Position numbers and translations under genes: made by a program. Positions 1 through 47,708 of a DNA stretch of 47,708 bases are shown one piece after another. The stretch is from Serpentinimonas sp. (GTDB taxonomy: Bacteria > Pseudomonadota > Gammaproteobacteria > Burkholderiales > Burkholderiaceae_C): positions 1 through 47,708 of the forward strand of contig JALOSG010000003.1 of assembly GCA_025458665.1 (NCBI GenBank). The letters run 5' to 3'. Numbering within the stretch: position 1 is the first letter of the stretch; every line of letters begins with the position of its first letter. The notes below the pieces were generated by a model that was not told where the DNA came from, searched no databases, and worked only from the letters and a program-made list of their open reading frames with translations.

Positions 1-145
1 CAAAGCCCACGTGCAGCGCCCTGATCACCTGGCTGGAGAGCGGGTGGAAGGAGGCCATCAGGATCTGATAGGCCGAAAAGGCAATCGCAATCCAGAACAC
101 CGCGCCCCTTATGGTGGGGCCGTGCGGCTCGTGGGTCTGGCTCAT
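1..145 (-). CDS. TRAP transporter permease, N-terminal fragment (runs off the left edge)
   Basis: Reverse-strand translation from the ATG at 145 gives MSQTHEPHGPTIRGAVFWIAIAFSAYQILMASFHPLSSQVIRALHVGF, like the N-terminus of fused TRAP permeases; it directly follows a TAXI binding protein gene. Confidence 0.75.
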   Translation of the reverse strand, partial: MSQTHEPHGPTIRGAVFWIAIAFSAYQILMASFHPLSSQVIRALHVGF

Positions 146-250
146 TCGTTACTCCAATAAAGAAGACGGCCCCAGTGCGCCCCGTGCGAGGGGCCCTTGG
201 AGGCCGTCGGTGGCCTTGAGAGGCCTAGGTGGTGTGGACTCAGGCCACGC

Positions 251-1210
251 TTACTTGATCAGGCCCACTTCCCTGTAGTACCGCTCGGCGCCCGGGTGCA
301 GCGGCACCGGCATGCCCTTGAGCGCGTTTTCGCGCTTGATGGCGCGGGCCGCGTTGTGGGCGGCGTACAGCGTGTCGAGGTTGTCGAACATGGCCTTGGT
401 CATGCGGTACACCACATCTTCCGGCACGCCGCTGTGGGTTACCAGGAAGTTGGGAATGGCGGCGGTGGCCACGTCGGTGGTCTGGCCGCTGTAGGTGTTG
501 GCCGGGATGATGGTGGGCTGGTAGGCGGCATCGCCGATTTTGGCCACCACATCGGCGGGCACCGGCACCACAATGATGTTCACGGCGGTGGCCAGGTCAC
601 GGATGGAAGCCACGCCCAGGCCCGCAGACTGCAGGGTGGCGTCGAGCTGGCGGTTCTTGATCAGTTCCACCGATTCGCCGAAGGGCAGGTACTCCACCTT
701 GGCCAGATCGGTGTAGGCCAGACCGGCGGCCTTGAACACGGCACGGGCGTTCAGTTCGGTACCAGAGCGCGCAGCGCCCACCGAAACGCGCTTGCCTTTC
801 AGGTCGGCCAGTGTCTTGATGCCGGAGTCGGCGTTGGCCACGATCTGGATGACGTTGTTGTAGGTGCCGGCCACACCGCGCAGCTTGTCGAGCTTGGTGT
901 TGAAGCCCGCTTCGGCGTTGCCGTTCCACGCGTCGGACAGGGAGTCGGCCAGGGTCAGGGCCAGTTCGCCACGGCCGGCCTGCAGCAGGTTCAGGTTCTC
1001 GGCGGAAGCGCGGGTCACCTGTGCGGTGGAGCGGACGTTGGGGATGTCCTTGGAGAAGATTTGCGACAGCGCCACACCCAGGGGGTAGTACACGCCGGCC
1101 TGACCACCAGTCAGCACATTGATGAATTGCTGCTGCTGGGCCGCAGCGGTGCCAGCGACGAGGGCTGCGCCGAGGCTCAGGGCCAGGCCCACTTTGTGTA
1201 GCAAACGCAT
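251..1210 (-). CDS. TAXI family TRAP transporter solute-binding subunit
   Basis: MRLLHKVGLALSLGAALVAGTAAAQ signal peptide followed by FINVLTGGQAGVYYPLGVALSQIF and DLKGKRVSVGAARSGTELNARAVFKAAGL, typical of TAXI proteins. Start set at the M before the signal peptide, not at the longer ORF start. Confidence 0.93.
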   Translation of the reverse strand: MRLLHKVGLALSLGAALVAGTAAAQQQQFINVLTGGQAGVYYPLGVALSQIFSKDIPNVRSTAQVTRASAENLNLLQAGRGELALTLADSLSDAWNGNAEAGFNTKLDKLRGVAGTYNNVIQIVANADSGIKTLADLKGKRVSVGAARSGTELNARAVFKAAGLAYTDLAKVEYLPFGESVELIKNRQLDATLQSAGLGVASIRDLATAVNIIVVPVPADVVAKIGDAAYQPTIIPANTYSGQTTDVATAAIPNFLVTHSGVPEDVVYRMTKAMFDNLDTLYAAHNAARAIKRENALKGMPVPLHPGAERYYREVGLIK

Positions 1211-1291
1211 GGTGAAAGTCTCCTTGGTATAAGAATGGTCGAGCGATGCATCGTAACGGCAAGGGGCGCCGGCCGGCCCCCCGGAAAACAC

Positions 1292-2464
1292 TTACGTCGG
1301 ACTGACGAATTCCAGCCGGCGGGCCGACCAGTCCAGCACCGCCGTATGCCGGTGCATGCGCTCGGCGAGGGCGGGGAAGGCTTCGGCAATGACGCCGGCA
1401 GCGAACTGGCCCATGAAGCGGGCCTTGAGTTCGGCCCGGGCGCGCTCCACGCCCAGCGTGTCGTAAGGTACAGAGGCCAGTAGCAGAAAACCGTCGTCGG
1501 GAATGCGGCCCTGCTTCATGTTGTCCTGAATGATCTGGGCCGCGGTGCGTATGGGGTGGGCCAGATCGGGGCTGTAGGGACCCACGATGAGCGCGGTGTT
1601 GGGGGTATGCAGGAAGTCGAAGCCGCGCCCCAGGCAGATGGCCCATTCCCGGTGCTCGGTCACCAGATCGCGCTCCCGGCGTTCGGCCAGGGTGCGCAGG
1701 TGGGCCACGTGGCGCAGGTTGCCCTGCAGCAGGGGGAGCAGGTCGGCGCGCATGGGGCCAGGCATGTCGGGCAGGAGTGCGGCCACCTGTTGCTGCAGTT
1801 CCTCATGGGTGGCGCCGGTGCCCTCGTCGGCCATGTTCAGGCTCTGGCCGTGCGCGCTGTGCAGCAGCAGGGCTTCCTGGTCGGTCTCGAAGCCGCACAC
1901 CAGCGGGTACACCGTGCTGCTGTCCTGCCCGAACAGCTGGCGCACCTGTTCGCGGATGGCCCAGGCGTGCGCCATGCTGGCCTCGCGGTTGTAGTGGAAG
2001 CCGGCGCAGCCACGCAGCGGGTCTCCGCGCGACCAGTGGTAGGTGATGAGCAGCAGCACGCGGCGGCCCTCGCGCACCCGGTCCATCACGTACTGCGTGA
2101 GGATTTCTCCCAGGTGGGGCCAGCCCAGATTGAACATGCCCCCCAGGTTGCGAAACGGCATGAGGATGCCCACCGGCGTTTGCGTGGCCACCGACAGGTT
2201 CACCCGGCCGTCCATGCACTTCAGGGCTGCGACGGCGGTAGGGTGCCGGGCCAGATAGCGTTCTCTGGCCAGCCAGGAGTCCGGGCCCCGGAAGGCCTGC
2301 CCGTGCCGGTCGGCCAGGCGGAACAGCCAGTCTATCCGTGCGGCGATCGGGGCATGGTGCACGAAGGGGTCGGCGCTGTGGGTCGTGCCAGTTGCACCGC
2401 CCGTCGTGGGCTCGCTCTGCAAGGCGGCAGCAGGTTCGGGGGCGTTCATCCGGGGCGTTGGCAA
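1292..2464 (-). CDS. Putative carboxysome-shell-type (CsoSCA-like) carbonic anhydrase domain protein
   Basis: 390 aa ORF with KCMDGRVNLSV (CxDxR) and YHWSRGDPLRGCAGFHYN (H-x9-C), resembling the zinc/active-site arrangement of CsoSCA beta-type carbonic anhydrases from memory. Confidence 0.55.
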   Translation of the reverse strand: MPTPRMNAPEPAAALQSEPTTGGATGTTHSADPFVHHAPIAARIDWLFRLADRHGQAFRGPDSWLARERYLARHPTAVAALKCMDGRVNLSVATQTPVGILMPFRNLGGMFNLGWPHLGEILTQYVMDRVREGRRVLLLITYHWSRGDPLRGCAGFHYNREASMAHAWAIREQVRQLFGQDSSTVYPLVCGFETDQEALLLHSAHGQSLNMADEGTGATHEELQQQVAALLPDMPGPMRADLLPLLQGNLRHVAHLRTLAERRERDLVTEHREWAICLGRGFDFLHTPNTALIVGPYSPDLAHPIRTAAQIIQDNMKQGRIPDDGFLLLASVPYDTLGVERARAELKARFMGQFAAGVIAEAFPALAERMHRHTAVLDWSARRLEFVSPT

Positions 2465-2501
2465 GAAGAGCTGTCAAACCACCCAGTGTAGGCCGCCGGG
2501 T

Positions 2502-3659
2502 TCAGCGCCGCATCAGGGCTTCTACCGCCCGTCCCAGTTCAATCACGGCCATCGCGTAGTAGCTGCTCTGGTTGTAGCGGGTGATGACGTAGAAGTTTTC
2601 CGTCCCCACCACATAGCTGCGGGGGCGGGGGCCGTTCTCCAGTTCCACCAAGGCGAGCTTGCCGCTGTGGTTGGCGTACTCGGGGGGCAGCACGGCGCCC
2701 AGTTCCTGCATCTGCTGGGCCGTGAACGTGGGCAGGATGTCGGGGCCCATGAGCGTGGCCAGCTGCACGCGACCGGCATCGAACGCCACCGGGAAGTGGG
2801 TCTGCATCCCGGCCTGCCAGCCAAAGCCCTGCAGGTACCGCGCCACCGAACCTATGGCGTCGGCGGGGCTGTTGCGCAGGTCGATGTGGCCGTCCGCGTC
2901 GAAGTCGACGCCGAACTTGCCAATGTTGCTGGGCATGAACTGCGGCAGGCCCATGGCGCCGGCAAAACTGCCTAGCCAGGTATCGGGCGCCACACCTTCC
3001 TTGCGCGACAGCGTCAGAAGCGCCTCCAGTTCGCCGCGGAAAAACGCCGCACGGGCCTCCGCTCGGGGGTGCTCCGGTGGGAAGTCAAAGGCCAGCGTCG
3101 TCAGTGCATCGAGCACGCGGAAGCGCCCGGTGTGCTGGCCGTACAGTGTCTCCACTCCGATGATGCCCACGATCAGCCAGGCAGGAACGCCAAATTCGGC
3201 TTCGGCGCGCTGCAATGTGGCCGCATGGTCCTGCCAGAAACGCAGGCCTGCCTGGGTACGTACCGGTTCAATGAAGCGGTCGCGGTAAGCCTCCCAGTTT
3301 CTTGGCACGCCGGTGGGCGTGGGGGCCATGAGCCGCAGTACGGTGGGGTTGCGCTGGGCTTGTCCCACCCAGTTCTGCGCCCAGTCTGCCGGCCAGCCGT
3401 TGCGCTGTGCCATGTCTTGCGCAAAGGCCATGGCGGGGCCGTGCCCGGCATAGCTTCCGGTGGTGGGTGCGCTGGCGGGAGACACCGCGCGTTTGGACGG
3501 GGTGAGGGTTCCGCCGGACTGGGCCTGGACGCTCGCGGGCGCCACACAGAGCAGCCCAGCCAGCGCCAGGGCCGAGCAGAACACTGCCTGCAAGCGCAGC
3601 CACCGGGGGCGGGAAGTTGGAACGATTGGCACGGCGGGGTCCAAGGCAAGTCGGCTCAA
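2502..3659 (-). CDS. mltB: Lytic murein transglycosylase B
   Basis: AWLIVGIIGVETLYGQHTGRFRVLDALTTLAFDFP, GAMGLPQFMPSNIGKFGVDFDADGHIDLRNSPADAIGSVARYL and VITRYNQSSYYAMAVIELGRAV are MltB hallmarks; N-terminal signal-like segment. Confidence 0.93.
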   Translation of the reverse strand: MSRLALDPAVPIVPTSRPRWLRLQAVFCSALALAGLLCVAPASVQAQSGGTLTPSKRAVSPASAPTTGSYAGHGPAMAFAQDMAQRNGWPADWAQNWVGQAQRNPTVLRLMAPTPTGVPRNWEAYRDRFIEPVRTQAGLRFWQDHAATLQRAEAEFGVPAWLIVGIIGVETLYGQHTGRFRVLDALTTLAFDFPPEHPRAEARAAFFRGELEALLTLSRKEGVAPDTWLGSFAGAMGLPQFMPSNIGKFGVDFDADGHIDLRNSPADAIGSVARYLQGFGWQAGMQTHFPVAFDAGRVQLATLMGPDILPTFTAQQMQELGAVLPPEYANHSGKLALVELENGPRPRSYVVGTENFYVITRYNQSSYYAMAVIELGRAVEALMRR

Positions 3660-3747
3660 AAGCGTGGGTCAACAAACATCGCGGCAATCTCCGGGAGCAG
3701 GAATCCGCAGGTGCGAGGGTATCACCGCCGAAGCGGTTCCCCGTGGC

Positions 3748-5826
3748 TCATGAGCCGGCGTGCCGCGCGCGGGCGGCGCCGGGCCAGGGCAGGCGGGTGG
3801 CCATGCGGCGCAACTCGGCCACGCTGGTGGTGCAGTCCGGGTCGTAGCGCTGTGCTTCCAGCGTGTACAGCCAGCGTTGGAGCGTCTGCAGGTCTGGCGG
3901 GCTCAAGGCTTGGGCACCCGCTGCGCTGGACAGCAGCGCCCGCAACTGCCGCGGCGTGGCGTGCTCGGCTACCTCAAAACCAGCCTGGCGCAGCCGGCGG
4001 CGGGCCTGCTCCAGCAGCCGCACCCAGGGGTCTTGCCGCTGCCGGTCCCACAAGGCCCATCCGGCCGAGGCGGCACTCACCAGCGCAATGATGCCCACCA
4101 GCACATAGGCGAGGTCGTTCCAGCTGGGTGACTGAAAGCCCAGGGCCTTGAGCAGATCGAGCTGGCGGCTCTGGGTGTAGTTCAGCACAGTCTGGTTCCA
4201 GCGGTTGTTGACAGCCTCCCAGAACGCACGCACCTGTGCCGACAGCGTGGGGTTGAAGGTGGACATGGCCCTCTCCACCACGTTGGGAACCGGGCGCAGA
4301 CGCTCCAGCGAACCGGTACGCCCTGGGGCGACCATCTGGGTGGGGTCCACGCGCACCCAGCCTTCGCCCTCGAGCCAGACTTCTGCCCAGGCGTGGGCGT
4401 CGCGCTGGCGTACGGCCCAGAAGCCATCGACCGGGTTGCGCTCACCACCCTGGTAGCCAGTCACGACGCGGGCCGGAATGTCCATGGCGCGCATCAGGAT
4501 CACGAAACTCGAAGCAATGTGCTCGCAAAACCCTTCCTTGCGGTCGAACCAGAACTCGTCGGCCGTATGGACTCCGAATACGCCGGGCTCCAGCGTGTAG
4601 CTGTAGCCGCCCGTACGCAGCAGATCCAGCGCGTCGTTCACCAGCGCGGCGGGAGCCAGGCTGGCCCCCGGCCGGTTGCGAAGGTCCTGGGCCAGTTGCA
4701 GGGTGCGCGGGTTGAAGCCGGGCGGCAGGTCGATGTGGTTGCGCAGCGCAATCATGTTCTGGTCCACCCCCGAGCGGTACTGGGGGTAGCTCACCGCCTC
4801 GTAGCGCAGCAGGTCGGTAATGGGCCGCCGGGTAATCCATTGCAGATCCGGGCTCATGAAAGTCTGGTGGCCCGGCACGTCGGGGGCGTCGGCTGTGGCG
4901 TCCAGCACCATGAGCCAGGGGCGGCTGCTGGGTTCCAGGGTGACCCGGTACCTGACTGGTTCGCCCAGGGGCTCGAGCTGCGCGGGCGGATCGAAGGCGC
5001 TGCCCCTGCCGGGAAGCTGCTGTCGCCATTCACGGCCGTCGAAGCGGCTCAGCACCGGCCCACGGAAATACATCTGTTCCTGCGGGGGCACTGAACCCAT
5101 GAACTCCAGCCGGAAGGCAATGCTGTCGTCCAGCGCCAAGCTGGCAATCTCGCCCACCCTCATCTCGCCGGACAGGCCGCTACGCCCGGTGGGTCCGTCG
5201 CTCGGGATGCCCCAAAGTGGTGCCATGCGGGGGAACAGCATGAAGAGCACTACCATGATGGGGGCGCCCAGCAAGGCCATGCCGCCCGCCAGACGCGCGG
5301 CGTGCCACAGAGAAGGCTTGCCCACCGGCATGTGTGCGTTCACCAGCGCTGTGAGCAGCCCCAGCAATGCCAGCAGGATGCCCAGCGCCGTGAGCAGCGA
5401 CTGTGAATGGAAAAAGTGGGTGAGCAGCGTGAAAAAGCTCAAGAAGAAAACCACGTAGGCGTCCCGTCGCGCCCGCAACTCCAGAGTTTTGAGCGCCAGA
5501 AGCACCACAATGAGCGTCACGCCCGCCTCTGGCCCCAAAATAGTGCGGTGCGTGAACCAGGTGGCCCCCAAGGCCAGGGCCAGCAGCCCGAAGCGGAACA
5601 TGCCTGCGGGCAGGGGGCGGCTGCGCCACGCCAGATGGGCCCGCCACGCCAGCACAGCCGCCGTCAGGAGCGTGCACCACACCGGAATGTATTCGGCTTG
5701 AAGCAGGACCACGCCACCCACCACCGCCAGCAGGAACAGCGTGTCCCTCGCTTCCCGCGGCATGCCGCCCATCCCGTTGCCGGGGGCGGCGCGACGCAGT
5801 GGAGGCAGGGTCGGCAGGCTCAACAT
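3748..5826 (-). CDS. Transglutaminase TgpA family protein (DUF3488 + transglutaminase-like)
   Basis: Multiple TM segments followed by KEGFCEHIASSFVILMRAMDIPARVVTGYQGGERNP...RDAHAWAEVWLEGEGWVRVDPT; start at MLSLPTLPPLRRAAPG (5826), overlapping the DUF58 stop. Confidence 0.93.
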   Translation of the reverse strand: MLSLPTLPPLRRAAPGNGMGGMPREARDTLFLLAVVGGVVLLQAEYIPVWCTLLTAAVLAWRAHLAWRSRPLPAGMFRFGLLALALGATWFTHRTILGPEAGVTLIVVLLALKTLELRARRDAYVVFFLSFFTLLTHFFHSQSLLTALGILLALLGLLTALVNAHMPVGKPSLWHAARLAGGMALLGAPIMVVLFMLFPRMAPLWGIPSDGPTGRSGLSGEMRVGEIASLALDDSIAFRLEFMGSVPPQEQMYFRGPVLSRFDGREWRQQLPGRGSAFDPPAQLEPLGEPVRYRVTLEPSSRPWLMVLDATADAPDVPGHQTFMSPDLQWITRRPITDLLRYEAVSYPQYRSGVDQNMIALRNHIDLPPGFNPRTLQLAQDLRNRPGASLAPAALVNDALDLLRTGGYSYTLEPGVFGVHTADEFWFDRKEGFCEHIASSFVILMRAMDIPARVVTGYQGGERNPVDGFWAVRQRDAHAWAEVWLEGEGWVRVDPTQMVAPGRTGSLERLRPVPNVVERAMSTFNPTLSAQVRAFWEAVNNRWNQTVLNYTQSRQLDLLKALGFQSPSWNDLAYVLVGIIALVSAASAGWALWDRQRQDPWVRLLEQARRRLRQAGFEVAEHATPRQLRALLSSAAGAQALSPPDLQTLQRWLYTLEAQRYDPDCTTSVAELRRMATRLPWPGAARARHAGS

Positions 5827-6928
5827 AAGGCCAGCGCCTCCAGGCAGCGCTTCTGGTGCTGGGGGCCGTGGTCGGGGGAGATTTGCAGGCCAGGCAGCCG
5901 CAGGCCGTAGTCCAGACCCGCCTCCTCGGCTTGCAGCACCCAGGCGCACAGGCGGGACAGCTTCGCCTCCGGGCCCAGACCACCGCACAGGCTGGCGTCC
6001 AGCCACAGCTCGGCCGACTGCGGGGAACTGAAGTCGCGGCTGACCCAGGGGCTGCCGGGTTGTGCCCATGACTTGGCGGCCTTTTTCCACACCACCCACT
6101 TCAGGGGATCGCCGCGGCGGTAGGGGCGGATGCCATCGTATTCATCGCTCTGGCGGGTGGCCGCCGGCGCACTGTGTGGCTGTTCTTCGGATTCCTGCGT
6201 CAGCCCCAGCGGCAGCGGCGGAGCGGGGATCTCGGGTGCGGGGTACACCAGCACTTCGCCGGCAGGGCGCCACCACGACCAGACCCGGAACGTCCCCAGG
6301 GGAAAGCGGGTCTCGGTGTTCAGGGCGGGAAGTGCCAGCCGGCCGCGCTCGTGCGTGGGCAGTCCCAGCTGAACCGTCTCCGAGGAGCGGGCATCCACAT
6401 TGGCCCAGACCCAGCCGTCGGGGCCCAGGTGGGCTTCCTGACGACTTTCCGGTGCGGCTTTGTCAGCGGGGCGGTGCACCGGCGGGGGGGCATCGGGGTC
6501 TTCCCGCCAGCGCAATGCCACGGCGTAGCGCGCGCGCTGGCCCGGGTTGTGCAGCACCACGTCCACCCGTGCAGCCTGCCCGGCAAACACCGCATCGCCC
6601 GGGCGCACTTGCAGGCTCAGGCCTCGCAGGTTGTTGTGGCCCACGTGCATGCCTACCACCGCGCTGCCGGCCAGCAGGAAGGTGAGCAGATAACCCAGAT
6701 TCAACTGGTAATTGATGCTGCCTATCAGCAGCACCAGCAGGGTGGCGGCCAGCATGAGGCCAGGCCGGGTGGGCAGTATGTAAAGGTTGCGGTGGGTCAG
6801 GGTGACCGTATCACCGCCGGGCTGGCGCGCCAACCACCAGTGTTGTAGCGCCCGCCAGCCGCGCAGCAGTACATGCCCCGGCCTCGCCGCGGCGGGGATT
6901 CTGTCTGCGGACGGCATCACCCGGGTAC

Positions 6929-6932
<4 letters not shown>
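5820..6932 (-). CDS. DUF58 domain-containing protein
   Basis: DEYDGIRPYRRGDPLKWVVWKKAAKS motif; located between MoxR and TgpA genes with overlapping ends. Confidence 0.92.
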
Positions 6933-7852
<920 letters not shown>

Positions 7853-7881
7853 GGGCCCGACGATACCGGAAAACCGCCACC

Positions 7882-8832
7882 ATGAAGCCCACCGGTTATT
7901 ACAGCCACAGAGCTTGCTGGAAACACGAAATGGGCGCCGGACACCCGGAATGCCCGGAGCGGCTCGATGCCATCGAAGACCGCCTGCTCATCACCGGTGT
8001 GGGCGACGCGCTCGACCGGCGCGACCCCACCCCTGCTTCCCTGTCCGATCTCGAACTGGCGCACGACCGCCTGCATCTGGCGGCGCTGCGGGGCCTGAGC
8101 GAAGAACTGCGCGAGGAAATCGCCGCTGGCGGCCCCAGCCACACCCAGCTCGATCCCGACACCGCCATGAACGTGCACACCTGGGAGGCCGCGCTGCTGT
8201 CGGCCGGTGCGGCCATCGACGCGACCGACGCGGTCATGGCTGGGGAGCTGGAAAATGCCTTCTGCGCCGTTCGTCCGCCGGGCCACCATGCGACGCGCGG
8301 TAAAGCCATGGGCTTCTGTTTCATCAACAACGTGGCGGTGGCGGCCAAGTACGCGCTGGAGCGCCATGGCCTGAAACGCGTGGCCATCATCGACTTTGAT
8401 GTGCACCACGGCAACGGCACCGAAGACATTGTGGCCGGTGACCCGCGCATACTCATGTGCAGCTTCTACCAGCACCCCTTCTACCCGGAGTGGAACCACG
8501 CCAGCGCCGACAACCTGGTGAACCTGCCGGTACCCGCTTACACCAAAGGCATGGACATACGCGAGTTGGTGGACATGTGCTGGCTGCCGCGGCTGAACGC
8601 GCACAAGCCCGAGATGATTTTCATCAGCGCCGGCTTCGATGCCCACCGCGAGGACGACATGGGCCAGCTGGGCCTGGTGGAGCAGGACTACACCTGGATG
8701 ACCCAGCAGATCAAGGCGGTGGCCAACCGCCACGCCAAAGGCCGTGTGGTGAGTTGCCTGGAAGGTGGCTACAACCTGAGCGCGCTGGCACGCAGCGTGG
8801 AAGCACACATCCGCGCCCTGGCCGAGATTTGA
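7882..8832 (+). CDS. Histone deacetylase family protein
   Basis: RPPGHHATRGKAMGFCFINNVAVAAKYAL, VAIIDFDVHHGNGTEDI and ISAGFDAHREDDMG; start at MKPTGYYSHRACWKHEMGAGHPECPERL. Confidence 0.95.
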   Translation: MKPTGYYSHRACWKHEMGAGHPECPERLDAIEDRLLITGVGDALDRRDPTPASLSDLELAHDRLHLAALRGLSEELREEIAAGGPSHTQLDPDTAMNVHTWEAALLSAGAAIDATDAVMAGELENAFCAVRPPGHHATRGKAMGFCFINNVAVAAKYALERHGLKRVAIIDFDVHHGNGTEDIVAGDPRILMCSFYQHPFYPEWNHASADNLVNLPVPAYTKGMDIRELVDMCWLPRLNAHKPEMIFISAGFDAHREDDMGQLGLVEQDYTWMTQQIKAVANRHAKGRVVSCLEGGYNLSALARSVEAHIRALAEI

Positions 8833-8842
8833 GGAGACTGGT

Positions 8843-9640
8843 ATGCAAGATCCCACCCCGCAAGAACCCATACTGCTGCACCAGCGCGACGCGCGCGGTG
8901 TGCACACCCTGACGCTGAACACGCCCAAGGCCTTCAATGCGCTGAGCGAAGCGATGCTGGCCGCCCTGTCGGACAAGCTCACCGAAATTGCCGCCGACCC
9001 CGAGGGCCGGGTGGTGGTGCTGGGCGCGGCCGGCAAGGCCTTTTGCGCCGGCCACAACCTGAAGGAAATGAAGGCCCAGCCCGAAGAGGCCTACTACCGG
9101 CGCCTGTTTGCCCAGTGCTCCCGCATGATGATGCAGATCCAGCAACTGCCCCTGCCCGTGATTGCGCGGGTGCAGGGACTGGCCACGGCGGCAGGCTGTC
9201 AGCTGGTGGCGCAGTGCGATCTGGCGGTGGCAGTGCAGGAGGCCAAGTTCGGTGTGAATGGTATCGATGTGGGCCTGTTCTGCGCCACGCCCAGCGTGCC
9301 GCTGGTGCGCAATGTGCCCACCAAAACCGCCATGGAAATGCTCCTAACGGGCGAGTTCATCAGTGCCGAGACCGCCCAGCAGCGCGGGCTGGTGAACCGC
9401 GTGGTGTCTGCCGAGGCCCTGGACGCCGAGGTGGAAAAACTGGTGGCCGCCATTCTGGCCAAGCCCCGTGTGGCCATTGCCATGGGCAAGGCCGTGTTCT
9501 ACCAGCACCGCGAGACCGGGATTGAAGCGGCCTACCAGTTGGCGGGCCAGACCATGGCCTGCAACATGGCCCACGAAGTGGCGCAGGAAGGCGTGCAGGC
9601 TTTCATTGAGAAGCGGCCACCCGCATGGCGGGCCGCCTGA
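8843..9640 (+). CDS. Enoyl-CoA hydratase/isomerase family protein
   Basis: VVVLGAAGKAFCAGHNLKEM and LPLPVIARVQGLATAAGCQLVAQCDLAVAVQEAKFGVNGIDVGL crotonase motifs. Confidence 0.95.
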   Translation: MQDPTPQEPILLHQRDARGVHTLTLNTPKAFNALSEAMLAALSDKLTEIAADPEGRVVVLGAAGKAFCAGHNLKEMKAQPEEAYYRRLFAQCSRMMMQIQQLPLPVIARVQGLATAAGCQLVAQCDLAVAVQEAKFGVNGIDVGLFCATPSVPLVRNVPTKTAMEMLLTGEFISAETAQQRGLVNRVVSAEALDAEVEKLVAAILAKPRVAIAMGKAVFYQHRETGIEAAYQLAGQTMACNMAHEVAQEGVQAFIEKRPPAWRAA

Positions 9641-9676
9641 CGGTGCCGTTGAACTGAGTACACACCCCATGCTCCA

Positions 9677-9703
9677 AGCGTCTGTGCCACAGGCGCTTTT
9701 TTT
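9677..9703 (+). terminator. Rho-independent terminator after the enoyl-CoA hydratase gene
   Basis: AGCGTCTGTG-cc-CACAGGCGCT stem (one mismatch) followed by TTTTTT. Confidence 0.8.
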
Positions 9704-9720
9704 GTGATCCGTCTGCCTTC

Positions 9721-11088
9721 ATGACCACTCCGAACCTGATCCCCGCGGCTATCTCTGCCCCCGCCACCCCGGCCACCCCGGCTTCCGCTCCCGGCTACTC
9801 ACCCAGCGCGCTGCTGGAGTTCGACGTGTGGCTCTCCGCGTTCCGCCAGCCCAGTGTGCTCATCGAACTGGCTGTGCTGGTGGGTTGCACCTTGCTCGCG
9901 TTCGGTCTGGTGTTCCTGCTGCGCCGCTCCCTGGGGCAATCGGAGGCGCGCTCCATCTGGTTCGGCCGCCGCTGGGTGGACGGCGTGCTGTTCCCGCTCC
10001 TGTTGCTGGGTCTGGTGTATGCCAGCCGTACAGCGCTGGATGGGCACCTGGCGCTGGCGGTGCTGCGCGTGGCGGTACCCGTGCTGGTGGCGCTGGTCGT
10101 CATCCGCGTCGGGGTCAAGGTGCTGCAAGTGGCGTTTTCCGATGCGCCGTGGCTGCGCCCCATAGAGCGCACCATTTCCTGGGTGGCGTGGCTGAGCATG
10201 GTGCTGTGGGTGAGCGGGCTGCTTCCCGTCATCTGGCACGAACTCGATCAGATCACCTGGAAGATTGGTGGCTCCACGCTGTCGGTGCGCACCCTGATCG
10301 AAGGCGCCCTGACGGCGGGCGCGGTACTCATCCTCACGCTGTGGGTGTCTTCGGCCATCGAGGCGCGGCTGCTGCGCTCTGCCGTGGGCAACTCCGAGCT
10401 TTCATTGCGCAAGGCAGTGAGCAACGCCACACGCGCGCTGCTGCTGTTTGTGGGCCTGATCGTGGCACTCACTTCGGTGGGTATCGACCTCACGGCCTTG
10501 TCGGTGCTGGGCGGCGCGGTCGGCGTGGGCATTGGTTTTGGCCTGCAGAAGCTGGCATCCAACTACGTCAGTGGCTTCGTCATCCTGACCGAGCGCAGCG
10601 TGCGCATTGGCGACATGGTGCGGGTGGACAACTTCGAAGGCCGCATCACCGACATCAACGCCCGCTCCACGGTGATCCGCTCGCTCACGGGCAGCGAGTC
10701 CATCGTGCCGAACGAGTTTTTCATCATCAGCCGGGTGGAGAACCTGTCTCTGGCCGACCCGAAGGTGTGGCAGTCCACCACCGTGAGCGTGGCCTACGAC
10801 AGCGACGTGGAACTGGTCCGCCGGCTGCTGACGGAGGCTGCCCTGGCGCAACCGCGGGTGCTGCGCGACCCGGCGCCTACAGCCAACCTCGCCACTTTCG
10901 GTGCCGACGGGCTGGAGTTCACGCTGGGCTACTGGATTGCCGATCCCGAAGCCGGGCAGTTGGTGCTCCGCTCCGCCATCAACCTGCAGATCCTGCAGGC
11001 GTTCCGGGCGCATGGCATACAGATTCCGTACCCGCAACGGGTGGTGCGTGTGCAGGGGGCAGAAAAAGTGCTTGAAGCGGGCGAGTGA
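9721..11088 (+). CDS. Mechanosensitive ion channel (MscS family)
   Basis: LSVLGGAVGVGIGFGLQKLASNYVSGFVILTERSVRIGDMVRVDNFEGRITDINARSTVIRSLTGSESIVPNEFFI. Confidence 0.95.
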   Translation: MTTPNLIPAAISAPATPATPASAPGYSPSALLEFDVWLSAFRQPSVLIELAVLVGCTLLAFGLVFLLRRSLGQSEARSIWFGRRWVDGVLFPLLLLGLVYASRTALDGHLALAVLRVAVPVLVALVVIRVGVKVLQVAFSDAPWLRPIERTISWVAWLSMVLWVSGLLPVIWHELDQITWKIGGSTLSVRTLIEGALTAGAVLILTLWVSSAIEARLLRSAVGNSELSLRKAVSNATRALLLFVGLIVALTSVGIDLTALSVLGGAVGVGIGFGLQKLASNYVSGFVILTERSVRIGDMVRVDNFEGRITDINARSTVIRSLTGSESIVPNEFFIISRVENLSLADPKVWQSTTVSVAYDSDVELVRRLLTEAALAQPRVLRDPAPTANLATFGADGLEFTLGYWIADPEAGQLVLRSAINLQILQAFRAHGIQIPYPQRVVRVQGAEKVLEAGE

Positions 11089-11100
11089 GGTCTCTATAAT
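11072..11100 (+). promoter_or_regulatory. Candidate sigma70 promoter (TTGAAG-17-TATAAT) for etfBA
   Basis: TTGAAG at 11072-11077, 17 bp spacer, TATAAT at 11095-11100, 115 bp upstream of the etfB ATG. Confidence 0.6.
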
Positions 11101-11110
11101 TCGCAAAAAA

Positions 11111-11122
11111 GAACGATCGTTC
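11111..11122. promoter_or_regulatory. Palindromic operator-like element GAACGATCGTTC
   Basis: Perfect 12 bp palindrome flanked by A6 and T6 tracts, just downstream of the TATAAT element. Confidence 0.6.
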
Positions 11123-11161
11123 GTTTTTTCTGGACCGACCGGCTTGGGTCGCTCTACAATG

Positions 11162-11181
11162 TGACGTTTACGTAAACGTCA
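11162..11181. promoter_or_regulatory. Perfect 20 bp palindrome TGACGTTTACGTAAACGTCA, candidate MerR-family (LiuR-like) operator
   Basis: Self-reverse-complementary over 20 bp, immediately after a TACAAT element and 34 bp before the etfB ATG. Confidence 0.65.
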
Positions 11182-11215
11182 ATCTCAAACAGATCCCAGA
11201 TCACAGGAGCTAGTC

Positions 11216-11965
11216 ATGAAGATTTTGGTGCCCGTCAAGCGCGTGGTGGACTACAACGTGAAGGTGCGCGTGAAGGCCGACGGCTCCGGCGTCGATATCG
11301 CCAACGTGAAGATGAGCATGAACCCCTTCGACGAAATTGCCGTGGAAGAGGCCGTGCGCCTGAAAGAGAAGGGCGCTGCCACCGAAGTGATTGCCGTGTC
11401 CTGCGGCGTGGCCCAGTGCCAGGAAACCCTGCGCACCGCCATGGCCATTGGCGCCGACCGCGCCATCCTGGTGGAAACCAACGAAGAGCTGCAGCCCCTG
11501 GCCGTGGCCAAAATCCTGAAGGCCCTGGTGGACAAAGAGCAGCCGGGCCTGATCATTCTGGGCAAGCAGGCCATTGACGACGACGCCAACCAGACCGGCC
11601 AGATGCTGGCGGCCCTGGCCGACCTGCCGCAGGCCACCTTTGCCTCCAAGGTGGAGATGGTGGACGGCAAGGTGCACGTGACCCGCGAGGTGGACGGCGG
11701 CCTGGAGACCGTGGCCCTGAGCCTGCCGGCTGTGGTCACCACCGACCTGCGCCTCAACGAGCCGCGCTACGTGACGCTGCCCAACATCATGAAGGCCAAG
11801 AAGAAGCAGCTGGACAACATCAAGCCCGAAGAGCTGGGTGTGGATGTGGCGCCGCGCCTCAAGACCTTGAAGGTCAGTGAGCCGCCCAAGCGCAGCGCCG
11901 GTATCAAGGTGGCCGATGTGGCCACGCTGGTGGACAAGCTCAAGAACGTGTCCAAGGTGATCTGA
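11216..11965 (+). CDS. etfB: Electron transfer flavoprotein subunit beta
   Basis: [59 protein letters not shown] ribosome-binding site upstream. Confidence 0.97.
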
Positions 11966-12027
11966 GCGCGCTGTCCGCGTTCCTTCACCTCACACCCAAC
12001 AACCCACAAGATTCCAGGAGTCCTTCC

Positions 12028-12981
12028 ATGAGCAACCTCATTCTGGTCGTGGCCGAACACGACAACGCCAGCCTCAAAGGCGCCACGCTCAACACCGTGA
12101 CCGCCGCGGCCCACATTGCCAAGCACACGGGCGGAGCCATCCATGTGCTGGTGGCTGGCTTCAACGCCGGTGCTGCCGCTGCCCAGGCGGCGCAGGTGCA
12201 GGGCGTGGCCCAGGTGCTGCATGCCGATGCCGCCCAGCTGGAGCACGGTCTGGCTGAAAACGTGGCACCCCAGGTGCTGGCCGCTGTGGCCGCTGGTGGC
12301 TACAGCCACATCCTGTTCGCCTCCACCGCGCGCGGCAAGAACATCGCTCCGCGCGTGGCCGCCAAGCTCGATGTGGCGCAGATTTCCGACATCACCCGTG
12401 TGGACGCCGCCGACACCTTCGAGCGCCCCATTTATGCCGGCAACGCCATGGCCGTGGTGCAGAGCAGCGATGCGGTGAAGGTCATCACGGTGCGCACCAC
12501 CGGCTTCGATGCCGCCGCCACCGGTGGCTCGGCCGCCGTGGCTACGGCCGCCGCCGTGGGCGACAGCGGCAAGAGCAGCTTCGTGGGCTCCGAACTCGCC
12601 GTGAGCGACCGGCCCGAACTCACGGCCGCCAAGATCATTGTGTCGGGCGGCCGCGCCCTGGGCAGTGCCGAGAAGTTCAACGAAGTCATGACCCCGCTGG
12701 CCGACAAGCTGGGTGCCGCTCTGGGTGCCAGCCGCGCTGCGGTGGACGCCGGCTACGCCCCGAACGACTGGCAGGTGGGCCAGACCGGCAAGATCGTGGC
12801 GCCCAGCCTCTACATCGCTGCCGGCATTTCGGGTGCCATCCAGCACCTGGCGGGCATGAAGGATTCCAAGGTCATTGTGGCCATCAACAAGGACCCGGAA
12901 GCCCCCATCTTCAGCGTGGCCGACTACAGCCTGGAGGCCGACCTGTTCGAGGCGGTGCCGGAACTGGTCAAGAGCCTGTAA
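12028..12981 (+). CDS. etfA: Electron transfer flavoprotein subunit alpha
   Basis: [93 protein letters not shown]. Confidence 0.97.
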
Positions 12982-12998
12982 CCTTTCCCTGAAACTCT

Positions 12999-13028
12999 GG
13001 GCGTCCCGCAAGCTGGCGCCCTTTTTTT
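12999..13028 (+). terminator. Rho-independent terminator after etfA
   Basis: GGGCG-t-CC-cgcaagct-GG-CGCCC stem followed by T7. Confidence 0.75.
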
Positions 13029-13094
13029 GGTCTGCCTGCCGCTTTCTGCTTCTTGCTGCAGGCATGGCCGCTATCAGTCACCGGAGACACACGC

Positions 13095-14796
13095 ATGAGC
13101 TACATCGCCCCCGTCAAAGACATGATGTTCACCATCGAGCATCTGGCAGGCCTTGAACAGGTGGCCCAACTGCCCGGTTTCGAGGAAGCCGGTCTGGACA
13201 CGGCCGAGGCGGTGCTGGAAGAGTGCGCTCGCCTGAACCAGGAAGTCATTGCGCCGCTGAACTGGGAGGGCGACAAGTACCCGTCCAGCTTCCACGACGG
13301 CAAGGTCACCACCACGCCGGGTTTCCGCGACGCCTACCGCCAGTACGCCGAGGGCGGATGGCAGGGCCTGCAGCACCCGGCCGACTTCGGCGGTCAGGGC
13401 CTGCCCAAGACCATAGGCTCGGCCTGCAGCGAAGTGCTGAACTCGGCCAACATGAGCTTTGCGCTGTGTCCGCTGCTCACCGACGGCGCCATTGAAGCGC
13501 TGCTCACCGCTGGCAGCGATGAGCTGAAAGCCACCTACCTGGAAAAGCTCATCAGTGGCCAGTGGACCGGCACCATGAACCTGACCGAACCGCAGGCGGG
13601 TTCCGACTTGTCGATGGTGCGCAGCCGCGCCGAGCCGCAGCCCGACGGCACCTACAAGGTGTTCGGCACCAAGATCTACATCACCTACGGTGAGCACGAC
13701 ATGGCCGAGAACATCGTGCACCTGGTGGGGTGCCCGCAACGACGTGCACTGCGTGAGCATCGAGCACAAGATGGGCATCAAGGCCAGCCCCACGGCGGTA
13801 TTGCAGTACGGCGACCACGGCGGCGCGGTGGGTTACCTGGTGGGCGAGGAAAACCGTGGCCTGGAGTACATGTTCATCATGATGAACGCGGCCCGCTTTG
13901 CCGTGGGTGTGCAGGGCATAGCCATTGCCGAGCGTGCCTACCAGAAGGCGGTGCAGTACGCCCGCGACCGCGTGCAGAGCCGGCCCGTGGATGGCAGCCT
14001 GAATGCGGCGGCGCCCATCATCCACCACCCTGACGTGAAGCGCATGCTCATGACCATGCGCGCCACCGTGGAGGGTTGCCGTGCCATGTCGGCCGTGGCA
14101 GCGGCGGCCTACGACGCGGCCCACCACCACCCCGACGCCGATGTGCGCAAGCAGAACGCCACGTTCTATGAGTTCATGGTGCCGCTGGTGAAGGGCTACA
14201 GCACCGAGATGAGCCTGGAAGTGACCAGCCTGGGCGTGCAGGTGCACGGTGGCATGGGCTTCATCGAGGAAACCGGTGCTGCGCAGTACTACCGCGACGC
14301 CAAGATCCTGACCATTTACGAAGGCACCACCGCCATCCAGGCCAACGACCTGGTGGGCCGCAAGACCGCCCGCGACGGCGGCAACACCGCCAAAGCCATT
14401 GCGGCCCAGATTGCCGGCACCGAAGCCGAGCTGCGCGCCAGCGGTTCGGCCCATGCGGTGGCGGTAGCCCAGCGGCTGGCTGCGGCCCGCGAGGCTTTTG
14501 TGGATGTGGTGGACTTCATTGCCGCCAACACCCGCGCCAACCCCAACGCCGCCTTTGCCGGCAGCGTGCCCTACCTGATGCTGGCCGGCAACCTCATGGC
14601 GGGCTGGCAGATGGGCCGCGCGCTGCTGGTGGCCGAGCGCGAAGCCGCCGCTGGCCGCGATGTGCCCTTCATGCAGGCCAAGATCAGCACGGCCCGCTTC
14701 TACGCCGACCACATCCTCAGCCGTGCCCCCGGTGTGCGCGACGCCATTGTGGAAGGCCACGCCGGTGTCACCGAGATGGCGGTGGAAGCATTCTGA
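13095..14796 (+). pseudogene. Acyl-CoA dehydrogenase (DmdC-like, with C-terminal domain) interrupted by an internal deletion/frameshift
   Basis: First frame: MSYIAPVKDMMFTIEHLAGL...YITYGEHDMAENIVHLV; second frame resumes at GARNDVHCVSIEHKMGIKASPTAVLQYGDHGGAVGYLVGEENRGLEYMFIMMNAARFAVGVQGIA. Break at ~13728. Confidence 0.85.
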
Positions 14797-14870
14797 ACGT
14801 GGCATGCTGAGCGCAGCTGTTCGCCCGATCTGACCCCCTTAACCATTACACGAACCCCACCGGAGACCCC

Positions 14871-15830
14871 ATGTCCAAACTGCCTGCCGCGCTGCAACGT
14901 CTGCGCTTCCCCGTCATTGGCGCGCCCCTGTTCATCATCAGCAACCCCAAGCTGGTGATTGCGCAGTGCGCAGCGGGCGTGGTGGGCTCCATGCCGGCGC
15001 TCAACGCGCGCCCGGCGTCGCAACTCGAGGAATGGCTGCACGAGATCACCGAGGGCATTGCCGCGCACGACAAGGCCCACCCGGACCAGCCCGCTGCGCC
15101 CTACGCCATCAACCAGATCGTGCACAAGAGCAACGACCGGCTGGAGCACGACATGGAGGTGTGCGCCAAGTACAAGGTGCCCATCGTCATCACCAGCCTG
15201 GGCGCCCGCGAAGACGTGAACCAGGCCGTGCACAGCTGGGGTGGTGTGGTGCTGCACGACATCATCAACAACTTCTTTGCGCACAAGGCCATAGACAAGG
15301 GCGCCGATGGTCTGGTGGCGGTGGCCGCGGGTGCCGGTGGCCACGCGGGTGTGAAGAGCCCGTTTGCGCTCATCCAGGAAATCCGCCAGTGGTTCGATGG
15401 CCCCCTGGCCCTGTCGGGCAGCATTGCGCACGGTGGTGCGGTGCTGGCGGCGCGTGCGGCGGGGGCGGACTTTGCCTACATCGGCTCGGCCTTCATTGCC
15501 ACCGAAGAGGCCCGCGCCTCTGACGCATACAAGCAGGCTATCGTGGATGGCAACTCGGACGACATCGTCTACAGCAACCTGTTCACCGGGGTGCACGGTA
15601 ACTACCTCAAGCCCTCCATCAAGGCCGCAGGCCTGGACCCCGACAACCTGCCCGAGAGCGACCCGAGCAAGATGAATTTCGGCGGCGGCGAGGGTTCCAA
15701 GAAGGCGTGGAAAGACATCTGGGGTTGTGGCCAGGGCATAGGCGCGGTGGACGCTGTGGTGCCCGCCGGCGAACTGGTGGCGCGCCTGAAGCGCGAGTAC
15801 GCCGAAGCGCTGGCGCGGGTCAACGCCTGA
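14871..15830 (+). CDS. Nitronate monooxygenase family protein
   Basis: [52 protein letters not shown] and [23 protein letters not shown]. Confidence 0.93.
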
Positions 15831-16878
15831 GGCTGGCCACCACGGTGTCCGCGTAAGCGGCAGCGGCGGCCTGCAAGGCCTGCGGGCTGTCGGCGGGCAG
15901 CACCACGCGCTCGGGCATGCTGCGCAGCCACGTGAGCTGGCGCTTGGCCAGTTGGCGCGTGGCGGCGGCGCCGCGTTCCTGCAGGACCGCCAAGGGCTCG
16001 GTGCCAGCATCCAGCCACTCCCAGGCCTGCCGGTAGCCCACGCAGCGCATGGCGGGCAGGCTGGCGTGCACGCCCGGGTGCTGGCGCAGGCGCTGCACCT
16101 CTTCCAGAAAACCCTGTTGCAGCATGGCAGCGAAGCGTTGTTCGATGCGCTGGTGCAGCCAGCGGCGGTCCTGCGGTTCCAGGGACAGCAGCGCACCGGA
16201 CTGACCCAGAATGGTGGGCTGCCCGGTTGGTTCGGCTTCCTGCTGGCTGGCGTCCTTGTGGTGGTAGGCAGACAGCGGCTTGCCCGTGCTGCACACCACC
16301 TCCAGCGCGCGGCCTATGCGCTGGCTGTCGTTGGGCGCCAGGCGTGCGGCGGTCACCGGGTCCAGCGCCTGTAGGCGCTCGTGCAGAGCGGGCCAGCCCA
16401 GTTCCCGTGCATCGGCGGCAATGCGCTCGCGCCACACCGGGTCGGTGCCCGGCATCTCGTCCAGGCCCTGCAACAGCGCCTTGAAGTACAGCATGGTGCC
16501 GCCCACCAGCAGCGGGAAATGCCCGCGCGCCCAGACGTCTTGCAGCGCCGCGTGCGCGTCTTGTACAAAGCGCGCGGCGCTGTAGCTTTCGGTGGGGTCC
16601 AGCAGGTCCAGCAGGTGGTGTTGCACCTGCTGTTGTTCGGCCACTGTGGGTTTGGCTGTGCCTATGTCCATGCCGCGGTACACCAGCGCGGAATCCACGC
16701 TGATGATCTCTACCGGCGGGCGGGCAGCTGTACGCCCGGGCAGGGCAAGCCCCACTGCGTGGGCCAGCTGAAGCGCCCAGGCGCTTTTGCCCGAAGCCGT
16801 GGGCCCGGCCACCGCCAGCCACTTCAGTGGGCCTGCTTGCGGCACCACCCTTGCCGAACCCGTGGACAGTGGCTCCAT
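15820..16878 (-). CDS. miaA: tRNA dimethylallyltransferase
   Basis: [42 protein letters not shown] and [24 protein letters not shown]; start at MEPLSTGS (16878). Confidence 0.97.
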
Positions 16879-18149
16879 CAGGGCGCCGCGTTGCCTTCGG
16901 GCACGGCGCGCTGCAGCGGCGCCTTCACCTCGCCGTAGCGCTGCACCAGCACCCAGGCCACGAAGGCAATGACCACGCTCCAGAACCACAGCCCGTGGGT
17001 GAGCGGGAACACCGAAGGGGCCTGCGCGTCGGTGCCGGTGGAGAGCTGGCGCCCGATCCAGCTGCCCATGGCAAAGGCTGCCACCATCATGAGGAAGCCG
17101 GCAATGGCCGAGGCAGTGCCCGCTGCCTGCGGGAACGGCGATACCGCGCCACTTTGCCCGCAAGGCTGGTGCACGCCGTGCGCCAGGATGAAGAGGTAGA
17201 ACGGCCCCATGATGGTCCAGACGCTCTGCCAGCCCAGCAGGGCCAGCACACCGGCAGACGTGCCCCCGGCCAGCGTGAAGCAGGCCGCCACCGCCACCGT
17301 GCGCCGCACACCCAGACGGGGAATGAGCTGGCGGCACACCAGCGTGCCCAGGATGTACACGAAGGACATGGAGAACATGACCAGCCCGTACTGGGTGGGA
17401 CTGAGCCCCAGTATGCGGATGAACACGAAGGAGGAGGTGGCCAGGAAAGTGAACAGACCACCGTAGGAGGCCAGTGCCAGCAGCGCATAGGCCCAGAACG
17501 TGGGGTGGCGCAGGATGAGCTTCCAGACGCGCCACATGTCCCGCGGTTGCAGGGCTTTGGGGTTGGGCTCCGCCAGGGTTTCCTCGAACTTCCAGGTCAG
17601 CAGCGCCAGTGTCACCACACCGAACACCGCCACCACGGCCAGGGCGGCCTGCCAGCCGAACAGGCCTGCCAGCAGACCACCGGTGGGCGCGCTCATGCAG
17701 GCCAGCACGCCCAGGCCGGTGAGGCCTTTGGACATCATCCGGGCTCCATCGGCCGGGGTGTAAAGGTCGCGAACGATGGCGCGTGCGCACATGACCGCTG
17801 CGCCCATGGCTGCGCCCTGCACGGCGCGCCACAGGATGAGCTGGTCCATGCTCTGCGCGAACAGGCTGCCTAAAGACGCCAGCGCGAACGCTGTGGTGCC
17901 GACCAGCAGAATGGGCCGGCGGCCAAACCGGTCCGACAGAGGCCCCCAGAATAGCTGCGAGACACCGAACGCCAGCAGCAATGCGGTGAGGGTGAGCTGC
18001 GCCTGCGGCATACCCGCGCCAAAACCTTCGGTGATGGCGGGCAGGGCGGGCAGGTACAGGTCGGTGGCGATGGGCTGTATGCCCAGCAGCAGAGAAAGGA
18101 ACAGCACCACAAGGCCCGGGGACATGGTGCTGGGGGAAGCGGTTGGCAT
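16878..18149 (-). CDS. Multidrug effflux MFS transporter (Bcr/CflA type)
   Basis: [40 protein letters not shown] and [31 protein letters not shown]. Confidence 0.93.
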
Positions 18150-18199
18150 GGCGGGGAGCGTACCACGGCGATGTGGCGGCTACAGGATGTTGCGGGGGT

Positions 18200-20152
18200 T
18201 CAGCGCCCGCGCAGGAATAGGCCGTCCAGCTCTTTCATGGACACCTGGCGCCAGGTGGGGCGGCCGTGGTTGCACTGGTCGCTGCGTTCGGTGGTTTCCA
18301 TCTGGCGCAGCAGCGCGTCCATTTCGGGCAGGGTGAGGCGGCGGTTGGCCCGCACGGCGCCGTGGCAGGCCATGGTGGCCAGCAGTTCGTTCTGCGCGCG
18401 GGCCACCAGCGTGGCGGCGTCGTGCTGCAGGAGTTCGGCTAGCACACTGCGGGCCAGTTCCACCACATCGCCCTGGGCCAGAACGGCGGGGACGGCACGC
18501 ACGGCCAGCGAGTGCGGGCCCAGCGGCGACACGTCCATACCCAGGAGCGCCAGGGTGTCGGCGTGCTCTTGCGCGGTGGCCACTTCCGCCGGGGTGGCAG
18601 CGAAGCTGGCAGGTACCAGCAGGGGCTGGCTGGGCAGGCGCGCTGTGGCGCCTTCTGGCGCTTGCTGCGCCAGAAACTGTTGCTTGAGCCGCTCGTACAC
18701 GATGCGTTCGTGCGCGGCGTGCATGTCCACCAGCACCAAGCCGTGGGCATTTTCCGCCAGGATGTAGACGCCGTGCAGCTGTGCCAGCGCGCGGCCCAGA
18801 GGCCAGGTTTCGTGGGTGGCTTCGGTGCTGCCCTCCGTGAAGTGGCCCTGCGGGTTCGGGTAGACAGCGCGGGTGCCCGGTTGGGAGGGCGGCCCACCCG
18901 CAGGCTGCCACAGCGCAGCCACATCGCTGGCGGTGAGGGGGGTACCGTACCCCTGCGGTTCAGGGGATGCGAAGCGGAACGGGCTCTGCCAGGGTGCGCT
19001 CTGGGCTTCTGTGGCGGAGGGCGCAGGGGCGTAGCCGGGAGGCCCCGAGGGGTTCGTTGTGGCGCTGGGGATGGCGCTGGGAGTGACTTCCTGCGCCACC
19101 CCCGCACGGGGTTGCGCCAATGCGTCGGCCAGAGCGTGCAGCACGGCCTGGTGCACCTCGCGCGCGTCGCGGAAGCGCACCTCGATCTTGGTGGGGTGGA
19201 CGTTCACGTCCACCCGCGCGGGGTCGATCTCGATGAACAGCGCAAACACGGGCTGGCGCTGGCCGTGCAGCACATCGGCGTAAGCGGTGCGCGCGGCGTG
19301 GGTGACCACTTTGTCTCGCACGTAGCGGCCGTTCACGTAAGCGAACTGGCGGTCGGCGCGGGCGCGGGCGGCATCGGGCAGGCCTATGCGGCCCCACACG
19401 CGCACGCCGCCGCGCTGCGCCTCCACGGGCAGGCTCTCGGCCAGAAAATCGGCGCCCAGTACGTCGCCCAGGCGCTGGGCCAGGGCGGCTTCGGCGCTGT
19501 CCTGCAGGCACTCGCGCCACTGTTCCACCAGTTTGCCATCGTGCCACACGGCAAAGCCCACATCGGGCCGGGCCAGGGCGTGGCGGCGCACGGCTTCCAC
19601 GCAATGGGCCAGCTCGGTGGAGTCGGCCTTGAGGAACTTGCGCCGCGCCGGGGTGGCGTAGAACAGTTCGCGCACCTCCACCGTGGTACCGGTGGTGCGG
19701 GCGGCGGGTTCCAGCTCGCCGGTGCGGGCGTGGAGCAGCCAGGCGTGGGTGTCTGGGGTCTGGCCTGCGGCCGGCGAAGTGGACGCAGACGGCCGCGAGA
19801 GCAGGCTCACCTCTGCGATGGAGCTGATGGCGGCCAGCGCCTCGCCCCTGAAGCCCATGCTGTCCACGGACTCCAGATCGGACAGGTTCCTGATCTTGCT
19901 GGTGGCGTGGCGCTTCAGGGCTATGGGTAGTTCCTCGCGCGGGATGCCGAAGCCGTCGTCCTCCACCGCAATCAGGCGCACGCCGCCGGCCTGCAAGCGC
20001 ACCGTGATGTGGCGGGCGCCGGCGTCCAGTGCGTTGTCCACCAGCTCGCGCACCACGGAAGCGGGGCGCTCCACCACCTCGCCAGCGGCGATCTGGCTGA
20101 TGAGTTCGTCGGGGAGTTCGCGGATGGGGCGGCGCGGTGCGGCTGGGTTCAC
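18200..20152 (-). CDS. mutL: DNA mismatch repair endonuclease MutL
   Basis: [67 protein letters not shown] and C-terminal [26 protein letters not shown]...CNHGRPTW. Confidence 0.97.
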
Positions 20153-20288
20153 CGGCGCATTGTAGAAGCGGGGCGGGACCAGGGTATTCCCTCGAATGGT
20201 CTGTACCCAGGGGATTTAATATGTGTACATACGATTTGCCCACAGCCGCCAGCGAAGCCCACCCCCAACCGACCGCACCGGAAACGCC

Positions 20289-21674
20289 ATGAACGCTCCA
20301 CTGTCTGCCGACTTTCTGCAACGCTGGCCCGAGGTGGCAGGCTCCAGCCGGGTGCCTTTCTGGGCCTACACCGACCCCGCCGTCTACCAGCGGGAACTGG
20401 ATCGGATTTTTTATGGCGCCCACTGGAGTTACGTCGGGCTCGAGGCAGAGATCCCGAAGCCGGGTGATTTCAAGCTCAGCTGGGTGGGGGAGCGGCAGGT
20501 GATTGTGGTGCGCGACCGCGTGCTTCCCAAAGACCGGGGGACAGACCACGGTATCCGCGTAGTGGAAAACCGCTGCGCCCACCGGGGCGTGCGCTTCTGC
20601 CAGGAGCCCCACGGCAATGCGCGCAACTTCGTCTGCCCCTACCACCAGTGGACCTACAAGCTCAACGGCGATTTGGCGGGCTTGCCCTTCAAGGACGGCG
20701 TGCGCGTGGTGACCGAGGCGGGTGACTGCACCCAGGGCGGCATGCCGCCCGATTTCGACCTGAAGGCCCACGGCCTGCAGAGGCTGCGCGTGGAGGTGCT
20801 GGGCGGGCTGGTGTTTGCCACTTTCAGCGCCGAAGCACCACCCCTGAAGGACTACCTGGGCCCGCAGATCATGCCCTGGCTGGACCGCATTTTTCAGGGG
20901 CCGGAGGGCCCGCGCCCGCTCACCTTGCTGGGCTACAACCGCCAGCGCATTCCGGGCAACTGGAAGCTGATGATGGAGAACATCAAGGACCCCTACCACC
21001 CCGGCTTGCTGCACACCTGGTTCGTGACCTTTGGCCTGTGGCGCGCCGACCAGAAAAGCCGCATGGTGATGGACGAGCACGGCCGCCATGCGGTCATGAT
21101 TTCGCGCCGCAACGACAGCGCGGTGGTACCCAGCGCCGTGACCGAAGGCGTGACCAGCTTCAAGGCCAACATGACGCTGAACGACGCGCGCCTCCTGGAT
21201 GTGGTGCCCGAGCCCTGGTGGACCATCCCCGACCCATCCGCTGCCGAGTCCAGTCCGGGGGCCACCATCACCCCCACCGTGACCATGATCACGCTGTTCC
21301 CCAGCCTCATCATCCAGCAGCAGGTGAACTCGCTCAGCACGCGCCACATCGTGCCGCGCGGCGAGGGCAGCTTCGACTTTGTCTGGACGCACTTTGGCTT
21401 CGCCGACGACACGCCCGAGATGACGCGGCGCCGTCTGCGCCAGGCCAATCTGTTCGGGCCCGCAGGCTTTGTAAGCGCCGACGACGGCGAGGTGATCGAG
21501 TTCAGCCAGGACGGCTTTGCGCAGTGGAACAGCGACGGGCAGGGCCGTGGCCAGACGCTGTGCGAACTGGGCGGTGTGGCCGATGGCATAGGCGAACCCC
21601 CGACCGAACACATGGTGACGGAGACGCTGATCCGCGCCATGTACGGCTACTGGAAGAAGGCCATGCAGCCATGA
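20289..21674 (+). CDS. Aromatic ring-hydroxylating dioxygenase, Rieske 2Fe-2S alpha subunit (salicylate 5-hydroxylase/anthranilate dioxygenase-like)
   Basis: Rieske motif CAHRGVRFCQEPHGNARNFVCPYHQW (CxH...CxxH) and mononuclear iron site ENIKDPYHPGLLH. Confidence 0.93.
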   Translation: MNAPLSADFLQRWPEVAGSSRVPFWAYTDPAVYQRELDRIFYGAHWSYVGLEAEIPKPGDFKLSWVGERQVIVVRDRVLPKDRGTDHGIRVVENRCAHRGVRFCQEPHGNARNFVCPYHQWTYKLNGDLAGLPFKDGVRVVTEAGDCTQGGMPPDFDLKAHGLQRLRVEVLGGLVFATFSAEAPPLKDYLGPQIMPWLDRIFQGPEGPRPLTLLGYNRQRIPGNWKLMMENIKDPYHPGLLHTWFVTFGLWRADQKSRMVMDEHGRHAVMISRRNDSAVVPSAVTEGVTSFKANMTLNDARLLDVVPEPWWTIPDPSAAESSPGATITPTVTMITLFPSLIIQQQVNSLSTRHIVPRGEGSFDFVWTHFGFADDTPEMTRRRLRQANLFGPAGFVSADDGEVIEFSQDGFAQWNSDGQGRGQTLCELGGVADGIGEPPTEHMVTETLIRAMYGYWKKAMQP

Positions 21675-22192
21675 ACGGCACCTCGACCGCGATCACAAGC
21701 GCCACGCTGGAAGCGGTGCTGCTGCACCACGAGATCAACCAGATCAACGCCGCCTACGCGGCCGCGCTGGACGAGCGCCGGTTTGCCGATTGGCCCGACT
21801 TTTTCCTGCCCGAGGGCCGCTACCGCGTGCAGGCGCGCGAGAACCACGACCGTGGCCTGCCACTGTGTCTCATGGACCTGGAGAGCCAGGGCATGATGAA
21901 GGACCGCGTGCACGGCATCACCCAGACGATTTACCACGGGCCTTACTACACCCGCCATGTGGTGGGCGCGGCGCTATGGTTGCCTGCCCCCGAAGGAGAG
22001 CCCAGCGCCGCGCTGCGCAGCCAGACCCATTACGCGGTGTTCCGCACCAAGCCAGGCGGCGTGAGCGAGGTATTCAGCGTGGGCCGCTACCTGGACGAAT
22101 GGGTGCGCACTGAAGCGGGCCTGAAACTGCAATCCCGCCACTGCGTGTACGACAGCGAGATGATCCTGAACTCGCTGATTTACCCGATCTGA
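21671..22192 (+). CDS. Aromatic ring-hydroxylating dioxygenase beta subunit
   Basis: HHEINQINAAYAAALDERRFADWPDFFLPEGRYRVQARENHDRGLPLCLMDLESQGMMKDRV; ATGA overlap with the alpha-subunit stop. Confidence 0.92.
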   Translation: MNGTSTAITSATLEAVLLHHEINQINAAYAAALDERRFADWPDFFLPEGRYRVQARENHDRGLPLCLMDLESQGMMKDRVHGITQTIYHGPYYTRHVVGAALWLPAPEGEPSAALRSQTHYAVFRTKPGGVSEVFSVGRYLDEWVRTEAGLKLQSRHCVYDSEMILNSLIYPI

Positions 22193-22208
22193 AACGGCGC
22201 TGCGGGTC

Positions 22209-23699
22209 CTAAATCTGGCGGCTTCTCGCCAGCGGAGGGTTGGCCGCGAAGTAGCGCTCTATGCCGCGCATCATGGCGTCGGCCAGCTGGTTCTGGTAGC
22301 GCGCCATCACCAGGCGTTTCTCTTCATCGGGGTTGCTGATGAAGGCGGTTTCCACCAGAACGCTGGGTATGTCGGGGGCGCGCAGCACGGCAAACCCGGC
22401 CTGTTCCACACGGGGCTTGTGCAGCTTGCCCACCCGGCCAATCTCGGTCAGTACGGCCGAGCCGAGCTTCAGGCTGTCGTTGATCTGCGCGGTGGTGCTC
22501 ATGTCCAGCATCGCGCGGCGCAGCGCGTCGTCACTCACCTGCACGCTCACGCCGCCCACGAAGTCGGACTCATTCTCCTTGTTCGCCATCCAGCGTGCCG
22601 CCGCACTGGTGGCACCGCGCTCGCTCAGGGCGAAGACGCTGGCACCCTGCGGACGTGGCGTGAAAAAAGCATCGGCATGGATGCTGATGAACAGGTCGGC
22701 CTGCACACGGCGCGCCTTGTCCACCCGCACATGCAGGGGCACGAAGAAGTCGGCATCGCGGGTCATGAAGGCCCGCATGGGGTTGCCATTCACCCGCGCG
22801 CGGTTGACGCGGTCGCGCAGGCGGTAGGCAATCTGCAGCACCACGTCTTTTTCGCGGGTACCGCCAGGGCCAATGGCCCCGGGGTCTTCGCCGCCATGGC
22901 CCGGGTCAATAGCCACCACGATGAGGCGGTCGGTCTTGCCCACCCGGGGCGCTGCGCCCGGGGCGCGCTTGGCGGCAATGGATGAGCTGGCGGGCCCCTG
23001 GGTGGCTTGCGGGGTGGCTTGCGGGGTGGCCTGGGCCGTGACGGAGGCTGTGGTGGCCGGTGCGCTAGGTGCTGCCTGGGCCGCCTGGGCCGCCTGGGCC
23101 GCCTGGGCCGAGGGTACTGCTGCTGGTGCAACCTCCCCACCCAGCTTCTCCGCAATGAGGTTTCCGAGCGGGTCGTTCGCCGGCGCGGCAGAGTCTGCGG
23201 GCGCCGCGCTCCCAGCCTGTATGCCTTCGGTAGCTTCCAGTTTCTGCCGTATCAGGTCGGCCAGAGGGTCGGGGGCCTCAGCGGGGTAGAGGTCCAGCAC
23301 CAGCCGGTGCTGGTAGGCAGCCACTGGCTCCAGGTTGAACACCTGCGGCGTGATGGGCTGTTTCAGGTCCAGCACCAGCCGCACCACGTTCGGCGCGTTC
23401 TGTGCCACGCGTATCCCCGACACATTGGGGTCGTCACTGCGCACCTGGCTCACCAGTTCTCGCAGGCCGGGAATCAGGTCCAGGCCTTCAATGTCCACCG
23501 CCAGGCGGGGCGGGTCGGTCACAAAGAACTGGCGCGCGGTGAGCTTGCCATCGGACTCGATGGTGACACGGGTGTAATCGCGCGCTGGCCAAATGCGCAC
23601 CGCCAGAATGCTGGCGCCCCAGGCAATCTGCTGCGGACCCAGCCAGAGCAGAAGCACGCCCGCCGATGCGCCAGCGCCAAGCAGGTCACGGCGCAGCAA
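22209..23699 (-). CDS. amiC: N-acetylmuramoyl-L-alanine amidase with N-terminal AMIN-like domain (AmiC-type, probable Tat substrate)
   Basis: LRRDLLGAGASAGVLLL twin-arginine leader; LIVVAIDPGHGGEDPGAIGPGGTREKDVVLQIAYRLRDRV and VLVETAFISNPDEEKRL amidase_3 motifs. Confidence 0.92.
   Translation of the reverse strand: MLRRDLLGAGASAGVLLLWLGPQQIAWGASILAVRIWPARDYTRVTIESDGKLTARQFFVTDPPRLAVDIEGLDLIPGLRELVSQVRSDDPNVSGIRVAQNAPNVVRLVLDLKQPITPQVFNLEPVAAYQHRLVLDLYPAEAPDPLADLIRQKLEATEGIQAGSAAPADSAAPANDPLGNLIAEKLGGEVAPAAVPSAQAAQAAQAAQAAPSAPATTASVTAQATPQATPQATQGPASSSIAAKRAPGAAPRVGKTDRLIVVAIDPGHGGEDPGAIGPGGTREKDVVLQIAYRLRDRVNRARVNGNPMRAFMTRDADFFVPLHVRVDKARRVQADLFISIHADAFFTPRPQGASVFALSERGATSAAARWMANKENESDFVGGVSVQVSDDALRRAMLDMSTTAQINDSLKLGSAVLTEIGRVGKLHKPRVEQAGFAVLRAPDIPSVLVETAFISNPDEEKRLVMARYQNQLADAMMRGIERYFAANPPLARSRQI
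23008..23110. repeat. In-frame 9-12 bp tandem repeats in the amidase linker (ATPQ and AAQ units)
   Basis: GGGGTGGCTTGC repeats and GCCTGGGCC x4; encode QATPQATPQAT and AQAAQAAQAAQ. Confidence 0.85.
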
Positions 23700-24207
23700 G
23701 CGGCGCCTCCTTCAACCGCTGCAGCAGCGCTGCGCCGGCTTTGGTGTGGGACTGAAATGTCATGCGGCGGTGGTCGTCGGGCAGGGCCTGCAGATGCAGG
23801 CTCAGATCGGGGGTGGGCAGGGTTCCCTGGGCCTTCTCCGGCCATTCCACCAGCTTGAGGCCCGGGGCTGCAAAAAGTTCGCGGAAGCCCGCGTCTATCC
23901 ATTCGCGCGGATCGGTGAAGCGGTAGAAGTCGAAGTGCGATACCGCCAGCCCCTGCGGCCAGTGCGGCGCGGCCGGTGCCTCGTAGGATTCGAGCACGGC
24001 GTACGTCGGGCTCTTGATTCGCCCTGCCACTCCCAGGGCGCGCAGCAGGTAGCGCACCCAGGTGGTCTTGCCCGCGCCCAGGTCGCCATGCAGGGTGATG
24101 CTGGCGTACTGCAACCCAGCGCATTGCGCCAGCCGCTGCGCCGTGCGCGCTGTGGTGGCCTCGTCGGCGCTTTCTACAATGTAGGCCAGATGTTCAGTGC
24201 TGCTCAC
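23686..24207 (-). CDS. tsaE: tRNA (adenosine(37)-N6)-threonylcarbamoyltransferase complex ATPase subunit TsaE
   Basis: SITLHGDLGAGKTTWVRYLLRALGVAGRIKSPTYAVLESY and SHFDFYRFTDPREWIDAGFRE; GTG start. Confidence 0.95.
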   Translation of the reverse strand: MSSTEHLAYIVESADEATTARTAQRLAQCAGLQYASITLHGDLGAGKTTWVRYLLRALGVAGRIKSPTYAVLESYEAPAAPHWPQGLAVSHFDFYRFTDPREWIDAGFRELFAAPGLKLVEWPEKAQGTLPTPDLSLHLQALPDDHRRMTFQSHTKAGAALLQRLKEAPLAAP

Positions 24208-25293
24208 TTCGTGTCACAGGTTCAGGCGTGGGGCCGTGAGCTGGGATTTTCCCAGATCGGTGTGGCCGGGGTGGACCTCAGTTCGGCCGAACCCGGCCTG
24301 CTGGCATGGCTGGCGGCCGGCTTTCATGGCGACATGGACTACATGCAGCGCCACGGCCTGCGCCGCGCGCGGCCGGCCGAACTGGTGCCGGGCACGTTGA
24401 GTGTAGTCACTGCGCGCATGGACTACCTGCCACGCCACAGCCCGCCCGATTGGCAGGCGGTGGAATGGGCGCGGCTGGAGCGGCCGCAGGAAGGCACGGT
24501 GTCTTTGTACGCGCGGGGCAGGGACTACCACAAGGTGCTGCGCCAGCGCCTGCAGACTCTGAGCGAGCGCATGCAAGATGCCTTGGCGGCTGCCGGTGAA
24601 GCTGGCCTTGCGGCCCGCGTGTTCACCGATTCGGCCCCCGTGCTGGAGGCGGAGCTGGCCACCCGCAGCGGTCTGGGCTGGCGCGGCAAGCACACCCTGG
24701 TGCTGCACCGCGAAGCGGGCTCGATGTTTTTTCTGGGCGAGGTCTATGTGAACCTGGCCCTGCCGCCCACGCCACCAGAAACTGCGCACTGCGGCCAGTG
24801 CACTGCCTGCCTGGACCTGTGCCCCACGGGCGCCATCGTCGCGCCTTACCGGGTGGATGCACGGCGTTGCATTTCTTACCTCACCATCGAGCACGCCGGC
24901 CCCATTCCCCTGGAACTGCGCCCGCTCATGGGCAACCGCATTTATGGCTGTGACGATTGCCAGCTGGCCTGTCCCTGGAACAAGTTCGCGCAGACCAGCC
25001 CGCTGCCCGACTTCGATGCCCGCGCGCCGCTCACCGGCCAGACCCTGGCCACGCTGCTGGGCTGGACCGAGGCCGATTTCCTGCGCCACACGGAAGGCTC
25101 GGCCATTCGGCGCATTGGCCACGAGCGCTGGCTGCGCAACCTGGCGGTGGCGGCGGGCAATGCCTTGCGCCCCCAGCGGCAACCAGTTGTTTCCGAGACC
25201 CAGGCCGCTGCACTGCGCAACGCCTTGCACCAGCACGCCGGGCACCCCAGCGCGCTGGTCCGGGAGCATGTGGCGTGGGCCCTGGCGCAGTAA
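24190..25293 (+). CDS. queG: tRNA epoxyqueuosine(34) reductase QueG
   Basis: ELGFSQIGVAGVDLS, CGQCTACLDLCPTGAIVAPYRVDARRCISYLTIEHAGPIP and YGCDDCQLACPWNKFA (two 4Fe-4S clusters). Confidence 0.97.
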   Translation: MFSAAHFVSQVQAWGRELGFSQIGVAGVDLSSAEPGLLAWLAAGFHGDMDYMQRHGLRRARPAELVPGTLSVVTARMDYLPRHSPPDWQAVEWARLERPQEGTVSLYARGRDYHKVLRQRLQTLSERMQDALAAAGEAGLAARVFTDSAPVLEAELATRSGLGWRGKHTLVLHREAGSMFFLGEVYVNLALPPTPPETAHCGQCTACLDLCPTGAIVAPYRVDARRCISYLTIEHAGPIPLELRPLMGNRIYGCDDCQLACPWNKFAQTSPLPDFDARAPLTGQTLATLLGWTEADFLRHTEGSAIRRIGHERWLRNLAVAAGNALRPQRQPVVSETQAAALRNALHQHAGHPSALVREHVAWALAQ

Positions 25294-25302
25294 CATGAGG
25301 GC

Positions 25303-26106
25303 ATGGCAAGCACTCCGCACGCAGGCTCGCAACTGACCGATCTGGTCCGCTCGGCCGCGCGCTGGGCGAGCAACTGGTGGCGCATCGTGCACCTGGGCGC
25401 GCTCATTCTGGTGTTGGCGGTGTCTCCCGGCAGCTACGGCCGGGATTTCTGGCCCCTGCTGGCCCGGCAGATTTACCTGGCCACCGCGCCGGTGCTGCTG
25501 TGGTTCACCATCCTGTCGTCCCTGCTCGGGCTGGTGCTCATCCGTATTGTGGTGGTCACGGCGCTGGGCTACGGGCTGTCGCAGTACGCGGTGGACATGG
25601 TGGTGCGGGTGCTGGTTCTCGAGATCATTCCGCTGGGCGCGGCGCTGTTCGTGGCCATGCGCTGCACCATTCCCCAGGGGGGCGAGGTGCTGGCGTTGCG
25701 CGAGCAGGGTGAATTGCAGCGGCTGCGCGATGCCGGGCAGGATCCCGTGCGCTGGGTGGTGCTGCCGCGCGCGCTGGCGGGCATGTTCTCGGTGGTGACG
25801 CTGGCAGCGGTGAGTTGCGTGGTGGCTCTGGTGCTGGCTTACCTGACCATTTATGGCTTCAACCCCTGGGCGCTGGAGACCTACACCCGCATGGTGGGTC
25901 AGGTGTTCAGCCCGGTGGTCACCCTCATCTTCGTGTTCAAGACGGTGTTCTTTGCGCTCGCCGTCTCGCTCATCCCCATGGCGTCGAGCCTGTTCGATCC
26001 ACCTCAGGCGGACCAGCGCGCCCGCTCCGAATTGCAGACGCTGGTGCGCATGTCGCTGGTGCTGCTGTTCATCGAGGCCATTTCCCTCATGGGCAACTAC
26101 TACTGA
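25303..26106 (+). CDS. MlaE family ABC transporter permease
   Basis: VLEIIPLGAALFVAMRCTIPQGGEVLALREQGELQRLRDAGQDPVRWVVLPRALAGMFSVVTLAAVSC matches the MlaE permease pattern. Confidence 0.87.
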   Translation: MASTPHAGSQLTDLVRSAARWASNWWRIVHLGALILVLAVSPGSYGRDFWPLLARQIYLATAPVLLWFTILSSLLGLVLIRIVVVTALGYGLSQYAVDMVVRVLVLEIIPLGAALFVAMRCTIPQGGEVLALREQGELQRLRDAGQDPVRWVVLPRALAGMFSVVTLAAVSCVVALVLAYLTIYGFNPWALETYTRMVGQVFSPVVTLIFVFKTVFFALAVSLIPMASSLFDPPQADQRARSELQTLVRMSLVLLFIEAISLMGNYY

Positions 26107-26119
26107 GACGCCTGCCTGC

Positions 26120-27178
26120 ATGGAACCACGGCCAGACTCTCCCGCCAAGCCCGGCGCCACGGAACCCGCGCAGCCCCAGCGCCCGGCCGAGGCAGACCGC
26201 CCGTACCGCCAGCCTTTCAGGGGCAGCGAGGTCAGCCACGTCGAGTTCAAGGCCGCGCTGCTGCTGGCCGCCATGGCCTTGCTGGTGTTGGCGTCGGCGG
26301 CCTACCTGCTCTATGCGCGGGGTGTGTTCGAGTCGACACAGGAACTGGTGCTGATTGCCGACGATTCCGAGGGCGTGAGCGTGGGCATGGACCTGACTTT
26401 CTCTGGCTTTCCCATCGGGCGCGTGCGGCGCATCGAACTGGGCGAGTCGGGCAATGCGCGCATCATTGTGGATGTGCCTGTGCGCGACGCCAGATGGTTG
26501 CGCACCAGCAGCATCTTCACCATGGAGCGCAGCCTGGTGGGTGCCACCCGTATACGCGCCTACACCGGGCTGCTGGACGACCCGCCCCTGCCCGATGGCG
26601 CCGAGCGCACCGTGCTCAAGGGCGATGCCATGGCCGAACTTCCCCGGCTGGTGAGTTCCATCCGGGAACTGCTGGACAATCTCAACCAGATCACCGCAGC
26701 CGATTCCCCGCTCAACGCCACCCTGCGCCATCTGGAAACCACCACGGGGCGGCTGGCCGGACCAGAGGGGGCCATGGGTGTACTGATGGGCAACCCGCCG
26801 GACCGGGAAACCGCACTCGGCCTGTTGCGCCAGACCCAGGCGGTGCTGGAGCGTGTAGAGGCAGCCACAGGCCGGGCCGAGACCTTGCTGGGCAATGCCG
26901 ACGAGCGGGTCTTCGGGCAAGCCGGGCTGATGACCGACGTGCAGGGCACTGTGCAGCAGGTGCAAGGTTTGCTGGCGGACGCGCGCAGCAGCCTGCAGCG
27001 GGTGGATGCCGTGCTGGTGGAGGCGCAGGCCATAGGCCAGAACACCCGCGAAGCCACGGTGGACCTGGGTGTACTGCGTGCCGAAGTGGAGGCCAGCCTG
27101 CGCAAGGTAGATGGACTGGTGAACGAGGTCAACCGCAAGTGGCCTTTCCAGCGCGAGACGGAGTTGAAACTGCCATGA
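26120..27178 (+). CDS. MlaD/MCE family protein
   Basis: Single N-terminal TM then GVSVGMDLTFSGFPIGRVRRIELGESGNARIIVDVPVRDARWLRTSSIFTMERSLVGATRIRAYTG; coiled-coil-like C-terminus. Confidence 0.87.
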   Translation: MEPRPDSPAKPGATEPAQPQRPAEADRPYRQPFRGSEVSHVEFKAALLLAAMALLVLASAAYLLYARGVFESTQELVLIADDSEGVSVGMDLTFSGFPIGRVRRIELGESGNARIIVDVPVRDARWLRTSSIFTMERSLVGATRIRAYTGLLDDPPLPDGAERTVLKGDAMAELPRLVSSIRELLDNLNQITAADSPLNATLRHLETTTGRLAGPEGAMGVLMGNPPDRETALGLLRQTQAVLERVEAATGRAETLLGNADERVFGQAGLMTDVQGTVQQVQGLLADARSSLQRVDAVLVEAQAIGQNTREATVDLGVLRAEVEASLRKVDGLVNEVNRKWPFQRETELKLP

Positions 27179-27879
27179 AACGCGGTGCCGCTGCCTTGCT
27201 GGTTCTGTCGGGTTTTCTGGCAGGTTGCGCGGGTACACCGCCGCCGCCCGATTGGCAGATGAACGCCCAGAGTGCGGTGGACCGTGCCACCAGTGCCTAC
27301 CTGGAGGGAAACACCCGCGTGGCCGATGCCGAGTGGGCGCGGGCCCGATCGGCCGTGCGCAGCACCGGCCGGGCAGACCTGCTCTCGCGGGTGGAACTGT
27401 CCCGGTGCGCTGCGCAGCTGGCCAGCCTGGACGTTTCCCGGCCGGTAGCCTGCCCCGCGTTTGCGCCGCTGGCTCAGGACGCGGGCCCGCCCGAGCAGGC
27501 CTACGCCCGGTTCCTGGCAGGGCAGGCCACACCGGCCGACGTGGCGCTGCTGCCAGCGGCCCAGCAAGCCCTCGCCGTGTGGGACTCTGCCGCCGGCGCG
27601 GCGCAGGCCATGGACCGCCTGCGTGCCATCGGCGAGCCCCTACCGCGGTTGGTGGCTGCAGCAGCGCTCCTGCAGCGCCTGCCCAGCGCAGGTCTGCAGC
27701 CCGGCGATGGCCTTGAACTGGCCGCGCTGGCCATTGAAACTGCGTCGGCGCAGGGCTGGCGGCGCCCGTTGCTGGCGTGGCTGGTACTGCAGGAAAGCTG
27801 GGCACAGCAGGCTGGCAATACGGCATTGGCCGATCAGGCCCGCCGGCGCCTGGCACTTGTCAAGGGCGCTGGGGGTTAG
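27175..27879 (+). CDS. Putative lipoprotein of the MlaE/MlaD cluster
   Basis: MKRGAAALLVLSGFLAGCAGTPPPPDW lipobox (LAGC); ATGA overlap with the mlaD-like stop. Confidence 0.8.
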   Translation: MKRGAAALLVLSGFLAGCAGTPPPPDWQMNAQSAVDRATSAYLEGNTRVADAEWARARSAVRSTGRADLLSRVELSRCAAQLASLDVSRPVACPAFAPLAQDAGPPEQAYARFLAGQATPADVALLPAAQQALAVWDSAAGAAQAMDRLRAIGEPLPRLVAAAALLQRLPSAGLQPGDGLELAALAIETASAQGWRRPLLAWLVLQESWAQQAGNTALADQARRRLALVKGAGG

Positions 27880-27912
27880 CCTGCAAGGAGGTCGCGGCGG
27901 GTTCAGGCGGGT

Positions 27913-28863
27913 TCAGGCGGGTAGCCAGGCCGCCAGCACACCCAGCGCGAATGGCAGGCTGGCCATGCCGAGCAGGGTGGACAGCGTCACCAGCCCAGCC
28001 ACATAAGCGCCGTCGTAGCCCATGCGCGCGGCGAGTACGTAGCAGCTCGATGCCGTGGGCACCGCCGAGAACAGCAGCAGCACCTGCGCCTGCACAGGGC
28101 TCAGCTGCCACAGCAGCGCCATCGCCAATGCCAGGACAGGCAAGGCCAGGTGCTTCAGCCCCAACACTGCCACGGCCAGTGCTTTGGCGTGGCGCATCTG
28201 GCCCAGCTGCATGCCCGCTCCCGCGGCCATGAGCCCCAGGGCCAGAGAGGCCTGGCCAATGCGGTTGGTGGTGGGCAGCAGCCAGTCGGGGATCTGAAAA
28301 CCCAGCAGATTGGCGGTCAGCCCGCTCAAGGTGGCCAGAATCAACGGATTGCGCAACAGTTCCCGCGCGAAGCCGCGCTGCGCGTGGCGCGCCATGGGCC
28401 ACACCGCGCCCACGTTGAACAGCGGCACACACACGCCAATCAGCACGGCGATCATGAGCAGCCCCTCGGCACCCGCCACCCGCTCCACCAGCACCAGCGC
28501 AATGAAGGAGTTGAAGCGAAAGGCGACCTGCGCGGCGGCTGCGTGCTGGCGGGCGTCCACGTGCCGACGCAGCCAGGGCCAGTAGGGCAGGGAATAGGCC
28601 AGGGCAATGCCTGCCAATCCCAGGCTCAGCCCGGCGGCCGCCATGTGGCTGGCTGTCTGTACATCCAGCGGCGTGCGCACGATGGAGGAAAACAGCAGCA
28701 CCGGGAACAGGAAGTAGTAGACCAGGCTCTCTACCTGGTCCCAGACCTTGCGGTTCAGGGCGGTGTAGCGGCACACCAGGTATCCGCACAGAATGAGCGA
28801 GAAGTCGGGGAAGAGCAGTTGGGCGAAATTCACTGCTGGAGCATAACCATTCGGCATGGCCAT
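27913..28863 (-). CDS. AEC family transporter (auxin efflux carrier-like permease)
   Basis: FSLILCGYLVCRYTALNRKVWDQVESLVYYFLFPVLLFSSIVRTPLD and LLLFSAVPTASSCYVLAARMGYDGAYVAGLVTLSTLLGMASLPF. Start uncertain (28863 or 28857). Confidence 0.9.
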   Translation of the reverse strand: MAMPNGYAPAVNFAQLLFPDFSLILCGYLVCRYTALNRKVWDQVESLVYYFLFPVLLFSSIVRTPLDVQTASHMAAAGLSLGLAGIALAYSLPYWPWLRRHVDARQHAAAAQVAFRFNSFIALVLVERVAGAEGLLMIAVLIGVCVPLFNVGAVWPMARHAQRGFARELLRNPLILATLSGLTANLLGFQIPDWLLPTTNRIGQASLALGLMAAGAGMQLGQMRHAKALAVAVLGLKHLALPVLALAMALLWQLSPVQAQVLLLFSAVPTASSCYVLAARMGYDGAYVAGLVTLSTLLGMASLPFALGVLAAWLPA

Positions 28864-28870
28864 CCTCCGC

Positions 28871-28894
28871 CGCCTGCGCCCGACTGCGCAGGCG
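28871..28894. promoter_or_regulatory. Perfect 9 bp inverted repeat (CGCCTGCGC-ccgact-GCGCAGGCG) in a divergent intergenic region
   Basis: Direct reading; no T-tract follows, so it is more operator or 5' UTR hairpin-like than a terminator. Confidence 0.55.
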
Positions 28895-28963
28895 CACTGT
28901 CCGTTCCGTGACAAAATTCGGCCTTTCTGTGAACCCGTTGCTTTATTCGGGCTCTCAGAAGCT

Positions 28964-30043
28964 ATGAAGCTTAAGTTCCATTTAGGCAAAAGGAGCGCCG
29001 TGCGCCAACCCTATTCCTCCCCTTATTCTTCCGCGGCGCCTTATTCTTCAGCGTCCCCCCAGTCTTCCTCCGGTTCGTCTGCCGGCGCAGCCTCCCTTCA
29101 CAGCCCACGTGGCGCATACCCCGCAGGCCCTGCCCCCCAGGCTGTGGCGCTCGTCGATGAGCGCTTTGCCACCTGGCTGGCCGGACAGAATCTGGACGCC
29201 AGCCCCCAGACCCTGCAACGCCATACTCTGACCCTTGTCGTGACAGACCTGTTGCGCCAGCATGGCATCGACCTGCCGCTGCTGCGCGTCTACCTCTACA
29301 GCGATCGGCCCATGGTGGATGCACTCGACGACGTGGTTCTGCGCACGGTGCCGCAACACCACGCCGATGGCGGCTTGGGGCTGGTGCGGGCCATGGGCCT
29401 GGAGATCAGCCAGCTGGCGCAACGTGGCGCCTGCAGCCACCTGTTTGTGTTCAGCGACGACGAGCGCCTCATTCCCTATGTGGACGAGGCGCAGTGGCGT
29501 GGGACCAAGGTGCTGCTGGCCACCGACGAAGCCCACCGCCATGTGGGCCGGCTCATGAGCGATGACCCCAGCTGGGCCCGCCTGCTGGCCCAGGCCGACC
29601 GCCGGGTGGTTCTGCCGCTGGCCGCCTGGCAAGCGTTGGCGGTAGAGGGCGCGCCCCTGCCCGACGTTCCCGCGCGGGCCCAGGCCCCGATCTCGCCAGC
29701 TGGCCCGGCCGAAGCCCACGCCCGCCGAGAGGAACCCGTGTTCTTCAATGACACCGACCCTGCCGCCCCACCCACCGACGATTGGCGCGAGCAGGTGCAA
29801 CGCGTGATTGCTCAGTGGTGGGAAGAGGAGTCCCCCGACGCCCGGCAGGACTTGTCGGAGGAAATGCGCCATGCGCAAGGTGTGCCCCCCGAGACCGACC
29901 GGCACCTGCTGTTGCGCGTGCGCCGCGAGCTCTCGCGCACCCTGAGCTTCCCGGAGAAGAAGGCCATGCGCGAAATGATCCGTGCCACGGTGCTGGGCGA
30001 GGAGGGTGCCGGCCAGCGCGCCCCGGTCTCCAGCGACTCATGA
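28964..30043 (+). CDS. Uncharacterised protein, possibly a divergent NYN/PIN-like domain protein
   Basis: [41 protein letters not shown] resembles the SxDxxFxP...G.KV segment of NYN domains; charged C-terminus [26 protein letters not shown]. Family assignment tentative. Confidence 0.6.
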
Positions 30044-30921
30044 GCCCCGGCACGGTAGAGGCGGGCCACGAACTCTCGGCCTGGCTGGCCACGCCTGCCG
30101 GGCGCTACCTGCTGGAGTGGGAGCGCGAGCAGTTCGATGCCGCCGTGGCCGATGCGTTTGGCTACAACGCCTTGCAACTGGGCCTGCCCGAACTGCCTGC
30201 GCTGAGTGCCAACCGCATGCCACACCGCTGGGTGGCGCTGCCCGAGCACTGGGCTGCCGCGGAGGGGACCGAGCCGCTTCCGGCAGGCATTCCGGTCGCC
30301 CAGGCGGATTCACAACCTGCCGTGGCTCTGGTCACCCACGCCGCCGCACTGCCATTTCCCGCTGCCAGCCTGGACCTGCTGGTACTGCCCCACACCCTCG
30401 AACTGAGCGCCGACCCGCATGCCGTGCTGCGGGAGGTGGAGCGCGTGCTGGTGCCCGAGGGCCGGGTAGTCATTTCCGTACTGAACCCGGCCAGCTTGTG
30501 GGGCCTCACCCAGCAGCGCGCGCAATGGTTCGAACGGCTGGGCGTGAAGCGCTACGGCTTGTCGGAGCGTTTTGTGCCCGAGACCGGCGATCTGATCGCG
30601 CCATGGCGCCTGCGCGACTGGCTGCGCCTGCTCAGCTTCGAGGTGGAAACATCGCGCTACGGCTGCTTCAGGCCTGCCGTGCACAGCGAGAAATGGTTGC
30701 AGCGCTGGGCCTGGATGGACCGGCGCGGCAAACGGCTGTGGCCTTTCCTGGGTGCGGTGTATTTGGTGTCTGCCGTGAAGAAAGTGCGCGGCATGCACCT
30801 GCTCGGGCCAGCCTGGAAGCCGGCACGTGCCGCCACCGCGCCTGTGGGCGTGACGCAGCGTCCTTCCCTCCACCGGTCCCGGTCCCCACTTCCATCCGCA
30901 CCGCACCAGGACAACTCTTGA
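30040..30921 (+). CDS. Class I SAM-dependent methyltransferase domain protein
   Basis: [57 protein letters not shown] overlap with the upstream gene. Confidence 0.85.
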
Positions 30922-31352
30922 ACCGCGTCATCATCTACACCGACGGCGCCTGCAAAGGCAACCCCGGCCCTGGCGGCTGGGGCGTTTTTCTGCAATCGGG
31001 CGCCAGCGAAAAAGAACTCTGGGGCGGCGAGCCCGAGACCACCAACAACCGCATGGAACTCACAGCCGTCATCGAGGCGCTCAAGGCCCTGAAGCGCCCT
31101 TGTGACGTGCTGCTGTACCTGGACAGTGAGTACGTGCGCAAAGGCATCACCGAGTGGCTGCCCGGCTGGAAAGCCCGGGGCTGGAAAACCGCCGCCAAGC
31201 AACCCGTGAAGAATGTGGACCTGTGGCAGGCGCTGGATGCGCTGGTGCAGGGCGGTGGCCACCGCATCGACTGGCGCTGGGTGAAGGGGCACGCGGGCGA
31301 TCCGGGCAACGAACGCGCCGATAGGCTGGCCAACCGGGGTGTGCCCGGCTGA
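30918..31352 (+). CDS. rnhA: Ribonuclease HI
   Basis: (TTG start) [68 protein letters not shown] and [21 protein letters not shown]. Confidence 0.96.
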
Positions 31353-31464
31353 CGCGGTACCCGAGTTTTCTGCTGTGGAAAATGACTGATATGGCGATAA
31401 TGCGACCATACAGTTCATCAACGCTGGCCCTGCGGGCTGGCACAGTGCGGCAGGAGCTCGGGGC

Positions 31465-32661
31465 ATGGCGGGTAAATGGATCTACTGGGTAGCGGCAGCG
31501 GCCGGCATATCGGCCGCGTCCGGTGCGGCCTGGTGGTGGCAAAACCAGCCTTCCGGCTCGGTAGCGGGTACCGCCGCGCCAACAGGCGGCCCGGCTGCCC
31601 AGGGCGGGCAGGGTCCCACGGGAGCTCGCCCAGGGGGCCCAGGCGGCCCTGGTGGTCCGGGCGCGGTGCCCAGCGTGGAAGCCACGCCGGTGCAGACAGC
31701 CCGGTTGGTCGATGACGCGCAGGCAGTGGGCACCTTGCGGTCTCGCCAGAGCGTGACCCTGCGGCCCGAGGTGAGCGGGCGCATTGTGCAGATTGCGTTC
31801 ACCGAAGGTGCACCTGTGCGCCGGGGCCAGCTGCTGGTGCAGCTGGACGATACGCTGCAGCGCGCCGAACTGAGCCAGGCCGAAGCGCAACTCTCCATCG
31901 CGCGCGCCAACCTGCGCCGCAACGAGGAACTGGTGGCGCAGAACTTCGTGGCCCAGCGCGTGCTGGAAGAAAGCCGCGCCGCGTTGCAGGTGGCCGAAGC
32001 GCAGGTCCAGCTGGCCCAGGCCCGGTTGTCGCGCATGCGCCTCACGGCCCCGTTCAACGCCACCGCCGGTATCCGTCAGATCAACCTCGGTGATTTTGTG
32101 CGCGATGGCGCCGACCTCGTCAACCTCGAAGACCTGTCGGTGCTGCAGGTGGATTTCCGCCTGCCGGAACGCTACCAGCCGCGCCTGAGCGTGGGCCAAC
32201 CCGTCGACGTGCTGCTCGATGCGCTGCCGGGCTTGCGCTTCACCGCCACCGTGCAGGCTGTGGACCCGTTGGTGGACGCCGATGGCCGCGCCCTGCTGGT
32301 GCGCGCTTCGCTACCCACCGTAGGGGTGGAGGGAGGAGCGGCGCTGCGGCCTGGCATGTTCGCCCGCGTGAATGTGGTGTTCGAGGTGAACGAGCAGGCT
32401 CTCGTGGTGCCCGAAGAAGCGATCGTGCCGCAGGGCGAGAAGCACTTCGTCTTCCGGCTGGAAAAGGAAGGCGAGGGCGACAGCGCCCGCACCGTGTCGC
32501 GCCGCACCGAAGTCCAACTGGGCATACGCCGTGGTGCCCAGGTGCAGGTGGTGCAGGGCCTGAGCGCCACCGACACGGTGGTGGTGGCCGGCCAGCAGCG
32601 CCTGCAGCGCGACGGCACGCCGGTGCGCGTGATCGATGTGGCTCGCCGCAGCGGCAGCTGA
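31465..32661 (+). CDS. Efflux RND transporter periplasmic adaptor subunit
   Basis: VRRGQLLVQLDDTLQRAELSQAEAQLSIARANLRRNEELVAQNFVAQ and MRLTAPFNATAGIRQINLGDFVRDGADLVNLEDLS. Confidence 0.95.
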   Translation: MAGKWIYWVAAAAGISAASGAAWWWQNQPSGSVAGTAAPTGGPAAQGGQGPTGARPGGPGGPGGPGAVPSVEATPVQTARLVDDAQAVGTLRSRQSVTLRPEVSGRIVQIAFTEGAPVRRGQLLVQLDDTLQRAELSQAEAQLSIARANLRRNEELVAQNFVAQRVLEESRAALQVAEAQVQLAQARLSRMRLTAPFNATAGIRQINLGDFVRDGADLVNLEDLSVLQVDFRLPERYQPRLSVGQPVDVLLDALPGLRFTATVQAVDPLVDADGRALLVRASLPTVGVEGGAALRPGMFARVNVVFEVNEQALVVPEEAIVPQGEKHFVFRLEKEGEGDSARTVSRRTEVQLGIRRGAQVQVVQGLSATDTVVVAGQQRLQRDGTPVRVIDVARRSGS

Positions 32662-32691
32662 CCCCCGTTCCCTCACAGGACAGCGTCCACC

Positions 32692-35600
32692 ATGCAACTG
32701 CCCGAAATATCCATACGCCGGCCGGTGTTTGCCACCGTGCTGTCGCTGCTCATTCTGCTCATAGGCTGGGTATCGTTCGACGGGCTCACGGTGCGCGAGT
32801 ACCCCAAGATCGACGAGCCCAACGTCACGGTCACCACGCGCTTCCCCGGGGCTTCCAGCGAAGTGGTGGAGTCCACCGTGACCAAGCCGCTGGAGGACTC
32901 CATCGCGGGCATTGAAGGCGTGCAGGTGCTGACCTCCATCAGCCGGCAGGAGCAAAGCCAGATCACCGTGCGCTTCGACTTGGCGCGCGACCCCGACGCC
33001 GCTGCCGCCGAAGTGCGCGACAAGGTCAGCCGTGTGCGGGGCCGCTTGCCCGCCACCGTGGAAGAGCCGGTGGTGGCCAAGGTGGAGGCCGATGCCTTCC
33101 CCGTGGTCTGGCTGGCGCTCAGCTCCGACACGCACGACGCGCTGCAACTCTCGGACTTTGCCAACCGCATTGCCAAGCCCATTCTGCAAACCGCCACCGG
33201 CGCAGCCGATGTGCGTATTTTTGGCGAGCGCCGCTACTCCATGCGCGTCTGGCTCGACCCGGACCGTCTGGCCGCCTTCAACCTGACGGTGCAGGACGTG
33301 GAGGATGCGCTGCGCCGCTCCAACCTCGAAGTGCCTGCAGGCCGCATAGAAAGCCAGCAGCGCGAGTTCAACGTGACCGCCGCCACCGACCTGCAGACCG
33401 TGGAGCAGTTCCGCGCCGTCACCATACGCAACGTCAATGGCCAACCCATACGCATTGGCGATGTGGCCCGCGTGGCGCAAGGCCCGCAGGACGAGCGCAC
33501 CTCGGTACGGCTCAACGGCCAGGACTCCATTTCGCTGGGTGTCATCCGGCAGGCCACGGCCAACCCGCTCGAACTCTCGGCCTCGGTGCGCGGCATGATG
33601 GACCGCATCCGCGGCGACCTGCCCGAGGGCGTGCAGCTCAACCTGGCCAACGACAACTCGGTCTTCATCGACCGCTCCATCAAGGCCGTCTACACCACCA
33701 TCGCCGAGGCGGTGTTTCTGGTGGCGCTGGTCATTTTTGTGTTCCTGCGCACCTTGCGCGCTTCCATCATTCCGCTGGTCACCATTCCGGTGTGCCTGAT
33801 AGGCGCGTTCGCGCTCATGGCGCTGTTCGGTTTCTCCATCAACACCCTCACGCTGCTGGCGCTGGTGCTGGCCATTGGTTTGGTGGTGGACGATGCCATC
33901 GTGGTGCTGGAGAACATCTACCGCTACATCGAGGAGGGCATGGAGCCGTTTGCCGCTTCGATCAAGGGCGCCAAGGAGGTGGCCTTCCCGGTGGTGGCCA
34001 TGACGCTGACGCTGGCTGCGGTGTACGCGCCGCTGGCCTTCACGCCTGGGCGCACGGGCCGGCTGTTCGCCGAGTTTGCACTGGCACTGGCCGGTGCGGT
34101 GCTGGTGTCGGGCTTTGTGGCGCTCACGCTCTCGCCCATGATGTGCTCCAAGCTGCTGCGCCACAACCCCAAGCCCGGCCGTTTCGACCGTGGCATGGAA
34201 CGGGTGCTGGTGGGTATCACCCAGGGTTACCGGCGCGTGCTGGCGCTGACGCTGCAGGTGCGCTGGCTGGTGGTGGGCGTCATGCTGGCCAGTGCGGGTG
34301 GCAGCTGGTGGTTGCTGCAGAACATCAAGCAGGAACTGGCTCCGGTGGAGGACCGCGGCGTCATCCTCACCATCATCAATGGCCCCGACGGTGCCACCAT
34401 GGAGTACACGCGCCGCTACGCCGAAGCCATTGAAAACATAGGCCGCGAATACGACGAGTTCGATCGGGTGTTCTCCATCGTGGGCAACCCTACCGTGGCC
34501 CAGGCCAACGTGTTCCTGCGTGCCAAGCCCTGGGAGGAGCGCGAGCGCACCACGCAGGAAATTGCCCGCGAGATCACCCCACGCATTGCCTCCTTGCCCG
34601 GCGTGAGCGCCTTCCCCATCACGCCGCCCTCGCTGGGGCAGGGCTTCCGGGAGCGGCCCATCAACTACGTCATCGTCACCTCCGACAGCTACGAGAATCT
34701 GGCCAAGGTGGTGGAGGAATTCCGCGCCCGCATGGCGCAGCAGCCGGGCTTTGTGCAGGTAGATACCGACCTGCGGCTCAACAAACCCGAGATCCGCCTC
34801 GATGTGGATCGCGAGCGTGCCGCCGACATGGGCGTGAGTGTGGACGCCATTGCCCGCACGGTGGAGACCATGCTGGGCGGGCGCATCGTGACGCGTTACA
34901 AGCGCGGAGGCGAACAGTACGACGTGGTGGTGCAGACCGAATCCACCCAGCGCAACACGCCCGACGACATCGACCGCATGTTCGTGCGCGGCCGCAACGA
35001 CGCCATGATCCCGCTGGCCTCGCTGGTGACCACCCGCGAGGTGGTGGTGCCGCGGGAACTGAACCACTTTGCCCAGCGCCGCAGTGCCACCATCACCGCC
35101 AATCTGGCCCCCGATTTCGCGTTGGGCGAGGCGCTGGACTACATGGACGACATAGCCCGCGATGTGCTGCCTGTGGGCTACACCACAGACCTGAACGGCC
35201 AGAGCCGTGAGTTCCGCAGCGCCTCGGGCTCGCTGGCGCTGGTGTTCGTGCTGGCCCTGCTGTTCATCTACTTGGTGCTGGCTGCGCAGTTCGAAAGTTT
35301 CGTGGACCCGTTCATCATCATGCTGTCGGTGCCGCTGTCGATGCTGGGTGCGCTGCTGGCCTTGAAGTTCACGGGAGGCACGCTCAATGTGTTCAGCCAG
35401 ATCGGGCTGGTCACGCTGGTGGGACTCATCACCAAGCACGGCATCCTGATTGTGGAGTTTGCCAACAAGCTGCGCGAGCAGGGCCTGAGCGTGGCCGATG
35501 CGGTGCAAAAGGCGGCCGAGCTGCGCCTGCGCCCCATCCTCATGACCACCGGCGCCATGGTGCTGGGCGCCATTCCGCTGGCATTGGCCAGTGGCGCGGG

Positions 35601-35787
35601 TGCCGAGAGCCGCCAGCAGATAGGCTGGGTGATTGTGGGTGGCATGTCGCTGGGAACCCTGCTCACCATTTTTGTGGTGCCCACGGTGTACACGCTGTTG
35701 GCGCGCAAGGGGGTGCCCGGAGCCAACATGCAGCCGGTGGACGAGACGGTTCCCGAGGCCGCCAAAGCCGCACCGAGCCACGCCTGA
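32692..35787 (+). CDS. Efflux RND transporter permease subunit (HAE1 type)
   Basis: MQLPEISIRRPVFATVLSLLILLIGWVSFDGLTVREYPKIDEPNVTVTTRFPGAS, LVLAIGLVVDDAIVVLENIYRYIEEGM and full-length 1031 aa. Confidence 0.97.
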   Translation: MQLPEISIRRPVFATVLSLLILLIGWVSFDGLTVREYPKIDEPNVTVTTRFPGASSEVVESTVTKPLEDSIAGIEGVQVLTSISRQEQSQITVRFDLARDPDAAAAEVRDKVSRVRGRLPATVEEPVVAKVEADAFPVVWLALSSDTHDALQLSDFANRIAKPILQTATGAADVRIFGERRYSMRVWLDPDRLAAFNLTVQDVEDALRRSNLEVPAGRIESQQREFNVTAATDLQTVEQFRAVTIRNVNGQPIRIGDVARVAQGPQDERTSVRLNGQDSISLGVIRQATANPLELSASVRGMMDRIRGDLPEGVQLNLANDNSVFIDRSIKAVYTTIAEAVFLVALVIFVFLRTLRASIIPLVTIPVCLIGAFALMALFGFSINTLTLLALVLAIGLVVDDAIVVLENIYRYIEEGMEPFAASIKGAKEVAFPVVAMTLTLAAVYAPLAFTPGRTGRLFAEFALALAGAVLVSGFVALTLSPMMCSKLLRHNPKPGRFDRGMERVLVGITQGYRRVLALTLQVRWLVVGVMLASAGGSWWLLQNIKQELAPVEDRGVILTIINGPDGATMEYTRRYAEAIENIGREYDEFDRVFSIVGNPTVAQANVFLRAKPWEERERTTQEIAREITPRIASLPGVSAFPITPPSLGQGFRERPINYVIVTSDSYENLAKVVEEFRARMAQQPGFVQVDTDLRLNKPEIRLDVDRERAADMGVSVDAIARTVETMLGGRIVTRYKRGGEQYDVVVQTESTQRNTPDDIDRMFVRGRNDAMIPLASLVTTREVVVPRELNHFAQRRSATITANLAPDFALGEALDYMDDIARDVLPVGYTTDLNGQSREFRSASGSLALVFVLALLFIYLVLAAQFESFVDPFIIMLSVPLSMLGALLALKFTGGTLNVFSQIGLVTLVGLITKHGILIVEFANKLREQGLSVADAVQKAAELRLRPILMTTGAMVLGAIPLALASGAGAESRQQIGWVIVGGMSLGTLLTIFVVPTVYTLLARKGVPGANMQPVDETVPEAAKAAPSHA

Positions 35788-35827
35788 GGGGGCGGCTGGC
35801 GGCCCACCCTGGGCCGAGCCCGCTCGC

Positions 35828-37114
35828 TCAGACCACGCCGTCGAACATCATCACATCGACCCAGTCCCCGGGGGCCACGTTGCCCTGGCCGTGGTGCAGC
35901 ACGATGAGGCCGTTGGCCTCCACCATGGAGCGCAACACGCCGGAGCCCTGGTTGCCGGTGAGTGTCACATGCAATTCGCCCTGGACGTTGGGCGCCACAT
36001 GGCCACGCTGGTATTCCGTGCGCCCGGGCTTCTTGCGCAGGGCTTCGGCGCTCCGGGCCTTCAGCAGCACGGGCGCTTCGGCGCGTGCGCCCATCATCTG
36101 CAGCAGGGCGGGGCGCACAAAGGCCAGGAAGGTCACCATCACGGCCACCGGGTTGCCGGGCAGGCCAAACAACACCGCACCGCCTTCACCGGCCGCGCCA
36201 ATCCGGCCCACGGCCATGGGGCGGCCCGGGCGCATGGCAATGCGCCAGAAGGCCACATCGCCCAGCTGGCGCATCATGGCTTTGGTGTGGTCGGCTTCGC
36301 CCATGCTCACGCCACCGCTGGTGATGATGGCATCGGCCACGGAAGCAGCCTCGCGGAAGGCCGCTTCCAGGCGCTCGGGGCTGTCGCCCACCACACCCAG
36401 GTCCACCACCTCCACGCCCAGCCGCGTGAGCAGCCCGAAGACGGTGTAGCGGTTGCTGTCGTACACCGCGCCTTCGCGCGGCGCCTCGCCCAGGCTCAGG
36501 ATTTCATCGCCGGTGGAGAAGTACGCCACCTTCAGACGGCGGAACACCTGCACGGCGGGCTGGCCCAGGCTGGCCAGCAGGCCCAGTGCGGCGGGGCCCA
36601 GCCTGTCACCGCGGCGCAGGGCAGGCTGGCCCTGCATCAGGTCTTCGCCCAGCAGGCGGCGGTTGTCGCCGGGGCGCATCACGCCAGCGGGGCATGTGAT
36701 CTGCTCGCCGGCCACCTGCACGAACTCCAGCGGCACCACCGTGTCCAGCCCCTCGGGCATGATGGCGCCGGTCATGATCTTCACGCACTCACCGGCCCGC
36801 ACGCTGCCACGCCAGGCCTTGCCCGCGTAGGCTGTGCCCACCACGCGCAGGGTCAGCGGTTGCCCTGCCGCGTTGTCCAGCGCCGCACCCGCAAAGGCAA
36901 AGCCGTCCATGGCCGAGTTGTCATGGGGCGGTACGCTTACCGGGGAAATCACATCGGCCGACAGCACGCGCCCCAGCGCCTGCGGCACGGGCACGGTTTC
37001 GGTGTCGGCCACCGTGTGCACCAGCCGCGCCAGAAACTCGTTCACCTGTGCAGCGCTCAGCGCCTGCGGGTCGTAGCCTTGCAGCTCCTGTGCAATCTGC
37101 TCTATGGATTTCAC
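35828..37114 (-). CDS. moeA: Molybdopterin molybdotransferase MoeA
   Basis: [60 protein letters not shown] and [26 protein letters not shown] start overlapping the mobA stop. Confidence 0.96.
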
Positions 37115-37734
37115 AACGCCTCCAGGGCCCGCAGTTCGGCCAGCGTGTTGGCGTTGTGGAAAGCGCGCGGGTCGTCGCCGGGCTGGTTGAATGGCACCAC
37201 CACCGTCTTGTGCTGGGCGGTCCACGCATCGATCTTGCGCCCGCCTTTTTGCGTGAAATCCACCAGGCTTTCCAGCAGCAGCACGCTCATGAGGCAGAAC
37301 ACCGGCTGGGTGCGCAACTGGCCGTCGGCCTCCGGGGCGGCCGCCATGGCAATCTCGGCCTGCTCGGCTTCCAGCGCCTGCACCATGCGGTCGGCCAGGT
37401 CCAGTGGCAGCAGCGGGCAATCGCAGGGCGCGGTGAGCAGGTAGGGCGTCTCGCAGCGCTCCAGCCCGGTGAGGAAGCCGGCCAGCGGGCCAGGAAAATC
37501 GCCCATGGTGTCGGGCCACACGGGCACGCCGAACGCCTCGTAGGCCGAGAGGTTCCGGTTGGCGTTGATCATCTGCTCGCCCACCCAGCCGCCGCGCTGC
37601 ATCTGCAGGCGCAAGAGGGTGTGCAGCGCCATGGGCGTGCCGTTGAAGCTCTGCAGGCCTTTGTCCACGCCGCCCATGCGCGAGCCCCTGCCACCGGCCA
37701 GCACCAGCGCGGTCACGTTGTTCTGCCCCACCAT
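37111..37734 (-). CDS. mobA: Molybdenum cofactor guanylyltransferase MobA
   Basis: [33 protein letters not shown] and [12 protein letters not shown]...[13 protein letters not shown]. Confidence 0.95.
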
Positions 37735-37735
37735 C

Positions 37736-38899
37736 TCAACCTCCGATATAGCTCATTTCCACGCGCTGGCCCGGCATACCCACGTCGGCCGGCAGGCTGG
37801 CGCGCAGCTCCGAATAGCGGTCGGTGCGGCCCTGCCAGATGGCCGCGATGGCGCTGGCAATCTGGACATCGCTGGCACCGCCGCGCAGCAAGTCGCGCAG
37901 GTCGTGGCCCTGGTGCGCAAACAGGCACAGGTACACCTGGCCTTCGGTAGACAGGCGCGCGCGGTTGCAGTCGCGGCAAAAAGCCTGCGTCACGCTGCTG
38001 ATCACACCAATCTCGCCCAGTGCGGGGTCGTGCTCGCCCGCGGCGTTGGCATAGCCCCAGCGCTCGGCGGTTTCCCCGGGAGCGCTGGGCTCCAGCTGCA
38101 CCAGCGGCATTTCGCGGTGGATGAGTTCCACCACCTCGGCGCTGGGCAGCACTTCGTCCATGCGCCAGCCGTTGGTGGCACCCACGTCCATGTATTCAAT
38201 GAAGCGCAGCACTATGCCCGTGCCCTGGAAGTGCCGGGCCATGGGCAGGATCTGGTCCACGTTGGTACCGCGCTTGACCACCATGTTCACCTTGATGGGG
38301 CCCAGTCCCACCGCCTGCGCCGCCTCTATGCCGCGCAGCACATCGGCCACGGGAAAGTCCACATCGTTCATCTGGCGGAACACGGCGTCGTCCAGCCCGT
38401 CGAGGCTCACGGTCACGCGCTGCAGGCCGGCGTCTTTCAGCGCCCGGGCTTTGCGTTCCAGCAGACTGCCGTTGGTGGTGAGGGTCAGGTCCAGCGGCAG
38501 GCCTTCCGGGGTGCGCAAGTCGGCCAACTGGCCCACCAGAATTTCCAGGTTCTTGCGCAGCAGGGGCTCCCCGCCAGTGAGGCGGATTTTCTGTACGCCG
38601 TGGGCCACGAACTGACGCGTCAGCCGGGTGATCTCCTCGAAACTGAGCAGGGCGCTTTGCGGCAGGTACTGGTAGTCCTTGTCGAACACTTCCTTGGGCA
38701 TGCAATAGGCACAGCGGAAGTTGCAGCGGTCGGTCACGCTGATGCGCAGGTCGCGCAGCGGGCGGCCCAGGCCGTCACTCAGCAAACCGTTGGGCACCAC
38801 CTCGGCCATCGCGCCGGGGCCGCTGGTGTGGTACCGGACCGTGGAGGGGGCGCCGCCGCGGGCGCGCTCGTCCACCAAGGGGATCACACGTTCACTCAT
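37736..38899 (-). CDS. moaA: GTP 3',8-cyclase MoaA
   Basis: [25 protein letters not shown] radical SAM motif, [16 protein letters not shown] and [21 protein letters not shown]. Confidence 0.97.
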
Positions 38900-38940
38900 G
38901 CTGTTGAAGATATCACCAATGTTGTACTCCCACGGTGCAC

Positions 38941-38967
38941 AAAAAAACGCCCCACACGGGGTGGGGC
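38941..38967 (-). terminator. Rho-independent terminator downstream of soxX
   Basis: On the minus strand GCCCCAC-cccgt-GTGGGGC followed by GTTTTTTT. Confidence 0.8.
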
Positions 38968-39034
38968 ATTGTGCCCGATCTGGTCCGGGCCTGGGCACAC
39001 ACCGCGGCGGTATCCCGCTGCGGTGGCCTGAAGC

Positions 39035-39691
39035 TTACTTGTTCACCGGGGATGCCGGGTCCAGCAGCAGCGCCATCACGTCCTTGATCTGCTTTTCGGT
39101 CAGGATACCCTTGTGGCCCACCCGCGGCATCTGGGAACAGGCGTTGTAGGCGCGTGCATTCCAGAGCTTGCCCCAGGTGTATTCCACAATCGCTTTGGAC
39201 GCCGGGTCGTTGGGGTTCGTCACACCGCGCAGCTTGCCGTAGTTGTACAGGCTGGGGCCCAGGTTGCCGTAGGAAATTTCTTCCTTGCTGATCTGGTGGC
39301 AGTTGTAGCAGTTGCCGCCGTTCTCTGCGCTGGCCTGGTCGCTCCAGGTCAGGCCCCGGCCGCTCTGTGCAATGCGCTCGCCGGCCTTCCAGTCGCCCAG
39401 GAACTTGCCGTCCGAAGGCCACTTCACGGTCTTCATCTCGTTCTCTTCGATCTGCTTGGCCAGCTTCTCGTCGATGGGCTTGCCCGCCACATCGGCCGCC
39501 GAGCACAGCTCGTTGGCCATGTCGGGCGCGGTGATGCGGTCCATCGTGGCGATGCCGCGGGCCGAGAAGGACGCCTTCACGATGTCGGCGGTCATTTTGT
39601 CGTATTCGGCACTGGGGCGCTGCACCGTACAGCCTTGCAGGACCAGCAGAGCAGCCGGCACAGCCAGCGCGATAAGGGATTTCTTCATCAT
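39035..39691 (-). CDS. soxX: Sulfur oxidation c-type cytochrome SoxX
   Basis: GGNCYNCHQISKEEISYGNLGPSLYNYGKLRG heme site, WNARAYNACSQMPRVGHKGILTEKQIKDVMALLLDPASPVN; signal ending LLVLQGC. Confidence 0.93.
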   Translation of the reverse strand: MMKKSLIALAVPAALLVLQGCTVQRPSAEYDKMTADIVKASFSARGIATMDRITAPDMANELCSAADVAGKPIDEKLAKQIEENEMKTVKWPSDGKFLGDWKAGERIAQSGRGLTWSDQASAENGGNCYNCHQISKEEISYGNLGPSLYNYGKLRGVTNPNDPASKAIVEYTWGKLWNARAYNACSQMPRVGHKGILTEKQIKDVMALLLDPASPVNK

Positions 39692-39707
39692 GTTATGTGG
39701 CTCCTGA

Positions 39708-40508
39708 TCAGCGCTTGATGGTGGGCACGGCAGACTCTGAGCCCTTGGCGTTCACGCCCATGTACACGCCCAGCGCTATGGTCACGTCACTGGCAAAACC
39801 GGGTTCCGGAAAGCGCTGCTGGCGGTAGCAGTCGTTCAGGCGGTGCTGCATGCTCCACATCTGGCCGTTGGAGACCCGGTAGGCGGGCCAGGCGGCAAAA
39901 CCCACGCCGTCGCCGGGGTTGGTGGTCAGGTTGGGCAGGTCTTGCAGGCGGATGCGCCCGCCGTCCACGGCGTGGCAGGAGGCGCACGCAAAATCATGCG
40001 GTCCGCCGCGCATGAAGAACAGGCGCTTGCCCACTTCGTACATGTCGCGCTCGGCCTGTGTTTTCTGGGGCAGGTTGAATTTCATGCCCTTGGACTGGGT
40101 GGCTACCCACGTAGCCATGGCCACCACATTGGCGGTCTCGCCCTTGCCAAAACCACGGGTGTTCACTTCCTTCTTCGTATCGATGCCCTGCAAGGTTTCC
40201 ATGCAGGTCATCAGGCGGCTCTCGAGGTCCTGCACGCGGCCAGTGTCCTTGAAGAAGCGGGGCAGTTCCACGAATGCGCCCGCCACCACACCCGGGCCTT
40301 TGCCCAGGTCGCACTGCTCCATGGATGCGTTCTTGGGGCCACGCTTCTGTTTCCAGAGGTCTTCGCCCTTGGCCTCGAACAGTTCGGCCGGGTTTCCGTC
40401 CTGGAGCATTTCCCGGTACTGGGCAATGCCTTCTGCTGCACTCTGGGCGTAGGCTGCGGTGGCGCCTACAGACGCCGCCATGGCCAGTACCCACATCTTT
40501 TTATTCAT
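39708..40508 (-). CDS. soxA: Sulfur oxidation c-type cytochrome SoxA
   Basis: RLFFMRGGPHDFACASCHAVDGGRIRLQDLPNLT, QCDLGKGPGVVAGAFVELPRFF, HRLNDCYRQQRFPEP; signal peptide MNKKMWVLAMAASVGATAAYAQ. Confidence 0.94.
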   Translation of the reverse strand: MNKKMWVLAMAASVGATAAYAQSAAEGIAQYREMLQDGNPAELFEAKGEDLWKQKRGPKNASMEQCDLGKGPGVVAGAFVELPRFFKDTGRVQDLESRLMTCMETLQGIDTKKEVNTRGFGKGETANVVAMATWVATQSKGMKFNLPQKTQAERDMYEVGKRLFFMRGGPHDFACASCHAVDGGRIRLQDLPNLTTNPGDGVGFAAWPAYRVSNGQMWSMQHRLNDCYRQQRFPEPGFASDVTIALGVYMGVNAKGSESAVPTIKR

Positions 40509-40790
40509 TCCGATCTCCTCGTGGTTGAAATCAACAAAGCCGGCTGTCACTCCTGCTCCATCGCGGCCTGACCTTATCCGTTTTCCATCCCGCTCACACC
40601 CGGGAAAACCATGATTTGGAATATTTGCATGGACTTCTATTTGCCCGGCCGTGTCGGCCAGGTGACCGCCGCCGCCCTCTCATTTTTTGTCAGGCAGGAA
40701 TCAGTAAAATCGTGGTTAATACTTAGCCGTGCCCGCGCTGCGTCTCTCAGCGAGCCACTACTCCGCCAACCTCTCTACCTGCATTCCCCC

Positions 40791-41327
40791 ATGTCTCTCG
40801 ACAAAGTAACCCCTGGCAAGAACGTCCCCGAGTCTTTCAACGTGATCATCGAGATCCCCATGAACGGCGACCCGATCAAGTACGAGGTGGACAAAGAGAC
40901 CGGCGCCATTTTCGTGGACCGTTTCATGAGCACGGCCATGCACTACCCGGCCAACTATGGCTACGTGCCGCGCACCATCGCCGGCGACGGTGATCCGGTG
41001 GATGTGCTGGTGATCACGCCCGTACCGCTGACCCCGGGTGTGGTGGTGCCTTGCCGCGCCATTGGCATTCTGCGCATGGAAGACGAAGCCGGCGAAGACG
41101 GCAAGGTGTTGGCGGTGCCCACCAACAAGCTGCTGTCCCTCTATAGCCGCTGGACCACCCCCGAAGACCTGAACCCGATGCGCCTCAAAGCCATCGAGCA
41201 CTTCTTCGAGCACTACAAAGACCTCGAGCAGGGCAAGTGGGTCAAGGTGCTGGGCTGGGCCGGCCCGGAAGCCGCGCACAAGGAAATCCTTGACGGTATT
41301 GCGGCCTACGACAAGGCGGCAGCCTGA
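40791..41327 (+). CDS. ppa: Inorganic diphosphatase
   Basis: [59 protein letters not shown]. Confidence 0.97.
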
Positions 41328-41334
41328 TAAGCAC

Positions 41335-41355
41335 AAAGCGCCCCCGGGGCGCTTT
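41335..41355 (+). terminator. Probable terminator hairpin after ppa
   Basis: AAAGCGCCCC-CGGGGCGCTTT self-complementary stem just after the stop; weak T-tract. Confidence 0.6.
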
Positions 41356-41410
41356 GGTGTTTCTGGGGCTGTAGTCTGCGCGGCTTCACCCCTGTTCCAG
41401 CCCGGCGCCC

Positions 41411-42643
41411 TCAACCGGGTTGCTTGAAGGGGCTGCGTTGCTCCAGGTGGTCCAGGTACTGGGCCACACCTTCCCCTTCGCGTTCCAGGAAACGTTCCAC
41501 CGCATCGGAGAACGCCGGGTGTGCCAGCCAGTGCGCGCTGTGGGTGGCGGTGGGCAACAGGGCGCGCGCCATCTTGTGTTCGCCTTGCGCGCCGCCTTCA
41601 AAGCGCTGCACTCCGTGCGCCATGCACCAGGCCAGCGGCTGGTAGTAGCAGGCCTCGAAGTGCAGGCAATCCACGCGCTGTAGTGCCCCCCAGTAGCGGC
41701 CGTAGGCAGCCTGCGGGTTGGGGCTGGTATCGCTCAACGCGATCAGGCTGCACGCCACGCGCTCCCCCTGCGCGTTGTGCGCGATGAACAGCAACCAGTA
41801 GCCGGGCTGCGTCTGGGCCAGCCGGTGGAAGAAGTCGCGGCTCAGGTAGGGCGGGTTGCCGTGTTCGTAGTAGGTGCGGGCGTAGCAGCGGTAGAAGAAA
41901 TCCCAGTCGGTGCTTTGAATCTCGGCGCCACGCAGCGCGGTGAAGGTGATGCCGGCCTCGGCCACACGCCGGCGCTCCTGCTTGATTTTCTTGCGCTTCT
42001 CCTGCGACAGGCTGGCCAGGAAATGCCCAAAGTCCTGAAACTGCGCTGTGGCCGATCCTTCGCCGCCACCAACACCCGGCACCACGTTGTGCCAGTGGAA
42101 CTGCACCGTTTGCCGGGGCATCAGGCCTGCTGCGCCGGCGGCCTCCATGTCGGCGGGAGGAGCAAACAGCACATGGACCGATGACCAGTCTTCGGCCTGC
42201 GCGTGGCGTTTCAGGGCTTGCACCAGCGCCCGCCGCGCCGCCGCGCTGCGCGCGAGCAGGCGCGGCCCGGGCACTGGTGTGAACGGCACCGCCACCACCG
42301 CCTTGGGGTAGTAGGGCAGGCCGTGCTGTGCATAGGCGTTGGCCCAGGCCCAGTCGAACACATACTCTCCGTAAGAGTGGTTCTTGATATACAGCGGCGC
42401 GGCAGCTTCCAGCGTGTTGCCGCGCCACAGCGTGATCCACTGCAGCGCCCAACCGGCCTCGGGGACGGCGCTGCCACTGTGGTGCAGGGCGTGCAAATAC
42501 TCGTGGCGCACGAAGGGGCCGCTGGCGCTGCCGCCGGGTTGCTGTTCCAGCAGCGTATTCCAGTCGGCCGCAGACACCTCGTCCGGGTTGATCAATACCC
42601 GGGTGACATAATCGTCGCTGTCGTATTCGGTGTTACTGCTCAT
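41411..42643 (-). CDS. GNAT family N-acetyltransferase / DUF482-type protein
   Basis: GPFVRHEYLHALHHSGSAVPEAGWALQWITLWRGNTLEAAAPLYIKNHSYGEYVFDWAWANAYAQHGLPYYPKAVVAVPFTPVPGPRLL and HFEACYYQPLAWCMAHGVQRFEGGAQGEHKMARAL. Confidence 0.92.
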   Translation of the reverse strand: MSSNTEYDSDDYVTRVLINPDEVSAADWNTLLEQQPGGSASGPFVRHEYLHALHHSGSAVPEAGWALQWITLWRGNTLEAAAPLYIKNHSYGEYVFDWAWANAYAQHGLPYYPKAVVAVPFTPVPGPRLLARSAAARRALVQALKRHAQAEDWSSVHVLFAPPADMEAAGAAGLMPRQTVQFHWHNVVPGVGGGEGSATAQFQDFGHFLASLSQEKRKKIKQERRRVAEAGITFTALRGAEIQSTDWDFFYRCYARTYYEHGNPPYLSRDFFHRLAQTQPGYWLLFIAHNAQGERVACSLIALSDTSPNPQAAYGRYWGALQRVDCLHFEACYYQPLAWCMAHGVQRFEGGAQGEHKMARALLPTATHSAHWLAHPAFSDAVERFLEREGEGVAQYLDHLEQRSPFKQPG

Positions 42644-44336
42644 GGCCCTCAAACTCTGCGTTGCGCAGCTGAATTTCGTGGTTGGCGATCTGGCCGGCAA
42701 CGCCCAGAAGATCATTGATGCAGCGCATGCGGCCTATGCCCAGGGAGCCCGCGTTCTGCTCACGCCCGAGCTGGCTTTGTGCGGGTACGCTGCCGAAGAC
42801 CTGTTCCTGCGTCCCGCCTTCATTGCGGCCTGTGATGATGCCCTCAAAACAGTAGCCGAAAAAACCTGCGGGTTAAAAGGTCTGCATCTGGTGGTGGGCC
42901 ACCCCATGGCGTCGAGCCAGTGGGGCCGGCGCACCCGCAGCGTGGCCCAGGCCCCTTGCGTCAACGTCGCCAGTGTTGTGCTGGAAGGCGCGGTGGTACA
43001 GCGCTACGCCAAGCGCGAACTGCCCAATTACCAGGTGTTCGACGAGCGCCGCTACTTTGTGCCCGGCACCGAGCCTTGCGTGTTCGAAGTACCAGACGAC
43101 GCGGGCCAGCCGCACCGCATCGGTCTGCTCATTTGCGAGGACGCGTGGTTCGAGCAACCCGCGGCCGACTCGGTGGCCGCGGGGGCCGAGGTGCTGGTGG
43201 TCATCAATGCCTCTCCCTTCCATGCGGGCAAGGGCGGCGAGCGTGAGCAGACCATGCGCGAGCGCGCCCTGGCCACCGGCGTGCCGCTGCTGTATGCCCA
43301 CCTGGTGGGCGGGCAGGACGAGATCGTCTTCGAGGGGCGCAGCTTCGCGGTCAACCCCGATGGGCAACTGGGCGCGCGCGCAGCCAGTTTCAAGGAAGAA
43401 CTGCTCATGGTGGAGGCGCAAGCGCTGCCCGGTGTGGGCGGTTTGCAGCTCATAGGCAACGTGGCCGCCGAGCCCGAGCCCGATGCCGAACTGTGGCATG
43501 CGCTGGTGCTGGGTGTGCGCGACTACGTGGGCAAGAACGGCTTTCCGGGTGTGGTGCTGGGCCTGTCGGGCGGCATCGACTCCGCGCTGGTGCTGGCCAT
43601 AGCGGTGGATGCGCTGGGCGCCAGCCGCGTGCGTACGGTCATGATGCCTTCACCCTACACCGCAGACATTTCCTGGATCGATGCGCGCGATATGGCGCAG
43701 CGCATGGGTGTGCGTTACGACGAAGTGGCCATTGCGCCCGAGTTCGAGTCCTTCCTCTCATCGCTGCAGCCGCTGTTCGAAGGCAAGCCGCTGGACGCGA
43801 CCGAGGAAAACATCCAGGCGCGCATACGCGGCACGCTGCTCATGGGCCTGTCGAACAAGCACGGCAGCCTGGTGCTCACCACCGGCAACAAGAGCGAAAT
43901 GGCCACCGGCTACTGTACGCTCTACGGCGACATGGCCGGCGGCTTTGCCGTCATCAAAGACGTGGTGAAAACGCGGGTGTTCCGGCTGGCGCGCTGGCGC
44001 AACCTGCACGATCCCTACGGCACGGGCGTGAACCCCATTCCCGAGCGCATCATCACCCGCCCGCCGAGCGCCGAATTGCGCCCCGACCAGACCGACCAGG
44101 ACAGCCTGCCTCCCTACGAAGTGCTCGATGCCATCGTGCAGCGCTACATGGAAGACGACCAGGACCCCGCGCAGATCGTGGCGGCGGGTTACGACCGCGC
44201 GGCGGTGGACCAGGTGGTGCGGCTCATCCGCATCAATGAGTACAAGCGCCGCCAGGCCGCCGTGGGCGTGCGCGTGACGCACCGCAGCTTCGGCAAGGAC
44301 TGGCGCTACCCCATCACCAGCAAATACCGGGCTTGA
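42642..44336 (+). CDS. nadE: Glutamine-dependent NAD+ synthase
   Basis: MALKLCVAQLNFVVGDLAGNAQKI nitrilase-like domain; VVLGLSGGIDSALVLAIAVDALG, GSLVLTTGNKSEMATGYCTLYGDMAGGFAVIKDVVKT. Confidence 0.97.
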   Translation: MALKLCVAQLNFVVGDLAGNAQKIIDAAHAAYAQGARVLLTPELALCGYAAEDLFLRPAFIAACDDALKTVAEKTCGLKGLHLVVGHPMASSQWGRRTRSVAQAPCVNVASVVLEGAVVQRYAKRELPNYQVFDERRYFVPGTEPCVFEVPDDAGQPHRIGLLICEDAWFEQPAADSVAAGAEVLVVINASPFHAGKGGEREQTMRERALATGVPLLYAHLVGGQDEIVFEGRSFAVNPDGQLGARAASFKEELLMVEAQALPGVGGLQLIGNVAAEPEPDAELWHALVLGVRDYVGKNGFPGVVLGLSGGIDSALVLAIAVDALGASRVRTVMMPSPYTADISWIDARDMAQRMGVRYDEVAIAPEFESFLSSLQPLFEGKPLDATEENIQARIRGTLLMGLSNKHGSLVLTTGNKSEMATGYCTLYGDMAGGFAVIKDVVKTRVFRLARWRNLHDPYGTGVNPIPERIITRPPSAELRPDQTDQDSLPPYEVLDAIVQRYMEDDQDPAQIVAAGYDRAAVDQVVRLIRINEYKRRQAAVGVRVTHRSFGKDWRYPITSKYRA

Positions 44337-44405
44337 AAGTACCGGGCTTGAAGTCCCCGGTGGCTGAGGGGCTGCCCTGGGTAGCCGGGCGCAGCGTCGT
44401 GATAG

Positions 44406-44813
<408 letters not shown>

Positions 44814-44853
44814 GTGCGACGGCCGCGTTCCGGGGTGCAGCAACCCTGGGCGG

Positions 44854-45457
44854 TCAGGTCAGTGAGAGCCGCGGTGCAGGTGCCAGTCCCGCGTCCTGCA
44901 CCAGTTGCGGCAGCAACGCCGTAGGCTCGGTGCCCACCCGCACCAGATCCATCTGCCAGAGGTTCACAAAGCCACCTTGCACCGTTTGTTGCAGGAAACT
45001 GAGCATCGCATCGTAGTAGCCAGCGGTGTTCAGCAAACCGATGGGCTTGTCGTGGTAGCCCAGCTGGCGCCAGGTCCAGACTTCAAAAAATTCTTCGAAT
45101 GTGCCTATGCCGCCGGGCAACGCCAGAAAGGCGTCGGCCCGCTCGGCCATGATGCGCTTGCGCTCGTGCATGGTTTTCACCACATGCAGTTCGGTGCAGT
45201 CGTTCCACCAGCGTTTCAGGAATCACGCCCACCACCCGGCCACCGGCCTCCAGGGTGGCGGTGGCCACAGCGCCCATGAGCCCGTTGTTGCCGCCGCCGT
45301 ACACCAACTGGCCGCCGTGTGTGCCTATCCAGTGGCCGGTGGCGCGAGCCACCTCCAGATAGGCTGGGCTGCTGCCAGGGCGGGAGCCGCAGTACACGCA
45401 CACGGAGAACGCAGGCCCGCTGTCCGGGGCGGCCGAAACGGTCGGGGCAGGTGTCAC
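44854..45457 (-). pseudogene. LOG family / TIGR00730-type Rossmann fold protein disrupted by a frameshift
   Basis: Frame 1: SVCVYCGSRPGSSPAYLEVARATGHWIGTHGGQLVYGGGNNGLMGAVATATLEAGGRVVGVIPETLVE; frame 2: CTELHVVKTMHERKRIMAERADAFLALPGGIGTFEEFFEVWTWRQLGYHDKPIGLLN. Break at about 45198-45216. Confidence 0.85.
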
Positions 45458-46005
45458 TTTTTCTTCGTCCAGAAAGGTTTGCGCGGGGGGCGGGGCGGCG
45501 GCTCCTGGTGGATGAGGCGCGTGCCCGCCATGGCATCGTGCCAGAACTGACGGTCTGGATGGAAACGCGCCAGGATGGCCCATACCGTGACCCAGCCCAG
45601 AGTGATCAGTGTGACCTCGCCAGGGCGCAGGGAAAACACCGCCGAAGCGCCCAGCGGCGGGAGCAGCCAGACCCAGCAGAACAGGTAGCGCACCAAAGCA
45701 CGGCCCTGGGTCAGCGGGCGGCCCTGCCGGTCCACCACCCGGATATGCCATGTCTTCATGGCCAGCGTCTGCCCTTTGGACCACAGCCAGGTGAAGTAAA
45801 TGCCGAACACCACGAACAGGAAGAACTGCTGCAGGTGGCGGTTGTCCAGCGCATGCCGGGTCTGGGTCAGGGTGCTGAACAGATAGCCGGCCAGAAACAC
45901 CACGCCGAACAGCAGCATGCCCTCGTAAGTCCAGCAGGCCATGCGGCGCCAGAGTCCGGGAGTGGGCGCCTGGGCGGGGGTGGTGGGAGAAGCAGCTGTG
46001 GCCAC
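45454..46005 (-). CDS. RDD family membrane protein
   Basis: PGLWRRMACWTYEGMLLFGVVFLAGYLFSTL, TLAMKTWHIRVVDRQGRPLTQGRALVRYLFCW. Confidence 0.9.
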   Translation of the reverse strand: MATAASPTTPAQAPTPGLWRRMACWTYEGMLLFGVVFLAGYLFSTLTQTRHALDNRHLQQFFLFVVFGIYFTWLWSKGQTLAMKTWHIRVVDRQGRPLTQGRALVRYLFCWVWLLPPLGASAVFSLRPGEVTLITLGWVTVWAILARFHPDRQFWHDAMAGTRLIHQEPPPRPPRKPFWTKKK

Positions 46006-46136
46006 GTTGCGGTTGCGTGTGAATGGAGTTGGAGGGCGGGCGCCGGGGCGCGCTGGATTGTCTCATTTCGGCCCGAGGCAGCCGTTCTGAGCGAAAAAAC
46101 CCGCGCGAAGTTCGAAAAAACCACCTGCTGCAGTGC

Positions 46137-46142
46137 GATAAT
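46137..46142 (+). promoter_or_regulatory. Candidate -10 element (GATAAT) upstream of ilvB
   Basis: GATAAT downstream of an A-rich stretch with CGAAAAAACC repeated at 21 bp spacing; -35 unclear. Confidence 0.35.
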
Positions 46143-46293
46143 CGGGGGCTGCAAGTATCACAGGCAAACGGATCAGGGTCGCGCGGTCAGCATTCCGCCC
46201 ATGTCTCTGGTCTCAAGTCCTGAAGCCGCCTCACAAGGGTGGGCCTAGGGGCACCCAAGGTTTTTCGTCAGAGAAATTCTCGAAAGGTTCATC

Positions 46294-47708
<1,415 letters not shown>

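Follow-up and report, generated by a model that had tools for sequence, protein, structure and literature searches.

The csoSCA2 gene raises the question of what a carbonic anhydrase (CA) of the CsoSCA class does outside a carboxysome locus. The window, i.e., the whole stretch of 47,708 nucleotides analyzed, contains this gene and shows neither a carboxysome nor a RuBisCO gene, in agreement with the preliminary description of this DNA, which had reported the lack of carboxysome shell and RuBisCO genes. CsoSCA2 was described in 2022 as a second, compact variant with a 40-residue N-terminal domain (PMC9164163), and PMC11086599 has described a 'non-cso' CsoSCA cluster whose neighbors are hydrogenase, NADH or permease genes. 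According to both papers, the carboxysomal CsoSCA may be the derived form, and PMC9164163 asks why such divergent CAs persist outside carboxysomes. CsoSCA2 is widespread, and the family bears on the origin of the carboxysomal CA. The neighborhood and genome-content data presented here offer two testable answers to this question: that inorganic carbon is supplied to RuBisCO without a carboxysome, and that an ordinary housekeeping CA has been replaced in close relatives of the window's organism.

Gene, fold and active site

The csoSCA2 of the window (Table 1) is a genuine gene with more than 40 homologues. Its reading frame is open across 390 codons from a TTG start, with an alternative in-frame ATG at codon 6, and homologues with 57-78% identity to the window protein are found in records of Burkholderiales, Gammaproteobacteria, Magnetococcales, Desulfobulbus/Pelovirga and Myxococcales. 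By sample, the homologues comprise 39 loci in the genome contig set and, besides the window's genome, 15 of the 250 genomes sampled from the order (E<1e-90; one at 44% identity) and seven genomes of the family sample. The phylum sample of 399 genomes has 12, one of which is the window's own. The csoSCA2 records L045, L047, L054/L061, L034, L036 and L037 contain an in-frame stop or an apparent frameshift, for which gene decay, an error in sequencing or an artefact of the search may be responsible.

Table 1. Positions in the window of csoSCA2, its conserved motifs and the adjoining genes.
Feature	Position	Strand	Evidence
TAXI-type TRAP transporter solute-binding protein, downstream neighbor; ATG at 1210, signal-peptide-like start	251..1210	(-)	TIGR02122, 368 bits; PF16868, 317 bits
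csoSCA2, compact CsoSCA-class beta-carbonic anhydrase, 390 aa	1292..2464	(-)	40-member alignment, AlphaFold, Foldseek
H271-x-E-W-x-x-C277-x-G-R-G-F-D-F-L-H286-x-x-N289, conserved motif in the C-terminal 'defunct' half	1598..1654	(-)	40-member alignment; region aligns with the CsoSCA C-terminal domain
H143-WSRGDPLRG-C153-AGF, predicted second and third zinc ligands, H-x9-C	1997..2038	(-)	Invariant in 40/40; aligns with H256/C267 of CsoSCA L056
C83-M-D85-G-R87, predicted first zinc ligand and Asp-Arg dyad	2204..2218	(-)	Invariant in 40/40; aligns with C187/D189/R191 of CsoSCA L056
mltB, lytic murein transglycosylase B, upstream neighbor	2502..3659	(-)	TIGR02282, 310 bits, over cut-off

In the AlphaFold model of the window protein (mean pLDDT 87.8, pTM 0.84), residues 1-29 are predicted to be disordered and are followed by helices at residues 33-36, 40-59 and 61-73 and by the first strand at residue 76. 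The five best Foldseek matches in the PDB are all CsoSCA (2fgy, 8thm and 9g4t, with E values of 3e-15 to 6e-14), and the matches to CsoSCA of Halothiobacillus and Cyanobium are full length, with 380-399 aligned columns and TM scores of 0.64-0.70. Ordinary beta-CAs follow far behind, at 4e-5 and weaker, and CsoSCA, the family with which the preliminary description had compared this protein, is clearly the best match. Profile-profile alignment by hhalign of the family with five CsoSCA sequences from the same order as the window covers both domains with a probability of 97% and an E value of 8.5e-11, the aligned region beginning at residue 78 of the window protein and residue 182 of CsoSCA. When the PDB was searched with the single sequence, only weak matches were obtained and a profile search was needed to find the CsoSCA chains, which the family HMM matched at 3e-7 to 1.6e-6; apart from them, nothing in the PDB was matched at better than E 0.5. 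The sole Pfam family found is PF20686 (CsoSCA_cat), for which the window protein scores 19.8 bits against a cut-off of 21.5 and to which 33 of 40 family members match (E<=0.01), while the score for TIGR02701, the carboxysomal equivalog, is 23.6 bits, far under the cut-off of 241. Fold search, profile-profile alignment and PF20686 together support placing the window protein within the CsoSCA class, in a branch that stands alone and is not carboxysomal.

Two other families were excluded. DabA (PF10070), which is part of the DAB vectorial CA and a frequent gene neighbor of the csoSCA2 family, is much larger, and the window protein shows neither a PF10070 match nor a profile-profile match to it. 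What the two would have in common is, in principle, a Cys/Asp/His/Cys zinc site. Canonical beta-CAs (PF00484) share the C-x-D-x-R motif and a distant fold similarity with the window protein, but they use HxxC, and the window protein has no H-x2-C, no PF00484 match and no profile match to the beta-CA of its own genome.

Residues 83-87 of the window protein are CMDGR and residues 143-156 are HWSRGDPLRGCAGF. The C-x-D-x-R and H-x9-C motifs, both of which had been noticed in the preliminary description, are borne out by the alignment, in which the C, D, R, H and C residues are invariant in all 40 homologues and the spacing is fixed (59 residues between C83 and H143 and nine between H143 and C153). 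The hhalign register places all five residues on those of CsoSCA L056 (Table 1), where H256 and C267 form H-x10-C, the spacing of the carboxysomal proteins. In all stop-to-stop frames of at least 150 aa in the window there is a single occurrence of the combined motif C.D.R...H.{9}C, and a chance motif is ruled out by the conservation in 40 of 40 homologues together with the CsoSCA fold match.

PMC9164163 places cbbLS near a CsoSCA2 gene in two Sulfuricella species. The same arrangement is found at the Sulfuricella sp. T08 locus (L039), where cbbL spans 2385-3824 and the csoSCA2 homologue occupies 7995-9053, and the protein of this homologue is ~60% identical to the window protein (59-61% for the records of Sulfuricella sp. 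T08 and S. denitrificans); the window gene is therefore a CsoSCA2. Like CsoSCA2 and the non-cso cluster, the window protein possesses a short helical N-terminal segment (~40 residues rather than ~144), all CsoSCA active-site residues (C, D, R, H and C) and an active domain plus a defunct pseudo-repeat domain, both of which align with CsoSCA, and its gene lies outside cso operons. The free-living branch of CsoSCA suggested in the preliminary description was therefore right in kind, as judged by fold, profile and PF20686, but this branch had already been published, under the name CsoSCA2 (PMC9164163) and, in PMC11086599, as the non-cso cluster. With the window gene this published group gains a member, to which neighbor and co-occurrence data are added here, and most of the interest lies in its csoSCA2 relatives rather than in the window copy.

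The window protein is not a carboxysomal CsoSCA. It shares with the carboxysomal proteins (2FGY, 8THM and 9G4T) the fold, the zinc-site residues and the pseudo-repeat with a single active site; however, it is ~20% identical to them, contains H-x9-C instead of H-x10-C, is encoded outside a cso operon and lacks the long N-terminal domain with the hook motif and the RuBisCO-binding peptide. It is plausible that the role of non-carboxysomal CsoSCA differs from that of the carboxysomal one.

Predicted function and the C-terminal half

Computation establishes the gene, its fold class, the conserved site, the genome content and the gene neighbors; from these features we infer zinc binding, CA activity, a cytosolic place and a physiological role, and we propose that the csoSCA2 product is a cytosolic, zinc-dependent beta-type CA of the CsoSCA2 subfamily whose most likely reaction is the conversion of cytoplasmic CO2 to bicarbonate and back (probability about 0.8). 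The short N-terminal helical segment would precede a catalytic domain in which zinc would be held by C83, H143 and C153 and the D85-R87 dyad would keep the zinc site open, and a C-terminal pseudo-repeat domain would carry no active site. CsoSCA2 may keep cytoplasmic CO2 and bicarbonate in balance. In this organism, which is capable of autotrophy, the pool delivered by the DabBA-type pump would then be at hand both as CO2, for a form I RuBisCO that has no carboxysome, and as bicarbonate, for ordinary carboxylases; in organisms that lack such a RuBisCO, CsoSCA2 would serve the ordinary carboxylases. The literature yielded no assayed CsoSCA2 protein, and the group has apparently never been assayed.

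The C-x-D-x-R set is absent from the C-terminal half of the window protein. In the 40-member alignment, 34 of 150 positions are invariant in this 'defunct' half versus 37 of 121 in the catalytic half, and within its conserved motif H271, E273, W274, R280, D283, H286 and N289 are invariant and C277 is found in 39 of 40 members. The strong conservation of this half is unaccounted for by a cytosolic zinc CA. With a conservation close to that of the catalytic half, it seems to do more than act as a scaffold, and the protein might be a regulator or a CO2/bicarbonate sensor that retains the catalytic residues and is no longer a CA, but we regard this explanation as far-fetched, for the invariance of the five active-site residues in all 40 homologues argues for catalysis. 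The CsoSCA sequences aligned with this half contain no residues equivalent to C277, R280 and H286.

Genome content and co-occurrence with RuBisCO and other CAs

The window's genome is 81% complete and consists of 290 contigs. At this completeness no match to a BMC-domain protein was found in it, while elsewhere it has a gene for the large subunit of a form I-type RuBisCO, accompanied by CbbQ, a CbbO-like VWA protein and a divergent LysR gene, as well as a dabBA-type (DabA/NuoL-type) pair with a LysR gene and one PF00484 beta-CA, so that CsoSCA2 is not its only CA. The preliminary description had placed the gene outside any carboxysome locus, which is accurate for this genome as assembled but not for the family as a whole. 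BMC-domain proteins occur in three of the 33 csoSCA2-bearing genomes, and at locus L088 of G043, one of the three, csoSCA2 has both shell genes and a true CsoSCA within ~6 kb. The distance between csoSCA2 and a true carboxysomal CsoSCA is ~5-6 kb in two related genomes (L088, 9424-17016; L029, 7359-16415).

In the order sample outside the window's own family, RuBisCO is found in all 15 csoSCA2-bearing genomes versus 99 of the 235 others (Fisher, 4.5e-6, a value that ignores kinship among related, non-independent genomes from five families). This co-occurrence speaks for the proposed cytosolic CA, as do the RuBisCO and DabA/NuoL-type genes of the window's own genome and the inorganic-carbon transport candidates near csoSCA2 in relatives. 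Within the own family, RuBisCO is found in four of the seven other csoSCA2-bearing genomes, and G352, G335 (99% complete) and G435 (73% complete) show no match to RuBisCO, PF00484 beta-CA or DabA. A strict link of csoSCA2 to RuBisCO and CO2 fixation is excluded by these three genomes, in which CsoSCA2 is the only beta-class CA found. G352 is apparently Tepidicella xavieri, as its csoSCA2 matches that of the T. xavieri locus L005.

These genomes bear on the possibility that CsoSCA2 serves chiefly in housekeeping bicarbonate supply, with replacement of a Can-type beta-CA in some relatives and with autotrophy and inorganic-carbon uptake being incidental. G352 and G335 speak for such a role, and so does the lack of PF00484 in 12 of the 33 csoSCA2-bearing genomes, although this fraction compares with 25% in the order sample and a simple either/or of csoSCA2 and PF00484 beta-CA is unsupported. 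On the other hand, the 15 of 15 co-occurrence with RuBisCO, the inorganic-carbon transport candidates near csoSCA2 in 29 of 64 loci, the PF00484 CA in the window's own genome and the restriction of the CA search in relatives to the beta class weigh against it. We consider a chiefly housekeeping role a serious contender with somewhat less than even odds.

Gene neighbors of csoSCA2

In the window, which stems from a Tepidicella-like bacterium of the Comamonadaceae, csoSCA2 is between mltB and the TAXI-TRAP gene, a setting that does not appear in the accessible parts of PMC9164163 and PMC11086599. mltB is upstream of csoSCA2 in nine loci of the window clade (one change on the tree), while the TAXI gene is downstream on the same strand in five loci, the window and L002-L005 (two changes), with a DctM-type permease gene next in L002-L005; the window ends before the permease position. 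A simple consensus scan found neither promoter nor terminator between mltB, csoSCA2 and the TAXI gene, which hints that the three might share one transcript. That CsoSCA2 and TAXI-TRAP form an operon in this clade, e.g., for carboxylate or bicarbonate import coupled to the CA, would agree with this arrangement but seems improbable, since L006, L092, L093 and L094 retain mltB-csoSCA2 without the TAXI gene and the titles and abstracts of the literature give no clear link between TAXI and bicarbonate. Upstream of mltB, at 3748-7852 (-), are genes for a TgpA-type transglutaminase (PF11992/PF01841), an ORF without a Pfam match and a MoxR-type AAA ATPase, an ordinary cluster that is apparently retained in L002-L004 and L006.

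No DabA, SulP, Chr or Hyf-like neighbors are found within 9 kb of csoSCA2 in the window clade, and that the window copy adjoins no inorganic-carbon gene counts against the cytosolic CA proposed above. Across the family, the 29 loci with at least one candidate inorganic-carbon transport gene within 9 kb are spread over several separate branches: DabA with NuoL-type proteins in 11 of the 64 loci, SulP in 13, chromate-transporter-type proteins (Chr) in five and hydrogenase-4-like (Hyf-like) proteins in eight. These neighbors require seven (DAB), seven (SulP), four (Chr) and six (Hyf-like) changes on a quick tree with many weak branches and therefore were gained or lost more than once.

The repeated neighborhood may indicate that CsoSCA2 is dedicated to inorganic-carbon systems of the membrane, as a partner that binds them and converts on the spot what they import, and DabA would be expected within 9 kb by chance in only ~0.6% of genomes (a rough estimate for a 3-Mb genome). 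However, the genes are often on opposite strands rather than in a single operon, the type of neighbor varies and is missing from the window clade, DAB is a vectorial CA in its own right according to PMC13144422, and closeness of genes is not binding. Such a partnership is unlikely in our view, and a free cytosolic CA is the reading we retain.

The hydrogenase-4-like set comprises NuoB-, NuoCD-, NuoH- and NuoL-type proteins and is a candidate partner complex for CO2 uptake. Because none of the seven large-subunit sequences checked contains the CxxC motif (NiFe cysteines), the complex is probably not a hydrogenase. A more speculative and quite unlikely proposal gives CsoSCA2 a working part in the uptake of inorganic carbon at the membrane: in Sulfuricella and relatives it would be the CA partner of a proton-pumping hydrogenase-4-like complex that has lost its NiFe ligands, the counterpart in proteobacteria of the NDH-1MS CO2-uptake complex of cyanobacteria, and the window copy would represent a branch turned free cytosolic CA. 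The hydrogenase-4-like set is beside csoSCA2 at 9089-16358 of L039 and also in L012, L023, L034, L083, L086, L087 and L089.
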